The position numbers and the translations under genes were made by a program. This document shows, piece after piece, positions 1 to 55,595 of a stretch of DNA of 55,595 nucleotides; the first letter of the stretch is position 1, and each line of letters begins with the position of its first letter. This DNA comes from an uncultured Clostridia bacterium (GTDB lineage Bacteria > Bacillota > Clostridia > Christensenellales > Borkfalkiaceae), in NCBI GenBank assembly GCA_947589385.1, contig CANPZW010000010.1:1-55595 (forward strand), written 5' to 3'. Under the pieces are notes generated by a model. It saw only the letters and a list, made by a program, of their open reading frames with translations, had not been told where the DNA came from and searched no databases.

Positions 1-88
1 AATCTATTCTAACACAGTTGATTTATATGAACTACTTTTTTGCCCTCTTCCGTTGCACTTGATATGATAATTCACCAAAGAAACGGTA

Positions 89-122
89 AGCGGGCGCGGA
101 TTTTAAAATCCGCGCCCGCTTT
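89..122 (-). terminator. GC-rich palindromic terminator
   Basis: Perfect inverted repeat with a GCGGGCGCGGA-type arm closing on TTTTAAAA, flanked by A/T. It lies just past the stop of the minus-strand gene at 169-1098 and is the likely transcription end for it. No gene is recognisable in bases 1-88. Confidence 0.7.
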
Positions 123-168
123 TCCCGTTTGAACGGTTTTCATTTATTGCGTTCTTAAATTATCGGTT

Positions 169-1098
169 TTACTGTCCTACGGGGAAAACGTTATCCACCT
201 TACCGTCTTTCAGCTCCACGGCGAAGTATTTGATTTCATACAGATTCGGTTTCCGTGGGTAAATAAGCCCCGCCGCGCGTTCGTCGGGGTGCAGGGCGCA
301 AAAACTTTCCGTGGGTACGGCAACGCCCGTGAATCCGCCAAGATATTCCCTTAAATCGCCCGCTTTCGGAAGAAGCTCGGGCGAAAGATATTTTTCGAAA
401 TCCCCGAACGTCATCACGCTTTCGAAAAATGCGAAATGCAGAATTTTTTCGTCCGGTTTCTCTGTTTCCTCCGTCTTGCTTGAAACAAGCGTCAGTTTTT
501 CTCCGTCGTAGCCGTATTCGCATACAGCTCGGGCGGCGGCGCAGGTTTCGAACTGCATCGTGACTTTTAAGGTCTGCCCAAATTCCGCGCAGACCACCTC
601 GTTCGAAAAAATAACCGCACCCGTGCGCGAAATTACGACCAGTCCGTCGCCGCCGCTTACTGCCAGCACGGGGAAGCCCGCCAGCCGCTTTTCTTCGGCG
701 CGCGCCTCCCTGAATTTCGCGCCGAGAGCCGTTATAGAATAGTCGCGCCCCTCTACGGAAAGATAGACCTCGCCCTGCGAAAACAGCGTGACGAGGTTTT
801 CTTCGAAACGGGTCTGAAATATTATGTTAATCCGCGTATCGCGGCTTTCGAAACGCCGTATGTATATAACTGCCTCGCCCCCGCCGAGATAAACGTCCAT
901 ATAGGCGGGCGGGTTTTTCAAAAGTTCTTCGTCAAGAAAAAAATTGACGGGCTGCAAATTTTCGCCGGGCACGATTTCCGCAAGCACCTTGTCTTGCATA
1001 TCTACCTCTATATGCCTTTCAAACATATCCGTGCTCCCCGCAAAAAGTCCGTTCAGTTTTAAAATTGCGGGCGTGCAGGTCAAAAAATAAATTCTCAT
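169..1098 (-). CDS. Uncharacterised 309-aa protein
   Basis: I do not recognise the family. The protein is soluble-looking, without a convincing signal peptide or membrane helix after the short hydrophobic start (MRIYFLTCTPAILKLNG). It is rich in beta-strand-like segments and Glu/Phe, with a Gly-rich stretch (YLGGGEAV) near residue 70 and a second (VSGGDGLVV) near 150. The start codon is preceded on the minus strand by a GGTGTGGA-like sequence, so the N-terminus is plausible but not certain. It is transcribed alone, divergently from the Myb-like gene at 1171, and ends at a strong hairpin. Codon use matches its neighbours, so it is probably a native gene. No function can be assigned. Confidence 0.75.
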   Translation of the reverse strand: MRIYFLTCTPAILKLNGLFAGSTDMFERHIEVDMQDKVLAEIVPGENLQPVNFFLDEELLKNPPAYMDVYLGGGEAVIYIRRFESRDTRINIIFQTRFEENLVTLFSQGEVYLSVEGRDYSITALGAKFREARAEEKRLAGFPVLAVSGGDGLVVISRTGAVIFSNEVVCAEFGQTLKVTMQFETCAAARAVCEYGYDGEKLTLVSSKTEETEKPDEKILHFAFFESVMTFGDFEKYLSPELLPKAGDLREYLGGFTGVAVPTESFCALHPDERAAGLIYPRKPNLYEIKYFAVELKDGKVDNVFPVGQ

Positions 1099-1170
1099 TC
1101 CACACCTTTTTTATTATTTAATGAATAGCATTTCAAAAATATGTCAATATACGCCTTGTAGGAGGTTTAT

Positions 1171-1767
1171 ATGAACAAGATTAACGGCTATACGGAAGAA
1201 GAGGCAAGGGGTCTTGTAGAATACATTGCGGAGGGCAAAAGCAAAGGGCAGACGCTTTCGGGTCTTTTCGCGGGCTATGCCAAAAAGACGGGGCGCGCCA
1301 AGGGCAGCGTGCGCAACTATTATTACGCGCTTTTGCGTAGCACGGGCGACAGCAGGGTCAAACAAATTTTAAACGGCAAGGACTTGCACGCCGAAAAGAT
1401 TATGCCCTTTACCGAAGAGGAAACGGACAGGATTCTGCGTGAAATTCTTAAACAAAAGCAGCAGGGCGTATCCGTCCGCCGCGCCGTTCTGACCCTTGCG
1501 GAGGGCGACGATAAGCTTATGCTCCGCTATCAGAACAAATACAGAAACGTGTTGACCAAACAGCCCGAAAGGATACAAAGACTTATGGAAGAGTGCGGTC
1601 TTTCCCAAAGGGATGACGCGCGCGAGCGGCTGGAAGCGGAAATCAACGGGCTTTACGACCGCCTTGCTGAATCTTTGAAAGAAGAAAACAAAAAGCTTAC
1701 CGCGCTTATAAAAAAGCTTACGGACGAAAACGCGCTTTTGAAGTTGCAAGTCAGAAATTCCCGCTGA
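1171..1767 (+). CDS. Two-repeat Myb/RsfA-like DNA-binding protein with coiled-coil tail
   Basis: The 198-aa protein holds two similar helical units. The first (about residues 7-55) ends GRAKGSVRNYYYALL; the second (about 75-130) has GVSVRRAVLTLAEGD and ends in NKYRNVL. The first resembles the Myb-like fold of RsfA-type prespore regulators in Firmicutes, where G-R-x-x-x-S-V-R-N-Y-Y-Y is typical. The last 45 residues are a Lys/Glu/Leu heptad-like helix (LKEENKKLTALIKKLTDEN), probably a dimerisation coiled coil. A strong TAGGAGG lies 6 bases before the ATG. It is monocistronic. Seen: repeats and coiled coil. Inferred: DNA binding and a possible developmental regulatory role. Confidence 0.6.
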   Translation: MNKINGYTEEEARGLVEYIAEGKSKGQTLSGLFAGYAKKTGRAKGSVRNYYYALLRSTGDSRVKQILNGKDLHAEKIMPFTEEETDRILREILKQKQQGVSVRRAVLTLAEGDDKLMLRYQNKYRNVLTKQPERIQRLMEECGLSQRDDARERLEAEINGLYDRLAESLKEENKKLTALIKKLTDENALLKLQVRNSR

Positions 1768-1803
1768 AAATATTCGGCGTTAAGCGTGCAAAATAAAAAT
1801 AAA

Positions 1804-1831
1804 AACCGCCCCTTAGAAGGGCGGTTTTTTT
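1804..1831. terminator. Bidirectional terminator between convergent genes
   Basis: ACCGCC/GGCGGT stem with one bulged C and a short loop. A run of T follows on the plus strand, and a T-rich tract (complement of AAAATAAAAATAAAAA) follows on the minus strand, so it can end both the Myb-like gene and the lipoprotein gene. Confidence 0.85.
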
Positions 1832-1848
1832 AATACGTATTGCGTTTT

Positions 1849-2226
1849 TTACTTTTTAAGGGTTATTTTCATAACGCCCAAATCAAAAGTAATTTTGTTG
1901 CCGTCGCGGGTTGCGTTGGTAATACCGATTCCGCTGAAATCGATTTTTCCGTCGTCCTTTTCTTCCCAGGTGCCGCTTATTTCCGTATCCGAATCAAGCG
2001 ACTTGAAGGTGCAAGTGCCGTCTTTGTTAAGCACAAGTCTGATTGAGCCGGCTTCAAGCTTCTTACCGTTGTATTCCTTGCCTACTTCATAGGTGGTGGA
2101 AAGATTGCCGATGCCGACGGTCAAAGATTCGAATTTGTACGTGCCGCTCACGCCGCAGCCTGCGAGGGAGAAGCAAAGCACTACAACCGCAAGAACGGAA
2201 ACCAAAGATACTGCAAGTTTTTTCAT
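1849..2226 (-). CDS. Small secreted lipoprotein, lipocalin-like beta domain
   Basis: 125 aa with a clear lipoprotein signal: MKK, a hydrophobic stretch and the lipobox LAGC at about residues 21-24, so it should be lipidated at Cys and held on the outer face of the membrane. The mature part reads GTYKFESLTVG... GSIRLVLNKDGTCTFKS... ISGTWEEKDDGKIDFSG, which is the alternating pattern of the small calycin-like beta proteins common in clostridial surface lipoproteins. The start has a GAGGT Shine-Dalgarno. Function unknown; ligand binding or a structural role is possible but not shown. Confidence 0.8.
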   Translation of the reverse strand: MKKLAVSLVSVLAVVVLCFSLAGCGVSGTYKFESLTVGIGNLSTTYEVGKEYNGKKLEAGSIRLVLNKDGTCTFKSLDSDTEISGTWEEKDDGKIDFSGIGITNATRDGNKITFDLGVMKITLKK

Positions 2227-2271
2227 TTTTCATACCTCACTTTTATTTTTTTTACTTGTTCAGTGTGGGAA

Positions 2272-2300
2272 ATTATAAAACATAATAGACACTTTGTCAA
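2272..2300 (-). promoter_or_regulatory. Consensus vegetative promoter of the 1849-2226 lipoprotein
   Basis: On the minus strand TTGACA (2300-2295), a 17-bp spacer and TATAAT (2277-2272): a perfect sigma-A consensus. The start is expected near 2265, giving a leader of about 40 bases that carries the Shine-Dalgarno. Strong expression is expected. Confidence 0.85.
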
Positions 2301-2329
2301 TTATTTTAAGGCAATAATTGACAGTAATA

Positions 2330-2346
2330 CGCCGAAAATTTCGGCG
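2330..2346 (+). other. Small perfect hairpin upstream of the YtxH-like gene
   Basis: CGCCGAAA pairs with TTTCGGCG. It lies 45 bases upstream of the ATG at 2390 and is not followed by a T-run. It may be a leader hairpin; no role is evident. Confidence 0.35.
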
Positions 2347-2389
2347 CAAACTATTTTTAAAGGGGTACGTACCTAATAAAAGGAGTTAT

Positions 2390-2593
2390 ATGGAAAAATT
2401 TATTATTGGCGTCGCCGTCGGAATGGCGGCAGGCGCGTTGATAGTTGCGAACAACTGCAAGCTTCGCAATCTCGTCAAAAAGAATCAGGAGGACCTGATG
2501 GAAAAGGCGGAAAACTATATCGACTCTAAACTCGAACAGATGGACAAGACTTCTCAAAACAAGAAGTCGCAGAAATCCGCCGAAAACAACTGA
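2390..2593 (+). CDS. Small membrane-anchored YtxH-like protein
   Basis: 67 aa. An N-terminal Gly/Ala-rich hydrophobic helix (FIIGVAVGMAAGALIVA, residues 3-19) is followed by a charged helical tail rich in Lys/Glu that ends KKSQKSAENN. This is the layout of small YtxH-type proteins: a membrane anchor with a cytoplasmic or wall-facing amphipathic helix. The ATG at 2390 is set by AAAAGGAG seven bases upstream; an upstream in-frame TTG at 2318 lacks such a site and would add an unlikely basic extension. Role unknown; YtxH proteins are often linked with general stress. Confidence 0.65.
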   Translation: MEKFIIGVAVGMAAGALIVANNCKLRNLVKKNQEDLMEKAENYIDSKLEQMDKTSQNKKSQKSAENN

Positions 2594-2644
2594 TAAGCGC
2601 GTGATAAATTGCCGCAGTCTGCGGCAATTTATCCTTTTTATAGG

Positions 2645-2680
2645 TTGAAAATCCCGAGAGTTTATGTTATAATCGGGCTA
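2645..2680 (+). promoter_or_regulatory. Promoter of ruvX giving a predicted leaderless mRNA
   Basis: TTGAAA (2645-2650), 17 bp, TATAAT (2668-2673) preceded by TG. The ATG of ruvX begins exactly seven bases after the -10, where transcription would normally start. There is no Shine-Dalgarno between, so the mRNA probably begins at the A of the start codon. Confidence 0.75.
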
Positions 2681-3096
2681 TGGAAAGGTACGTGGCTTTC
2701 GATATAGGCGATAAACGAATAGGCGTTGCGGTTTCCGACCCTTTCAATACCTACGCTCTGCCGTCGCAGACCTATTTCAGGAAAGGATTTGCCGAGGACG
2801 TAAAAGCTCTTGCGGAGCTCGCCCGCGAAAAGGGCGCGACTGCCATAATCTGCGGTTTGCCCGTGAATTTCGACGGAACGGAAGGGGAACAGACGGTTAA
2901 AACGCGGCGATTTATACAGGCGCTTTCCGCGGCGACGGATATTCCCGTCGTCTGCGAGGACGAACGTTTTACCACGCAAATGGCGCACGAAGTGCTGATT
3001 TCGGAGGGGATGAGGCGCGAAAAGCGCAAAAATTATGTTGACGCGCTTGCCGCCGCCAACATTCTCGACGGGTATCTTTCAAAATTAAAAAAGTAA
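2680..3096 (+). CDS. ruvX: RuvX/YqgF putative Holliday junction resolvase-like nuclease
   Basis: 138 aa, the usual length for the RuvX/YqgF family. The RNase H-like fold is visible: AFDIGDKRIGVAVSD at residues 6-20 with the first catalytic Asp, CGLPVNFDGTEGEQT in the middle (about 64-78), EDERFTT at about 93-99 and VDALAAANIL at about 123-132 with the final Asp. Members act in 16S rRNA 5' maturation and/or DNA recombination in the cytoplasm. It is followed 11 bases later by the DUF1292 gene, the conserved Firmicutes neighbour (yrrK-yrzB in Bacillus), which supports the call. The start is leaderless (see promoter). Confidence 0.93.
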   Translation: MERYVAFDIGDKRIGVAVSDPFNTYALPSQTYFRKGFAEDVKALAELAREKGATAIICGLPVNFDGTEGEQTVKTRRFIQALSAATDIPVVCEDERFTTQMAHEVLISEGMRREKRKNYVDALAAANILDGYLSKLKK

Positions 3097-3107
3097 AGGA
3101 GAGCGCA

Positions 3108-3392
3108 ATGAGCGAGGAAGAGGAATTTTCGGAAGATGAGCTGATAGAGCTTTTGGACGAAGAGGGCAACATAGCCAAATTCAAACTTTTCGACGTGACC
3201 GAATACAAGGGCGAAAAATATACTTTGCTTCTTACGGCAGAGCCGAACGATGAAATAGCCGACGACGAGGTGCTGATTTTCCGGCTTAACGAAAAGGAGC
3301 AGACGCTTGAAGCTATCGAGGACGAAAATCTTTTGCAGGAGATTTTCGACTTTTACCGTGAGGAATCGGATGAAAGCGAGGGCGAAAATTGA
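3108..3392 (+). CDS. DUF1292 (YrzB-like) protein
   Basis: 94 aa, very acidic at both ends (SEEEEFSEDELIELLDEEGN and EESDESEGEN), with the DUF1292 core of short beta strands: F-x-L-F-D-V-T-E-Y-x-G-x-K-Y, then EVLIFRL and LEAIEDENLLQEIFDFY. DUF1292 proteins are small cytoplasmic proteins of unknown function that sit beside ruvX in Firmicutes, as here. The Shine-Dalgarno AAAGGAGAG precedes the ATG, so this second gene of the operon uses normal initiation although the first appears leaderless. Confidence 0.9.
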   Translation: MSEEEEFSEDELIELLDEEGNIAKFKLFDVTEYKGEKYTLLLTAEPNDEIADDEVLIFRLNEKEQTLEAIEDENLLQEIFDFYREESDESEGEN

Positions 3393-3395
3393 TTG

Positions 3396-3431
3396 TTGAC
3401 TTTTCGTGCCGTTTGTAATATAATGGTCGTA
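3396..3431 (+). promoter_or_regulatory. Promoter of the DtxR-like gene, predicted leaderless
   Basis: TTGACT (3396-3401), 17 bp, TATAAT (3419-3424), then six bases and the ATG at 3431. Geometry is identical to the ruvX promoter and there is no Shine-Dalgarno. Confidence 0.75.
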
Positions 3432-3796
3432 TGAAACGCAACCAGTCAACCGAAGATTATCTTGAATGTATCCTGCTTTTATCGCGCGAAAACGCTTTTG
3501 TTCACCGCGTGGATGTCGCGCGGCGCGTAGGAGTAAGCCAGCCCGCCGTGCAGAAAGCCGTAAAAATTCTGACGGGGCAGGGCTTTGTTGAGTGCGACGG
3601 GTTACATATTTATCTGACTTCGAAGGGCGCGGAGTATGCGGAAAAAATTTACGACAGGCATTGCACCATACGCAGATTTTTAAAGCTTTTGGGCGTAAAT
3701 TCCGAGGACGCCGATTCCGACGCGTGCGAGATGGAGCACGTTTTATCCGAAGCGACATTCGGCGCAATGAAAGCATACGTGGAAAAAAACGGCTGA
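3431..3796 (+). CDS. DtxR/MntR-family metal-dependent transcriptional regulator
   Basis: 121 aa, matching the two-domain MntR type without an SH3-like tail. A winged helix occupies residues 5-70 (STEDYLECILLLSRE; recognition helix around SQPAVQKAVKILTGQGFV). The dimerisation/metal domain follows, with candidate ligands Asp9 and Glu12 in TEDYLECI, a His in YDRHCTIRRFL and the cluster CEMEHVLSE. These match the MntR set (Asp, Glu, His, Glu, Glu, His), so Mn2+ or Fe2+ sensing is likely. It is monocistronic and no metal transporter is adjacent, so its targets are elsewhere. The start is predicted leaderless. Confidence 0.85.
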   Translation: MKRNQSTEDYLECILLLSRENAFVHRVDVARRVGVSQPAVQKAVKILTGQGFVECDGLHIYLTSKGAEYAEKIYDRHCTIRRFLKLLGVNSEDADSDACEMEHVLSEATFGAMKAYVEKNG

Positions 3797-3842
3797 CGTA
3801 GGCGTATATTTTCCGTAATTTTAATATTTTTTAGTAAGGGAA

Positions 3843-3887
3843 TGCCCGCGGCGCGCAAAAGTTTGCGCGCCGCGGGCAAAATTTTTT
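3843..3887. terminator. Bidirectional terminator, 17-bp perfect stem
   Basis: TGCCCGCGGCGCGCAAA pairs perfectly with its complement at 3862-3878 around a 2-base loop, then AAATTTTTTT. It separates the convergent DtxR-like and sugar kinase genes. The CCGCGGCGCGCAAA arm core recurs in the terminator at 6101. Confidence 0.9.
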
Positions 3888-3934
3888 TCCGTAAAAACTT
3901 ACAAACCTGTCCGCGGAAATAGGGGCTTAAAAAG

Positions 3935-4969
3935 TTATCTTTTAATTTCGTAATCCTGGTTCATCAGGTTTATAATAGATTCTTCGTCGTCCGTAATATT
4001 GAAATCGCCGTGCATGGTATGCTTTATCACGGAAGAAGCCACTGCAAAGTTTACAATGTCGTCGGGTTTCATTCCGCGCATAATCGCGTAAATCATGCCG
4101 CTTGCAAAGGCGTCGCCGCCGCCTACGCGGTCGAGAATGTTAAAGTGGAAAGTGCGGCTTTCATACGTTTCGCCATGATACCAAAGGAATGCTTTAAGGC
4201 TGTTTTCGCTGCCCGTATGCACGTATCTTATGTGCCTGCCTATCGCCTTTATGTCGAACCGCTTTGAAATCTCGCGGAAAATTCTGTCCTGCTCTTTATA
4301 GTTAGGGTTCATCGTAAGCCCGTCTTTCATATCCTTGCCGTCCGGTCCCGGCAGATTCAGCGGCTCTATTCCGAACAACACGTCAACGTACGGCAGATAT
4401 TCCGTAATGCAGTCGCGCGCTTCCTGCCAGCCCCACAGCGCGCTGCGGTAGTTGCAGTCGAAACTTACCGTAATACCCAGCTCCTTTGCGGCTTTCAGCG
4501 CATGCTCCACAAGCTTGCGGCAGTTTTCGGAAAGCGCGGGGGTAATGCCCGAAAGGTGAAGCCAGGTAAAGCCTTCAAGTTTCTTTTTAAAATCCACCGT
4601 CCCGAAATCGTAAAGCGAAAACGAGGAATTTTTTCTGTCGTACGTCACCTTTGAGGAGCGTACGCCGAAGCCCTCTTCGAGAAAGTAAATGCCCATTCTG
4701 CCTTCGTCCGAAAAGATGCACGGGGAGCAGTGGACGTCGTTCGAGCGCAGGTAGCGGATAGCCGCCTTGCCTATGGACGAATCGGGCACGACCGTGAAGT
4801 AGGAGGAATCTATGCCGAGGTTTGCAAGCGAGGCAGCAACGTTGGCTTCCGCGCCTCCGTATGTGACTTTAAATTCGTCCGTCGTCCTTATTTTTTCATA
4901 GTTCGGGGGCGAAAGCCTCAATAAAAGCTCGCCCATGGTTATGAAACGGTTTTGTTTTTTGTCAATCAT
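3935..4969 (-). CDS. PfkB-family sugar kinase, 2-keto-3-deoxygluconate kinase-like
   Basis: 344 aa from the ATG at 4969, which follows AGGAGGAATTTTT; an upstream ATG at 5005 has no ribosome site. The N-terminal GELLLRLSPP and VTYGGAEANVAASLANLG (about residues 13-50) and the C-terminal DRVGGGDAFASGM signature (about 285-297, anion hole and catalytic Asp) define a ribokinase/PfkB fold. The closest familiar members phosphorylate 2-keto-3-deoxygluconate, a uronate breakdown intermediate, with ATP. It is divergent from a D-2-hydroxyacid dehydrogenase across 146 bases, consistent with a sugar-acid pathway. Family is certain, substrate inferred. Confidence 0.85.
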   Translation of the reverse strand: MIDKKQNRFITMGELLLRLSPPNYEKIRTTDEFKVTYGGAEANVAASLANLGIDSSYFTVVPDSSIGKAAIRYLRSNDVHCSPCIFSDEGRMGIYFLEEGFGVRSSKVTYDRKNSSFSLYDFGTVDFKKKLEGFTWLHLSGITPALSENCRKLVEHALKAAKELGITVSFDCNYRSALWGWQEARDCITEYLPYVDVLFGIEPLNLPGPDGKDMKDGLTMNPNYKEQDRIFREISKRFDIKAIGRHIRYVHTGSENSLKAFLWYHGETYESRTFHFNILDRVGGGDAFASGMIYAIMRGMKPDDIVNFAVASSVIKHTMHGDFNITDDEESIINLMNQDYEIKR

Positions 4970-5003
4970 AAAAATTCCTCCTGAATCTATAATTTCATAA
5001 TAC

Positions 5004-5032
5004 ATTATAGCACCGTCTGCCTTATTTGTACA
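5004..5032 (-). promoter_or_regulatory. Promoter of the sugar kinase
   Basis: Minus strand TGTACA (5032-5027), 17 bp, TATAAT (5009-5004). It gives a leader of about 30 bases. Confidence 0.65.
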
Positions 5033-5051
5033 TACCCGTTTGAAAATTTCA

Positions 5052-5080
5052 TTGCATTTTTCTTTCGGGTCTGCTAATAT
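5052..5080 (+). promoter_or_regulatory. Promoter of the hydroxyacid dehydrogenase
   Basis: TTGCAT (5052-5057), 17 bp, TAATAT (5075-5080) with a TG extension at 5072-5073. Confidence 0.6.
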
Positions 5081-5115
5081 AGAGCCGTAAAAAATTTTTT
5101 CGGAAGGTGAATTTT

Positions 5116-6057
5116 ATGAAAATTGCCGTAAACACTTCGATTTCGACGGGCGATTTAAGCTTTTCCGAGCTTGAAGAACTCGGAGAGCTTGTCTATTTCA
5201 GGGACGCGCCTACGGAGGAACTGAAAGTCCTTGCCGCCGACTGCGACGCGATAATGATAAACAAGGAAGAGATTACCGAGGAATTGCTTGCCGCCTGCCC
5301 CAAGGTAAAATATATAGGCGTTTTCGCCACGGGCTATAACGTTGTAAATCTTGCCGCCTGCCGCAAGAGGGGGATAACCGTGACCAACGTGCCGGGATAT
5401 TCCACAAATTCGGTGGCGCAGCACGTGTTTGCGCTTCTCCTTGCGCTGTACGATAAAATAAGGGAATATACTTCTTCCGTTGACGCGGGCGACTGGGTAA
5501 AGAGCAGGACTTTCAATTATTTCCCCTGGCCCACTTATGAACTTTACGGCAAGACGTTCGGCATTTTAGGCTACGGCAGCATAGGCAAGGCGGTTGCGAA
5601 AATCGCGGACGCCTTCGGCATGAACGTTGTCGTTTCCACCCGCACGCCGCCCAAGGACTGCCCTTTTAAGGTGACCGATTTCGAGGAGCTTCTGCGCGTA
5701 AGCGACGTGCTTACCTTGCACTGTCCGCTGAATTCCGCGACGGATAAAATAATAAACGAACGCACGCTTTCGCTTATGAAGGACGGCGCTGTGCTGATAA
5801 ACACCGCCCGCGGCGGACTTATCGACGAGGCGGCGGTAAGAAAGGCACTGGACAGCGGCAAGCTTTCTGGCGCGGGCGTAGATGTGGTTACGTATGAGCC
5901 CATGCGCGCGGACAATCCGCTTTTGGGCGCAAAGAATTGTCTTATTACCCCGCACGTCGCGTGGTGTCCTCTGGAAGCCCGCCGACGTCTTTTGCAAATA
6001 GCTACGGATAATCTTAAAAGCTACCTTTCGGGCAGCCCCGTAAATGTTGTAAGTTAA
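5116..6057 (+). CDS. D-isomer-specific 2-hydroxyacid dehydrogenase (glycerate/hydroxypyruvate type)
   Basis: 313 aa, the normal length. NAD-binding GYGSIGKAVAKIA lies at residues 152-164, and the catalytic triad is readable as Arg232 (NTARGG), Glu261 (TYEP) and His280 (TPHVAW). The substrate-domain motif FATGYNVVNLAACRKRGI is typical of glycerate dehydrogenase/hydroxypyruvate reductase relatives, which reduce a 2-oxoacid to the D-hydroxyacid with NADH in the cytoplasm. The ATG at 5116 follows GGAAGGTG; a TTG nine bases earlier is less likely. It is divergent from the PfkB kinase, suggesting joint use of sugar acids. Exact substrate unknown. Confidence 0.88.
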   Translation: MKIAVNTSISTGDLSFSELEELGELVYFRDAPTEELKVLAADCDAIMINKEEITEELLAACPKVKYIGVFATGYNVVNLAACRKRGITVTNVPGYSTNSVAQHVFALLLALYDKIREYTSSVDAGDWVKSRTFNYFPWPTYELYGKTFGILGYGSIGKAVAKIADAFGMNVVVSTRTPPKDCPFKVTDFEELLRVSDVLTLHCPLNSATDKIINERTLSLMKDGAVLINTARGGLIDEAAVRKALDSGKLSGAGVDVVTYEPMRADNPLLGAKNCLITPHVAWCPLEARRRLLQIATDNLKSYLSGSPVNVVS

Positions 6058-6100
6058 GTCAGCCCCAAATCTTTAAAGGATAATTTCATTTGACTAAAAA

Positions 6101-6133
6101 GCCGCGGCGCGCAAAATTTTTGCGCGCCGCGGC
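6101..6133. terminator. Bidirectional terminator, 16-bp perfect stem
   Basis: GCCGCGGCGCGCAAAA and its exact complement. Its arms nearly match those of the 3843 terminator. It separates the convergent dehydrogenase and lipoprotein genes. Confidence 0.88.
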
Positions 6134-6177
6134 GAACTTATATGCTTTAAGGCGAACTTTATATTACGGTAATCCAA

Positions 6178-7338
6178 TCAGACGTCGGGCAGACTTTCAA
6201 CGCTTTTAAGCACGTATTCAAGCGTTCCCTGTTCGTAGGCTATGGGCGCGGAATATTTCAGCATAAGCGTGCGCGCCCTGTTGCCGTTTCCTGCGGCAAA
6301 CCAATATCTCTGCGAAACGCCCGTAAGCACGCTGTCGTTATAGCTTACGTTTATAGCAACCGTTTCCAGCTTTTTGGGCGTGCCGTCATCGTTTTCGCCC
6401 TCTTCAAACAAACCGTTTGCGGCAAGAATTTTCTGCAATTCAACAAGTTGTTTATCCGATTCCGTTTCGTCGGTGCATAGAGGGGCGGCAGAGCCCGTAA
6501 ACGTAAAGTCGGCGGGATTTACGCCCGGTCTGTATAACGTCACCGTCTGGTTTAACGACGCGCTCATATTTTTCGTCGCGCGTACTACCACGTCGAGATA
6601 GGTTACGTCGAAAACACAATTCATCCTGCCGTTCAGCCCGTCCGCCTGAAATTCGCTTTCCTTTTTTCCGTCGTCGGCAAGGTTGTCGTAAATTTTTGTA
6701 TAGACTTCGGAAAAAGAAAGATTGTAAAAACTTTCGTAAATGCGGTCGGTTTCTATATAACACCCTTCCAAACTCACGGCTTGGGGCGCTTTGGGCGCGA
6801 CGCTTTTGATTTCCTGCCTGGTATATACGGGGCTGAGATAATCCCTTACGGGCAGGAAATAGCTTATCGTGCGGAGATACTCGTTTTCGAATTTTCTCTC
6901 CTCGACGACATCTTCCAGCCTGTGGAATTTATAAGTTACGGAAGGGATTTCAAGCGCCGTTTCGTAGCAATAGAGTACAAGACCGTTGCTGCCCGTCTTA
7001 TTAAGATAATCTTCCCGCCATTCCTCGCGCGTGATTGTTTCAAGTTCCGTAGAGGAGATTTTTTTGGCGTAGAATTTAGTGGAATAAGTTCCGTCCGCGT
7101 ATTCGGCGGAGTATGAGCGGTTTTGCGGGGCTTTTGCCTGGGTTACGGTATAAACCAGGCTTTCGGGCATAAACCCTTCGTTCCCTTCGGTGAACGTGGG
7201 CTGTATTCCTTTTAGGTCGGAATCGGTGTACCAGTTGGAAGAAAGCGAAGCCAAATTACGCGTTTTTGCGGAGCAGCCCGCGGCGGCGGTCATGCACCCC
7301 GCAAGACAAATCGCCGCAAATGCCAAAGATTTTTTCAT
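6178..7338 (-). CDS. Uncharacterised 386-aa lipoprotein
   Basis: Signal peptide MKKSLAFAAICLAGCMTAAAGC has two possible lipoboxes, LAGC at residues 12-15 and AAGC at 19-22; the second fits the signal length better. The mature protein begins SAKTRNLASLSSNWY and has no membrane helix or known catalytic motif. It looks like one or two beta-rich extracellular domains with many Tyr/Thr residues (for example YSAEYADGTYSTKFYAKKI). AGGAAA precedes the ATG. It is transcribed alone. Family not recognised; it may be a lineage-specific surface protein. Confidence 0.8.
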   Translation of the reverse strand: MKKSLAFAAICLAGCMTAAAGCSAKTRNLASLSSNWYTDSDLKGIQPTFTEGNEGFMPESLVYTVTQAKAPQNRSYSAEYADGTYSTKFYAKKISSTELETITREEWREDYLNKTGSNGLVLYCYETALEIPSVTYKFHRLEDVVEERKFENEYLRTISYFLPVRDYLSPVYTRQEIKSVAPKAPQAVSLEGCYIETDRIYESFYNLSFSEVYTKIYDNLADDGKKESEFQADGLNGRMNCVFDVTYLDVVVRATKNMSASLNQTVTLYRPGVNPADFTFTGSAAPLCTDETESDKQLVELQKILAANGLFEEGENDDGTPKKLETVAINVSYNDSVLTGVSQRYWFAAGNGNRARTLMLKYSAPIAYEQGTLEYVLKSVESLPDV

Positions 7339-7377
7339 AAATTTCCTGTTTTTTGAATATTTTGAAAAACTGAACTC

Positions 7378-7406
7378 ATTATATCACAATAATTTTAAAT
7401 TGTAAA
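7378..7406 (-). promoter_or_regulatory. Promoter of the 6178-7338 lipoprotein
   Basis: Minus strand TTTACA (7406-7401), 17 bp, TATAAT (7383-7378). It is divergent from the addB promoter 20 bp away. Confidence 0.7.
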
Positions 7407-7426
7407 AACTTTTATGCCCCAAATCC

Positions 7427-7462
7427 TTAAATTTAATCGCCGGTTGTGATATAATGGACTTA
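7427..7462 (+). promoter_or_regulatory. addB promoter, predicted leaderless
   Basis: TTAAAT (7427-7432), 17 bp, TGATATAAT with the -10 at 7450-7455, then six bases and the addB ATG at 7462. No Shine-Dalgarno is present. Confidence 0.7.
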
Positions 7463-10400
7463 TGATAAAGGCTATAAGCTGCGCCGCGCTGTCGGTAGCG
7501 CTTGAACAACTGAAAAAAATAACTTCGGAAAACGAGGCGGCGGGGCTTCCCACCGTCGTCTTCTGCGAGGACAGGCTGTCCCTTGCCGCGGAGCGCACGG
7601 TTTGCGCGGCGGTGGAAGGGACTTTCCTTACCTCGGTATATACCTTTGCGCGCTTTCTGTCCGCCGAATGCGGCAAGCCGCAGGGCGTGCTTTCCGCGCA
7701 GGGCTCAGCTATGGCGGTGCGCAGAATAATCGAGGAAAACAGGCAAAAGCTGTCCGTATTCAGACAGCTTACCGCGCCCTCCGCGGCGCAGGCGGTTTAC
7801 GATACCATCGCGCTTTTGTATTCTTCGCGCGTGTCCGCCGAAGATATAGAAAACGCCGTATGCGCGGGTGAAATCCTAGGCGGCAAATTAAAGGATTTGG
7901 CGCTTATATACGGCAAATATATGCAGTATCTGAAAGACTGCGGAATGGAGGACAGAAACGGTTATCTCCGCCGTCTTGCGCCCGTAATAGAAAAAAGTCC
8001 GAAAATAAAGGGGGCGTGCGTAATTTTTCTGGGCTTTCAGGCGTTCACCTGCACAACCGCGGAGTGCGCGCGGGCGGCTTTTTCTTCGGCAAAGGACGTT
8101 TACGGGCTGTTTATAGGCGGCAGGGAGGATATTTACGTAAACGAAGCTTCTGCGGCGTTCGTAGCCGCGGCGGCGGAGTTCGGCGGAGCGGCGCATACCC
8201 TGCGGGAAGGAAACCTTCTAAGGGAGGCGGACCTTTTAAGGCGCAGGCTGTTCGACCCCGAAAGCTTTTTCGGCTCTGCGGAAAAGACGGACAGGGTTCA
8301 CGTTTTCGAGGCGGTTGACGGCGAAGAGGAGCTTGAATTTATCGCCGCAAGCATAAAGCGGCACGTCATAGACGGGGGCGAAAGGTATTCCAAAATATCC
8401 GTCATGCTGCCCAATCTGGAAAAATGCGAGGCGGAGCTCGCACGCGTGTTCTCGAAATTCCGCATACCGTATTACGTTGACAGGCGCGTTTCCCTCTCCG
8501 AGCACCCGCTGTGCGCGTTTATATTCTCCTTTTTAAGCTGCGTTCTTTCGGGCTGCCGACCGCAGGACGTCGATGGCGCGGTAGCCTCACCGTTTTTCCC
8601 TGCGGAGCGCGCGGACAAGGATATTTTCCGCAACTACGCTTTGCGCCTTGCAAATTGGCGCGGCGGCGTCAGACGCCCCCCCAAAAAGGAGATTCTTGAC
8701 AGTTTCGGCTTCGATATCGAAGCGGTGGAAAGGGTCAGGTCGGTTTTTTTGCGGGGCTTGAAAATTCTTTCGTCGGCGGAAAACGTATTCGAGGGCTTGA
8801 AGGCTTTGCTTGCCGATTACGGCGCGCCCGAAAAGCTGGATAAGCTTTCCGAAAGTTTCAAGGACAGTTATCCCGCGGCGGCGGCTTTCGGCAAACGCAC
8901 GTACGAGGGCGTATTAAGCGTTCTAAACGAAGCCGAAGGGCTTTCGGCGGGGCTGGCTTTAAAGGACGTTATAAAGGTACTTAAAAGCGGCTTTACCGCC
9001 GCGGAAATATCGCTTATCCCGCCCAAGGCGGACGCGGTTTTCGTGGGGGATATCGCCGCTACGGCAAACACGGGCAGCAACGTCGTTTTCGCCGCAAGGC
9101 TTACGGGCGACGTGCCCGAAGCGGGCGCGGATTCCTCCCTTTTAACGGACAGGGAGCTGAATATTTTGGAAAGCATAAGCCTTGACATATCCCCGAAAAT
9201 CAGACAGGTCAACGCGAGAAAACGCGAAACGGTTGCGCTTAACGTCTGCGCTTTCAGGGAACAGCTTTATCTGTCCTATCCCGTAAAACTCGACGGCGAA
9301 GAGAGCGGACCGAGCGAAATAATCGCATATGCGCGCGCGGCTTTCCTTTCGCCCTCGGGAACGCCCCTTATCGCTTCGGACTTAAAACGCATAGAAAGGA
9401 CGGGGCGCGCCCTTCCCTTTTACGCAAGCGAAAAACTCCCCGCCATAAAACAGCTTTTGAAGTTGAAAAACAGCCCCGCGCAAGCGTCCGCGGTATATGA
9501 AGTTTTAAAGCGCCGCGGCTACGAAAGCGAGGCGAACGCCGCCCTTTCGGCGCGCCCCCGCCGCGTAATATCCTGCGGGAAACAGCTTTATCTCGCTTAC
9601 AACAGTCTTTCGCCCACCGCGCTCGAAAGTTATTTTTCCTGCCCCTATCTCGGCTTTATGCGGCAGGGACTTAAAGTGCAGGAGAGGGAAGAGGGCGCCG
9701 TGCGCGCAGTGGATACGGGAAATTTTATCCATTCCGTATTGCAGGATTTGGCTTATGAAATAAACGGCATATCCGAACTTTCCGTCCTCGAAAAAAGGGC
9801 GCGCGAACTTGCCGAAAACAAACTTTCCCGTCCGCCCTATTCCTCGCTATCAGACGAAAAGCGGGGGCGGTACACCGCGGGCGAGCTTATCGAAGAAGCG
9901 GTAAAGGTTTCGGTTGGGATGTTCCAACAGATTAAAAATTCGCGTTTTACGGTATTTTCCGCCGAGGGCAGGTGCGAGGTCGCCCTGTCGCCCGACGTAA
10001 AGCTTTACGGCAGAATAGACCGCGTTGACGAATGTGACGGAATGGTAAGGATAATAGACTATAAGACGGGCGCAATCGACTGTTCGCCCGAAAAATATTA
10101 TACGGGTGAAAAATTGCAGTTGCCGTTGTATCTGCTTTCGGCTTCCGAGGGCAAAAGGGCGGTCGGCGCATATTATTTCCCCGCGGCGGTGGAATACCGC
10201 GAAAAGCCTGACGGCGTGTTCCGTCTGCAAGGCTTTATGGACGGCAGCGAGGACGTGGTTTCCGCTTCCGACATAAATTTGCGGGAAAAAGAGAAGTCGG
10301 AATACATAGACGCATATTTAAACGGCAGGATGCCCGACAAGGTAATGGGCAGGGAAGAATTTGCAAACTTTTTGGCGTATTCCCGCCTTATAGCGGAACG

Positions 10401-10590
10401 CGGCGCGGAGGAAATGCTTTCGGGCAACATACAGCCTTCCCCCGCGGAATCGGTTTGCTCGTACTGCAAAATGGGCGGAAGCTGCGGTTTTTACGCGGGC
10501 AGGGACGGCGTCGAACGCACCCCGCCGCCCGTAAAGTGCGCCGGCATAGCCGAAATAGTTAAAAACGCGGAGGGAAACAAAAATGCCTGA
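7462..10590 (+). CDS. addB: ATP-dependent helicase/deoxyribonuclease subunit B (AddB)
   Basis: 1042 aa, somewhat shorter than the 1166-aa Bacillus protein. AddB pairs with AddA to resect double-strand breaks for RecA loading. The C-terminal RecB-like nuclease is intact: GRIDRVD then IIDYKTG with Asp866 and Lys868. The four iron-sulfur cysteines are present: Cys727 in FSCPYLGF and Cys999, Cys1002, Cys1008 in CSYCKMGGSC. The N-terminus lacks the GxxGxGK Walker A seen in Bacillus AddB; residues 1-20 read MIKAISCAALSVALEQLKKI instead. The stop overlaps addA by 8 bases, so translation is coupled. The first gene appears leaderless. Confidence 0.94.
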   Translation: MIKAISCAALSVALEQLKKITSENEAAGLPTVVFCEDRLSLAAERTVCAAVEGTFLTSVYTFARFLSAECGKPQGVLSAQGSAMAVRRIIEENRQKLSVFRQLTAPSAAQAVYDTIALLYSSRVSAEDIENAVCAGEILGGKLKDLALIYGKYMQYLKDCGMEDRNGYLRRLAPVIEKSPKIKGACVIFLGFQAFTCTTAECARAAFSSAKDVYGLFIGGREDIYVNEASAAFVAAAAEFGGAAHTLREGNLLREADLLRRRLFDPESFFGSAEKTDRVHVFEAVDGEEELEFIAASIKRHVIDGGERYSKISVMLPNLEKCEAELARVFSKFRIPYYVDRRVSLSEHPLCAFIFSFLSCVLSGCRPQDVDGAVASPFFPAERADKDIFRNYALRLANWRGGVRRPPKKEILDSFGFDIEAVERVRSVFLRGLKILSSAENVFEGLKALLADYGAPEKLDKLSESFKDSYPAAAAFGKRTYEGVLSVLNEAEGLSAGLALKDVIKVLKSGFTAAEISLIPPKADAVFVGDIAATANTGSNVVFAARLTGDVPEAGADSSLLTDRELNILESISLDISPKIRQVNARKRETVALNVCAFREQLYLSYPVKLDGEESGPSEIIAYARAAFLSPSGTPLIASDLKRIERTGRALPFYASEKLPAIKQLLKLKNSPAQASAVYEVLKRRGYESEANAALSARPRRVISCGKQLYLAYNSLSPTALESYFSCPYLGFMRQGLKVQEREEGAVRAVDTGNFIHSVLQDLAYEINGISELSVLEKRARELAENKLSRPPYSSLSDEKRGRYTAGELIEEAVKVSVGMFQQIKNSRFTVFSAEGRCEVALSPDVKLYGRIDRVDECDGMVRIIDYKTGAIDCSPEKYYTGEKLQLPLYLLSASEGKRAVGAYYFPAAVEYREKPDGVFRLQGFMDGSEDVVSASDINLREKEKSEYIDAYLNGRMPDKVMGREEFANFLAYSRLIAERGAEEMLSGNIQPSPAESVCSYCKMGGSCGFYAGRDGVERTPPPVKCAGIAEIVKNAEGNKNA

Positions 10591-13500
10591 AATGACGTCT
10601 CAGCAGAAAGCCGCCGTGGAAAGCCGCGGCAAGGTAATCGTTTCCGCCTCCGCGGGAAGCGGCAAGACTTTCGTAATGATAGAAAAGCTCGCCCGCGCCA
10701 TAGAAGCGGGCGCCGACCTCGACGGAGTGCTCGCAGTAACATTCACCAAAAAAGCCGCGGCGCAGATGAAAGATAAGCTGCGTAGGGCGTTGATTGCCCG
10801 CGTAGAGGGCGCGTCGGGCGCGGTCAAAGCCCGCCTTAAAGCGCAGATTGCGAAAATTCCCGCCGCGAACATTTCAACCATACATTCCTTCTGCTCGCGC
10901 CTTCTGAGGACGTATTTTTACGCCCTCGATATTGACGGCGGCTTCGACATAATAGCGGACGACGATTCCGTTGCGACCGACTTGAAAGAGCGCGCCCTCG
11001 ATAACCTTTTCGAGCGCCTTTACGAGGAGGACGACGGGCAATTTATCCACCTTCTGAAACGCTTTTCGAAAAAGCGTAGCGACGGGTCTTTGCGCGCTCT
11101 TGTGCTCGAAAGCTACGCCGCCGTGCGCTCTGTCGCAGACTATAAGGAACTGCTTGAAAGAACCCCCGACCTTTTCACGGAAGAGGGCTTCGGGCGGGTT
11201 TGCCGCGACCTTTCCCAAATTCTCGCCCGGAAGTACAAGGCGCTGTCTGCGGCGGTGGAAACTTTCCGCAATAATTTTCCGCCCACGACAAACGCCGACG
11301 CATACGACGAAATTTTCTGCCAGATGCTGTCCGCACTCTCTGCGGCTGCGGCGGGCGGGATTTTCGAGCCTCTGCCACCTTTAAGCTCTACGCGCAAGCC
11401 GAAAGATTCCCCTTACGATAAGGACGCGGGCGAGGCGTTCAAAAATTTCCGTCAGTCCGTGCTTAAAAAATACGCCGCCGTGCGGGGCGATTTGGCGGAC
11501 AGGGAAACCGAATTTTCCGCGTTTATTCAAAGCGGAGTTACCGCCTGCGCCTTTGCAAAACTGCTTTTGCAGTTCGACGGAGAATATTCCGCGGTTAAAC
11601 GGGACGAAAATAAGCTGGATTACAACGATTTGGAACACCTTACCCTGCGCCTTCTTAAAGACGACAGGATACGGGCGGAAATAAATTCGGGCTTCGAATA
11701 CGTTTTCGTAGATGAATATCAGGACGTAAACCCCGTGCAGGAAAGAATTATTTCCTCTATTGGGCGGGAAGTTTTTCTTGTCGGCGATGTCAAACAGGCG
11801 ATTTACGGCTTCCGCGGCAGCAAATCGCTGTTCTTTGCCGAAAAATTCAACCGTTTTATGGGGGGCGAGGGCACGGCTTTGCGCCTTTCAAGCAATTTCC
11901 GCAGTACGTCCGCCGTTTTAAACTTTGCAAATTCGCTGTTTTCGGAAGTAATGCGCGAGGACACGTGCGGCTTCGACTATAAAAACAATTCGGAAATGAC
12001 GGCGGGCGGCGGATATCCCGAAGATTGCGGGTTTGCGGGTATCCATGTCTATGGTTCTGGCGAAAAGGAAGATGCGCGCAGCCTGCCCGTTTATTCCGTT
12101 TCCGGGGATTTGCGCAAAGCCCCCCACACCCGTGAAGGGCTTGCTATTCTGCAAATAGTGGAAAGGGAGTTGCAATCCCGCCACTTCGACCTCAATAAGG
12201 GGGAATACGTCGATACGCAGCCGGGCGACATCTGTATTCTGACCCGAAAAAACAAAAACAAATATACCGACGAAATCGTCCGCGCGCTTAGGGACGCGGG
12301 CTATTCCGTTTCGGGTTCACGCGAAGGCAACGTGTGCGACCTGCCCGAAGTTAAGAAAATAATAGATATCCTTTCGCTTATCGACAACGCCGAGCAGGAT
12401 ATTCCGCTTGTCACGGCTATGCTTTCCCCCCTCGGCAGGTTTTCCGAGGACGAGCTTGCCGCCGTACGAATTTTCTGCAAGCGCGAAAAAAAGCTTTCGT
12501 TCCGCCGTTGCTGCGCTCTTTTTATGAAAAACGGACGGGGAACTTTAAGGGAAAAGCTTGAAGCGTTTTTCGGAAAATTGAATACGTACCGCGATTGGGC
12601 GGAAATTTTAACGGCGGGCGAGCTTATCGACAAGCTTCTTGCCGAAAGCGGTCTGGAAGCTGAATATTCCGCTGACGGCGGCGAAAAGCTGAAAAACGTA
12701 CTGCGCCTTGCCGCGGAGGACGGAAATCTGTCGCTCCCCGCATTTTTGGCGAAATTGAAAGCGGGCGGATATAAGGTCGCCGCGCCTTCCGCCGCGCCTT
12801 CGGACAGTATAAAAATAATGACCATGCACTCCGCGAAAGGTCTGGAATTTCCCGTCGTAATTCTTTCGGATATCTGCCGCACCTTTAAGGGCAGGGATTA
12901 TTCCGAGCTACCTTTCGACGACGAATACGGCTTTGCGCCCAAACTGTACGACCCCGAAAAAATGATAACGTACCCCACCGTTTTGCGCAGACTTGTCAAA
13001 ATCCGCGCCGAGCGCGAGGAACTTAAAAACGAGTTGAACCTTTTTTACGTCGGCTGTACGCGCGCAATGTGCAATCTGCATATCATAGCCTCGGAAATAA
13101 AGGAATATTCCCCTGCCGACGCGCAGGACGCCCGCTGCTATGCGCAGACTTTCGACATGGCGCGTTTTTCGCCCGAAATCATGGACTTGCGCGGCGAAAT
13201 AGAAAAAACGGGGAGGGACGTCCTTTATTTTCCAGAACCCGACAAGGAACTTACGGAAGCCGTGGAAAGGCGTTTTATGCAAGTTTACGCCCATGAGGAA
13301 AGCATTGACCTTCCGGTTAAAAGTTCGGCTTCCGCAATTCTTAAATCGATGAAGGAGGACGCGCCGTATTTTGCCGAAAACCAACTTTTTTCGGGAGAGG
13401 GGGAGACGGGCACGGAGCGCGGCATAGCCTATCACAGGTTTTTGGAGCTTTGCGATTTTTCTTTGAAATCGCGGGAGGGCATCGAAAAAGAAATAGAAAG

Positions 13501-13903
13501 TTTTGTTTCGGAGAACAGAATATCCGCGGAATCCGCCGCTCTTTTAAATGCCGCCGAGCTTGAAGAAATTCTGAATATGCCCGTTTTCGACGGACTGAAA
13601 GACGCGCGGCTTCTGCGCGAACAGGAGTTTTTATGCCGATTGCCCGCGTGCGACGTATTTCCTACCGCGGCGCAGGATTCGGTACTTATCCAGGGCGCAA
13701 TGGACCTGCTTGCAGTCGGCGAGGACGGCGCGCGTATTATAGACTACAAATATTCCAAAAAGACGGACGAACAGCTTGCGGCTACCTATTCGGGGCAGCT
13801 TGCGCTTTATAAAAGGGCGGCATCGAAGATACTTAAAATTCCCGAAGAAAAAATAAGCGCGGCGATAATCAACATTTACCGCCGCAGGCTGATTATGCTG
13901 TGA
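10583..13903 (+). CDS. addA: ATP-dependent helicase/nuclease subunit A (AddA)
   Basis: 1106 aa UvrD/RecB-type 3'-5' helicase plus nuclease. Walker A ASAGSGKT is at about residues 22-29; motif Ia VLAVTFTKKAAAQMK follows; Walker B FVDEYQDVNPVQ at about 372-383; motif III VGDVKQAIYGFRG; motifs V/VI MTMHSAKGLEFPVV and FYVGCTRAM. The C-terminal nuclease shows QGAMDLLAV and IIDYKYSK (Asp1054, Lys1056). With AddB it forms the dual-nuclease break-resection complex acting at Chi-type sites. It starts inside the last codons of addB and ends at a hairpin. Confidence 0.96.
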   Translation: MPEMTSQQKAAVESRGKVIVSASAGSGKTFVMIEKLARAIEAGADLDGVLAVTFTKKAAAQMKDKLRRALIARVEGASGAVKARLKAQIAKIPAANISTIHSFCSRLLRTYFYALDIDGGFDIIADDDSVATDLKERALDNLFERLYEEDDGQFIHLLKRFSKKRSDGSLRALVLESYAAVRSVADYKELLERTPDLFTEEGFGRVCRDLSQILARKYKALSAAVETFRNNFPPTTNADAYDEIFCQMLSALSAAAAGGIFEPLPPLSSTRKPKDSPYDKDAGEAFKNFRQSVLKKYAAVRGDLADRETEFSAFIQSGVTACAFAKLLLQFDGEYSAVKRDENKLDYNDLEHLTLRLLKDDRIRAEINSGFEYVFVDEYQDVNPVQERIISSIGREVFLVGDVKQAIYGFRGSKSLFFAEKFNRFMGGEGTALRLSSNFRSTSAVLNFANSLFSEVMREDTCGFDYKNNSEMTAGGGYPEDCGFAGIHVYGSGEKEDARSLPVYSVSGDLRKAPHTREGLAILQIVERELQSRHFDLNKGEYVDTQPGDICILTRKNKNKYTDEIVRALRDAGYSVSGSREGNVCDLPEVKKIIDILSLIDNAEQDIPLVTAMLSPLGRFSEDELAAVRIFCKREKKLSFRRCCALFMKNGRGTLREKLEAFFGKLNTYRDWAEILTAGELIDKLLAESGLEAEYSADGGEKLKNVLRLAAEDGNLSLPAFLAKLKAGGYKVAAPSAAPSDSIKIMTMHSAKGLEFPVVILSDICRTFKGRDYSELPFDDEYGFAPKLYDPEKMITYPTVLRRLVKIRAEREELKNELNLFYVGCTRAMCNLHIIASEIKEYSPADAQDARCYAQTFDMARFSPEIMDLRGEIEKTGRDVLYFPEPDKELTEAVERRFMQVYAHEESIDLPVKSSASAILKSMKEDAPYFAENQLFSGEGETGTERGIAYHRFLELCDFSLKSREGIEKEIESFVSENRISAESAALLNAAELEEILNMPVFDGLKDARLLREQEFLCRLPACDVFPTAAQDSVLIQGAMDLLAVGEDGARIIDYKYSKKTDEQLAATYSGQLALYKRAASKILKIPEEKISAAIINIYRRRLIML

Positions 13904-13944
13904 CACGTTGAAATTAAATGTGACGTTGGTATTGATATAATATA

Positions 13945-13981
13945 AAAACAGTGGAAATGCGACAACATCTCCGCTGTTTTT
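13945..13981 (+). terminator. addA terminator
   Basis: AAAAACAGTGG pairs with CCGCTGTTTTT (one G-T pair) around a 15-base loop, so the A-arm and T-run form part of the stem. A TATAAT at 13936-13941 sits just upstream of the hairpin; no matching -35 is seen. Confidence 0.65.
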
Positions 13982-14011
13982 CGTTTGTTCCCGACTATAA
14001 TTTAATACGAT

Positions 14012-14668
14012 ATGTTTTCGGAAATCGGTAAATACCTTCTCGACTTTGCAGCCAAATTTACCTTCGATAACGTGGTGTGGCTGACATGGGGGTCTTACGG
14101 AGCGATATTTGTGCTGTCGTTCGTGCTCTGCCTTGCCCTGCCCGCCGTGCGCTTTTCCTCGAAGAAACCTTTTTTATGTCTTTCTTATTGCTATACGGCA
14201 GCCACTTTCGCGCTGTTTTTAACCGTGAATACGGTGGAGGAAGCGGCATTCGTCGCCTGTGTATTCTGGGTGGCGGGATTTGTTTTATACGGGCTTTTGT
14301 GCGCCGTTTCAAAGCGGAAGAGCACCGCGCCCGCCCAAGCCGCCGCGGCTGTCGCGCCCCCGCCCGTTATAACCCTGCCCGTGCAGGTAAAGCCCGCGGC
14401 GGAACCGCCCGCAAAGCCCAACCCGAGGCAGCCTTCAACCCCGGCAAACGTAATTTCGCGCAGCAACGTGCGGCTGGACCATGCCATTGCTGTCACCGCT
14501 AAACTGCTTGAAAAAAATTTGGGAAAGACCGACCGCCAGGAGCTGGAAAAACTGAAAAACACTCTCGAAGTGTTGAAGGTAAAGGGCACTTTGACCCCCG
14601 CGGAGGGGGAAATTCTCAACGAAAATTTCAATACGCTTTTAAAACTTATGGCAAAGTACAACGTTTAA
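14012..14668 (+). CDS. Membrane protein with Pro/Ala linker and cytoplasmic helical domain
   Basis: 218 aa. Three hydrophobic helices at about residues 22-45, 52-72 and 76-98 are followed by a basic KRKS turn (cytoplasmic by the positive-inside rule). A Pro/Ala-rich linker spans about 105-150 (VAPPPVITLPVQVKPAAEPP). The helical tail (about 155-218) is rich in Leu/Lys/Glu. A TATAAT lies 11 bases before the ATG and there is no Shine-Dalgarno, so the mRNA has at most a few leader bases. No family recognised. The tethered helical domain suggests a scaffold or sensor, which is inference only. Confidence 0.7.
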   Translation: MFSEIGKYLLDFAAKFTFDNVVWLTWGSYGAIFVLSFVLCLALPAVRFSSKKPFLCLSYCYTAATFALFLTVNTVEEAAFVACVFWVAGFVLYGLLCAVSKRKSTAPAQAAAAVAPPPVITLPVQVKPAAEPPAKPNPRQPSTPANVISRSNVRLDHAIAVTAKLLEKNLGKTDRQELEKLKNTLEVLKVKGTLTPAEGEILNENFNTLLKLMAKYNV

Positions 14669-14750
14669 ACGTATTCAGCCGTATTCGGCGCGGAAAATTT
14701 CCGGACGCGGAAATTTAACTTAGAGATAATTCGGTTTATATAATGCCGCG

Positions 14751-14791
14751 TAATGCCGCGGGGCGGAAAAACTTTCCGCCCCGCGGCATTA
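14751..14791. terminator. Bidirectional terminator, 19-bp perfect stem
   Basis: TAATGCCGCGGGGCGGAAA and its exact complement around a 3-base loop. The first ten bases (TAATGCCGCG) are also directly repeated at 14741-14750, possibly a replication-slippage scar. It separates convergent genes. Confidence 0.88.
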
Positions 14792-14800
14792 AAATTTCGC

Positions 14801-15307
14801 TTATAGGGTTTTCAGTTTGGTTTGCACGTATTCCCCCGCGGCGGCGGCTTCGTTTAAAACGTCGTCCGTGACGAATGTTCCCTTTTTGAACAGCGTTTCA
14901 CCGTCCTTCACAACGTCGCCTTTCAGCGTCGAAACTCTTTTTACTATGATAACGTCCCCCGCGATAAGTATTTCGGCGGGATAATTTTTTTTGCCTATTT
15001 TAGCCGTTTTCAGTCTGTCGCCGAAAAATGTAAAATCCCGCAAATTACCTAAATAACCGCCGTTTTCGTCGAAACACGCCTTGCCCAGACGTATGGGAAC
15101 GCCGACGGATTCCTCTACGGATTCGTTGAAAATAATCTTTTCTCCCGTCTTTAAAACGTTTTTAAAGTCAACGGTAAATTCCCGTTCCCGTTCGTCGGCG
15201 CATACAAGGCTGACTATTTTCCCGCCCGAGACGTTCACCGATAAAACGTAACCCTCTTTGCCGGCAGTGCTTAAAACCCTTTTGCCGTAAATTTCTGAAA
15301 GCTTCAT
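14801..15307 (-). CDS. PRC-barrel domain protein
   Basis: 168 aa. An N-terminal PRC-barrel-like beta domain (MKLSEIYGKRVLSTAGKEGY, then VSGGKIVSLVCAD) is followed by a second similar unit (VGVPIRLGKACFDENGGYLG, then VRDFTFFGDRL-like strands). PRC-barrels in Firmicutes (YlmC/YmxH-like) are small cytoplasmic proteins with poorly known roles in sporulation or RNA metabolism. AAGGAGAATTT precedes the ATG. It is monocistronic. Domain call fair; function unknown. Confidence 0.72.
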   Translation of the reverse strand: MKLSEIYGKRVLSTAGKEGYVLSVNVSGGKIVSLVCADEREREFTVDFKNVLKTGEKIIFNESVEESVGVPIRLGKACFDENGGYLGNLRDFTFFGDRLKTAKIGKKNYPAEILIAGDVIIVKRVSTLKGDVVKDGETLFKKGTFVTDDVLNEAAAAGEYVQTKLKTL

Positions 15308-15436
15308 ATAAATTCTCCTTACGCTCTACTATATTTGTCTTTCTTTGCGCACTTTCCTTAAAAAAATAAACTATTTTGTCGTTTTTGAATGGTATTTCTC
15401 AAACAAGCCGTTTTAAAAGTAAATTCTGAAATCCCC

Positions 15437-15469
15437 AAAGCCCGCGGCGGAAAATCCGCCGCGGGCTTT
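15437..15469. terminator. Orphan palindromic terminator-like hairpin
   Basis: AAAGCCCGCGGCGGA and its exact complement around a 3-base loop. It lies between two divergent genes (PRC-barrel, minus, and GT4, plus), where no mRNA end is expected. It may insulate the two promoters or end a short unseen transcript. Confidence 0.6.
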
Positions 15470-15525
15470 AAGGTTGGGCGGTTTATCGCATTTTGCTTTA
15501 TTTATAATATTTTGCCGTAATAGGG

Positions 15526-15554
15526 TTGTGCTTTCGCAAATCTTTTGCTATAAT
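15526..15554 (+). promoter_or_regulatory. Promoter of the first GT4 gene
   Basis: TTGTGC (15526-15531), 17 bp, TGCTATAAT with the -10 at 15549-15554. It predicts a start near 15561 and a leader of about 60 bases. Confidence 0.7.
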
Positions 15555-15621
15555 ATTAAAAGTTGTAAAATTTCGGCAACAGGTCAATAACCCCATTAAA
15601 AGAAAATTTACGAGAGAAAAT

Positions 15622-16770
15622 ATGAAAATAGCCATTGTATGCGACGTGCTGGGCAGTGAAAACAACGGCACAACTATTGCCGCAATGAATCTGATAAGGT
15701 ATCTGAAAGCCGAAGGGCACGAAGTTCGCGTGCTCTGCGCCGACAGCGATAAAAAGGGGCTTGAAAACTATTTCGTGGCGCCCAACCGCAGTTTCGGCAA
15801 GCTTTTGGACAAATACGTTAAAAAGATTGGCGTAACGCTTTCCAAGAAGGACGAGGCGCTTGTGGAAAAGGCGCTGGACGGCGTGGATTATATTCACAGT
15901 ATGCTGCCCTTTGCGCTCGGCAAACAGGCGGCGCAGTACGCCCGTAAACACAATATCCCCATTTCCGCAGGCTTTCATATGCAGGCGGAAAATCTTACGT
16001 CCTACCTGAAAATCAACGAGCTGAAATTTCTAAACAAGATAATCTATAAATACATTTACAATAAATTTTACCGCTATGTTGACGCAATACATTTCCCCAC
16101 CGACTTCATCCGCGGGGTTTTCGAAAGCAACATAGGCGTAAAAACCAACGGCTACGTAATTTCCAACGGGGTAAATGCAGAGGTGCAGCGGCGGGAAGTG
16201 AAAAAGCCCGAAGAATTCAGGGATAAATTCGTAATTTCCACTACGGGCAGATACGCGCACGAAAAATCGCAGGACACTCTTTTGAAAGCGGTAAAATATT
16301 GCAAATATAAAGATTATATCCAGCTTATTCTTGCGGGGCAGGGCGTCAAGGAAAATTATTATAAACGTCTTGCGGCGAAGCTGCCCGTGCCGCCCGTGAT
16401 GAAGTTCTATTCCCGTTCCGAAATAATAGACGTTCTGAATTACAGCGATTTGTACGTTCATCCCGCCGAAATGGAGCTGGAAGGGATAGCCTGCCTCGAA
16501 GCGATAATGTGCGGCAAGCTTACCATTGTATCCGATTCCCCGCTTAGCGCCACAAGAAGATTCGCGATTGACGAAAGGTGCATATTCAAAACCCGCAACC
16601 CGAAGGATTTGGCGCGGGTGATAGATTATTGGCTTGAACACCCCGAGGAAAAGAGAAAGGCGGAGCAGAATTATCTTGAAGACGCTGAAAAATACCGCCT
16701 TGCCGACTGCATGAAAAAAATGGGCGAAATGATAGAGGAAGTGCGCGCGGCAAAATCGGGCAATAAATAA
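15622..16770 (+). CDS. GT4-family glycosyltransferase, diacylglycerol-glucosyltransferase-like
   Basis: 382 aa, GT-B fold. The N-terminal domain begins MKIAIVCDVLGSENNGTT with a glycine loop and the acceptor-side motif GFHMQAENLTSYL at about 110-122. The C-terminal nucleotide-sugar domain holds ISTTGRYAHEKSQDTLLKA (about 207-225) and the GT4 E-x7-E motif EMELEGIACLEAIMCGK (about 277-293). This subgroup (1,2-diacylglycerol 3-glucosyltransferase/MgdA-like) makes membrane glycolipids from UDP- or GDP-sugars. The ATG at 15622 is chosen because MKIAIV is the family start and the longer frame begins inside the promoter. A clear paralogue lies at 54182-55360. Substrate inferred. Confidence 0.85.
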   Translation: MKIAIVCDVLGSENNGTTIAAMNLIRYLKAEGHEVRVLCADSDKKGLENYFVAPNRSFGKLLDKYVKKIGVTLSKKDEALVEKALDGVDYIHSMLPFALGKQAAQYARKHNIPISAGFHMQAENLTSYLKINELKFLNKIIYKYIYNKFYRYVDAIHFPTDFIRGVFESNIGVKTNGYVISNGVNAEVQRREVKKPEEFRDKFVISTTGRYAHEKSQDTLLKAVKYCKYKDYIQLILAGQGVKENYYKRLAAKLPVPPVMKFYSRSEIIDVLNYSDLYVHPAEMELEGIACLEAIMCGKLTIVSDSPLSATRRFAIDERCIFKTRNPKDLARVIDYWLEHPEEKRKAEQNYLEDAEKYRLADCMKKMGEMIEEVRAAKSGNK

Positions 16771-16787
16771 AATACGGCAATTTAAAG

Positions 16788-16827
16788 TGCGCGCGGCTGC
16801 GTTAAAGCAGCCGCGCGCATATTTTTT
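16788..16827 (+). terminator. Terminator of the first GT4 gene
   Basis: TGCGCGCGGCTGC and its complement at 16807-16819, loop GTTAAA, then ATATTTTTT. A classic rho-independent terminator. Confidence 0.92.
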
Positions 16828-16878
16828 GCGGGGATTGAAATTCCTTTTTTCCATATTCTTCCTGAAATTTACAAAAAA

Positions 16879-16919
16879 GTTTACATATGACTTGACAGGT
16901 GTCAAGTTTTTGTGTAAAC
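16879..16919 (+). promoter_or_regulatory. nad operon promoter and probable NiaR operator
   Basis: TTGACA (16892-16897), 17 bp, TAAACT (16915-16920). A perfect palindrome CTTGACAGGTGTCAAG (16891-16906) covers the -35 and is flanked by an outer near-symmetric pair GTTTACA (16879-16885) and TGTAAAC (16913-16919). The third gene of the operon encodes NiaR, so this is the expected site for niacin-dependent repression by blocking RNA polymerase at the -35. Confidence 0.8.
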
Positions 16920-16948
16920 TTTTGTAAAAGCGCGGTAAAGGGAGCTTT

Positions 16949-17068
16949 ATGCTCGCTTTTTACAGACTTCGCTTTACGAGGCTTGAATTTGGAAAAATAT
17001 TACGACGTAATTGTAGTTGGCACGGGCGTTGCGGGGCTGAACTGCGCCTTGCACCTGCCTTCGGATAA
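16949..17068 (+). other. Upstream ORF overlapping the nadB start (possible leader peptide)
   Basis: ATG at 16949 follows a strong AAAGGGAG site and opens 39 codons (begins MLAFYRLRFTRLEFG) in another frame than nadB, ending at 17068 inside nadB. The nadB start itself is a weak TTG. Ribosomes loading at this site could modulate or couple nadB translation, or the ORF may be chance. Confidence 0.35.
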
Positions 17069-18314
17069 AAGGGTTGCGGTGATTTGCAAGGGCTCGCCCG
17101 ACCGTTCGGATAGCTATCTCGCGCAGGGCGGTATCTGCCGCTTGCAGGGCAGGGAGGATTACGACAGCTATTTTGCGGATACGATGCGCGCGGGACATTC
17201 GGAAAACAATCCCGCCGCCGTCGCATGCATGATAAACAATTCCGAGGAGATAGGCGACGAGCTTATAGCTTTGGGCGTAGATTTTGCTCGCAATCCCGAC
17301 GGCACGCTTGCCGTCACGCGCGAGGGCGGACATTCCAAAAGCCGTATATGCTTTCACGAGGATTGCACGGGCAAGGAAATAACCACCCGTCTTATGCAGA
17401 CGGTATCCCGCCTTTCCAACGTTTCCGTAATTCCCGAAACCACCATGCTCGATATCCTTGCGGACGAAAACCGCTGTTACGGTATAATCGTTTCGGACAA
17501 CGCGACGGGCAGGCTGCAAACCGTATTTGCCGATTATACCGTGCTTGCTTGCGGCGGAATAGGCGGGCTGTTCAGCCATTCCACCAATTACAGGCTTATT
17601 TCGGGCGACGGCGTGGCAATTTGCCTTAAACACGGCGTTGCCGTCGATAACATAAATTATATACAATTCCACCCTACTACGCTCTTTACAAAAAGCACGA
17701 TAGGCAGAAGTTTTTTAATTTCCGAGTCTGTGCGCGGCGAGGGCGCGGTTCTTCTCGATAAAAATTTTAACCGTTTTACAGACGAGTTGCAGCCCCGCGA
17801 CGTCGTCACGGCGGCTATATATAAGCAGATGGAAAAGGACGGCTCAGAACACGTTTGGCTGGATTTGCGCCCCGTTCCCGAAAAGGAACTTCGCGAACAT
17901 TTCCCCTCTATTGTGGAAAAATGCCGCGAAGAGGGATATGATGTATTTACGCAGCCCATTCCCGTCGTTCCTGCGCAGCACTACTTTATGGGGGGCGTCA
18001 GAAGCGATTTGAACGGCCGCACCACCATGGAAAGGCTTTACGCAGTGGGCGAAACGTGCTGTAACGGCGTGCACGGCGCGAACAGGCTTGCCTCCAATTC
18101 TCTGTTGGAGAGTCTTTTGTTTGCAAAGCGCGCCGCTGAGGATATGGCGCGGAACTATTCAAAGATAGACTTAAACGCCGCCCGTAAAATAGCGGGGGCG
18201 CTGGATATGGGGCGGTACGCCGACCCGGCCAAACTTTTGGAAGAGTACAGGGAACTACTTAAAAAGGCGATAAAGGAGGCGGAAGATGCTAAACCCCGTT
18301 TCGGCCGCGCTTAA
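16989..18314 (+). CDS. nadB: L-aspartate oxidase
   Basis: 441 aa FAD flavoprotein that oxidises L-aspartate to iminoaspartate, the first step of de novo NAD synthesis. Visible: the dinucleotide motif VVGTGVAGLNCALHLP at the N-terminus, RSDSYLAQGGICR (FAD contact), GGHSKSRICFHEDCTGKEI (substrate loop), YIQFHPTT and VVPAQHYFMGGVRSD. The length suits the clostridial form with a short C-terminal helical domain. I place the start at TTG 16989, seven bases after GAGG, because it yields MEKYYDVIVVG; the frame stays open upstream. It is first of the nadB-nadC-niaR operon; nadA is not in the window. Confidence 0.92.
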   Translation: MEKYYDVIVVGTGVAGLNCALHLPSDKRVAVICKGSPDRSDSYLAQGGICRLQGREDYDSYFADTMRAGHSENNPAAVACMINNSEEIGDELIALGVDFARNPDGTLAVTREGGHSKSRICFHEDCTGKEITTRLMQTVSRLSNVSVIPETTMLDILADENRCYGIIVSDNATGRLQTVFADYTVLACGGIGGLFSHSTNYRLISGDGVAICLKHGVAVDNINYIQFHPTTLFTKSTIGRSFLISESVRGEGAVLLDKNFNRFTDELQPRDVVTAAIYKQMEKDGSEHVWLDLRPVPEKELREHFPSIVEKCREEGYDVFTQPIPVVPAQHYFMGGVRSDLNGRTTMERLYAVGETCCNGVHGANRLASNSLLESLLFAKRAAEDMARNYSKIDLNAARKIAGALDMGRYADPAKLLEEYRELLKKAIKEAEDAKPRFGRA

Positions 18315-19149
18315 CGCGGACGAGCTGATAAAAATGGCTTTAAAAGAGGACATATCCAACGAAGACGTTTCCACCAACGCCGTAATATCCGGCTATGTAA
18401 AGGGCGAAGTACAGCTTATCTGCAAGCAGGACGGAGTTATTTGCGGCTTGCCCGTTTTCGAGCGGACTTTTAAAATTCTTGACGATAATACTTTGTTCGA
18501 TTTCCGCGTGCGCGAGGGCGAAGAGGTGAAAAAGGGTCAGCTTCTCGCAATTATTACGGGGGATATACGCGTTCTATTATCGGGCGAGCGCGTTGCGCTC
18601 AACTTTTTGCAGCGAATGAGCGGAATAGCTACCTACACCCGCGAAACGGTAAAGCTTTTAAAGGGAAGCAAAACCAAGCTTTTAGACACCCGAAAGACCA
18701 CGCCCAATATGCGAATATTCGAAAAATACGCCGTCAGGGTCGGCGGGGGATATAACCACCGCTACAATCTTTCGGACGGCGTGTTATTAAAGGACAACCA
18801 CATAGGTGCGGCGGGCGGCGTAAAAAAGGCGGTGGAAGCGGCTAAAAATTACGCTCCTTTTGTGCGGAAAATAGAAGTCGAGGCGGAAACCCCGCAAATG
18901 GCTGCGGAAGCGGCGGAGGCGGGCGCCGATATTATAATGCTCGACAATATGTCCGTAGCGGATATGAAAGAGGCGATAAGGCTTATAGGCGGCAGGGCGC
19001 AGACGGAGTGCAGCGGCAATATCACAAAGGACAATATATCCGCTATTCTGGAAACGGGGGTTGACTTCGTGTCGAGCGGGGCAATCACCCATTCCGCGCC
19101 CATACTCGACCTGTCGCTTAAAAATCTTCGTCCTTTGGAGGAGAAATGA
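18286..19149 (+). CDS. nadC: Nicotinate-nucleotide pyrophosphorylase (quinolinate phosphoribosyltransferase)
   Basis: 287 aa. It converts quinolinate and PRPP to nicotinate mononucleotide with loss of CO2. Type II PRTase motifs: LLSGERVALNFLQRMSGIAT (about 84-103), the active-site RKTTPNMRIFEKYAVRVGGG (about 126-145) with HRYNLSDGVLLKDNHI after it, VEAETPQMAAEA, ADIIMLDN and the final ECSGNIT and VDFVSSGAITHS. The ATG has AAAGGAGGCGG upstream and overlaps nadB by 29 bases; the 3' end overlaps niaR by 4. Tight coupling and a shared operator put it under NiaR. Confidence 0.95.
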   Translation: MLNPVSAALNADELIKMALKEDISNEDVSTNAVISGYVKGEVQLICKQDGVICGLPVFERTFKILDDNTLFDFRVREGEEVKKGQLLAIITGDIRVLLSGERVALNFLQRMSGIATYTRETVKLLKGSKTKLLDTRKTTPNMRIFEKYAVRVGGGYNHRYNLSDGVLLKDNHIGAAGGVKKAVEAAKNYAPFVRKIEVEAETPQMAAEAAEAGADIIMLDNMSVADMKEAIRLIGGRAQTECSGNITKDNISAILETGVDFVSSGAITHSAPILDLSLKNLRPLEEK

Positions 19150-19655
19150 AAGCCGAAAAGCGCAGGGAAGAAATTTTAAGCCTTATGGGCAACACGGAAA
19201 ATCCTCTGCCCGCCAACGTGCTTGCGGAGCGTTTTAAAGTGTCACGGCAGGTAATCGTCCAGGATATCGCCGTACTGCGCGCCTCGGGCTACGACATAAC
19301 CGCCACAAACCGAGGCTACGTGCTCAATACAAAGGTCAGGGCTACCCGCGTTTTCAAGTGCCGCCATACTTTCGAAGAAATAGTTGACGAAGGCGTTCTT
19401 ATTATCGAAGCGGGCGGCAGAATAGAGGACATTTACGTAAATCACCGCCTGTACGGCAGAATTTCCGCCCGGCTGGGGCTATACACCCGCACCCATGTGG
19501 AGGAGTTGTACCGTTCCCTTGTTTCGGGCGCGTCCAAACCGCTTATGAGCGTTACGGACGGTTATCATTACCATACCGTTTCCGCCCCGAACGAGGAGAC
19601 GCTGGACGAAATAGAAAAACTATTGAGAAACAAAGGATTTCTGATAGAAATTTAA
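19146..19655 (+). CDS. niaR: NiaR niacin-responsive transcriptional repressor
   Basis: 169 aa, the family length. An N-terminal winged helix (HTH_11) spans about residues 5-60 (RREEILSLMG, LAERFKVSRQVIVQDIAVLRASGYDI). The 3H domain follows with its conserved histidines readable in KCRHTFEEIVDEG, VNHRLYGRIS and YHYHTVSAP. NiaR (YrxA) represses NAD synthesis and niacin uptake when niacin is plentiful. Its position as the last gene of nadBC and the palindrome over the nadB -35 indicate autoregulation. ATGA overlap with nadC couples translation. Confidence 0.93.
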   Translation: MKAEKRREEILSLMGNTENPLPANVLAERFKVSRQVIVQDIAVLRASGYDITATNRGYVLNTKVRATRVFKCRHTFEEIVDEGVLIIEAGGRIEDIYVNHRLYGRISARLGLYTRTHVEELYRSLVSGASKPLMSVTDGYHYHTVSAPNEETLDEIEKLLRNKGFLIEI

Positions 19656-19702
19656 AATTCGGTCTGAAAACGTTTTTTCAAAGATTATAAAGGAGTTAAA
19701 AA

Positions 19703-19954
19703 ATGTACAAAACCGTTTTAAAAGTGGAGGGCATGCACTGCGGAATGTGCGAAAGTTTTGTAAACGACGTAGTGCGCGGCTGTGCGGACGTTAAAAAGGT
19801 TACAAGTTCCGCGCGTAAGGGCGAAACGGTGATTTTAAGCGAAAAGCCCGTTGACGGCGAGGCGGTAAAGTCCGCAATTTCGGCAAAGGGCTATAAAGTT
19901 TCGTCCGTAGAGGTCGAAGAATACGAAAAGAAGCGGCTTTTCGGAAGAAAATAA
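19703..19954 (+). CDS. HMA-domain heavy-metal-binding protein (CopZ-like)
   Basis: 83 aa. The fold is a single HMA domain with the metal motif GMHCGMC at about residues 10-16, matching the family consensus GMxCxxC, then the ferredoxin-like pattern VVRGCADVKKV and AVKSAISAKGYKV. The C-terminus adds a short basic tail (EYEKKRLFGRK). Such proteins carry Cu(I) or similar soft metals to a P-type ATPase or bind them as buffer; no copper ATPase is in the window. AAAGGAG precedes the ATG. It sits 47 bases after niaR and may be read through from the nad operon. Confidence 0.88.
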   Translation: MYKTVLKVEGMHCGMCESFVNDVVRGCADVKKVTSSARKGETVILSEKPVDGEAVKSAISAKGYKVSSVEVEEYEKKRLFGRK

Positions 19955-19973
19955 AACGTACTTAATTTAATGC

Positions 19974-20010
19974 GCGCCGCCCGCGGAATTTTCCGCGGGC
20001 GGCGCTTTTT
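19974..20010. terminator. Bidirectional terminator, 15-bp perfect stem
   Basis: GCGCCGCCCGCGGAA and its complement (19991-20005), then TTTTT. It ends the nad/HMA transcript and faces the convergent bile salt hydrolase gene. Confidence 0.92.
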
Positions 20011-20036
20011 GTTTTATTTGATTTTAAGGTTATGGT

Positions 20037-20972
20037 TTATTTAATTATCAGTTTATCGGACTCGGCGTCGGCGCGGGTAAGACTGACCGTCTTTACGGCG
20101 GGGTCGTCGTACAGCGTATAATTGTAAGTTGCGGCGTCTGTATCCATACAGCTTGAATAAACGGTGTATTGAAAGCCCTCTTCCGTCAGCACACAGCCTT
20201 TCGGCACGGCGACGCTTCCGAGAATACGCAAAAATGAAGTCACGGCATTTTCCCTTTCCGTTTCGCCGTGGTTGAATTTAACGAACGCCGCCCGCACGAA
20301 ACGGGAGGGCGACGACCAGTCGCCGGGCATACCCAAAGCGCCCATTCCGCGGCTGTAAGGGGTCAAATCGAGTTCTTCCGCAAAGGTGTTTTCGGGGTTG
20401 CGCGCAGACAGCCGCGCGTAATTTTTCAGGTTGAAAAGCTGCGTTTCGAAGGGCGGATTGTTGGTTAAAACGCCCGCGGGGTCGTCGTAAATTTTCAGCC
20501 CGTCCGCAACGCTTTCAACCGCTATTTCGCCTGTTTTGTCGCCTATAAGCCAATGAAGGGGAGTGTGCGGCATCTTATCGGAATAATTTATATCCGCGAC
20601 GTTCATTTGTTCAAGCGCGGTTCTCGCTTCCGCAAGATTTGCGCAACCGCCAAGAATATAGGGAATGACCTCGAAAGGCGCAACGTTTACCTTGTCCGTA
20701 CGCGGCTTGTGGTAGATGGCGTTCGCGGGAAAATTCAGCCCCGCAATGCAAAGCCCTTTTTCGTTCATGGCGTCATAATATAGGGGGCAGCCGTCCGCAA
20801 CGTGCGCCATTCCTATAACCGCGTAGTGTCTTTCCTGCGCGGGAGCTTTCCTGAAAGTAAATTTAAAGCCGCGCGGAGATATTACCGCCTGTTCGCCGTG
20901 GGACGAGCAGACGTCAAGAGTTCTTCCGAAGTAGTAGTTGCCGCGATTTTTAAAACTTATAGCAGTGCACAT
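20037..20972 (-). CDS. Choloylglycine hydrolase family enzyme, probable bile salt hydrolase
   Basis: 311 aa Ntn-hydrolase that would cleave the amide of glycine- or taurine-conjugated bile acids in the cytoplasm. The catalytic set is complete: Cys2 (exposed after Met removal), Arg17 and Asp20 in GRTLD, Asn80 in AGLNFP, Asn171 in LTNNPPF and Arg224/Arg227 in SPSRFVRAAF. SHGEQAVISPRGFKFTF and a C-terminal YNYTLYDDP are typical of the bile salt hydrolase branch; penicillin V acylase activity is the main alternative. TTAAGGAG precedes the ATG. A DUF1893 gene lies 43 bases upstream and is probably cotranscribed. Implies life in an animal gut. Confidence 0.88.
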   Translation of the reverse strand: MCTAISFKNRGNYYFGRTLDVCSSHGEQAVISPRGFKFTFRKAPAQERHYAVIGMAHVADGCPLYYDAMNEKGLCIAGLNFPANAIYHKPRTDKVNVAPFEVIPYILGGCANLAEARTALEQMNVADINYSDKMPHTPLHWLIGDKTGEIAVESVADGLKIYDDPAGVLTNNPPFETQLFNLKNYARLSARNPENTFAEELDLTPYSRGMGALGMPGDWSSPSRFVRAAFVKFNHGETERENAVTSFLRILGSVAVPKGCVLTEEGFQYTVYSSCMDTDAATYNYTLYDDPAVKTVSLTRADAESDKLIIK

Positions 20973-21015
20973 AATTCTCCTTAATTTTAGGCAAAGCCCG
21001 AAAAATTTATTCCTT

Positions 21016-21426
21016 TCAGCCGGCGTAGCCCGTTTTTGCGCAAAGCACCGCGTATGCGGCTTCCGTATCCGAAAGGGTAAGCACTGCGCTTTCCATGGGG
21101 CATATGCCCGTGCCCTCTCTGTTTATTATGTTCGGCACAAGTTTTTCGTAAACGCAAAGAATATGGCGGTCGTGTAAAACTTTCAACGCGGGTTCGGAAA
21201 TTACTTCCGCATAGACCTCTATCGCGCCGCCGCGGGCAAGTAGCATCGCCGCCGCCTTGCCTATGATTTTATCCGCAACGAACGCGCCCATAAGCGACCC
21301 TGTTTGCAGCGACAGCAGCGATTTTATTCCGCGGTCGGAAAAGGTCAGCTCGCCGCCCCCGTTAATTATCGCAAGCGACGCGCCGCTTCCCAAAAGTTCT
21401 TTCGCCCTTATAAGATTTCTGTTCAT
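21016..21426 (-). CDS. DUF1893 protein (cytidine-deaminase-like fold)
   Basis: 136 aa. It matches the DUF1893 family, whose Thermotoga member TM1506 has a cytidine-deaminase-like fold. The conserved NREGTGICPMESAVL is at about residues 103-117; an N-terminal pair of strands (GASLAIINGGGELTFSDRGIKSLL) and KIIGKAAAMLLARGGAIEVYAEV follow the family. Activity is unknown; the Cys in CPME is the likely key residue. A weak GGAAAG site precedes the start. It is probably in one transcript with the bile salt hydrolase gene, though a functional link is not established. Confidence 0.85.
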   Translation of the reverse strand: MNRNLIRAKELLGSGASLAIINGGGELTFSDRGIKSLLSLQTGSLMGAFVADKIIGKAAAMLLARGGAIEVYAEVISEPALKVLHDRHILCVYEKLVPNIINREGTGICPMESAVLTLSDTEAAYAVLCAKTGYAG

Positions 21427-21498
21427 ATACTTTCCGCCAAAATAGATATTTTCAACATTATATCATATTATGCCGCGCAACGCAACACTTTGCGGAAT

Positions 21499-23097
21499 TT
21501 AATCGGGTGCGTATTTTGCTTGAAGGGAGATAAACCACTCGCGCCTCAACGTGTTGAAATCCTTTCCATACACGTCTGTTTCGGTAAGCGTACTGCTGAA
21601 AAACAGCTCTAAAAGACTTTCCAACCCGTATTCATCTATAAGGTATCCGCAAAACGATACAGCCGTTTCGAAAAGAAGTTTTTTGTTGCCGTCGAACGCC
21701 CAATCGACAAACGCATCGGAATCGGCGCACTCAACGGCATAGGCGCAGATTTCGACGTAGGAGAGAACGTCGTGCGGCGGGAATTTTCCTACGAGGCGTT
21801 TTATATGTTCCGATGTTTCCTCCGTGTAGCGACCGTGACCGGTATAGAAAAACGGGAAAAAGGCTTTGGAATAGTAATCGTCGAACACGGCGCCAAGATA
21901 AGTGGGGAAAGCTTCGGCTATCCAGCCGTTGACGGTGGAGCTGCCTTTAAGGTATTCCTCTTCGGCGGCGAACAGGTTCAGAAGGTGCATACATTCGTGG
22001 AAAACCGTATAGACGGAGATATTCTGGCAGAAATAGTAATACGTGAGTCCGCCTACGCTTTCGTATCCCGGGATATTTTCGAATATGCGATGGTTAATGA
22101 CTATCTGCATCTGTCTGAAATCGCTTTCGTCAACGCCGATATATTCTGCGGCGGCGCAAATGTTTTTAGGCATAAGCGTAAGGAAGCGGTAAATGTCCGT
22201 CAGGTTTTCGACCAAACCCGAAAGGTCTTTCAAATCGTTCGCTATGAAAAATCTGAAATTTCCCGTTTCCGCAACTATGTAATAACCCGTATTATAAAAA
22301 ACATATTCCGAAATTCCGTCGCCTACATACCGCTTTGCGCCGAGTTTAAGACAGGCGTCATCGGACATCATAGCCGCAACACCGCCGGAATTTTCGGACG
22401 CGGCTATTTTTTCCAGCTCTTCAAGCGAACGGCTTTCCAACATTTTGACGGCAAGCCCCTCGCCCGCGCGTTTTTCCTCCGGACTTGAAAAAACCGAGCG
22501 AAAAACGAGCGGATTCAGTTCGGAAATTTCGGGGCGGGCGGATATGCGCTCCGCAAGCTCGGCGTCCGACGGAAGTTCGGGCAATTCGTAACCCCAATTT
22601 GAACATTGCGCATAGGAAATCGCGTACAACAGCCCATAGTTTACCGACGCGCCGTATTTTTTCTGGTTGCAGGCAAGCGCGATATATACGGGCGATATGT
22701 CTTCGCTGTTCAGAAACATTTCGTTTTCGAAGATTTCAAAGTAATACGGTTGGTCGGGGCGGAAAATCAGATTTGCGTCGGCGTAACCCGAAACGCAGTC
22801 GTCAAGCGTATAAAAACTTATATCCGAATATCCGAACCGCCCGAGAATTTCCTCTCCAATATCCATGACCTCGTCGCGCGTTTTTTCCGGAACCGACTCT
22901 CCGAAAATATATACGGCGTGCTCTTCCCTGTACTTTGCGCCGTTTACCGAAACGGGTTCCTCATAGGGGGAAGGGCTGAGTTCAATCCGTCCCGACATGA
23001 AGGGCAATCTCTTCGGCACATATGCGGATTGGCAGCCGCCGAAAATGAAACATGCCGCAACCAGCGCGGCGGGCGCTAAGCATTTTGCGGGGCGCAT
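21499..23097 (-). CDS. Lipoprotein with gluzincin (HExxH...E) metalloprotease signature
   Basis: 532 aa. The signal peptide ends in the lipobox FGGC with Cys22, so the protein should be tethered outside the membrane. A zinc site is readable: H367-E-C-M-H371 in YTVFHECMHLLNLF, and 24 residues later Glu395 in WIAEAFPTYLG, the spacing and context of gluzincin peptidases. The remaining approximately 340 N-terminal residues are unfamiliar. The ATG at 23097 follows GGAGAAC and overlaps the MATE gene by 22 bases; the frame stays open farther upstream, but that part is only antisense-like reading of MATE. Probably a surface peptidase; substrate unknown. Confidence 0.75.
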   Translation of the reverse strand: MRPAKCLAPAALVAACFIFGGCQSAYVPKRLPFMSGRIELSPSPYEEPVSVNGAKYREEHAVYIFGESVPEKTRDEVMDIGEEILGRFGYSDISFYTLDDCVSGYADANLIFRPDQPYYFEIFENEMFLNSEDISPVYIALACNQKKYGASVNYGLLYAISYAQCSNWGYELPELPSDAELAERISARPEISELNPLVFRSVFSSPEEKRAGEGLAVKMLESRSLEELEKIAASENSGGVAAMMSDDACLKLGAKRYVGDGISEYVFYNTGYYIVAETGNFRFFIANDLKDLSGLVENLTDIYRFLTLMPKNICAAAEYIGVDESDFRQMQIVINHRIFENIPGYESVGGLTYYYFCQNISVYTVFHECMHLLNLFAAEEEYLKGSSTVNGWIAEAFPTYLGAVFDDYYSKAFFPFFYTGHGRYTEETSEHIKRLVGKFPPHDVLSYVEICAYAVECADSDAFVDWAFDGNKKLLFETAVSFCGYLIDEYGLESLLELFFSSTLTETDVYGKDFNTLRREWFISLQAKYAPD

Positions 23098-24470
23098 GCA
23101 AGTTCTCCTTCGGGGTTCTCGTCTTTGAATTTCAGCCTTTTGAATAATATTATAAAGAAAATAAAGTGCACCGCGGCGGTCAGCGCCCATGAAATGGGAT
23201 AGGAAATGGACAGCCACAGCATATTGTGGAAATAGGGTATGGGGAAGATAAAGAACACCCATAAAAGACGGAAACCGCACGCGCCGACAGCGCTTATCAC
23301 GGTGGGCAGCAGCGAATATCCGATTGACCTTAACGCATAGGCGAAAGTATCCATAAATCCGCACAGGAAATATGCCGCAAGGACGACTATCGTCCTCTCC
23401 ACGCCCGCCGCCATAGCCGCTTCCGTATCTACGTACATCCCGAGAAGGGGTTTCAAAAATAGAATTATTGCCGCCCCGAATACCACCCACACGCCTATAA
23501 CCAGCAGCAGCGTATATATAATTACGGCGGAGATATTTTTCTTGTTTTTCGCCCCGTAGTTTGCCGAAGCGAAGGTCAGCGCCCCCTGCGCGCAGCTGTT
23601 CATAGCCGTATATACAAAGCCTTCGAGGGAGGAGGACGCCCCGTTGCCGTCCATGACGTCTGCGCCGAGGTCGTTAATTCCCGTCTGTATCAAGACGTTG
23701 GACAGCGAGAAAATGAAGCCTTGCAGACCTGCGGGCAGACCTATTTGCGTGATTTCAAGAGCTTCCTTTTTGTAAAGGCGCATTTTTTTAAACCGAAATT
23801 CGAAAAATCCGCCTTTTTTCCACCTGATATATACCACGACCAAAGTTGCGGCTATAAACTGCGAAATAGAGGTGCATATCGCGACCCCGGCTACTCCCAG
23901 ACGGAACACTATGACGAAAAGCAGATTAAGTAATACGTTTATTACGCCCGAGGAAGTGAGGAAGATAAACGGCTTTTTCGTGTCGCCCGTCGCGCGCAGA
24001 AGGGCTGCGCCGAAATTGTAAATCATGGTGAACGGCACGCCGACAAAATATATCGCAAGATATTCCGTGGAAAGGTCCAAGACCTCTTCGGGAGTATTCA
24101 TCCATTCCAGAAAATAGCGGGAACAGAAAACTCCGAATACGCCCACTATCGTACCCAGAATTACCGAAAGTATCATAGAGGAATAAACTACGCGCTGCCC
24201 CTTTTCCCTGTCGTCCATGCCGAAGCACCTTGCCATAAGCACGTTCGTGCCCGTTGCAAGCCCCAAAAAGGACGTCACTATCATATTGATAAGCGCGGAG
24301 GTGTCGGATATGGCGGCAGTGGAGTGTTCCGGACCGAATATTCCGCAGATAATTAGGTCGCTTGCCGTATATAAAAGCTGTAAAATCCCCGTAAGCATCA
24401 AGGGGACGATGAAAATGCACAGATTTTTGAAAAGCCCCTTTCTTTGGGTCATGTCAACATTTGCAGTCAT
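23076..24470 (-). CDS. MATE family multidrug/Na+-coupled efflux transporter
   Basis: 464 aa with about 12 membrane helices in two similar halves. The N-terminal helix IFIVPLMLTGILQLLYTASDLIICGIFG and the loop GLATGTNVLMARCFG (about 78-92) are hallmarks of MatE proteins, as is GAALLRATGDTKKPF near 160-175. It would expel a cationic drug or metabolite using a Na+ or H+ gradient. The start follows a TATAAT by a short leader containing AAGGT. The next gene, the zinc-protease lipoprotein, overlaps it by 22 bases, so the two are translated together; a peptide or metabolite substrate shared with that protease is possible. Confidence 0.9.
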   Translation of the reverse strand: MTANVDMTQRKGLFKNLCIFIVPLMLTGILQLLYTASDLIICGIFGPEHSTAAISDTSALINMIVTSFLGLATGTNVLMARCFGMDDREKGQRVVYSSMILSVILGTIVGVFGVFCSRYFLEWMNTPEEVLDLSTEYLAIYFVGVPFTMIYNFGAALLRATGDTKKPFIFLTSSGVINVLLNLLFVIVFRLGVAGVAICTSISQFIAATLVVVYIRWKKGGFFEFRFKKMRLYKKEALEITQIGLPAGLQGFIFSLSNVLIQTGINDLGADVMDGNGASSSLEGFVYTAMNSCAQGALTFASANYGAKNKKNISAVIIYTLLLVIGVWVVFGAAIILFLKPLLGMYVDTEAAMAAGVERTIVVLAAYFLCGFMDTFAYALRSIGYSLLPTVISAVGACGFRLLWVFFIFPIPYFHNMLWLSISYPISWALTAAVHFIFFIILFKRLKFKDENPEGELACAPQNA

Positions 24471-24490
24471 AAAAATTACCTTACCAAAGT

Positions 24491-24518
24491 ATTATATCAT
24501 TTATTTCGATTAAAGCAA
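24491..24518 (-). promoter_or_regulatory. Promoter of the MATE-protease operon
   Basis: Minus strand TTGCTT (24518-24513), 16 bp, TATAAT (24496-24491). The leader is only about 14 bases. Confidence 0.55.
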
Positions 24519-24540
24519 CTCAAATGAAGCCCGAATAGGC

Positions 24541-24569
24541 TTGCATTTAAAATTAAGCGGTGGTAAAAT
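24541..24569 (+). promoter_or_regulatory. Promoter of the ion transporter gene
   Basis: TTGCAT (24541-24546), 17 bp, TAAAAT (24564-24569) with a TG extension at 24561-24562. Confidence 0.6.
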
Positions 24570-24600
24570 AGGCGGCGTTGAATTACTTGAAGAAAAGAAT

Positions 24601-25905
24601 ATGACGTTATCTGTTTGCATATTTGCCGTTACGGTCGCGCTTATGATTGTCGGCATACTTTTCTTCCCCGAAATAAAGCTGGGGAAGTTGAAAATTTCTA
24701 CATTCTGGGTGGTGACGCTTGTCGGCGCGGCTGTCATGCTTTTTGCGTGCGGCGCAGATTTTAAACAAGTGGGCGCAGCGCTTGTGGCGGACACTGCCGT
24801 CAACCCCGTAAAGATTCTTGTGCTGTTCATCTCCATGACGGCGCTTTCCGTTTTTTTGGACGAGCTGGGCTTTTTCCGCTATCTTGCGAACGCCGCGCTC
24901 AAAAGGGCGCGTTCGGGGCAGAAAACGCTTTTTCTGTATCTCTATATTACGGTTTCCGTGCTTACGGTGTTCACTTCGAACGACGTTATAATTTTGTCGT
25001 TCACCCCTTTTATCTGTTATTTTGCCAAGCACGCCGAAATAGACCCCGTGCCCTATCTTGCCGCCGAATTTGTAGCCGCCAACACGTGGAGCATGCTGTT
25101 CATTATAGGTAATCCAACCAACATTTACCTTGCCACGGCGTGCGGGCTGAACTTCGCGGGCTACCTTAAATACAGTCTGTTGCCCACGGTTTTCGCAGGG
25201 GTGGTTTCCTTTGTCTGCCTGTATCTGATGTTCCGCAAAAAACTCTCCGCGCCATTGTCGGGCGGGGCGGAAAAAGTGGTAATAGAGGACAAATTTCTGC
25301 TGTGGACGGGCATCGTCCACCTTGCGGTCTGCACGGCGCTGCTTGCCGTCTCTTCCTATATAGGGTTGCAGATGTGGATTGTTTCGCTGTGCGCGGCGGT
25401 TAGCCTGTTTGTGATTTCGGGCATAACCTACGCCGTGCGCCGCAAAAAACCCGCGCACCTTTTAAACTGCGTCAAACGCGCCCCGTGGCAGCTTGTGCCC
25501 TTCGTGCTTTCCATGTTCGTTATGATAGCCGTTTTGGGGCAGAAGGGGGCGATTTCCGCCCTCGGCAAATTCCTCGGCGCAGACTTTGCGGTGTGGAAGT
25601 ACGGCGCGGCTTCCTTTTTTGCTTCCAATATAATAAATAATATCCCGATGAGCGTGCTGTTCTCCGCTGTAATTGAGGAAGCGGGCGCGGGCGTAAGCGC
25701 TGTAATGGCGACCGTAATAGGCTCAAACCTCGGCGCATGTTTCACCCCTTTGGGCGCGCTTGCGGGGATAATGTTCGGCTCCATACTGTCGCGGCAGGGC
25801 GTAAAATTCGGATACTTGCGTTTCCTTGAAGTAGGGGCGGCAGTTGCTGTTCCCGCGCTTGCGGCGGCTCTTGGCGGATTATGCCTAATTGCGGCAATTT
25901 TTTAA
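24601..25905 (+). CDS. ArsB/NhaD/SLC13-type (ion transporter superfamily) permease
   Basis: 434 aa with about 11 hydrophobic helices. The paired helical hairpins of the ion transporter superfamily are visible: VFTSNDVIILSFTPFICY (about 120-137) and FIIGNPTNIYLATACG (about 172-187) in the first half, FFASNIINNIPMSVLFSAVI (about 338-357) and VIGSNLGACFTPLGALAGIMF (about 375-395) in the second. The N-D-V and N-P-T-N patterns fit ArsB or NhaD-like Na+/H+ antiporters and anion exporters. No arsenic genes are adjacent, so the substrate is open. The ATG at 24601 is chosen; upstream frame contains the promoter. Confidence 0.82.
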   Translation: MTLSVCIFAVTVALMIVGILFFPEIKLGKLKISTFWVVTLVGAAVMLFACGADFKQVGAALVADTAVNPVKILVLFISMTALSVFLDELGFFRYLANAALKRARSGQKTLFLYLYITVSVLTVFTSNDVIILSFTPFICYFAKHAEIDPVPYLAAEFVAANTWSMLFIIGNPTNIYLATACGLNFAGYLKYSLLPTVFAGVVSFVCLYLMFRKKLSAPLSGGAEKVVIEDKFLLWTGIVHLAVCTALLAVSSYIGLQMWIVSLCAAVSLFVISGITYAVRRKKPAHLLNCVKRAPWQLVPFVLSMFVMIAVLGQKGAISALGKFLGADFAVWKYGAASFFASNIINNIPMSVLFSAVIEEAGAGVSAVMATVIGSNLGACFTPLGALAGIMFGSILSRQGVKFGYLRFLEVGAAVAVPALAAALGGLCLIAAIF

Positions 25906-26013
25906 AAAATATTTTGTCTTGTTTTGTCGAAGTCACCCAAAATATAAAGCAATATGTTAAAATACGCATATAAAGGATGAACCAAAAATCCGCACAATCA
26001 ATGGAGGACAAAA

Positions 26014-26262
26014 ATGAATAAACAACTTTTTACAACTATTGAGGAACTGAAACTTAATCTTGAATTTTTGGACAGAAATTCGAGGGACGAAGAAAACGGC
26101 GCGGTTTTTACCCCTGACGTGGTGGAGAGATGTAAAGACCGCCTTGACGTTCTTTACGGCGACTTCCTGCCGCGCGAGTATTGGGAAAACATAGATAAAA
26201 TTCTTGCGGGGCTGAAAATGGGTCTGAGTTTCAAGCGGGCGAAGCAGGTTTCGCTGTGGTAA
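26014..26262 (+). CDS. Small uncharacterised protein
   Basis: 82 aa, soluble, mixed charge, mostly helical (TTIEELKLNLEFLDRNSRDEENGAVF, then VVERCKDRLDVLYGDFLPREYWENIDKILAGLK). One Cys, two Trp, no known motif. AATGGAGGACAAAA precedes the ATG, giving a good start, and a TG-extended TAAAAT (25958-25963) lies upstream. It is followed 146 bases later by hsp20 with its own promoter-like sequence. Function unknown; the neighbouring heat-shock gene hints at stress but nothing more. Confidence 0.7.
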   Translation: MNKQLFTTIEELKLNLEFLDRNSRDEENGAVFTPDVVERCKDRLDVLYGDFLPREYWENIDKILAGLKMGLSFKRAKQVSLW

Positions 26263-26305
26263 AAATTTTTTTAAAAATATGTGTTTTAAAAAGTGTGGAA
26301 AACGT

Positions 26306-26311
26306 TATAAT
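26306..26311 (+). promoter_or_regulatory. Possible hsp20 -10 element
   Basis: TATAAT at 26306-26311 without a recognisable -35, about 100 bases upstream of the hsp20 ATG. If used, it creates a long structured 5' leader. Confidence 0.45.
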
Positions 26312-26364
26312 ATAAGTGAGCAAAGGAAGACGGTAGGTCCCTGTGGGAAAACGGACACCGCAGC

Positions 26365-26399
26365 CTCCCCAAGTTATAAATAATTATAATTTTAAGGAG
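26365..26399 (+). promoter_or_regulatory. Candidate RNA thermometer hairpin masking the hsp20 Shine-Dalgarno
   Basis: CTCC (26365-26368) can pair with the Shine-Dalgarno core GGAG (26396-26399). Inside, a 9-bp AU-rich stem (26371-26379 with 26384-26392, one G-U) closes on an ATAA loop. The asymmetric internal loop and weak stem would melt on warming and free the ribosome site. This is the layout of thermometers controlling small heat-shock genes in other bacteria. A second imperfect hairpin (CGGT...ACCG) precedes it at about 26331-26359. Confidence 0.5.
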
Positions 26400-26408
26400 A
26401 AAAAAACT

Positions 26409-26828
26409 ATGAAACAGCATTATTTACAGACAAGAAACAATAATGATTACGACCTTTTCGACGTATTCGACGATTTTTTCAAACCTATGTTCTTTGACGA
26501 GAGCAAGGAGCTGAAAACGAATATCCGCGAGAACGAAAAGGATTACGAGTTGGATTTGGCTTTGCCGGGCTACGGCAAAGACGAAATCAAGGTTTCCCTC
26601 GACGACGGCTATCTTACCGTAAGCGCGGCAAGGCAGAAGAAGGAAGAGGACGGCAAGAAATATCTGAGAAGAGAGATTTCCGAAAGCACTTCGAGGAGCT
26701 ATTACGTCGGGAAAGACGTAACGAGGGAGCAGATAAAGGCGAAATACAATAACGGAATTTTAAGCCTTACCGTTCCCAAATCCCAACCGAAACAAATCAA
26801 GGATAATAACTATATCTCCATAGAGTAA
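26409..26828 (+). CDS. Small heat shock protein, Hsp20/alpha-crystallin family
   Basis: 139 aa, normal for bacterial Hsp20. An N-terminal arm (YDLFDVFDDFFKPMF) precedes the alpha-crystallin domain from about residue 38: IRENEKDYELDLALPGYGKDEIKVSLDDGYLTVSA-type strands, RREISESTSRSYYVGKDV and AKYNNGILSLTVPK, the conserved G-I-L-x-L-x-V-P-K motif. Such proteins hold unfolding proteins as ATP-independent oligomeric chaperones. The ATG at 26409 follows AAGGAG; the longer frame from 26343 would be non-conserved. Leader structure suggests temperature control at translation. Confidence 0.93.
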   Translation: MKQHYLQTRNNNDYDLFDVFDDFFKPMFFDESKELKTNIRENEKDYELDLALPGYGKDEIKVSLDDGYLTVSAARQKKEEDGKKYLRREISESTSRSYYVGKDVTREQIKAKYNNGILSLTVPKSQPKQIKDNNYISIE

Positions 26829-26839
26829 ATTCTTTTGGA

Positions 26840-26873
26840 AAAGCGCCCCGCGGCAACCGCCGCGGGGCGCTTT
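26840..26873. terminator. Bidirectional terminator, 14-bp perfect stem
   Basis: AAAGCGCCCCGCGG and its complement (26860-26873). It ends hsp20 and faces the convergent LysR gene. Confidence 0.9.
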
Positions 26874-26953
26874 CAGTTTTAAAGGAGAATTATCCTATCA
26901 AGTGCAACAGAAGATGTCAGCAAGTCCTATCAAAGGCAACAACCGTATGAATT

Positions 26954-27823
26954 TTACAGACTGTTCAGGCACATCTCGAAGGCTTGCCGCTGTCTTGCGC
27001 CGAATTTTTTGTTCTTATGGTATATAACGCAGTATTTCCGCTTGAAATCTATGCCTGTCACCCTGATTGTTTTTAGTATCCCTCCGTCTATGTAAGGCTG
27101 CACGAGCTTTTGAGGTAAAACGGCTATGCCGTGGTTTTCCGCGGCGGCGGCAATCAGCGCCTGATTGCTTGCGGATTCGATAAGCGGGCTTGCCGTTATC
27201 CCCGTTTCGCTTAAAACTTTATCCGTCAGCTCCCGCGAAGCGCTGCCCTTTTCCCTTAAAAGCAGCGGGTATCCGAAAAGCTCGGTTAAGGATATTTCGT
27301 CCTTTGCCGCAAACCGTGCGCCGCAAACCGCCGTAAGCCTGTCCTCGGCAAATTCCTTTTTTACTATTTGCGGAGAAAAGTTTTGGCTTTCGCTCAATGC
27401 AAAGTCGAGCGCGCCGCGAAGCAGCATTTCCTCTATTTGCGAAGCGCGGTTGATTGTGATTTTAACTTGGATATCTGGGAAATCCCGCTTGATTGCCGTC
27501 AAAAGAGCGGGCACATAGAGCTTGCCTATCGTAAGCGTCGCGCCTATTTTCAGCGTAACGTTGTTTTCCGCGCGGCTTGCGGTCTTTTCGAAGTCCTCAA
27601 AAGCCGAAACTGCTTCTTTCGCTTTTTCAAGCAGTTCTTTACCAAAATCCGTTAGCAAAAGCCGTTGCCCTATCCTTTCAAACAGGACGACGTTGTAGTA
27701 TTTTTCTATCTCGGAAATCGTATTGCTTACGGCGGGCTGCGCCACGTGCAGTTCTTCCGCGGCTTTCGTAATCCCGCCGCAGCCGCATACGGCAATAAAA
27801 GTTTTAAGATGTCGTAAGGTCAT
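26954..27823 (-). CDS. LysR-family transcriptional regulator
   Basis: 289 aa, standard length. The N-terminal HTH (about residues 1-60) reads MTLRHLKTFIAVCGCGGITKAAEELHVAQPAVSNTI in part, with the family A-x-x-L-x-x-x-Q-P-A-x-S; a linker helix and a periplasmic-binding-like effector domain follow from about 90 (LKIGATLTIGKLYVPALL). It resembles the CysB/CbbR-type cytoplasmic sensors. It is divergent from the chromate-transporter pair across 77 bases that contain a T-N11-A palindrome, so it most likely regulates that pair and itself. The start lacks a Shine-Dalgarno. Effector unknown. Confidence 0.9.
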   Translation of the reverse strand: MTLRHLKTFIAVCGCGGITKAAEELHVAQPAVSNTISEIEKYYNVVLFERIGQRLLLTDFGKELLEKAKEAVSAFEDFEKTASRAENNVTLKIGATLTIGKLYVPALLTAIKRDFPDIQVKITINRASQIEEMLLRGALDFALSESQNFSPQIVKKEFAEDRLTAVCGARFAAKDEISLTELFGYPLLLREKGSASRELTDKVLSETGITASPLIESASNQALIAAAAENHGIAVLPQKLVQPYIDGGILKTIRVTGIDFKRKYCVIYHKNKKFGARQRQAFEMCLNSL

Positions 27824-27837
27824 AATATAACATTTTA

Positions 27838-27854
27838 ATTATGATTTTCATAAT
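27838..27854. promoter_or_regulatory. LysR-type operator in the divergent intergenic region
   Basis: Perfect palindrome ATTATGATTTTCATAAT (7-bp arms, 3-bp spacer; T-N11-A). It sits between a possible -10 TAAAAT of the lysR gene (27837-27832, minus strand) and the chromate-transporter promoter. Confidence 0.65.
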
Positions 27855-27864
27855 ATAATACTAT

Positions 27865-27901
27865 TTCCATTATCAAAAGTCAAGTGATATAATAAATACC
27901 G
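27865..27901 (+). promoter_or_regulatory. Chromate-transporter promoter, probably leaderless
   Basis: TTCCAT (27865-27870, weak), 17 bp, TGATATAAT with the -10 at 27888-27893, then seven bases to the GTG start. No Shine-Dalgarno. The poor -35 fits activation by LysR. Confidence 0.55.
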
Positions 27902-28491
27902 TGAAAAAATATCTTATTCTTTTTTTAACTATGCTGAAAATAGGCTTGTTCACTTTCGGCGGCGGTTACGCCATGATAGCCCTGCTGGAAAATGAGTTCG
28001 TCGTCAAGAAAAAATGGCTTGACTCCGAGGAATTTATGGATATGGTGGCAATTTCGGAATCCACTCCCGGACCTATCGCCGTAAACGCGGCTACATATAT
28101 AGGATACAAAACGGGCAAGGTTTTCGGTTCGGTTGTAAGCACTTTGGGGGTATGTATTCCGTCCTTTGTCATTATTTACCTTATATCTTTGTTTTTCAAC
28201 CGCTTCCTTGAAATCGAGTGGGTGGGAAAGGCGTTCAAGGGAATACAGGCGTGCGTTATATTCCTTATTCTTTCCGCCGGCATAAAAATGTTCGTCAAAC
28301 TGCCTAAAACTCCCTTCAACATTATTTTGCTGTCTGCGACAGTCTGCTGTACGGTGCTGTTTTCGCTTTTTGCGGTTGATTTTTCTTCCGTATTCTACAT
28401 TTTGATAAGCGCCGTTCTCGGGGTTGCGGTTTATCTTGTACGGTTTCTCTCCGTTAAGAACAAAGAACGGGACGGCAAAAAGAAAAAATGA
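27901..28491 (+). CDS. Chromate transporter family protein, first subunit
   Basis: 196 aa. Short-chain CHR protein with about five to six helices. The family start is clear: ...LKIGLFTFGGGYAMIALLENEFV at about residues 12-34, then DMVAISESTPGPIAVNAATYIGYKTG at about 48-73. These proteins are half-size and work as heteromeric pairs; the partner follows with an ATGA overlap. Known long-chain members export chromate; short-chain pairs in gut anaerobes probably move another oxyanion. Start is GTG at 27901. Regulated by the divergent LysR protein, by inference. Confidence 0.9.
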   Translation: MKKYLILFLTMLKIGLFTFGGGYAMIALLENEFVVKKKWLDSEEFMDMVAISESTPGPIAVNAATYIGYKTGKVFGSVVSTLGVCIPSFVIIYLISLFFNRFLEIEWVGKAFKGIQACVIFLILSAGIKMFVKLPKTPFNIILLSATVCCTVLFSLFAVDFSSVFYILISAVLGVAVYLVRFLSVKNKERDGKKKK

Positions 28492-29054
28492 TTTACCTTA
28501 AATTATTTCTGACTTTTCTGAAAATAGGATTGTTTACTTTCGGCGGGGGCTATGGCATGATTTCTCTGATAAGAGAAGAGTGCCTGTCCAACTGCTGGCT
28601 TACCGAAAGCGAGCTTTTGAATTTTATCGCCGTTGCGGAATCCACCCCGGGACCGATAGCGGTAAATATGGCGACGTTCGTCGGTTCGGCGCAGGGCGGA
28701 TTTGCGGGCGCTTTGGTTGCGACCGCGGGAGTGGTTTTGCCGTCGTTTGTAATAATTTTAGCGATAGCGGCGGCGCTGAAAAACATACTTAAATTCGGCG
28801 GGGTGAAAGCCGCGCTGGAAGGGGTACGCCCCGCAATCGTCGGGCTGATAACGGCAACGGCAGTCGTGATGCTTTTGGGGACTGTTTTCGGCATAGAAAA
28901 AGCCGACGGCGTTTTCGCCTTCGACTATAAAAGCCTTATCGTTCTGGCTGTTTTGGCGCTGGTGTTTGCGCTTTATAAACGGATTCGCAAAAAAAATATT
29001 TCACCCGTCCTGCTTATTATTCTTTCGGGCATTTTAGGCGTTATCCTTTTTTAG
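28488..29054 (+). CDS. Chromate transporter family protein, second subunit
   Basis: 188 aa, homologous to the preceding gene: LKIGLFTFGGGYGMISLIREECL at about residues 9-31, NFIAVAESTPGPIAVNMATFVGSAQGG at about 43-69, then VVLPSFVIILAIAAAL. The pair arose by gene duplication and likely inserts with opposite orientation, the usual model for short-chain CHR pairs. Overlap of 4 bases with the first subunit ensures equal translation. Ends before a strong terminator. Confidence 0.9.
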   Translation: MIYLKLFLTFLKIGLFTFGGGYGMISLIREECLSNCWLTESELLNFIAVAESTPGPIAVNMATFVGSAQGGFAGALVATAGVVLPSFVIILAIAAALKNILKFGGVKAALEGVRPAIVGLITATAVVMLLGTVFGIEKADGVFAFDYKSLIVLAVLALVFALYKRIRKKNISPVLLIILSGILGVILF

Positions 29055-29130
29055 CGCACCTTTTAGGTTTCTTGAAAGGGTTTCCGACCTGCTTAAAGGA
29101 AGTGCATAAAATCATTTAACAAAAAATAAA

Positions 29131-29163
29131 ACAGCCGTGCGCGCAGTTCGCGCGCACGGCTGT
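29131..29163. terminator. Bidirectional terminator, 14-bp perfect stem
   Basis: ACAGCCGTGCGCGC and its complement (29150-29163) around AGTTC, between the convergent chromate-transporter and LRR lipoprotein genes. Confidence 0.88.
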
Positions 29164-29178
29164 CGGCTTTAAATAGTT

Positions 29179-30252
29179 TTAATCTTTAACCATGACCCAA
29201 GTTGTGTGGTCGCCTTCTTTTAATTCCCTTGCATTTGCGCTAGGGTCTGTTATGTCTTGCGGCTCGTTTGTTGTCAAGTTTACATCTTTAAACTTCCAGC
29301 CCGTGGTGTCGGTAAAAGTTACCGCCTGCAAACTTGTACATCCGCGGAAAGCCTTCGCACCTATTTCGGAAGCGCCTCTCCCTATTGTAACCGTTTTTAA
29401 TTTGACACAATTTTCAAACGCCGAACTACCTATGGAGTGCACGTTGTCGGGAATATTTACAGATTGAATACCGTTGCATCCTGAGAAAGCGCTTGCGCCT
29501 ATTCGTGAAAGTGTCGGTGAAAATTGAATCTCTGTAAAGGTGTCGCTCATAAAAGCGCTGTCGGCAATTTGGGTTATCGGCGTCATTGTTTCTCCGGTTT
29601 TCACATAAGCCGGGATAATCAATATTCTTGTAGCAGGTGCAGTTCCTTTTGTGATTTGGAAAGTTTCGTCAATACGGGTTATCGTGAAACTTTGGGCAAG
29701 AGGTGTTTTGCATCTGCCGCATTCGGTGCTTGTAGGAGATGCCAAATAATGTCCCATCGGCTCGGTTTCGCGGGTTTGCGTGTGCTTTTCATCGCGCTTG
29801 CAGACGCGCATTTCCTCGCCCTTTCCCGTGCAGGATTCTTTCGTTACTTTCCAGCTATCCCAATCGTGAGCGTTATTGTCAATGGGAATATCTTCCGTTT
29901 TCGTATGTTCTTCATTATGAAGGCAAACAAATTTCTTTTTGCCTTTCTCCATGCAGGTTGCGGGAGTAATCTCTTCTCCGTCGTCCCAAAGGTGCGCTTC
30001 GGGCTCTATTGCAACATCGGTGTAGTCTTTATGGTTGGGATTGGTTTTGCAGGTTCTTGTTGCGCGACCCGGCGCCGAACAAGTGGCGGGAGTGGTAATA
30101 ACCCAATCGGACCAATCGTGTACATGGTCGGAGGTGGGCTGATTAGAACCCGAGTTTCCGCCGTTGTCTTTATCGCCGCAGGCGGCAAGACCGAACGCGC
30201 AGCACACCGCGCATACAAGCGACAGTAAAACGAGAATAAAGGTTTTCTTCAT
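29179..30252 (-). CDS. BspA-like LRR surface lipoprotein with three His/Cys repeats
   Basis: 357 aa. The start at 30252 follows GAAGGAG; the frame is open for 35 more codons without a site. Lipobox LAAC ends the signal peptide near residue 24. Residues about 40-175 hold three repeats of about 43 residues with the pattern H-x-W, then T-x-x-x-C-x3-G, x-x-C-x5-H (HDWSDW / HLWDDG / HDWDSW), ending in CGRC. The C-terminal half has LRR_5/BspA repeats (FSPTLSRIGASAFSGCNGIQ, NIPDNVHSIGSSAFENC, AKAFRGCTSL). Such proteins display binding surfaces outside the cell. Partner unknown. Confidence 0.85.
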   Translation of the reverse strand: MKKTFILVLLSLVCAVCCAFGLAACGDKDNGGNSGSNQPTSDHVHDWSDWVITTPATCSAPGRATRTCKTNPNHKDYTDVAIEPEAHLWDDGEEITPATCMEKGKKKFVCLHNEEHTKTEDIPIDNNAHDWDSWKVTKESCTGKGEEMRVCKRDEKHTQTRETEPMGHYLASPTSTECGRCKTPLAQSFTITRIDETFQITKGTAPATRILIIPAYVKTGETMTPITQIADSAFMSDTFTEIQFSPTLSRIGASAFSGCNGIQSVNIPDNVHSIGSSAFENCVKLKTVTIGRGASEIGAKAFRGCTSLQAVTFTDTTGWKFKDVNLTTNEPQDITDPSANARELKEGDHTTWVMVKD

Positions 30253-30328
30253 TTTTTTCTCCTTCGGAATAGAATTATCGCACTTTGGGAAAGTGTATGG
30301 CGGTTGAAGCTTAAAGTGTGATAGGATA

Positions 30329-30357
30329 AGTATATCACTTAAATCTTGAAATTGCAA
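30329..30357 (-). promoter_or_regulatory. Promoter of the 29179-30252 LRR lipoprotein
   Basis: Minus strand TTGCAA (30357-30352), 17 bp, TATACT (30334-30329); leader of about 70 bases. Confidence 0.6.
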
Positions 30358-30405
30358 GCGCCGAAAGCAATTTGCAAGATAATAATTTATGGTAAACCGT
30401 CACAC

Positions 30406-31893
30406 TTACGTTTTTATGTATTTTTCGAAAATTTCGTTTAATTCAATTATATGGCTTTGATTATTATCGGCTTTGAGTAAGCCGTAAATTTTCAGGATTT
30501 TTTCTTTATCCGATTGTGAAACCGCTTTCATATCCAAAACCATAGCGTTATTCAAATCGTTTGGTTCGAATTTATCCAATCCCTCGCCGTATTCTCTTTT
30601 ATGCCGTTTCAAAATTTCACGGGCGGCGGGGGTAATCAGATAGCAGTAAAAGATATTTATATAATCTTCCGTGACGTTGCCGTTAAAATATAACCCGTGA
30701 AAGGCAGTTAAATTTTTGGCTTTCGCCTCGTTTCTGATTATTTTCAGCTTGCCGCGGTTGAAAACGGAAATAAGAATGGGGGCGGAATCTTTCTTTTCCA
30801 ATGAATACCAGGGCTTTCTATGGGACGTAAGATAGGCTTTATCGCACCCGCGGCTTTCCCCGTAAGCGATATAATCGAAATCTCCCTTTGAAAGCGCTTT
30901 TGTGCCGTCGAATAAAAACATTTTTTTGTTTTTTTCCGCTAAACGCCGGAAAACTTCTTCGGTGAGAATACAGCAATTGAGATTTTGTGATTTCGTTACG
31001 CAGGGAACGCATGCGCTACGGTTTAAATTATGCGCTTTTATTTTTTCTTCGGATAAGACAAAGAAATCGTTGCTCCCTGTCGCTATTCCCCGTTTAACCT
31101 TTGCTATTGACGATAAGCAAACCAGATTATTGCATACGTACGCGCGTTTTTCGCTATTGAAATAATTCAACCATTTTTCTTTGAAATCTATTTCGCCAAT
31201 TGCAAGTCTTGTGGCGTTTTTAGGAAAATCTTCCAGTTCGTCAAGGTCGTAAACGTTGATAAAATCGATATAACCGTTATCGCTTTTTTCCAAACACAGT
31301 ATGCAGGAGGTGGTTATGGCGTCCTTAAATAATTTTATCCGTGAATCGAATTTTATTATATGTTTTATGATTTTCAGGTCGAGTAAATATTTTTTAACCG
31401 TTTCGCCGTATCCCGTATTCAGAAATTCATAGGGAAGAATGTAACAGCATCTGCCGTTTGCTTTAAGTTCGTTTACGCTTTTAATTAAAAAATATACGCA
31501 AAGATTGCTGTAACCGCTTAAAGATATACCATAATTTTCTTTAAACAGCTTATTGTAATACTTCCTTTTCGGTATTTGCTGGAATTTGTTGTAGGGCGGA
31601 TTGCAAATAATTGCTCCGAATTTTTCGTCGAGAACGCTGTCCAGATAGTCCTGATTTTTTAAATTGAAATCAAAATGACAGTTTTCCGAAAGGTTTTTAC
31701 AAGTTTGCTTATCTATTTCAAATGCTGTAATTCTTAAATTCGGTCTGCGTTTTTTCCCTGCTAGCAAAAAAACTCCCAAACCCGCCGCTGGGTCTAAGAT
31801 GTCGTCTCCCTTTTCACCCAAAACCCAGTTTATCATGAACTCGGCAACGGGGCGCGGGGTATAAAATTGACCTAAAAGGTTTTTTTCTTTCAT
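30406..31893 (-). CDS. Type II N6-adenine DNA methyltransferase (gamma class)
   Basis: 495 aa. The motif order is gamma class: motif X GQFYTPRPVAEFM (residues 8-20), motif I DILDPAAGLGVFL (31-43) for S-adenosylmethionine, and catalytic motif IV NPPY (98-101). The C-terminal half (about 240-495) is a TaqI-like target-recognition domain with KVKRGIATGSNDFF and a late PLAREILK-like helix. It would methylate adenine in the site cut by the partner endonuclease. It overlaps that gene by 4 bases. Base composition is visibly more AT-rich than the flanks, indicating horizontal transfer. Confidence 0.9.
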   Translation of the reverse strand: MKEKNLLGQFYTPRPVAEFMINWVLGEKGDDILDPAAGLGVFLLAGKKRRPNLRITAFEIDKQTCKNLSENCHFDFNLKNQDYLDSVLDEKFGAIICNPPYNKFQQIPKRKYYNKLFKENYGISLSGYSNLCVYFLIKSVNELKANGRCCYILPYEFLNTGYGETVKKYLLDLKIIKHIIKFDSRIKLFKDAITTSCILCLEKSDNGYIDFINVYDLDELEDFPKNATRLAIGEIDFKEKWLNYFNSEKRAYVCNNLVCLSSIAKVKRGIATGSNDFFVLSEEKIKAHNLNRSACVPCVTKSQNLNCCILTEEVFRRLAEKNKKMFLFDGTKALSKGDFDYIAYGESRGCDKAYLTSHRKPWYSLEKKDSAPILISVFNRGKLKIIRNEAKAKNLTAFHGLYFNGNVTEDYINIFYCYLITPAAREILKRHKREYGEGLDKFEPNDLNNAMVLDMKAVSQSDKEKILKIYGLLKADNNQSHIIELNEIFEKYIKT

Positions 31894-32978
31894 TCTATGC
31901 TAAATCCGAATAATTCTTCGAAGCCCTTTGTGTTTATTTGTACAATGCTTTTTTCAAAGGTGACGTAAAACAATAATCTTCCCCGTCCAAGCTCTTTCAT
32001 TTTGCTTTTATGCTCGGGCAGAGAAACTTTTTGCAGAATATTTTTGCCTTTGTCGGGTTTGATTTTTATCGTCGTTTTATTTTGGTTTTTAACGTCGCTT
32101 TCTATGAAATAATCCCTGCCTTCCGCTTCTTCATCGCACAGCAAGGTTAAAATTTCTTCATATGAAATTCCGTACGCCTTGTCGAAAAACACCTGCAAGT
32201 AATAGTGGGGAACGTTATACCTTTTTACCCAATTATAGACTACCTTTAAATCCTCGACTTTGGGAGTAATGCTTAAAAATTTCCTTGTCTGGATTTTCGT
32301 TAAACATAGTTTCAATTCTTTTAGCAGCGAAGATAATTGGGACAATTCCTGCGAACTTTTCCAGGAAGGAGCGCGATAGGAAACTACGGAGATATTGTCC
32401 TTATCCAATGCGGAAATTATTTTATGCAGCTCGGGATTTTTTTTCAGAAGCAATTCGGAAAAATTATTTATAATGCTTGCTTTTAAATCAAAAATTTTTT
32501 TAAATAAAAAGGATTCTTCGCCTTGCATATAAGCATTATATTTATCGTATAAAAAGGAACTTGACCTTATTTCGATGCCGCACTTTGCTTTCGGCACCAG
32601 CAAATCCAATTCTTCTTGCGATAAACGGCAAATATTATCTGTATCGTAAGGGAAATCTTTTTTATTGAAAATCAATACGTCGGGGCGCTTGCCTATCTCG
32701 TCGAGTTCGTGTTGATAGTTTCGGTAAAATTCGGCAAAGCCTGTTTCGCCGGCTATTATATCGTCGTCCCGCCCGTATTTTACGGCGATATAATTTTTCG
32801 AAAAATCGTTAATGCCCTTAATAAAAGTTTTTTCCGCCCAATCGCCTTGTTCTTTGTTGGTTAAAAATTCGGAAGAAACCTGCGTCGGCACGCCGTATTT
32901 TTCCCTTTCGACATTCAAATCCAATAATTCTCTGTTGACGTTTTTGATGACGCTTTCGATTTTTTCTATGTATTCCAT
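31890..32978 (-). CDS. Probable type II restriction endonuclease (AccI-like)
   Basis: 362 aa. It overlaps the methyltransferase by ATGA, the classic arrangement of a type II pair. Motifs: NKEQGDWAEK (41-50) with a conserved Glu, IGKRPDVLIF (95-104) with Asp100, and CGIEIRSSSFL (133-143). Together these resemble a PD-(D/E)xK nuclease core as in the AccI group, though the last catalytic position is Arg138 rather than Lys. The C-terminal half may read DNA sequence. Promoter TTACAT-17-TATAAT and GAGG site precede the ATG. AT-rich like its partner. Cognate site unknown. Confidence 0.72.
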   Translation of the reverse strand: MEYIEKIESVIKNVNRELLDLNVEREKYGVPTQVSSEFLTNKEQGDWAEKTFIKGINDFSKNYIAVKYGRDDDIIAGETGFAEFYRNYQHELDEIGKRPDVLIFNKKDFPYDTDNICRLSQEELDLLVPKAKCGIEIRSSSFLYDKYNAYMQGEESFLFKKIFDLKASIINNFSELLLKKNPELHKIISALDKDNISVVSYRAPSWKSSQELSQLSSLLKELKLCLTKIQTRKFLSITPKVEDLKVVYNWVKRYNVPHYYLQVFFDKAYGISYEEILTLLCDEEAEGRDYFIESDVKNQNKTTIKIKPDKGKNILQKVSLPEHKSKMKELGRGRLLFYVTFEKSIVQINTKGFEELFGFSIE

Positions 32979-33001
32979 ACTTAAACCTCGCAGGCTAAAT
33001 T

Positions 33002-33030
33002 ATTATAACATAAAAAAGCAGGTTATGTAA
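33002..33030 (-). promoter_or_regulatory. Promoter of the restriction-modification operon
   Basis: Minus strand TTACAT (33030-33025), 17 bp, TATAAT (33007-33002). The endonuclease is first in the operon and no controller-protein gene is seen. Confidence 0.6.
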
Positions 33031-33091
33031 AAATTTTTTTAAAATTGACGGATATTTGCATCTTAAAAATCATTTGCTGCGATTTTCGTGT

Positions 33092-33120
33092 TATAATATC
33101 TTGCGGGAACAGGTTATAAT
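33092..33120 (+). promoter_or_regulatory. Two TATAAT elements upstream of the Ca2+-ATPase
   Basis: TATAAT at 33092-33097 and again at 33115-33120, 23 bases apart. Neither has a clear -35. They suggest two start sites with leaders of about 35 and 12 bases. Confidence 0.45.
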
Positions 33121-33139
33121 ACTTTGAGAGGTATTTAAA

Positions 33140-35770
33140 TTGAATTATTATTCCGATAAAACCGAAGAAATTTTATCCGCGCTGGAAACGTCGGAGAGCG
33201 GGCTTTCCGAAGCACAGGCGGCGGAACGGCTTTTAAAATACGGCAAGAACGCCATTCAAGGCAAAAAGCGCAGACCGCTTATAGTGCGGTTTTTCGCGCA
33301 ATTTGCGGACGCCATGATTTTGGTGCTGCTTGCCGCGGCGGGCGTTTCGGCGGGTTTTGCCATATACGGCGCAATAGCCCACGGAGAGCCGCTGACGGAG
33401 CTAATCGACAGCGTGATAATTCTCGTTATCGTAATAATCAACGCGGTAATCGGCTGTGTGCAGGAGAGCAAAGCCGAAAACGCGCTTGACGCCCTGCGTG
33501 AGAAAAACAAGCCCTTTGTAAAGGTAATACGCGGCGGAGAGCTTAAATCGGTTCCCGCCGAAAATCTGACCGTGGGCGACGTGGTTGCGTTGGAAGCGGG
33601 CGACGTCGTTCCCGCCGATATGCGGCTTATTTCAACCGCTTCACTTAAAATAGAGGAAGCGGCGCTGACGGGCGAATCCGTTCCGTCCGAAAAACACGCC
33701 GAAGCGGCGGTGGAGGAAGGCGCGGCGCTGGGCGACAGACAGAATATGGCGTATATGGGCGGCACTGTCGCTTACGGCCGCGGAAAGGGGGCGGTTACCG
33801 CCGTGGGCATGGCTACGGAAATGGGAAAAATCGCATACATGTTGCAAAATTCAAAGGAACAGCCCTCGCCCCTCAACAGACAGCTTGCGCGCACCGCCAA
33901 AGTTCTTTCATTTATTGTCCTTGCGGTCGCGGCGGTGATTTTCGCCGTTTCTATGTTCCGCGACGTCTCGCAATGGAGCGAAGCGTTTATGACAAGCGTT
34001 GCGATAGCCGTGGCGGCGATACCCGAGGGACTGCCCGCCGTGGTGACGATAGTCCTCGCCCTGGGCGTGCAGAGAATGTCCCGCCGCAACGCCATAGTCA
34101 AAAATTTATCCTCCGTGGAAACGCTGGGCTGCTGCGAGGTGATATGTTCGGACAAAACGGGCACTCTCACACTGAATAAAATGACGGTCAAGGACAGCTA
34201 TTCGCCCTCAGGCGACGTGCAGATTTTAAAGGACATACTGTGTCTTTGCAACGATACCGCGGTCACTGCGGCGGGGCTTGCGGGCGACCCTACCGAAACC
34301 GCCCTTGTCGCATGGGCGTTCGGTGAAAAGGGCGAAGGTTACGCGGAGTTTTCGGCGGAAAACAGGCGTATAGGCGAACTGCCTTTCGACAGCGTAAGAA
34401 AGCTTATGACCACCGTGAACGAAAGGGCGGACGGCGTATATTCATATACCAAGGGCGCGCCCGATATGCTTATAGCGCGGTGTTCGAAAATTTTGACGGC
34501 GGACGGCGTGCGCGAACTCACCGAAAAGGATATAGAGGAAATAAACGGCGCGAACGCGGAAATGGCGGGTAAAGCCCTGCGCGTGCTTGCGGCGGCGTAT
34601 GCCGAGGGCAATACGCTGAAAGAGCAAAATCTGATATTCGCGGGTCTTGCGGGAATGATAGACCCGCCCCGTCCCGAAGTAAAAGCGGCAGTCGAAAAGT
34701 GCCGCGCCGCAGGAATGAAGCCCCTTATGATTACGGGCGACCATTTGGAAACGGCGCGCGCGATAGCGGCGGAGCTGGGAATTTTAAAGGACGGCGATTT
34801 GTGCGCTACGGGCGTGCAGCTTGACAAGATTTCCGACGAAGAACTTTCACGCGATATTGAAAAGTATTCGGTATTCGCCCGCGTGAGTCCGGAAAACAAG
34901 ATAAGGATAGTAAAGGCGTTTAAGGCGCGCGGTAAGGTCACGGCGATGACGGGCGACGGCGTAAACGACGCGCCGTCCATAAAGGAAGCGGACATAGGCA
35001 TAGGAATGGGCATTACGGGCACGCAGGTTTCCAAGGAAGCCTCCGACATGGTGCTTGCGGACGACAACTTCGCCACTATCGTCGATGCGGTGGAAGAAGG
35101 GCGTAAGATATTTTCAAACATAACCAAGGCGATACAGTTTTTGCTTTCCGCAAACATAGCCGAAGTTTTATGCCTTTTTATAGCCACTGTAATTCTCGGC
35201 GAACAGTTTCTCACCCCCGTGATGATTTTATGGGTCAACCTTATAACCGATTCCTTCCCTGCGCTGTCCCTCGGCGCCGAGGAAGCGGAACACGACGTAA
35301 TGAGCCTTCCGCCGCGCAAAAGCGGGCGTTCGCTGTTCGCGGGCGCAATGGGGCGGGATATACTTTTTCAGGGCGCTTTGCAGACGGCGCTTGTGCTTAC
35401 CTCATATCTTCTGGGCGAGCACGTTCTGGATACGTCCGTCCACGCCGTTTCGATGACCATGGCGTTCGTAAGCCTGTGCTTTATCCAGCTTTTCCACGCA
35501 TTCAACCTGCGTTCGCAGAAAAACAGCGTGCTCAATAAAAAAATCTTTTCCAATAAATATTTAAATTTGTCCTTGCTTTTGGGCGTTGTCCTCACTGTAA
35601 CAGTTGTGGCTGTTCCCGCGTTTAACGGAATTTTCCGCACCGCGCCCCTCAATCTTTACGAATGGCTGACGGCTGTCGGCGTTGCGCTTGCCATAGTGCC
35701 GCTGGTGGAAGCCGAAAAGCTGTTTGTAAAGCTTTTTACAAGGAAAAAGAAAAAATCCGTTGACGTTTAA
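33140..35770 (+). CDS. P-type (IIA) calcium-transporting ATPase
   Basis: 876 aa, SERCA/PMCA type. Landmarks: actuator loop LTGESVPSEKH (about 175), M4 AAIPEGLPAVVTIVLALG with the Ca-binding Glu (about 292-309), phosphorylation site SDKTGTLTLNKM (about 337-348), hinge MTGDGVNDAPSIKEADIGIGM (about 600) and M6 WVNLITDSFPALSLG with the Asn/Asp pair of Ca2+ pumps. It exports Ca2+ from the cytoplasm at ATP cost. Start is TTG at 33140 after GAGAGG; the N-terminus MNYYSDKTEEILSAL is the usual cation-ATPase domain. Single-gene operon ending in a hairpin. Confidence 0.94.
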   Translation: MNYYSDKTEEILSALETSESGLSEAQAAERLLKYGKNAIQGKKRRPLIVRFFAQFADAMILVLLAAAGVSAGFAIYGAIAHGEPLTELIDSVIILVIVIINAVIGCVQESKAENALDALREKNKPFVKVIRGGELKSVPAENLTVGDVVALEAGDVVPADMRLISTASLKIEEAALTGESVPSEKHAEAAVEEGAALGDRQNMAYMGGTVAYGRGKGAVTAVGMATEMGKIAYMLQNSKEQPSPLNRQLARTAKVLSFIVLAVAAVIFAVSMFRDVSQWSEAFMTSVAIAVAAIPEGLPAVVTIVLALGVQRMSRRNAIVKNLSSVETLGCCEVICSDKTGTLTLNKMTVKDSYSPSGDVQILKDILCLCNDTAVTAAGLAGDPTETALVAWAFGEKGEGYAEFSAENRRIGELPFDSVRKLMTTVNERADGVYSYTKGAPDMLIARCSKILTADGVRELTEKDIEEINGANAEMAGKALRVLAAAYAEGNTLKEQNLIFAGLAGMIDPPRPEVKAAVEKCRAAGMKPLMITGDHLETARAIAAELGILKDGDLCATGVQLDKISDEELSRDIEKYSVFARVSPENKIRIVKAFKARGKVTAMTGDGVNDAPSIKEADIGIGMGITGTQVSKEASDMVLADDNFATIVDAVEEGRKIFSNITKAIQFLLSANIAEVLCLFIATVILGEQFLTPVMILWVNLITDSFPALSLGAEEAEHDVMSLPPRKSGRSLFAGAMGRDILFQGALQTALVLTSYLLGEHVLDTSVHAVSMTMAFVSLCFIQLFHAFNLRSQKNSVLNKKIFSNKYLNLSLLLGVVLTVTVVAVPAFNGIFRTAPLNLYEWLTAVGVALAIVPLVEAEKLFVKLFTRKKKKSVDV

Positions 35771-35827
35771 GTGCGTTTTCAAGAAAAAAATCGCATACGT
35801 ATTGAATTAAATATGTTTTACGTGAGC

Positions 35828-35854
35828 GCGCCGCGGCTTTTTAAGCCGCGGCGC
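35828..35854 (+). terminator. Ca2+-ATPase terminator-like hairpin
   Basis: GCGCCGCGGCTT and its complement (35843-35854) around TTT. No T-run beyond AATGTTTATA. Confidence 0.75.
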
Positions 35855-35893
35855 AATGTTTATATCTTTACTCAAAATTTTTATTCAAAACGG

Positions 35894-35939
35894 TTGACAC
35901 AGCCTGTTTTGTATGCTAAACTTAATACAGTTAATACAG
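35894..35939 (+). promoter_or_regulatory. GntR-ABC operon promoter with direct repeat
   Basis: TTGACA (35894-35899), 17 bp, TATGCTAAACT with the -10 at 35917-35922. A perfect tandem repeat of TTAATACAG follows at 35922-35930 and 35931-35939, covering the expected start site. It is a plausible operator for the GntR protein encoded next. Confidence 0.7.
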
Positions 35940-35965
35940 ATTTAAGCAAAAGTGGGGGGGATAGT

Positions 35966-36295
35966 TTGAGCGTTTACGAGAATATAATCGAACAGATAAA
36001 GCGCGATATACTGCTCGGCATTTATGCCGAGGGCGAACGCCTGCCGTCCTGCCGCGAATTTGCCATGAAAATAGGCGTCAACCCAAACACCGTCCAGCGC
36101 GCCTATGCCGAGTTGGAGGAAAAGGGTTACGTCTGTTCCATACCCAAAAAAGGAGTTTATGTGCAAGGCAAAGCCGAAGCGCCCGAAGAAAGCGGGCTTT
36201 CGAAAGCCGCAGAGGCATTGGCGGCGTTAAAGCGCGCAAACGTTTCGCGCGAACAGCTTCTGCGCATAATCGACGAGGTTTATAAAGATGATTGA
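35966..36295 (+). CDS. YtrA-subfamily GntR transcriptional regulator
   Basis: 109 aa. A GntR winged helix spans residues 1-70: SVYENIIEQIKRDILLGIYAEGERLPSCREFAMKIGVNPNTVQ reads as the family pattern, followed by the R-A-Y-x-x-L-E-x-x-G-Y motif and the wing SIPKKGVYV. The short C-terminal helical tail (about 40 residues) is the YtrA dimer arm. Members repress the ABC transporter genes that follow them. The TTG at 35966 is preceded by a G-rich run (GTGGGGGGGA); the longer upstream frame covers the promoter and is excluded. Overlaps the ABC ATPase by 8 bases. Confidence 0.87.
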   Translation: MSVYENIIEQIKRDILLGIYAEGERLPSCREFAMKIGVNPNTVQRAYAELEEKGYVCSIPKKGVYVQGKAEAPEESGLSKAAEALAALKRANVSREQLLRIIDEVYKDD

Positions 36296-37163
36296 AGTAA
36301 AAAACGTAAATAAAAACTTCGGGGGAAAGCAGGTTCTTTCCGAAGCGTCGCTTACCGTCGCGGACGGCAGCGTTTTCGGGCTTGTCGGCATAAACGGCGC
36401 GGGCAAATCCACTCTTTTAAGGCTTATTGCAGGAGTGTTGAAGCCTGACGGTGGTTCGGTGGAAATCGGCGGCGAAAACGTGTTTGAAAACGAAAAGGTA
36501 AAGCGCAGAGTGTTCTTTTTGCAGGACGACCCGTATTTTACGCCCAACCTGACGGGGGAGGCGCAGGCGGAATTTTACAAGACGTTTTATAATTTCGACG
36601 ATAAAATTTTCAGGCGGTACGCCGAAATTTTCAAGCTGGACATGAAAAAGCCCTTGCGCAATTTTTCAAAGGGAATGAAGCGGCAGACCTTCGTTTCCCT
36701 TGCGCTGGCGTGCAAGCCCGACTATCTTCTTTTGGACGAGGCGTTCGACGGACTAGACCCTCTTGCCCGCCTCGAATTTAAAAGGGGGCTTATAGAGTTG
36801 CAGGAAGGCGGTTCTTCGGTAATGATTGCCTCACATTCGCTGAGGGAGCTGGAAGACATCTGCGACAGCTTCGCCCTTCTCGACGACAGGTCGGTGAAGT
36901 CCTACGGCAATATCGGAAACGAGCTTGCGCGGCTTTCCAAATTCCAGCTTGCTTTCAAGCATGGCATAGGCAGGGAAGATTTTCCCTTCGAGTGCCTGCA
37001 TTACGAAAAGACGGGGCGGGTCATACGCCTTGTCGCGCGGGGCGATAAGGACGAAATACGCGCCGCCATTGAAAAACTGGAACCTATAATTTTAGACGAA
37101 ATACCTATGGACTTCGAAGATTTATTCATTTACGAGGCGGGCGAAAGGGGGTATCTGAAATGA
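36288..37163 (+). CDS. ABC transporter ATP-binding protein
   Basis: 291 aa. Walker A GINGAGKST (about residues 34-42), Q-loop FFLQDD, signature NFSKGMKRQ (about 127-135), Walker B YLLLDEAFDGLDP and the H-loop IASHSLREL are all present. The C-terminal 80 residues are an accessory domain typical of the YtrB/BcrA group. It powers the permease encoded by the next gene, probably to export a peptide antibiotic or envelope-active compound; such GntR-ABC sets answer to cell-wall stress. Overlaps regulator (8 bases) and permease (4 bases). Confidence 0.9.
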   Translation: MIEVKNVNKNFGGKQVLSEASLTVADGSVFGLVGINGAGKSTLLRLIAGVLKPDGGSVEIGGENVFENEKVKRRVFFLQDDPYFTPNLTGEAQAEFYKTFYNFDDKIFRRYAEIFKLDMKKPLRNFSKGMKRQTFVSLALACKPDYLLLDEAFDGLDPLARLEFKRGLIELQEGGSSVMIASHSLRELEDICDSFALLDDRSVKSYGNIGNELARLSKFQLAFKHGIGREDFPFECLHYEKTGRVIRLVARGDKDEIRAAIEKLEPIILDEIPMDFEDLFIYEAGERGYLK

Positions 37164-38182
37164 AAAAATATTTTTTATACCGTCTTAAAAAAAGTCTGCC
37201 CTTGTTCGCGGTCATGGCTACTCTCGCCGTCGTCGCCTACGTAATACCCCTTGCGGTCAAAGATTTTTCCTATTGGAATTTACATTACGGAGAAGATATA
37301 TACGTTGAACTGTATATCGGCAACATATTGACAGTTCTCGGCGTATCAAGCGTCCTTGCGCCTTTCTACTTTTTGTATTATAAAATGAACAAGCGCAGCG
37401 TGGATATGTACTATTCCCTGCCCATTTCGCGCAGAAAACTGTTTTTTGTGCAATATTCCGTGGGATTTATTTGCGTTGCTGCGGCTTATACGGCGGGCTA
37501 TCTTCTCGGATTTCTGACGGCGCTTGCAAAGGCGCGCGGGCTGGATTATATTTATTATCTGTGGATATACCTCGCTTCCCTCGTGCCCGCATATATATTG
37601 TACTCTGTCGTTTCTTTTGCGGTCACCCGCGCCAATACTCTGTGGGACGCCATAATCTTTGCGGCGGCGTATTGTTTCGCGCCCACTGTGCTGTTATGCT
37701 TTTTAAACCGCTTGGTAATCCACTTCCAGCCTTTATGCTTTTGGCTTGGCGAACCTTTGGTTTGCGTTGATTATCTGACGGGAGGAATATTCCGCTCCGG
37801 TCCGGAAATGTGGCGCTTTTCTTCGCCAGACCTTTTCGATTTTAACCTCTATATAAGCGAACTTTGCGGCTGTATTACTGCGGCGGCGCTGTCGGTTGCG
37901 GCTACGGTTGCCATGTTTGTTTCCGAAAAACAGGTGAAAACGGAAAATTGCGGACAGGTTTCCGACGACCTTTTGGGCTACAAAATCCTTATACCGCTTT
38001 ATCTTATCGGTTTATCTACGGTAGTCAACGATTTTTGGGTATTATGCATTGTGGCTTTTGCCGCCTTCGTGGCAACCGTCGTGTGGAAGCGCACCGTTAA
38101 AATCGGCTATAAAAGCGCGTTGATATTTATCGTATATGTAATTGCGGCGATTGCCGTTTCGATTATTTTCGGTGAATTTTAA
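37160..38182 (+). CDS. ABC transporter permease
   Basis: 340 aa with about eight hydrophobic segments; the first begins LPLFAVMATLAVVAYVIPLA near residue 14. The cytoplasmic motif NKRSVDMYYSLPISRRKLFFVQYSVG (about 75-100, in two parts) is the standard ABC-2/YtrC-type loop in which 'YSLPISR' sits before a membrane helix. It forms the channel for the upstream ATPase. ATGA overlap gives coupled translation. The LRR lipoprotein gene follows 16 bases later and may belong to the same transcript. Confidence 0.87.
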   Translation: MKKYFLYRLKKSLPLFAVMATLAVVAYVIPLAVKDFSYWNLHYGEDIYVELYIGNILTVLGVSSVLAPFYFLYYKMNKRSVDMYYSLPISRRKLFFVQYSVGFICVAAAYTAGYLLGFLTALAKARGLDYIYYLWIYLASLVPAYILYSVVSFAVTRANTLWDAIIFAAAYCFAPTVLLCFLNRLVIHFQPLCFWLGEPLVCVDYLTGGIFRSGPEMWRFSSPDLFDFNLYISELCGCITAAALSVAATVAMFVSEKQVKTENCGQVSDDLLGYKILIPLYLIGLSTVVNDFWVLCIVAFAAFVATVVWKRTVKIGYKSALIFIVYVIAAIAVSIIFGEF

Positions 38183-38198
38183 CAACAGGAGAACGATT

Positions 38199-39455
38199 AT
38201 GAAAACTAATATAACGAAAAGAAAAATTATTCTTGCCTTAACCGCCGCAACCGCGGCGTGCTGCTGTGCCGCCGCGGTTGCGGCTTGCTCTCCGAAGCCC
38301 GAAAATTCCGGCACGGGCGGCGGCTTGCCCCAACCGCAGGGTGAAATTCTTTACGGCTTCGAAAGGGACGAATTGACATCTGCGGAATACGCCGTTGTGA
38401 CGGGTTTTACGGGCGAGCCGTCGGAAGTTATTAAAATCCCTTCCGTCTATTCGTTCGAGGGCGCGGAATATCCCGTCCTCGCCGTCGGGGCGGAAGCTTT
38501 CAAAGACTGCGTTACCATAAAGGAAGTAAAAATCTCCGCGGGCGTGAAAAGGATTGCGGACGGCGCTTTTTCGGGATGCGCGTCCCTCATTTCCGTTACC
38601 ATGGGCGACAGCGTGGAATCTATCGGCAGGTCTGTTTTTGCAAACTGTACTTCATTAAATTCGCTTGCGCTTTCAAATTCCGTCGAAGAGCTTAAAACGT
38701 CCGTCCTTGCCGGCTGTTCCGCATTGAAAAGCCTTGTTTTGCCCGACGCTTTAAAGGCGATAGAGGAAAAAGCCTTTGAAGGCTGCGGAATAACCTCGTT
38801 CGATACGGAAGGCTGTGAATTTTTCGCATGGGAAAACGAAATTCTTATTAACGGCAACGTTACGGACGCAAACAGCCGTATCGCTGTTTACGCCAACCCC
38901 GAAGCTGCGGAAATTACGGTGCCGCAGGGCGTCAAAATTTTTGACGCAAAACTTTTCAAGGGCAACAAAAACATAAAAAAAGCCGATTTAAACGGCTTGG
39001 AATACGTCGGCGTGGAAGCGTTTGCGGACAGCGCGTTGGAAGAACTTTCGGGCTATGATAATTTAGAGGACGCTTCGGTAACTTGTTTTTCAAACACTCC
39101 GTGGCTTGAAAATCAAACGGGAGATATTATAATAGGCAAAACTTTCGCACTTTGCCGCGGAAGCGAAACTTCCGTGACCTTGCCCGAAGGGATTGCTACC
39201 GTAGGCGAACGCGCCTTTGCGGGAACGGACGTAGAAAACGTCGTTCTGCCTCAAAGCCTTTCTAATATCCTGCCGCAGGCGTTTGCCGATTGTAAAAACT
39301 TAAAAAGCCTTACTATACGGGCGGGCGTTCCGCCCCTCCTTTCGGGCGAAATTTCCGCAACCGTAAAAATATACGTGCCCGCAGGCAGCGTACAATATTA
39401 TAAAAGCAATATAATGTGGGGAAATCTTCCCAACGAAATTCTCCCTTTGGCATGA
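38199..39455 (+). CDS. BspA-like LRR lipoprotein
   Basis: 418 aa from the ATG at 38199 (ACAGGAGAACG upstream). Signal peptide MKTNITKRKIILALTAATAA then a Cys/Ala run ending in the lipobox VAAC. LRR_5/BspA repeats fill residues about 75-390 with the pattern I-x-x-x-A-F-x-x-C-x-x-L-x-x-V-x-L-P (VGAEAFKDCVTIKEV, IADGAFSGCASLISV, IGRSVFANCTSLNSL, VGERAFAGTDVENV, ILPQAFADCKNLKSL). It ends with a typical cap, KIYVPAGSVQYYKSN. A surface-displayed binding protein. Its stop codon lies in a short hairpin that starts a dispersed repeat. Confidence 0.88.
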   Translation: MKTNITKRKIILALTAATAACCCAAAVAACSPKPENSGTGGGLPQPQGEILYGFERDELTSAEYAVVTGFTGEPSEVIKIPSVYSFEGAEYPVLAVGAEAFKDCVTIKEVKISAGVKRIADGAFSGCASLISVTMGDSVESIGRSVFANCTSLNSLALSNSVEELKTSVLAGCSALKSLVLPDALKAIEEKAFEGCGITSFDTEGCEFFAWENEILINGNVTDANSRIAVYANPEAAEITVPQGVKIFDAKLFKGNKNIKKADLNGLEYVGVEAFADSALEELSGYDNLEDASVTCFSNTPWLENQTGDIIIGKTFALCRGSETSVTLPEGIATVGERAFAGTDVENVVLPQSLSNILPQAFADCKNLKSLTIRAGVPPLLSGEISATVKIYVPAGSVQYYKSNIMWGNLPNEILPLA

Positions 39456-39535
39456 CAAAGGGAGTGGGCATTCCGAGCCGCCCCATATAACTCGTCATTC
39501 CGAGCCGCTTGCGGCGAGTGAACAAAGACAAGCCT
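39441..39535 (+). repeat. Dispersed palindromic repeat, partial copy
   Basis: CTCCCTTTG pairs with CAAAGGGAG (39441-39464); then CATTCCGAGCCGC occurs twice and CCGCTTGCGGCGAGTGAA is shared with the copies at 42299 and 42456. The repeat abuts the LRR stop codon. The rest of the gap to 39641 holds a G-run (39553-39560) and no gene. Confidence 0.75.
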
Positions 39536-39640
39536 GTGGTTGACGGAGCTATCAGGGGGGGGAAGTGGCCGCATTTAAATGAAAATTGTTTTTACATACC
39601 CTGCTCCCGAGTTTAAGTCGCGCCGATTAAAAAAGAAATG

Positions 39641-40666
39641 TTATTTACGCATATAACAGTCGCCGTCCGTGCAATGAATGACATAATATCGTTTGAAAGG
39701 GTAAGGATACGAATATCCCGACGCGAACGATTTGATAAATGCGTTGACTTCTTCAAACGTTCGGGATAAATACATATCGGTTAAAGCGGAATCTTGAAAA
39801 GCGCCTTTACCCCATTTTTGCAAGGATTTAGAAACAGTTATGGATTCTATAGAGCTGCCTTCAAACGCATAATCTCCTATGGTCTCGGCAACAGGCAAAT
39901 TTACGGTTTTCAGACCTTTGCAGTAGCGGAACGCTGCGTCGCTTATTGTTTTCAACGAAGAAAAATTCAGTTTGGCGCATAATGTGCTTTTATATAACGC
40001 ATGGTGTTCAATCGTTTCAATCGTTTCTATGCCCGCTAAATCATATCCGCCAATATCCAATTCCGCAAGGGAATATGGGCGTAAAATTTTTAAGCCCGAC
40101 GGCAGGTTTGCGTTTTCAGCATAAATGAGTGCATGCGTTTCTTTTTCCACTAAACAGCCGTTTTCAAAAGAGTAGCTGTCACTTCCGGCGAATTCAAGCA
40201 CGGTATTTCTGTCGAAAATATTGTTACCTAATTTTTTAATCGTTGTGGGGAAAACCACTTTTTCAAGATTTTCATAAAAATGCCTCGGAAAAGCGTTGTC
40301 GTTTATTACGGTAATGCCTTCTTCTACGATTATCGTCTTTACAGAATAATAGCAGGTCTCTAAAGAGTAGGGGTAGGAGCTGTCTTTGGGGTATTCTGGT
40401 GACGAAACTTCCGTAACGGGCTTGCCTTCGTAAACGGCGGGAATGGTAAATGTATCCACTGGCGAATTTTTTCCCATGGGGCCGGTGCCGCCAGATATTC
40501 CTTTGCATACATAGGTACCGTCCGTTTTAAGTTCCATAAACGGATATAGGGCGGCGTTGACGAGGTCTATAATAATAAAAGTTGCAACTAACGCGACCGC
40601 TACTGAAACTATAACGATTAGAGCTATCATTTTGCCGCGTTTTTTCTTTTCATTTTTTCTTTTCAT
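39641..40666 (-). CDS. Membrane-anchored LRR (BspA-like) protein
   Basis: 341 aa. A short basic start (MKRKNEKKKRGK) and one helix (MIALIVIVSVAVALVATFII, residues 13-32) anchor it with the rest outside the cell. BspA-type repeats are weaker than in the two lipoproteins but visible: VPEEGITVINDNAFP-like, KKLGNNIFDRNTV, ISDAAFRYCKGLKTVNL, IGDYAFEGSSIESI, WGKGAFQDSAL. AAAGGAGAG precedes the ATG. Divergent from a small XRE regulator, with a palindrome inside its promoter, so it looks like a switchable surface protein. Function unknown. Confidence 0.82.
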   Translation of the reverse strand: MKRKNEKKKRGKMIALIVIVSVAVALVATFIIIDLVNAALYPFMELKTDGTYVCKGISGGTGPMGKNSPVDTFTIPAVYEGKPVTEVSSPEYPKDSSYPYSLETCYYSVKTIIVEEGITVINDNAFPRHFYENLEKVVFPTTIKKLGNNIFDRNTVLEFAGSDSYSFENGCLVEKETHALIYAENANLPSGLKILRPYSLAELDIGGYDLAGIETIETIEHHALYKSTLCAKLNFSSLKTISDAAFRYCKGLKTVNLPVAETIGDYAFEGSSIESITVSKSLQKWGKGAFQDSALTDMYLSRTFEEVNAFIKSFASGYSYPYPFKRYYVIHCTDGDCYMRK

Positions 40667-40706
40667 TGGTAACTCTCCTTTACAACAAAATGCTGTATTT
40701 ACACAT

Positions 40707-40736
40707 ATTTTACAGCACGCCGCTGTAAAATGTCAA
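40707..40736. promoter_or_regulatory. LRR gene promoter filled by a 9-bp-arm palindrome (XRE operator)
   Basis: Minus strand TTGACA (40736-40731), 18 bp, TAAAAT (40712-40707). A perfect inverted repeat, TTTTACAGC at 40708-40716 and GCTGTAAAA at 40722-40730, occupies the spacer. A further half-site GCTGTA is at 40692-40697. The right arm ends on the A of the regulator's start codon, so binding would also control the regulator. Confidence 0.78.
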
Positions 40737-40951
40737 GTGAAAATATGAAAGTTTTTTCGGAAAGATTGCGCGATTTAAGAAAATCCGCGGGGCTAACCCA
40801 ACAGCAGATATCCGAACGGCTGCATATACGCCAACAGTCTTATGCGCGATACGAAAGCGGGACGGGGGAGCCGAACCTTGAAACTCTTGCAAAAATCGCC
40901 GCAATTCTCGACGTTACGTCGGATTATTTGTTGGGTTTAACGGAATTTTAA
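40730..40951 (+). CDS. Small XRE-family HTH regulator
   Basis: 73 aa, essentially one Cro/CI-type HTH: FSERLRDLRKSAGLTQQQISERLHIRQQSYARYESG reads as the five-helix fold, followed by EPNLETLAKIAAILDVTSDYLLGL. It binds DNA as a dimer. It starts inside a palindrome that fills the promoter of the divergent LRR gene, so it probably represses both. No Shine-Dalgarno is present before ATG 40730 or the in-frame ATG at 40745. Ends before a perfect terminator palindrome. Confidence 0.85.
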   Translation: MSSENMKVFSERLRDLRKSAGLTQQQISERLHIRQQSYARYESGTGEPNLETLAKIAAILDVTSDYLLGLTEF

Positions 40952-40963
40952 TATTCTGAATTT

Positions 40964-40991
40964 GGTGCGCGGGCAAATTTGCCCGCGCACC
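40964..40991 (+). terminator. 28-bp perfect palindrome terminator
   Basis: GGTGCGCGGGCAAA followed directly by its complement (40978-40991), no unpaired loop in sequence, then CTTTAC. Ends the XRE gene and insulates the DUF697 gene. Confidence 0.82.
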
Positions 40992-41020
40992 TTTACAAAT
41001 TTCAAAAGATATAGTATAAT
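40992..41020 (+). promoter_or_regulatory. Promoter of the DUF697 gene
   Basis: TTTACA (40992-40997), 17 bp, TATAAT (41015-41020); leader about 25 bases with CGGAG before the ATG. Confidence 0.7.
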
Positions 41021-41051
41021 GTTAATAACCTAAACTACGGAGAAATCAACA

Positions 41052-42149
41052 ATGGCAAAAACAGATAAAAAAGATAAGGTCGTCGCCAATGTTGCGGAAC
41101 AGGCTTCGGGTCAGCAAGAAATCGATTCCCGCCGCTCCAAAACCGCGGACAACGTCCATGAAAAAATGACGATATACGACTATGAGCAGCGGTACGTAAA
41201 GCGTGAAAACGTACGCGGCGCAAAGTGGCTTTTAAGAATAACCGCAACCATAATAGGGGTTTTCCTGTTTGTGTTGCTGTTTCTTGTGGCATTGAAAGTT
41301 TGGGAAATCAACGAATACGTCGGCTATGCGGTGGGCGCGGCGTGTCTTTTAGTGTACATATTCGCGTTTATCGTGCCCCTTGTAAAGGTAATGTGTTCGG
41401 GTTATTTCATAACCAACGTAAACGCATATTCAGCGCGTAAAGCGCAAAAGCACAACAAAGCGCTTCGCCATGAAATCGCAAAAAAGATAATCGATTTGAC
41501 CGCTAAGGTGGACGGAGTGGGCTGGTACGATTCCCAGACGGTTGGGAAGCTTGCGATAGCTTTGCATGCCAACGACGAAGAAGGCATTAAAACAAACCTT
41601 ACGGCTTTATATACGGGGTCGGTAAAGAAGTCTGCGAAAGACCTAATCTTCAAAAGCTCCTTAAAATCCGCAATGTATTCAGCGCTTGCGCAGACGGCGA
41701 AGGTGGATTCGGCGCTTGTCGTGTTTGTGAATATGCAACTTATCAAGGACCTTGTATTTTTATACGGGTTCAGACCTTCGGACGCGAAACTTGCCAAAAT
41801 CTTCGTGGCGGTTATCCGAAATTCGCTTATAGCCTACGGGCTGGGCAGTATGCAAATAGGCAACACCGTAGTAAGAACAATGGGGGAAGCGGTGAAGGGG
41901 ATACCCATTTTAGGCAGTGCAATCGCAACGCTTGTGGATAGCTCTGTGCAGGGGCTTACGAACGGCACGCTGACGACTGTAATAGGATATCAGACAATCA
42001 AGTACATGACCGAAGAATACAAGCTGCAAAACGTGCTTGACGGCATAGAGATAGCGGAAACGCAGGAAGAATTTGCCGAAGCTTGCGCGGAGCTTGAAAA
42101 AGAGCTTAAAAAGGAACAACGCCGCGGCAAACGCCTTGCCACGGCATAA
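41052..42149 (+). CDS. DUF697 (YcjF-like) membrane protein
   Basis: 365 aa. A polar N-terminus (about 55 residues) precedes two helices (LLRITATIIGVFLFVLLFLVA and VGYAVGAACLLVYIFAFIVPL, about 60-115). The C-terminal DUF697 region (about 215-320) shows DSALVVFVNMQLIKDLVFLYGF and VKGIPILGSAIATLVDSSVQG, followed by TNGTLTTVIGYQTIKYM. DUF697/YcjF proteins are inner-membrane partners of small stress GTPases in other bacteria; here the tail is a charged coiled coil and no GTPase is next to it. Monocistronic. Function unknown. Confidence 0.78.
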   Translation: MAKTDKKDKVVANVAEQASGQQEIDSRRSKTADNVHEKMTIYDYEQRYVKRENVRGAKWLLRITATIIGVFLFVLLFLVALKVWEINEYVGYAVGAACLLVYIFAFIVPLVKVMCSGYFITNVNAYSARKAQKHNKALRHEIAKKIIDLTAKVDGVGWYDSQTVGKLAIALHANDEEGIKTNLTALYTGSVKKSAKDLIFKSSLKSAMYSALAQTAKVDSALVVFVNMQLIKDLVFLYGFRPSDAKLAKIFVAVIRNSLIAYGLGSMQIGNTVVRTMGEAVKGIPILGSAIATLVDSSVQGLTNGTLTTVIGYQTIKYMTEEYKLQNVLDGIEIAETQEEFAEACAELEKELKKEQRRGKRLATA

Positions 42150-42233
42150 GCGGCGGAATTATAAAGCAGTTAGTTTTTACGCATACATTGTTTTGCCATA
42201 AACCGACGGCATACTTTTAGTACTCCTTATACG

Positions 42234-42264
42234 CGCCCCGCGCGGCAATACGCCGCGCGGGGCG
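42234..42264 (+). terminator. Terminator of the DUF697 gene
   Basis: CGCCCCGCGCGGC and its complement (42252-42264) around AATAC. Confidence 0.85.
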
Positions 42265-42298
42265 TCGGCGTGGGTACAAAATTGACCCTATTTTTCCT

Positions 42299-42420
42299 GT
42301 CATTCCGAGCCGCTTGCGGCGAGTGAATCCCCACGTATTGCCGCCATGCCAAGGGGATACACTCGGGCATCGCCCTCGGTATGACATGAGAGGGAAAAGC
42401 TGATACGGGCATACCCTCGA
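42299..42420 (+). repeat. Dispersed repeat, copy A
   Basis: GTCATTCCGAGCCGCTTGCG begins a unit of about 120 bases with internal CCGCTTGCGG palindrome, CACGTATTGCCGCCATGCC and a tail ending GATACGGGCATAC. It is nearly identical to copy B, 157 bases downstream. The 625-base gap 42150-42774 holds only the terminator, these repeats, and the ROK promoter. Confidence 0.85.
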
Positions 42421-42455
42421 TATGACAAAAAGGTCGTTGAGTTGTTTTTTCCCCT

Positions 42456-42580
42456 GTCATTCCGAGCCGCTTGCGGCGAGTGAATCTCCACGTATTACCG
42501 CCATGCCAAGGGGATACACTCGGGCATTCGCCCTCGGTATGACGTGAGAGGGAAAAGCTGATACGGGCGGGCATACACTG
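42456..42580 (+). repeat. Dispersed repeat, copy B, with degenerate tail
   Basis: Second near-identical copy of the 42299 unit with a few substitutions (ATCTCCACGTATTACC) and a duplicated GGGC near the end. A decayed third remnant (TTCGGTATGATGTGAGAGG) follows at about 42635-42662. Confidence 0.85.
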
Positions 42581-42724
42581 GTATGACTTATAAACGGTGT
42601 TTCCCTGGCATTTTCAATCCTTTTTAATGCCGACCCGTTTCTTTCGGTATGATGTGAGAGGAAATAAGGACGTACCTCCGAGTTTTACGGATTTGTTTTC
42701 GGTTAATTTTTTGTGCGGAATTAT

Positions 42725-42753
42725 TGACAGTTTTTCATAAAAAGCTTAAACTA
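42725..42753 (+). promoter_or_regulatory. Promoter of the ROK kinase
   Basis: TTGACA (42725-42730), 17 bp, TAAACT (42748-42753): the same -10 variant as at nadB and gntR. Confidence 0.75.
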
Positions 42754-42774
42754 TTTATGGTTTAAGGAGGGCTT

Positions 42775-43707
42775 ATGCCGTACGTTATGGGTTTGGACGT
42801 GGGCGGCACGTTCGTAAAGGGGCTTGTATTAAAGGACGGCGACTGCGTTTGCGAAACGGAAATTCCGACCGTGACGGGCGCGGGACTTACGGATTGCCTT
42901 TCGCGTCTTGCCGAAAAGCTTGTGCGCGGCTGCGGCATAGATTTCGGAAAGCTTGCAGGCGTGGGAATAGGCTGCCCGGGAGTGGTGGAAAGCAAAACGG
43001 GCGTTGCGGTGCGCGCGGCGAACCTCGGACTTTTGAATTTTCCGCTTAAAGCCGAGCTTGAAAAAAGGATTAAGACGGAAGTGCGCGCCTGTAACGACGC
43101 CAACGCCGCGGCTCTCGGAGAAGCGCGTTTCGGCGCGGGCATAAAATATTCGGACAGTATTCTCGTCACCCTCGGCACGGGAGTGGGCGGAGGGATAATT
43201 ATCGGCGGAAAATTGTTCGAAGGTAACAGGTCTGCGGGCGCGGAAATCGGGCATATGGTTATAGAAAAAGGCGGACGTCCCTGCACTTGCGGCAGGTGCG
43301 GTTGTTTCGAAGCGTATTGCTCCGCGCATGCTTTAACCCAAAGAACGCGGGAAGAAATGCTGCGCAACCCGTCCTCCTTAATGTGGAAAACTTATACTCC
43401 CGAAACCGCCGACGGCAGAACGGCTTTCGAATATATGGATTGCGACGGCTCGGCGAAAGCGGTTGCGGAAGAATATCTTGAATATCTTGCATGCGGGCTT
43501 TCCAATCTTGCGAATGTGTTCCGTCCGCAGGCTATAATTTTGGGCGGCGGCGTTTCGGCGCAGGGCGACAGGCTTATCCGTCCCCTGCAAAAGCTGTTGG
43601 ACGGCGAAATTTTCGCACCCGAATATGCGCCCGTGGAAATCTTATGCGCAAGCCTCGGCAACAGGGCGGGCGCGTTCGGCGCGGCGGCGCTGTTTATGAC
43701 AAAATAG
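42775..43707 (+). CDS. ROK-family sugar kinase, glucokinase-like
   Basis: 310 aa. The ATP site GLDVGGTFVKGLVLK lies at residues 6-20, sugar-binding CNDANAAALGEARFG at about 106-120, TLGTGVGGGIIIGGKL at about 131-146, EIGHMV with the metal-near His, and the zinc knot CTCGRCGCFEAYCS at about 166-179, diagnostic of ROK. It phosphorylates glucose or a related hexose in the cytoplasm, feeding glycolysis. AAGGAGGG precedes the ATG. It is followed after 45 bases by a small membrane protein and the RND exporter, perhaps with some read-through. Substrate inferred. Confidence 0.92.
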   Translation: MPYVMGLDVGGTFVKGLVLKDGDCVCETEIPTVTGAGLTDCLSRLAEKLVRGCGIDFGKLAGVGIGCPGVVESKTGVAVRAANLGLLNFPLKAELEKRIKTEVRACNDANAAALGEARFGAGIKYSDSILVTLGTGVGGGIIIGGKLFEGNRSAGAEIGHMVIEKGGRPCTCGRCGCFEAYCSAHALTQRTREEMLRNPSSLMWKTYTPETADGRTAFEYMDCDGSAKAVAEEYLEYLACGLSNLANVFRPQAIILGGGVSAQGDRLIRPLQKLLDGEIFAPEYAPVEILCASLGNRAGAFGAAALFMTK

Positions 43708-43752
43708 TTTATATCTACGAAAAATATACGTAAAATAATGAAGGGTAATTTT

Positions 43753-44181
43753 ATGACGGACGAACAGTTTGAAGAAACCTGCGTTTCCAGAATAAGGCGG
43801 AGTACCGCCGCGATGAAAATTTTAATCATTCTTGCCGCAATTTCCATTGCCGCGCTTTTGATTTTCGCGCTTGTCGCAAAATTCACGGGTATGCTTGAAA
43901 GCTCCCCCGAAGCGTCGCTTTTGGGGCTGACCGTGCTTATGCTTTGCGCGACGGTTTTCTTTGCGGGCGCGTTTACGTCTTTACTTATCGCAAGCTTTAC
44001 TCTGAAAAAACTTATGAAAGCAAACAAGTCGAAAAAGTCCGCGGCCAAAGAGGGCAATTCGGAAAGCATAGATAGCAAAGGTTCTCCTGTCGCGGCGGAA
44101 GAATGCCCGAAAAAACAAGCGGGCGTAAAAAATAATTCCGCGGGGGATAAATCTTCGGGGAAAGGTGAGGGCGTTGAATAA
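43753..44181 (+). CDS. Two-helix membrane protein with Lys/Ser-rich tail
   Basis: 142 aa from ATG 43753, which follows GAAGGG; an in-frame ATG at 43738 lacks a site. Two helices (ILIILAAISIAALLIFALVAKF, about 23-44, and GLTVLMLCATVFFAGAFTSLLIASF, about 58-82) are followed by a 55-residue hydrophilic, Lys/Ser-rich cytoplasmic tail (KKSAAKEGNSES...). No family recognised. It overlaps the RND exporter start by 8 bases, so both are translated together; it could be a small accessory protein of that exporter. Confidence 0.75.
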   Translation: MTDEQFEETCVSRIRRSTAAMKILIILAAISIAALLIFALVAKFTGMLESSPEASLLGLTVLMLCATVFFAGAFTSLLIASFTLKKLMKANKSKKSAAKEGNSESIDSKGSPVAAEECPKKQAGVKNNSAGDKSSGKGEGVE

Positions 44182-47100
44182 ATTTTTTTCGTTTATAATC
44201 AGACAGTCCGTCGCCATAGCGCTTGTAGTAATATTCGCGCTGGCTTTCGGGGTGTATTCCACTTTGCAAATGCCTATAAACCTTTTGCCCGATATCAATG
44301 TGCCAATGGTTTGCGTGCAGGCGATTTACGCAGGGGCGAACGCGCAGTCGGTGGAAGCCGACCTTACAGAAAAGCTTGAAGAGGGGCTTTCGGCAATTTC
44401 CGGCGTAACCGCCGTAGATAGCTATTCATACGACAATCTTTCCGCCGTCGTGCTTTCCTTCGACTACGGCACGGATACCAAGGAAAAGCAGACGGAAATC
44501 AACGGAAAACTTACTTCTCTCGACCTGCCCGAAGGCGTTTCCACGGACGTATATGATATAGACCTGAATGCGGAGGCGCTTGCGGTGCTTTCCGTGACGT
44601 CCTCTGCGGAAGGAGATTTAAGCCTTGAAAACGCGTATGCCGCCGCCGGGGAGCTGGCGGCTAAAATTTCCGCGATAGACGGCGTCGAAAACGTTGAAAT
44701 AAAGGGCGGGGCTCGGAAAATCTGGTCCGTACGCCCCTTTGCGGGTTTGGAACTTACCGCGCCGCTGTTCGTAAAGGCGTTTTCTTACGGCGCGCTCGAC
44801 ATACCCCTCGGCAATCTCCACTCCGCCAACGGAGAGGTGCAGATACGCAACAATTCCGACATAACCTCGGAAGCGGATATTAAGAATATGCCCGTGACTT
44901 TGCCCGCCTCGATTGCGGCGCTTCTTTCGGGCGTAAAGCGGATAGCCGACTATTACGGCGGCAGTACGGCGGAAGATTTAATTACTCTGCGTACCGACCT
45001 TGCGGAAGGCGTGGCGGTTGTGCTTGCCGAACTCGATGACATGTCCGCCGAAGAACTTGAAAATCTTGCCGAATTGAAAACATATATGAATATCGCCTCG
45101 GCATATACCGCGGACGATTTGAAAAATATCCGTGCAAGCCGATATTACAGCGAGATTTTAAAGCGCGTCGAGGGCAAGACGGACGACGAGTTGCAGGATA
45201 TAGCCGACGAAATAAACGCGCAATACTCCGTGCTGCCTTTCGAATTTTCGGCAGACCTTCTGAAAGTCGTGCGGGACGGAAAGATAGACCTTATAATAGA
45301 ATACCGCGAGGAACTCGAAAGTACGGAAGAATATAAATCCGCCGAAGGTTATTACGAGCCGACGGACGAAGATTACGTGGAGCTTGCCTTGAAAACGGGG
45401 CTCTATCCGAAGGACGCCCCGCGCGAAGAAATTTTGCCGAAAGTGCAGTTTGTGCGCCAAACTTCGGCTTCGGGGCTTTCCTCGATAGCGCGCCAAAAGC
45501 GCGAAGCCGAAAATAGGGGGGAAAGCTATTCGCCCACGGACGCAGAATGTGCCCTTCTGTTTACGGGCACTACGCTTTCAGACGAACACCCCGTTATAAT
45601 GTCGCCTATGTTTATGGCGTTCGTGCGTGCGGACAGCTATGAGAATAATATGCAAATTCTCATAGATAACCGTGAAAAATTCGGTGATGATGTTGACGCG
45701 GCGGAATATTATAAACTCTATTCGGAAACCGACCTTACGGGGATAATGGACCTTACCCTCTCCGAACAGCTTATAGATTTTATTTTAAAGACGGATTTTT
45801 CCGATGTTTCGGACGGCGGGCTTGTCGTGCGGACGGAAGAGATTGCGACGGTGGCGCAGGAAGAAGAATATGACTCCTACGTGTATTTCGGCGACCCGCA
45901 GACGCCCCGTATTATAAAGGGCACTACGATAGAGGTCTATAAATCCAACGGCGCGAACGCTTCCGCTGTGGTGGAGGCGGTTAAAAAGGCGTACGGGGAT
46001 TATCTTAAAACTTCGGGCGCGGCATCGTTCGGCGCGAGAGTGGAACTTCTGGACGACCAGTCGCAGTTTATATCGGAAAGCATCTCCAACGTCCTTGTAA
46101 GCATGCTTATAGGCGGGCTTCTTGCGGTGCTGGTTATATTCGTTTTCCTTAAAAAGATAAAGACGTCTTTGATTATCGCGGTAACTATGCCCCTGTCCGT
46201 GCTCGCCTCGATGATATGTCTTTACGCTATGGGGATTACGCTCAACATGGTTTCCCTCGGCGGGCTTGCCGTGGGAATAGGTATGCTTGTAGATAACAGC
46301 ATCGTGGTGATAGAAAGCATTTCCAAGCACCGAGATATGGACAAAACCGCCTATCGTGCCGCGGTTGACGGCACTACGGAAGTGGGCGGGGCGCTGTTCG
46401 GCTCTACTGTCACAACCGTGTGCGTGTTCATACCCATACTGTTTTCCGGCGGGCTTACGGGCGAAATTTTCACCGACTTATCCTGGGCTGTGATATTTTC
46501 GCTTACGCTGTCGCTGGTCGTCGCCGTAACGGTCATCCCCGCGCTGTACGCCATGCTCTGCAACGACAGGCGTATGTTGAAGGGCGGCAGGCTTAAAAAA
46601 GAGGTAGAAAAAGCGGCGAACGCGGCAGCCGCAGAAGTAAACGTGGAAGCGGAAGTTTGCCATGCCGATTCAAAAACGGGGGACGTACCCGCGAAAAAGA
46701 CTTTCCGCCAAAGGCTTTCGGCGCTTAAAGAGCCTAAGCTTATGAACGGCATAATAAACTTCTACGGCAGGCTTTTGCCCAAGGTTTTAAAGCGCAAAGC
46801 CGTGCCCATTCTTACGGCGGTGGCAATATTCGGGGCAAGCATAGGGCTTTTATTCCTTACGGGCACGGAATTTCTTCCCTCGATAGACAAAGGGCAGATA
46901 GAAGTTACCATGTCCTACGATTCGGGGGAATCGCTGGAAGCTATCCAGACGGACGTTTCGGCGTTCGCCCGCCTGATTGAGGAGGAATTTAAAGACAATC
47001 TTGACTATATTTCGGTCAGCGTGGGCAAAAACGGTTTGCTTGCGCTAACGGATACGGGCATAATCACAATTCAGCTTAATACCAACCGCGGCACGGACGG

Positions 47101-48322
47101 GGCGGTGAACGCCGTCCGCAGACTTTCCGAAAGCGATAAAGCGGCGCTTGCGGGCAGAAGGGTAAGCGTGAAGCAGATAGACGGCGTGGTGGCTTCGCTT
47201 ATGTCGGGCTCGGACGATTTGTCGGTGACCGTTCTCGGCGAGGACGGCGAAATTTTGAAAAAAATAGCCGCGGAAATCGTTTCCGAACTCGAAAAGCCCG
47301 AAAACGGCTTTAAGGACGTAAAATCCACGGCAACGGACAAGGCGCTGCAAACGGACGTAAAATTCGACAGGCGCGCGCTTGCCGACCGCGGTCTTGATTA
47401 CGAAACGTTGGTGCTTACTTTGAGGATAGGCATATCCTCATATACCGCATGCACGGCGACGGTGGACGGGGCGGAATGTTCGGTAAACGTCGCCTTCGAT
47501 AAGGAGTCACTTACGGACGCGTCGGCGTTGAAAGATTTTGCCGTGGGTTTCGACGGAAACGGTAAGGCGATAAAACTTTCCGATGTTGCCGAAGTTTCCG
47601 AACCGTACGAGGTTGACGCCTGCATACGCCATTCGGGCGGCAGGCAGATGATATCCGTTTCGGCGGCTCTCCCAAACGTGGATACGGGCACGGCGGGCAA
47701 GCTAATGAAAAATATCGCGGCAGACGTGCTTCAAAAATACGAGGGCTATTCTTTCCAGCAGAGCGGAATTTCAAGCTATCTCAACGACGCTTTCGCGGGG
47801 CTTGCCGTCGCGCTGGTAATCTCATTCTTCCTGTTGTTCGCCGTAATGGCGGTGCAGTTCGGGTCTGCGGTCAAGGCGCTGATTATAATGGCAAGCATAC
47901 CTTTTTCGTTTACGGGCGGGTTCGTGGCGCTCGTTATTACGGGCACAAGCCTGAACGTCGTCTCGTTCATAGGGCTTATAATGCTTATGGGCGTCGTCGT
48001 GAACAACGCCATAGTCATGCTTGAAAAAATCAAGCAGCTTCACGACGAAGGCATGCCGCATTTCACCGCCGTGCAGGAAGCCTGCAAAGTGCGCCTGCGC
48101 CCCATTTTCATGACCACGCTTACGACCATTCTCGCGCTGATTCCCCTTGCGGTAGGCGTGGGTCAGGGCTCGGAACTTATGCAGCCTTTGGGTATTGTGG
48201 TAATAGGCGGGCTTTTAATAGGCACTCTCGTTACCCTCGTTCTGATACCCGCTGTCTATTGCGCTGTGCACCGCCTTTCTGAAAAATTTCCCGACGGCAA
48301 AAAGAAAGGGGCGGAAGGCTGA
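44174..48322 (+). CDS. RND superfamily exporter with large extracytoplasmic insertion
   Basis: 1382 aa against about 1020-1050 for usual AcrB/HAE1 relatives. Start at TTG 44174 (AAAGGTG upstream) gives MNKFFSFIIRQSVAIALVVI; a GTG nine bases earlier has no spacing. Standard parts: MPINLLPDINVPMV, TSEADIKNMPV (to residue 241), NGANASAVVEAV (592-603), the transmembrane block NNVGGLAVGIGMLVDNSIVVIES-like GGLAVGIGMLVDNSIVVI with paired Asp, and the second-half GVVVNNAIVMLEKI. Residues about 245-550 are an extra, mostly helical acidic domain. A 70-residue cytoplasmic linker is also long. Proton-driven export is expected. Confidence 0.88.
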   Translation: MNKFFSFIIRQSVAIALVVIFALAFGVYSTLQMPINLLPDINVPMVCVQAIYAGANAQSVEADLTEKLEEGLSAISGVTAVDSYSYDNLSAVVLSFDYGTDTKEKQTEINGKLTSLDLPEGVSTDVYDIDLNAEALAVLSVTSSAEGDLSLENAYAAAGELAAKISAIDGVENVEIKGGARKIWSVRPFAGLELTAPLFVKAFSYGALDIPLGNLHSANGEVQIRNNSDITSEADIKNMPVTLPASIAALLSGVKRIADYYGGSTAEDLITLRTDLAEGVAVVLAELDDMSAEELENLAELKTYMNIASAYTADDLKNIRASRYYSEILKRVEGKTDDELQDIADEINAQYSVLPFEFSADLLKVVRDGKIDLIIEYREELESTEEYKSAEGYYEPTDEDYVELALKTGLYPKDAPREEILPKVQFVRQTSASGLSSIARQKREAENRGESYSPTDAECALLFTGTTLSDEHPVIMSPMFMAFVRADSYENNMQILIDNREKFGDDVDAAEYYKLYSETDLTGIMDLTLSEQLIDFILKTDFSDVSDGGLVVRTEEIATVAQEEEYDSYVYFGDPQTPRIIKGTTIEVYKSNGANASAVVEAVKKAYGDYLKTSGAASFGARVELLDDQSQFISESISNVLVSMLIGGLLAVLVIFVFLKKIKTSLIIAVTMPLSVLASMICLYAMGITLNMVSLGGLAVGIGMLVDNSIVVIESISKHRDMDKTAYRAAVDGTTEVGGALFGSTVTTVCVFIPILFSGGLTGEIFTDLSWAVIFSLTLSLVVAVTVIPALYAMLCNDRRMLKGGRLKKEVEKAANAAAAEVNVEAEVCHADSKTGDVPAKKTFRQRLSALKEPKLMNGIINFYGRLLPKVLKRKAVPILTAVAIFGASIGLLFLTGTEFLPSIDKGQIEVTMSYDSGESLEAIQTDVSAFARLIEEEFKDNLDYISVSVGKNGLLALTDTGIITIQLNTNRGTDGAVNAVRRLSESDKAALAGRRVSVKQIDGVVASLMSGSDDLSVTVLGEDGEILKKIAAEIVSELEKPENGFKDVKSTATDKALQTDVKFDRRALADRGLDYETLVLTLRIGISSYTACTATVDGAECSVNVAFDKESLTDASALKDFAVGFDGNGKAIKLSDVAEVSEPYEVDACIRHSGGRQMISVSAALPNVDTGTAGKLMKNIAADVLQKYEGYSFQQSGISSYLNDAFAGLAVALVISFFLLFAVMAVQFGSAVKALIIMASIPFSFTGGFVALVITGTSLNVVSFIGLIMLMGVVVNNAIVMLEKIKQLHDEGMPHFTAVQEACKVRLRPIFMTTLTTILALIPLAVGVGQGSELMQPLGIVVIGGLLIGTLVTLVLIPAVYCAVHRLSEKFPDGKKKGAEG

Positions 48323-48431
48323 AAACGCCAAAAACTCGATACATATGGGCATATCTACTTTAAGTAGAGCCGATTTATCTTGCGGTAGAAATCAAGTTTT
48401 TATTTGTAGAACGCGCGTTTTCACAAGTTTA

Positions 48432-48460
48432 TTGACATTTTTAAGGGGCTTAAATAAAAT
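48432..48460 (+). promoter_or_regulatory. Promoter of the DegV gene
   Basis: TTGACA (48432-48437), 17 bp, TAAAAT (48455-48460); leader about 23 bases with AAGGAG. Confidence 0.78.
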
Positions 48461-48489
48461 TTAAGGCGAATAACATTTAAGGAGTCGAT

Positions 48490-49383
48490 ATGTCCGATTA
48501 TAAAATCACGTGTTGCTCGACCTGCGATTTGGCGGCTTCCCATCTTAAAAAAATAGGCGCTGATTACGCCCTTTACCATTATGTTATAGACGGCGTCGAT
48601 TATCTCGACGACCTGTTCCTTTCGAAAACCCCCGCGGAATTTTACGGCGCGATAGACGCGGGTGCAATGCCCACTACCTCTCAGGTCACCCCCGAACAGC
48701 TTCTTGCAATGCTCGAACCTATTTTAAAGGAGGGGTTGGACGTTCTGCATATAGAATTTTCGTCGGGGCTTTCGGGCGGCTGGGAGCAGTCGGCGTTGGT
48801 CGCCCAAAAAATTTTAAAAGAGAAATATCCCGCGCGCAAGATATATTTCGTGGATTCGCTTGCCGCTTCTTCGGGCTACGGTCTGCTTGTCGATAAGGCG
48901 GCGGAGCTGAAAGCGGGCGGCATGGGCATAGACGAGCTTTATAAATGGCTTGAAGCCAACAAACTGCGGGTACGTCATTGGTTTTTTACTACCAACCTGA
49001 CGCATTTAAAGCGCGGCGGCAGAGTTTCGGGTCCCGCCGCGGCGATAGGGAACATGCTGAATATCTGCCCCGTAATGGACGTCAATTCGGAAGGCAAACT
49101 TATCGTCCGCAAAAAGGTTATGGGCAAAAAGAAAGCGCTTGCCGAACTTCTTGCGAAAATGCGCGAGCAAGCGGTGGACGGGGAAGAGTATTCGGGTAAG
49201 TGCTTTATTTCTCATTCCATGCGCGAAGAGGACGCGAAAACGCTTGCCGGAATGGTTGAGGAAACCTTTAAAAATCTTGACGGTAGGGTGGAAATAGACA
49301 ACATAGGCACGGTCATAGGCTCGCACACGGGCGCGGGCACGATAGCCCTGTTCTATTTTTCAAAGGACGACCGCGCGATATAA
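48490..49383 (+). CDS. DegV-family fatty-acid-binding protein
   Basis: 297 aa, the family size. The DegV pattern is clear: ITCCSTCDLAASHLKKIGADY at the N-terminus (usual D-S/T-x-x-D-L variant), TSQVTPEQLLAML at about 58-70, IEFSSGLSGGWEQSALVA at about 88-105, YFVDSLAASSGYGLLVDKAAEL and LTHLKRGGRVSGPAAAIGNML at about 170-190. DegV (FakB) proteins bind a fatty acid for phosphorylation by FakA and entry into phospholipid synthesis, or act as carriers. No fakA is in the window. Monocistronic with a strong promoter. Confidence 0.93.
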   Translation: MSDYKITCCSTCDLAASHLKKIGADYALYHYVIDGVDYLDDLFLSKTPAEFYGAIDAGAMPTTSQVTPEQLLAMLEPILKEGLDVLHIEFSSGLSGGWEQSALVAQKILKEKYPARKIYFVDSLAASSGYGLLVDKAAELKAGGMGIDELYKWLEANKLRVRHWFFTTNLTHLKRGGRVSGPAAAIGNMLNICPVMDVNSEGKLIVRKKVMGKKKALAELLAKMREQAVDGEEYSGKCFISHSMREEDAKTLAGMVEETFKNLDGRVEIDNIGTVIGSHTGAGTIALFYFSKDDRAI

Positions 49384-49522
49384 AAAACGCCCCGTCCAAC
49401 GGTTTGACGGGTAGCTTAAACATATTATCGGAAGTTATTTTCGGGTAACCGCAAGAAAGAGAAAAAGACAAATACATGAAAATGTTCTTTGTTTTTCTAG
49501 TTATCGTCACAAGGAGAAAAAA

Positions 49523-50353
49523 ATGGATACCGACCAAAAAATCAACATTCTTGTAACGCTTGACCGCAATTATCTGCCCTATCTGAACGTAATGCTTTCG
49601 TCGTTGATTCGCTTTAACCCAAATTGCGCGTTCGACGTGTATCTGTTGCATAAGGATATTCCGCAAAGCGCCCTGCCGCCCACCGAAAAGACGCTTGAAA
49701 ATCACGGGCGGCTTTTGCCGATAGAAGTGGGCGACCTCGACCTTCAAAACGCGCCTACGACGTCGAGATATCCGCAGGAAATTTATTATAGGATTTTTGC
49801 CGCGCGGTATCTGCCGAAAACGCTGAAAAGGGTGCTATACCTCGACCCGGACATAGTGGTAAACGGTTCTATTCTCAATCTTTACCACACCCCGCTTACC
49901 GATTATTATTTCGCCGCCGCGTCGCATACGGGCGCGTTTCTTCAAAAAATAAATTCTTTGCGGCTCGATACCGACGACAATACTCCGTATATAAATTCGG
50001 GCGTAATGCTGATGAATTTGGAGCTTTTACGCAAAGAACAGAATACGGAAGAAGTGTTTAGTTTTATAAAGAAACACAAAAATTCGCTTTTTTTGCCCGA
50101 CCAGGATATAATAAGCGCACTTTACGGCAGTAAAATTTATACTCTGGACGCTTTCAGATACAACATGACAGAACGGCTTTACCGCCTTCATGCGCCTTTC
50201 GAAAAAGGGCTTAATATGGAATGGGTGCGCAAAAACGCCGTTATAATCCATTATTGCGGGCGGAACAAGCCTTGGAAGGCTAACTATTCTGGGAAGTTCG
50301 ACGTGTTCTATAAAGAGGCGTTAGAGTGGATGAATAAAAATTGCCCCGTATAA
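49523..50353 (+). CDS. Glycosyltransferase family 8 protein
   Basis: 276 aa, GT-A fold. INILVTLDRNYLPYLNVMLSSL at the N-terminus, RVLYLDPDIVVNGSI with the metal-binding D-x-D (Asp-Pro-Asp, about residues 109-111), PYINSGVMLMNLELLR at about 155-170, LPDQDIISALY and the C-terminal IIHYCGRNKPWKANY are the ordered GT8 motifs. Such enzymes transfer glucose or galactose from UDP-sugar to surface polysaccharide or glycan. ACAAGGAGAAAA precedes the ATG. It is a single gene; a small GACGGG/CCCGTC hairpin lies upstream at about 49390-49410. Confidence 0.92.
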   Translation: MDTDQKINILVTLDRNYLPYLNVMLSSLIRFNPNCAFDVYLLHKDIPQSALPPTEKTLENHGRLLPIEVGDLDLQNAPTTSRYPQEIYYRIFAARYLPKTLKRVLYLDPDIVVNGSILNLYHTPLTDYYFAAASHTGAFLQKINSLRLDTDDNTPYINSGVMLMNLELLRKEQNTEEVFSFIKKHKNSLFLPDQDIISALYGSKIYTLDAFRYNMTERLYRLHAPFEKGLNMEWVRKNAVIIHYCGRNKPWKANYSGKFDVFYKEALEWMNKNCPV

Positions 50354-50382
50354 AATTTTCGAAAATTAATACGGTAGCTGTT

Positions 50383-50418
50383 TTATTTAAAATCAATCAG
50401 GTTTTCGCTTACAGCCAT
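50383..50418 (-). pseudogene. 11-codon remnant of the 82-aa HTH gene
   Basis: Minus strand ATG at 50418 reads MAVSENLIDFK and stops. The start position relative to the gene before it (1 base after its stop codon) equals that of the intact 82-aa gene, whose last residues are SENLDIDFK. It is therefore a downstream copy of that gene that lost nearly all of its interior and one Asp codon. Confidence 0.8.
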
Positions 50419-50419
50419 T

Positions 50420-50758
50420 TTATTTTTTGTTAATATCGGACTTTCTCAAAGTGTTTGCGAAATTTAACAAAATTTCCTGCAAGTCGGGATTCAGTTCGCG
50501 GAAAACGCGCAGAATTTTTACTTCTTCTTTTGAAAAATCGGCGCATCCTTCGCGCCCGTCCTCCGTTCTCCCCGTAAGATAATCCATGCTGCAATTAAAA
50601 TAATCCGCGTAGGCGATTAAACTTGAAACGTGCGGTTCTCTTGCTCCGCTTTCGTAGGCGGCGACCGTCGTCTGTCCTATGCCTAATTCTTCGGAAAGCC
50701 GGCTTTGGGTCAAACCGCTTTCAATTCGCAGTTCTTTTAAAATTTCTGAAATCTTCAT
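50420..50758 (-). CDS. XRE-family HTH regulator, duplicate copy
   Basis: 112 aa. A Cro/CI HTH spans residues 3-60 (EILKELRIESGLTQSRLSEELG, TTVAAYESGAREPHVSSLIAYADYF), followed by SMDYLTGRTEDG and a C-terminal helical part (FSKEEVKILRVFRELNPDLQEILLNFANTL). It differs from the paralogue at 51015-51353 at only six positions (K2N, S4A, S19T, S37N, F86Y, R104K by my count). Translation probably depends on coupling: no Shine-Dalgarno precedes the ATG, which lies 6 bases after the preceding gene. Likely binds the same operators. Confidence 0.88.
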   Translation of the reverse strand: MKISEILKELRIESGLTQSRLSEELGIGQTTVAAYESGAREPHVSSLIAYADYFNCSMDYLTGRTEDGREGCADFSKEEVKILRVFRELNPDLQEILLNFANTLRKSDINKK

Positions 50759-50764
50759 TGTAAT

Positions 50765-51013
50765 TTATTTAAAATCAATATCGAGGTTTTCGCTCCCGAA
50801 CATCGGGTCGCTGAAAAATTCTTCGGGCGAAACGTCCATTGCCCGTAAAATAATCAACAGGGTACGAAGATAAATATCTTTGTTCCTGTTTTTTCTTATG
50901 CTGCGGTAGGTTTCGTAAGATATAGCCGCTTTATTGCAAAGCGTGTAAACTCCCAAATGTTTTTGCTTCCTTAAATTTTCAAGCTTTTCGGCTATAAATT
51001 CATTTAAAACCAT
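50765..51013 (-). CDS. Small HTH regulator of the duplicated cluster
   Basis: 82 aa. An HTH of a different branch: VLNEFIAEKLENLRKQKHLGVYTLCNKAAISYETYRSIRKN in two motifs, then DIYLRTLLIILRAMDVSPEEFFSD and a short tail GSENLDIDFK. This resembles single-domain XRE regulators in which residues 'YRSI' sit on the recognition helix. It starts one base after the stop of the upstream 112-aa gene without its own ribosome site, so translation is coupled. It has an 11-codon remnant twin downstream. Confidence 0.82.
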   Translation of the reverse strand: MVLNEFIAEKLENLRKQKHLGVYTLCNKAAISYETYRSIRKNRNKDIYLRTLLIILRAMDVSPEEFFSDPMFGSENLDIDFK

Positions 51014-51014
51014 T

Positions 51015-51353
51015 TTATTTTTTGTTAATGTCGGATTTTTTCAAAGTGTTTGCGAAATTCAACAAAATTTCCTGCAAGTCGGGATTCAGTTCGCGGTAAA
51101 CGCGCAAAATTTTTACTTCTTCTTTTGAAAAATCGGCGCATCCTTCGCGCCCGTCCTCCGTTCTCCCCGTAAGATAATCCATGCTGCAATTAAAATAATC
51201 CGCGTAAGCGATTAAACTTGAAACGTGCGGTTCTCTTGCTCCGTTTTCATAGGCGGCGACCGTCGTCTGCCCTATGCCTAATTCTTCGGAAAGCCGGGTT
51301 TGAGTTAAACCGCTTTCAATTCGCAGTTCTTTTAAAATTTCAGCAATGTTCAT
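51015..51353 (-). CDS. XRE-family HTH regulator, first gene of the cluster
   Basis: 112 aa, near-identical paralogue of 50420-50758. HTH at residues 3-60 with LTQTRLSEELGIGQTTVAAYENG. On the minus strand TAGAAT (51365-51360) lies exactly six bases before the ATG and there is no Shine-Dalgarno, so a leaderless mRNA is likely. A TAAC...GTTA operator (51364-51379) overlaps this -10, suggesting autorepression. The gene is divergent from a small membrane protein controlled by a perfect consensus promoter. Confidence 0.88.
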   Translation of the reverse strand: MNIAEILKELRIESGLTQTRLSEELGIGQTTVAAYENGAREPHVSSLIAYADYFNCSMDYLTGRTEDGREGCADFSKEEVKILRVYRELNPDLQEILLNFANTLKKSDINKK

Positions 51354-51363
51354 ATTAAAATTC

Positions 51364-51438
51364 TAACACGTTTGAGTTAAAATTATTTGACATAGCACTA
51401 TCGAGGTGATATAATTAGAACATAACACAAATGCGTTA
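51364..51438. promoter_or_regulatory. Divergent promoter region with two matching operators
   Basis: Plus strand TTGACA (51387-51392), 17 bp, TGATATAAT with the -10 at 51410-51415 is a perfect consensus. It is flanked by two related 16-bp sites, TAACACGTTTGAGTTA (51364-51379) and TAACACAAATGCGTTA (51423-51438), 59 bp apart centre to centre. The first covers the minus-strand -10 of the regulator gene, the second the plus-strand start region. Confidence 0.78.
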
Positions 51439-51462
51439 ATAATGTATTACGAATAAAAAATT

Positions 51463-51807
51463 ATGGGGCGGATGACTGATAAAAGCGGTTTTAAATGTGG
51501 GGACGAGTATAAGGGGCGCAAAACAGAGGCTGAGATAACGCTTAAATTCAGCGAAAGCGAAAGGGACGGCTTTCTTAGGCTTATGAAAAAAGCTTTCACC
51601 GATGCTTATAAGGATTATTTTAAGCTTGCCGCCAAAATTTCGGCAACCGTAGTGTTGATTCCGCTTGCCGCAGTGGTTTTCGTCGTAGCGCTTGTAGCCG
51701 CGCCGATAAGGGGATATATACATAGCCGATTTTGGAAACAAGAGTGGATTGCATATTCCCGAAAAATCGAAGAAATAAAAAGGGAGCTGTCGTTTTCGGA
51801 AAAATAA
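51463..51807 (+). CDS. Small single-helix membrane protein opposite the XRE cluster
   Basis: 114 aa. A charged N-terminal half with amphipathic helix (LKFSESERDGFLRLMKKAFTDAY) precedes one hydrophobic segment at about residues 60-82 (ISATVVLIPLAAVVFVVALVAA), then a basic region (RFWKQEWIAYSRKIEEIKREL). No family recognised. The start could be ATG 51463 or 51472; a G-rich run lies between them and neither has a well-placed site. The consensus promoter held between two operators implies tight control by the neighbouring XRE proteins; a toxin, phage-defence or signalling role is possible but unproven. Confidence 0.7.
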   Translation: MGRMTDKSGFKCGDEYKGRKTEAEITLKFSESERDGFLRLMKKAFTDAYKDYFKLAAKISATVVLIPLAAVVFVVALVAAPIRGYIHSRFWKQEWIAYSRKIEEIKRELSFSEK

Positions 51808-51862
51808 ATTTCGGAATTACCCAAAAGTCAAAGCGATTAAAGCGTACGTAAAGAAGTTAAGT

Positions 51863-51900
51863 AGCCCCGAGGCGAATTTTTATCGCCTCGGGGCTTATTT
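51863..51900 (+). terminator. Terminator of the small membrane protein
   Basis: AGCCCCGAGGCGA and its complement (51883-51895) around ATTTTTA, then TATTTTT. Confidence 0.9.
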
Positions 51901-51915
51901 TTCATTTTTCGGCAA

Positions 51916-51927
51916 TATATTAGAGTA
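51916..51927 (+). promoter_or_regulatory. -10 of the NSS transporter gene, possibly leaderless
   Basis: TATATT (51916-51921) lies five bases before the ATG at 51927. No clear -35 or Shine-Dalgarno (only GAG). Confidence 0.4.
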
Positions 51928-53423
51928 TGGCTGAAAGATTCAAATCCAGGGGCAGGTTCATTCTTGCAAGCGTGGGCGCAGCGGTGGGGCTGGGCAACGC
52001 TCTGCGCTTCCCGGGGCTGTGCGCAAAGTACGGCGGCGGTGCGTTTCTTCTGGTATATCTTGCCGCACTGCTCGTTTTGGGCGTACCTCTGTTAAATGCG
52101 GAAATTGCACTCGGCAGAAAAATTCGCGGCGGCGCTCCCGAATGTATGAACAGTCTTTTTAAGGGGGGCGAAAAGTTGGGCTGGGCGCAGTGCACCAATT
52201 CCGTGTTTACGGCGGTCTTGTACGCGGGGCTTGCGGGTTGGATTCTTGCCATGGCGTTTTCGGTATTTCCCCTGTGCGCTTCGGGGGCGGAAGAAGCTCC
52301 GCGCTATTTTTTCGATAGAGTTTTGCATGCAAGCGGCGACGGCGTAATTACGGGTATTTCCCCTCTTGTCGCCATATGTATCGCGGCGGTGTGGGTAGCA
52401 ATGTTTTTCTGTTTGAAAGGCGGGGCGGACGCGCTGTCGGGCGCGGCGAAATTCACTGTTTTCACGCCTGTGGCGCTGCTTACCCTTATCTCCGTAAGGG
52501 GGCTTTTTTACGGCAATTCCGCAGAAGCGCTCACCGCGCTGTTTATGCCCGATTTTTCAAAGCTGTCCTCGCCTGAAATTTGGATAAACGCTTTGGGGCA
52601 GGTTTTCTTTTCGCTGTCGCTTGCGGTCGGAATTATGCCCGCTTATGGCGCATATCTGCCCGAAAGATGCAATATATTCCCCACTTCCTTGGTCATCGCC
52701 GCAGCGGATGCCTTCGTCTCCGTGCTCGCTTCGGTGGCGCTTTTCACTACTTTGTATGGCTGCGGATTGCAGGGCGAGATTGGGCAGTCGGGGATAATCA
52801 CCGCCTTTTCGGTATATCCCGCCGCCATAGCCGGTCTGTTTGAAAATAAGATACTCTGCGGCGTCGTGGGCGTTCTTTTTTATTTTTCTCTGTCGCTTAT
52901 GGCTGTGCAGTCGGGCGTTTCCATGTTAGAGGCGGCGCTTTCGCCCGTACTGAAAAAATTTTCTTTGAAAAGAGGCAAAACGGCGGGTATGTTTTGCGTT
53001 TTTCTCGGAACTGTTTCACTGATTTTCGCAACAACCGCCGCCGACGTTCTGGTTGAAATAGGAGATTTGTTCGTAAATTTTTACAACGTGCTTGTGCTAT
53101 GCATTATAGAGTGCGTCGCCGTTGGCTGGTCGAAAGAGGGAAAGGGACTTGCCGAAGAAATCAACCGTTATTCGGGCAGACTGAAAATGCCGCGGAAAGC
53201 GTTTGGGATTTCTCTGAAATTTCTCTGTCCCGCCGTGCTTCTGGCGCTTGCCGCGCCGCAGTTTATAAAGCTGTTTGCGGGGCTTGGTTATCCCGCGTGG
53301 GCGCAGTTCGCGTTTGGCTGGGGCGCGGGCATAGCCGTATTCATTTCGGGGTTTGCAATGGATTTGCTCTCCCGCCCGCGCCCCGCGCGGTTAAGGAAAA
53401 CCCGAAAAATCGGAATTAAATGA
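51927..53423 (+). CDS. Neurotransmitter:sodium symporter (NSS/SLC6) family transporter
   Basis: 498 aa, about 12 helices, LeuT fold. The signature of helix 1 is clear: RFILASVGAAVGLGNALRFPGLCAKYGGGAFLLVY at about residues 10-44 (in two parts), with the unwound G-N-x-x-R-F-P motif for Na+ and amino acid binding. Helix 6-8 region WINALGQVFFSLSLAVGIMPAYGAYL matches the family F-F-S-L-S motif. Imports amino acids, typically Trp, Leu, Tyr or Met, with Na+. A single gene; start lacks a Shine-Dalgarno. Substrate unknown. Confidence 0.93.
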   Translation: MAERFKSRGRFILASVGAAVGLGNALRFPGLCAKYGGGAFLLVYLAALLVLGVPLLNAEIALGRKIRGGAPECMNSLFKGGEKLGWAQCTNSVFTAVLYAGLAGWILAMAFSVFPLCASGAEEAPRYFFDRVLHASGDGVITGISPLVAICIAAVWVAMFFCLKGGADALSGAAKFTVFTPVALLTLISVRGLFYGNSAEALTALFMPDFSKLSSPEIWINALGQVFFSLSLAVGIMPAYGAYLPERCNIFPTSLVIAAADAFVSVLASVALFTTLYGCGLQGEIGQSGIITAFSVYPAAIAGLFENKILCGVVGVLFYFSLSLMAVQSGVSMLEAALSPVLKKFSLKRGKTAGMFCVFLGTVSLIFATTAADVLVEIGDLFVNFYNVLVLCIIECVAVGWSKEGKGLAEEINRYSGRLKMPRKAFGISLKFLCPAVLLALAAPQFIKLFAGLGYPAWAQFAFGWGAGIAVFISGFAMDLLSRPRPARLRKTRKIGIK

Positions 53424-53457
53424 AAGGACGCGCCCGCCGTACGGCGGGCGCGTCCTT
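53424..53457. terminator. 34-bp perfect palindrome, bidirectional terminator
   Basis: AAGGACGCGCCCGCCGT followed directly by its complement, between the convergent NSS gene and the membrane protein at 53500. Confidence 0.85.
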
Positions 53458-53499
53458 GTAAAGAAGGAGAATTATATTATCAAGTTCGAAGAAATACTT

Positions 53500-54204
53500 T
53501 TATTTGTTTAGGTTCGGTTCTTTCAGTCGGCGGGCGCCGCGGATAATCATGAACGCGCCCAAAAAAAGTATCAAGGCGCACGCCGTTCCGCCCGTAGCCG
53601 CGTTGAAAATCCCGACGTTTATTCCCTCCCCCGCGGGGAAAGCGGCAAGCATCGCGGATTGCAGGGAAACCACGGAAACAAGCGCGTCCGCAATGCAAAT
53701 GCTCCTTAAAGCCTGCACGGTAAGACTTTCTCCTTTTGCCGCCTTAACGGTATTGAGGATAGCCGTTATAATCTTGTAAAAGGCGTAAAACGCCGCGGCA
53801 AATATAAGATGCCCGTAATAGACCTGATGAAAACCGCGCGACACAGTAAGTATCGTAACGCCCGCAAAGGCGAGGGTCATAGGCACTAAAAGTCCGCCGC
53901 AAGCCAGATAATTTTTCGCGTTGCGCCTTTCGCGCAAGCTCTCGTTTTCGCCCCGTTTCAAGCCTATCCTGTGCGATATGAGCACCGCTGTCCGGGCGGC
54001 GGCAAGAAAGAAATAATAGCCGGAAAGGGTGGCGAACCATACTGCGCCCATGCCTTCCGCAAATGCGGCAAGAACAGAGTTGTACGCGCCTATTGCCGCG
54101 GTGACTGCGGATGAAAAAAGAGTGGAAACTACGGTACGGTATTCGTAATCATGTCTGAAACGCGCCGCCGCGCCCGTTTTTTTATCTGTTCCGCGCTTCT
54201 GCAT
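53500..54204 (-). CDS. Uncharacterised multi-helix membrane protein
   Basis: 234 aa. About six hydrophobic segments (TLFSSAVTAAIGAYNSVLAA, GAVWFATLSGYYFFLAAARTAVLI, GGLLVPMTLAFAGVTILTV, HLIFAAAFYAFYKIITAIL, ALVSVVSLQSAMLAAF, TACALILFLGAFMII) separated by short basic loops. No family recognised. The ATG at 54204 lies within the last codons of the GT4 gene (overlap 23 bases) and has no site of its own, so translation is coupled to that glycosyltransferase; a role with it at the membrane is likely but unshown. Confidence 0.78.
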   Translation of the reverse strand: MQKRGTDKKTGAAARFRHDYEYRTVVSTLFSSAVTAAIGAYNSVLAAFAEGMGAVWFATLSGYYFFLAAARTAVLISHRIGLKRGENESLRERRNAKNYLACGGLLVPMTLAFAGVTILTVSRGFHQVYYGHLIFAAAFYAFYKIITAILNTVKAAKGESLTVQALRSICIADALVSVVSLQSAMLAAFPAGEGINVGIFNAATGGTACALILFLGAFMIIRGARRLKEPNLNK

Positions 54205-55360
54205 TCGTAGCGTAAGCCGCGTTTGTGCTCTGCCTTGTTTTCGCGGCGCGACATTCGTTTATTTCGTCGGTAAACATTCTCTCGGCAAGGATAAGAGAAT
54301 TGTCGAGGGCGTATTTTTTTGCGGACGCGGCGTACTTCGCGCCCATTTTCTTGCGTTCGTCCTCATTTTCCAGCCAAAAGTCTATCTTTTTCGCGAGTTC
54401 CACGTGGTCGTCGTTTTTGAAAAGAGAACGTTCGTCCAACGCGAACTGCGGGGTAGCCGAAAGCTCGGAATCGGAAATGACGGGCACAAGCCCGCAGGCA
54501 ATAGCCTCTATGCAGGCAATGGCTTCTATTTCCACGGTGGAAGCGTGCACGTACAGGTCGCTCCGCTGTAATTTCGCTATCAGCTTTTCTTTGGGCAAAA
54601 AGTCGAAACTGCAATCCACGCCCAGCTTTTCAGCCTGCCGCGAAAGTTTCTTCTTGCAAGGTCCGTTGCCCAAAAGGGTCAGATGTATCCTGTCCTTGAA
54701 TTTCGATTCCGACACCGCCGAAATAAGAATTTTCTGTTTCTTTTCGGGCGCAAGCCGCCCCACCATCACGATTTCGAATTTTTCGTTTTCGGGCTTTGTT
54801 TCGGGCGGTTTGAAGTCCCTGTCGAAACCGTTCGAAATAACGTAAAGCTCCGCTTTGTAGCCGTGGGAGTCAAGCTGGTTTGCAATAAATCGCGAAGGAC
54901 AGTGGATTCTTCTGAATCTTTTGTAAAATTTCCGCCTTAAATAGCTGTAAATATAGCTGTTCAAAGGCTGGAATTTCTCCATGTGAATGTTATAGCTTAT
55001 GTCCTCCGGCTGAACGTGGAAAGCCGCGGTAGTGGGGATACCCATTTCGTCCGCAAGTTTTTTGCACTTTTTTTCGAGTTTGAATGGAAAGATAAAATGC
55101 ACGACGTCCGCGCCTTCGAAGGCTTTCATAACCTTTTCGCGTTCGAATTTCCCGAACTTGATTTGGTTTTTCGCAGATACTTCGCTTAAAATCGGAACGT
55201 ATCTTTCGCTTACCGCAACGTCGTCGGCGCCGTCCGCCCCTACGGCGACAATACATACTTCGTGCCCGCGCTCCCTAAGCCCGTCGGCAAAACGTCTCGC
55301 CGTCATAACCGAGCCGTTAGTCAGGTTGTCTATAAGGTCGATAACAATAACTATTTTCAT
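54182..55360 (-). CDS. GT4-family glycosyltransferase, paralogue of 15622-16770
   Basis: 392 aa GT-B enzyme. MKIVIVIDLIDNLTNGSVMTARRFADGL at the N-terminus, AAFHVQPEDISYNIH at about 118-132, SNGFDRDF and IVMVGRLAPEKKQK at about 190-215, and the E-x7-E motif EIEAIACIEAIACG at about 282-295. Motif by motif it parallels the GT4 at 15622 (GFHMQAENLTSYL; EGIACLEAIMCG), so they are paralogues, both of the diacylglycerol-glucosyltransferase-like group. Shine-Dalgarno CGGAGAAAAT. Overlaps a membrane protein by 23 bases. The last 30 residues are low-complexity Ala/Asn/Thr. Substrate unknown. Confidence 0.86.
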   Translation of the reverse strand: MKIVIVIDLIDNLTNGSVMTARRFADGLRERGHEVCIVAVGADGADDVAVSERYVPILSEVSAKNQIKFGKFEREKVMKAFEGADVVHFIFPFKLEKKCKKLADEMGIPTTAAFHVQPEDISYNIHMEKFQPLNSYIYSYLRRKFYKRFRRIHCPSRFIANQLDSHGYKAELYVISNGFDRDFKPPETKPENEKFEIVMVGRLAPEKKQKILISAVSESKFKDRIHLTLLGNGPCKKKLSRQAEKLGVDCSFDFLPKEKLIAKLQRSDLYVHASTVEIEAIACIEAIACGLVPVISDSELSATPQFALDERSLFKNDDHVELAKKIDFWLENEDERKKMGAKYAASAKKYALDNSLILAERMFTDEINECRAAKTRQSTNAAYATNAEARNR

Positions 55361-55444
55361 ATTTTCTCCGCTTTTCTCCGCGTTATACGACTGTAATAAC
55401 GCTTAAAATATACTTCGCATTTGTAAAATGAATATAAACTTAAA

Positions 55445-55473
55445 TTGATTTTTTTCGGCTTATATATTAAAAT
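55445..55473 (+). promoter_or_regulatory. Promoter of the response regulator gene
   Basis: TTGATT (55445-55450), 17 bp, TAAAAT (55468-55473); GAAGGAG precedes the ATG at 55495. Confidence 0.65.
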
Positions 55474-55494
55474 GTAGTTGATGAAGGAGAAATT

Positions 55495-55595
55495 ATGGCA
55501 AATATACTCGTGGTCGAGGACGACGACAACGTCCGCCTGTTGCTTGAAATGCGCCTGCGCTCGCGCTACGGCGTAATTTCCGCTTCGGGGGCGCG
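55495..55595 (+). CDS. Response regulator, N-terminal part (runs off the window)
   Basis: 33 codons are visible: MANILVVEDDDNVRLLLEMR, then LRSRYGVISASGA. ILVVEDDDNVR is the first strand and acidic pocket of a receiver domain, where two Asp/Glu residues hold Mg2+ for phosphorylation of the later Asp. It is a two-component response regulator whose output domain and kinase lie beyond the window. Good ribosome site (GAAGGAG) and its own promoter. Confidence 0.85.
   Translation, partial: MANILVVEDDDNVRLLLEMRLRSRYGVISASGA

Follow-up and report, generated by a model that had tools for sequence, protein, structure and literature searches.

Predicted leaderless starts of ruvX and a DtxR-like regulator gene in a family of Clostridia, and their conservation among relatives

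Two neighbouring genes of an uncultured clostridial bacterium of the family Borkfalkiaceae, ruvX and a gene for a DtxR-like regulator, each carry a promoter lying so near the start codon that the mRNAs are predicted to have no leader, or one of a few bases, and to be translated without a Shine-Dalgarno (SD) sequence. The genes lie in a stretch of 55,595 nucleotides (GenBank contig CANPZW010000010.1), which was analysed as a whole and is referred to here as the window; the host bacterium is probably gut-dwelling. In the explanation that we favour, housekeeping-sigma promoters with a -10 box ending six bases ahead of the start codon would drive both genes, RNA polymerase would most likely initiate at the A of the ATG, and ribosomes would begin at the 5'-terminal AUG independently of an SD. 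The DUF1292 gene that lies between the two, within the predicted ruvX transcript, would be translated through an ordinary SD. Leaderless starts would thus be a minor but maintained second mode of starting genes in this family, and ruvX would switch between the modes by gain or loss of mostly ~20-40 nt between promoter and start codon. Judged from comparative sequence analysis, this explanation as a whole, covering both genes, their missing or very short leaders, their SD-free starts and the maintenance of this minor mode in the family, is very probably correct. The original prediction of leaderless starts for the two genes is supported by a genome-wide excess of the arrangement TATAAT, six bases, ATG (TATAAT-N6-ATG, or N6), by the conservation of this spacing, by two classes of leader length among ruvX orthologues, and by the orthologues of the regulator gene.

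Leaderless mRNA is a known mechanism and has already been predicted in some Firmicutes. Zheng et al. (2011) described TA-led genes, in which the motif TANNNT lies ~12 bases before the start codon; they were predicted in 56 of 209 Firmicutes genomes, with a mean share of 4.2% of genes (PMC3160421). In low-GC Firmicutes the signal was given as TAtAAT, with TG before it in some genomes (PMC3160421). Those TA-led genes are concentrated in Lactobacillales and Mycoplasma, whereas the genes described here belong to a clostridial family; the main text of PMC3160421 contains no words beginning with Clostridi or Mollicutes, and Borkfalkiaceae were presumably not among its genomes. In Deinococcus-Thermus, a -10 element situated a few bases ahead of the open reading frame has been shown experimentally to drive leaderless mRNA (PMC12340547). 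According to the same source, almost one third of the open reading frames of D. radiodurans are of this kind, compared with 3-5% of genes here, and the promoters described here differ from its -10 motif in that they additionally have a clear -35 element.

Leaderless starts had been taken to be little described in Clostridia. The descriptions are indeed sparse, yet they exist for four species with mapped start sites. There are 15 potential leaderless genes in C. difficile (PMC7438776), 11 leaderless open reading frames in A. bakii, all of them beginning with ATG, with GTG and TTG used only behind leaders (PMC6239172), and ~70 mRNAs with a leader of <10 nt in C. autoethanogenum (PMC6873888). For C. 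phytofermentans, the reported share of leaderless starts is 4% within one class of start sites, and these generally come with a ribosome-binding site and a further start upstream (PMC5171806). These genes are of the same class as those described here, and in the accessible text of the four reports (PMC7438776, PMC5171806, PMC6239172 and PMC6873888) we found no analysis of conservation. In the open-licence literature we found no paper on leaderless mRNA in Christensenellales, no mention of "leaderless" in connection with Borkfalkia or Coproplasma and, going by titles, no paper on GeneMarkS-2, leaderless genes and Firmicutes together. What appears to be new is the lineage, the conservation, and the repeated switching of one gene between two start modes, which are unusually cleanly separated in that gene. 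A conserved set of SD-less genes in a clostridial family would extend the known range, the mapped Clostridia found in print having few true leaderless genes, and it also matters for annotation, as gene-finding programs that look for an SD can place leaderless starts wrongly.

All elements of the locus lie on the forward strand. An intrinsic terminator found in a terminator scan (2603..2640; a 14-bp stem at 2603-2633 followed by a U tract, RNA fold -20.3 kcal/mol, z -6.1) should insulate ruvX from the preceding gene. The ruvX promoter follows, with a -35 element TTGAAA (2645..2650), a 17-bp spacer, and an extended -10 element (2665..2673) made up of TG at 2665-2666 and TATAAT at 2668-2673; the six bases CGGGCT separate it from the ATG at 2680. 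The gene itself (2680..3096), predicted to be leaderless, encodes a protein of the Holliday junction resolvase family (PF03652, E=4e-40), and its start at ATG 2680 is bounded by the conserved N-terminus. The DUF1292 gene (3108..3392; PF06949, E=1.5e-9) has an SD-led start, with AAGGAG read from the sequence at 3096..3101. Behind it lie the -35 element TTGACT (3396..3401) and the -10 element TATAAT (3419..3424) of the regulator gene, again with a 17-bp spacer and with six bases, GGTCGT, before the ATG at 3431. This gene, likewise predicted to be leaderless, encodes a DtxR-type metal-dependent repressor (3431..3796) with two iron-dependent repressor domains (PF01325 and PF02742). Each of the two promoters matches the consensus at 11 of 12 bases, and the identical geometry that had been claimed for them (a -35 element, a 17-bp spacer, TATAAT, six bases and ATG) is exact. 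As in TA-led genes, the first T of the -10 box (TANNNT) lies ~12 bases before the start codon of both genes. Scans of the window for Rfam families and tRNAs gave no match. On the minus strand, a promoter that matches the consensus at 12 of 12 bases (2272-2300, TTGACA-17-TATAAT) stands ~45 bases ahead of a 125-aa open reading frame (1849-2226, minus strand), which is lipoprotein-like by eye and without a Pfam match; this frame has a conventional promoter and a normal leader.

The potential for SD pairing was estimated as the duplex energy of the 20 nt upstream of the start with a generic 16S tail. It amounted to -2.5 kcal/mol for ruvX, -5.1 kcal/mol for the DtxR-like gene and -9.6 kcal/mol for the DUF1292 gene, compared with a median of -3.2 kcal/mol for random 20-mers, which bears out the claim that the first two lack an SD and that the third has a strong one. 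The pairing of -5.1 kcal/mol at the DtxR-like gene adjoins the ATG, too near for SD function, and complementarity ~4-12 bases before the start was found at the DUF1292 gene and at neither of its neighbours. These observations bear on the alternative that the main expression of both genes comes from promoters farther upstream, on longer transcripts, and that the adjacent -10 boxes contribute little or arose by accident. For dtxR such an origin is conceivable, since 38 bases separate the gene from the DUF1292 gene and no terminator was called in that interval, and in C. phytofermentans potentially leaderless genes generally have another start upstream (PMC5171806). However, read-through RNA from ruvX would hold no usable SD for dtxR, so that this gene would depend on its own promoter. 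Because the strong terminator stands just before the ruvX -35 element, with ~40 bases from its U tract to the ATG, no upstream transcript is expected to provide a leader for ruvX. The spacing between promoter and ATG is, moreover, conserved among relatives, and we regard main expression from upstream promoters as improbable.

The arrangement TATAAT-N6-ATG occurs four times in the window, where 0.27 occurrences are expected and none of 100 shuffles reached four. In the genome (1.53 Mb) it occurs 58 times, compared with 21 occurrences of the reversed pattern, 22 with a gap of eight bases (N8) and 23 with a gap of nine (N9), which keeps the codon phase. The reversed pattern was judged to be a weak control, TATAAT being itself a promoter word, and was replaced by N8 and the phase-matched N9. 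An excess over shuffled or control sequence had been proposed as a check of the original prediction, and it is present in this genome, in its genus, and in counts by gap length. Base composition alone could have produced such sites, as AT-rich DNA often gives TATAAT and ATG, and going by the N8, N9 or reversed counts, ~20 of the 58 genome sites are indeed to be expected. Against this, N6 exceeds all of those controls, and promoters that predict a leader of exactly zero number 40 among the ruvX orthologues described below, compared with 0.05 in dinucleotide shuffles, which leaves chance as a very improbable account.

Gaps were counted in a genome sample of 455 kb with 349 called genes and 620 plausible ATG starts. 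TATAAT preceded these starts 11 times at gap 6, zero times or once at each of gaps 1-5 and 7-9, and four times at each of gaps 0 and 10. The looser motif TANNNT gave 29 at gap 6, 9-16 at each of gaps 1-5 and 7-11, 25 at gap 0, and up to 27 at gaps >12. When a promoter matrix was trained on ruvX from other genomes, it gave a gap-6 match in 11 of 347 genes. Roughly 3-5% of the genes in this genome seem to have a leaderless start. The direct gap counts and the ruvX-trained promoter score superseded an unsupervised mixture model of start signals, whose free promoter component drifted to an AT-rich motif and was uninformative; its weights were largest at gap 0 (0.347), with a second peak at gap 6 (0.141, compared with 0.001-0.002 in three shuffled sets).

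Ten of the 11 gap-6 genes have a Pfam match, and one is a short open reading frame without a match. By these matches they are ruvX, the DtxR-like gene, an addB-like gene, a GHMP kinase that we read as ispE, a nucleoside phosphorylase-superfamily gene, queH, lepA, a helicase, an acetyltransferase gene and an HTH regulator. Seven of the 11 are divergent from the upstream gene and two more lie >160 bases behind it; only the DtxR-like gene closely trails its neighbour, and ruvX sits behind the terminator. Pairing with the 16S tail of -6 kcal/mol or stronger was found in two of the 11 (-7.0 and -8.6). The 11 thus pair much as random DNA does, since 19% of random 20-mers reach this strength, compared with 74% among 323 other genes, each of the latter assigned its best candidate start. 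The missing SD of N6 genes is partly forced, because the -10 box sits in the SD position. The addB-like gene (CDS from 7462, forward strand; ADDB_N and PDDEXK_1) supplies the third N6 start of the window (7450..7464). The fourth N6 site, at 32526-32540, was rejected as a gene start. The open reading frame concerned (31893-32528, minus strand) matches the AccI restriction endonuclease family only at profile positions 163-350 of 366, and as its N-terminal part is missing in this frame, the site is probably no gene start.

Upstream regions of ruvX were compared at 110 loci, namely the best 30 of 61 matches in the family and, from named genomes, the best 80 of 570 that were confirmed; being the best-matching part, these loci are skewed to close relatives. 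They yielded 103 distinct upstream regions. The start codon of each orthologue was taken as the start nearest the conserved N-terminus, and promoters were called with fixed weights by a procedure blind both to the SD and to the distance from the start. A promoter was called in 93 of the 103 regions (10 had no call), compared with a mean of 4.1 in 40 dinucleotide-shuffled sets. The predicted leaders of these 93 genes fall into two classes, 0-7 nt in 54 genes, exactly 0 in 40 of them, and at least 19 nt in 39, and no leader measures 8-18 nt. An SD motif was found in 2 of the 54 short-leader genes and in 34 of the 39 long-leader genes; two N6 genes have a 4-base SD-like match, and five long-leader genes have no detectable SD. 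The start codons of the short class are 51 ATG, 3 GTG and no TTG, and those of the long class 19 ATG, 7 GTG and 13 TTG, so that the near-exclusive use of AUG that marks TA-led genes is seen in short-leader ruvX (51 of 54). Neither the absence of leaders of 8-18 nt nor the restriction of TTG to long leaders is forced by geometry.

It is fairly likely that the same gene has two discrete states in the family, one with a leader of 0-7 nt, without an SD and nearly always with ATG, the other with a leader of 19 nt or longer that usually holds an SD and with ATG, GTG or TTG, and that ruvX has crossed between them repeatedly. On the best RuvX tree, which is weakly resolved, the N6 state changes 13 times, and at least five of these changes are forced by well-supported branches; the direction of each switch is one that we infer. 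In a clade-aware paired test on this weakly resolved tree, of low power with its five independent pairs, the SD and the T at position -1 differed in the expected direction but not significantly (median p of 0.5), and the link to ATG gave almost no contrast. If the reading of two states is true, ruvX would be a natural experiment on the gain and loss of leaderless genes, and a two-state leader in one orthologous gene makes the minimal change that renders an SD-led gene leaderless open to testing.

Three hexamers at gap 6 (TAATGT, TACTGT and TAATTT) were dropped as not being true -10 boxes, which lowered the count of N6 ruvX genes from 45 to 42 of 103. The base at -1 is T in 36 of these 42 genes and in 32 of the 61 others, a bias that a transcription start at this place would be expected to produce, and over all 58 N6 sites of the genome T at -1 is moderately enriched (38 of 58, compared with 95 of 178 SD-preceded starts). 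The TG of an extended -10 element is also frequent in N6 ruvX orthologues, with T in 39 of 41 and G in 36 of 41. In the distant relatives L122, L123, L126, L130 and L138, the ruvX -35 element is TAGACG, set in a stretch where GATAGAC is repeated, and differs from the usual TTGACA.

In bacteria the distance from the -10 box to the transcription start varies by a few bases, and polymerase prefers a pyrimidine followed by a purine at the start. Polymerase might accordingly begin a few bases before the ATG and produce leaders of 1-9 nt instead of none, with translation still independent of an SD. This is a variant within the leaderless explanation, and its odds are not to be added to those of the whole. 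Predicted leaders of 1-7 nt in 14 ruvX orthologues speak for it, as does the known variation in distance, and such relatives imply that an exact zero is not required. The peak, however, is sharp at gap 6 and absent at neighbouring gaps, and T at -1 together with the A of ATG suits the preferred pyrimidine-purine start, so that short leaders in place of none seem rather unlikely. The leaderless reading of ruvX is thus well supported, and the exact position zero less so, given the relatives at 1-7 nt. Among close relatives, the loci L083-L087, L094-L096 and L099 have predicted ruvX leaders of 1-7 nt and no SD, and are near-leaderless.

The dtxR set consisted of the best 30 of 57 matches together with the loci from the named genomes used for ruvX, giving 35 distinct rows, one of them a partial match. 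Nine orthologues share at least 60% identity, that of the window included; six of them have the N6 promoter and ATG, and three carry a G-rich SD-like motif in its place. N6 was also seen by eye in one (L189) of the other 26 rows. Within the genus, dtxR thus shows the same choice between two predicted start modes as ruvX. For addB, the best 30 of 59 matches in the family were compared and 7 of these loci kept N6, a generous count, as any in-frame start was accepted, which favours N6.

The excess extends across the genus, where N6 occurs 986 times and N9 495 times, and all 25 of 25 genomes, that of the window included, have more N6 than N9 sites. In the order, the same holds for 12 of 16 genomes that represent other families. 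A wider sample of the class comprised 243 genomes at least 90% complete. The N9 control was applied to genus and order, and the class was compared by N8, which is not phase-matched, and for this reason the class median served as the yardstick. The ratio N6/N8 had a median of 0.82 in the 230 genomes outside the order and was 2.35, pooled, in Borkfalkiaceae (four genomes, that of the window included), which had the strongest excess of N6 over N8 among the 71 families of the sample. Set against the class median, this excess indicates that the N6 signal belongs to some lineages and not to Clostridia at large. Next after Borkfalkiaceae came two families, f54 and f18, the latter of the same order, with pooled N6/N8 ratios of ~1.5, and a single genome of another family (G189, f25) reached 2.4; these two families and this genome may possibly represent further lineages that use leaderless starts.
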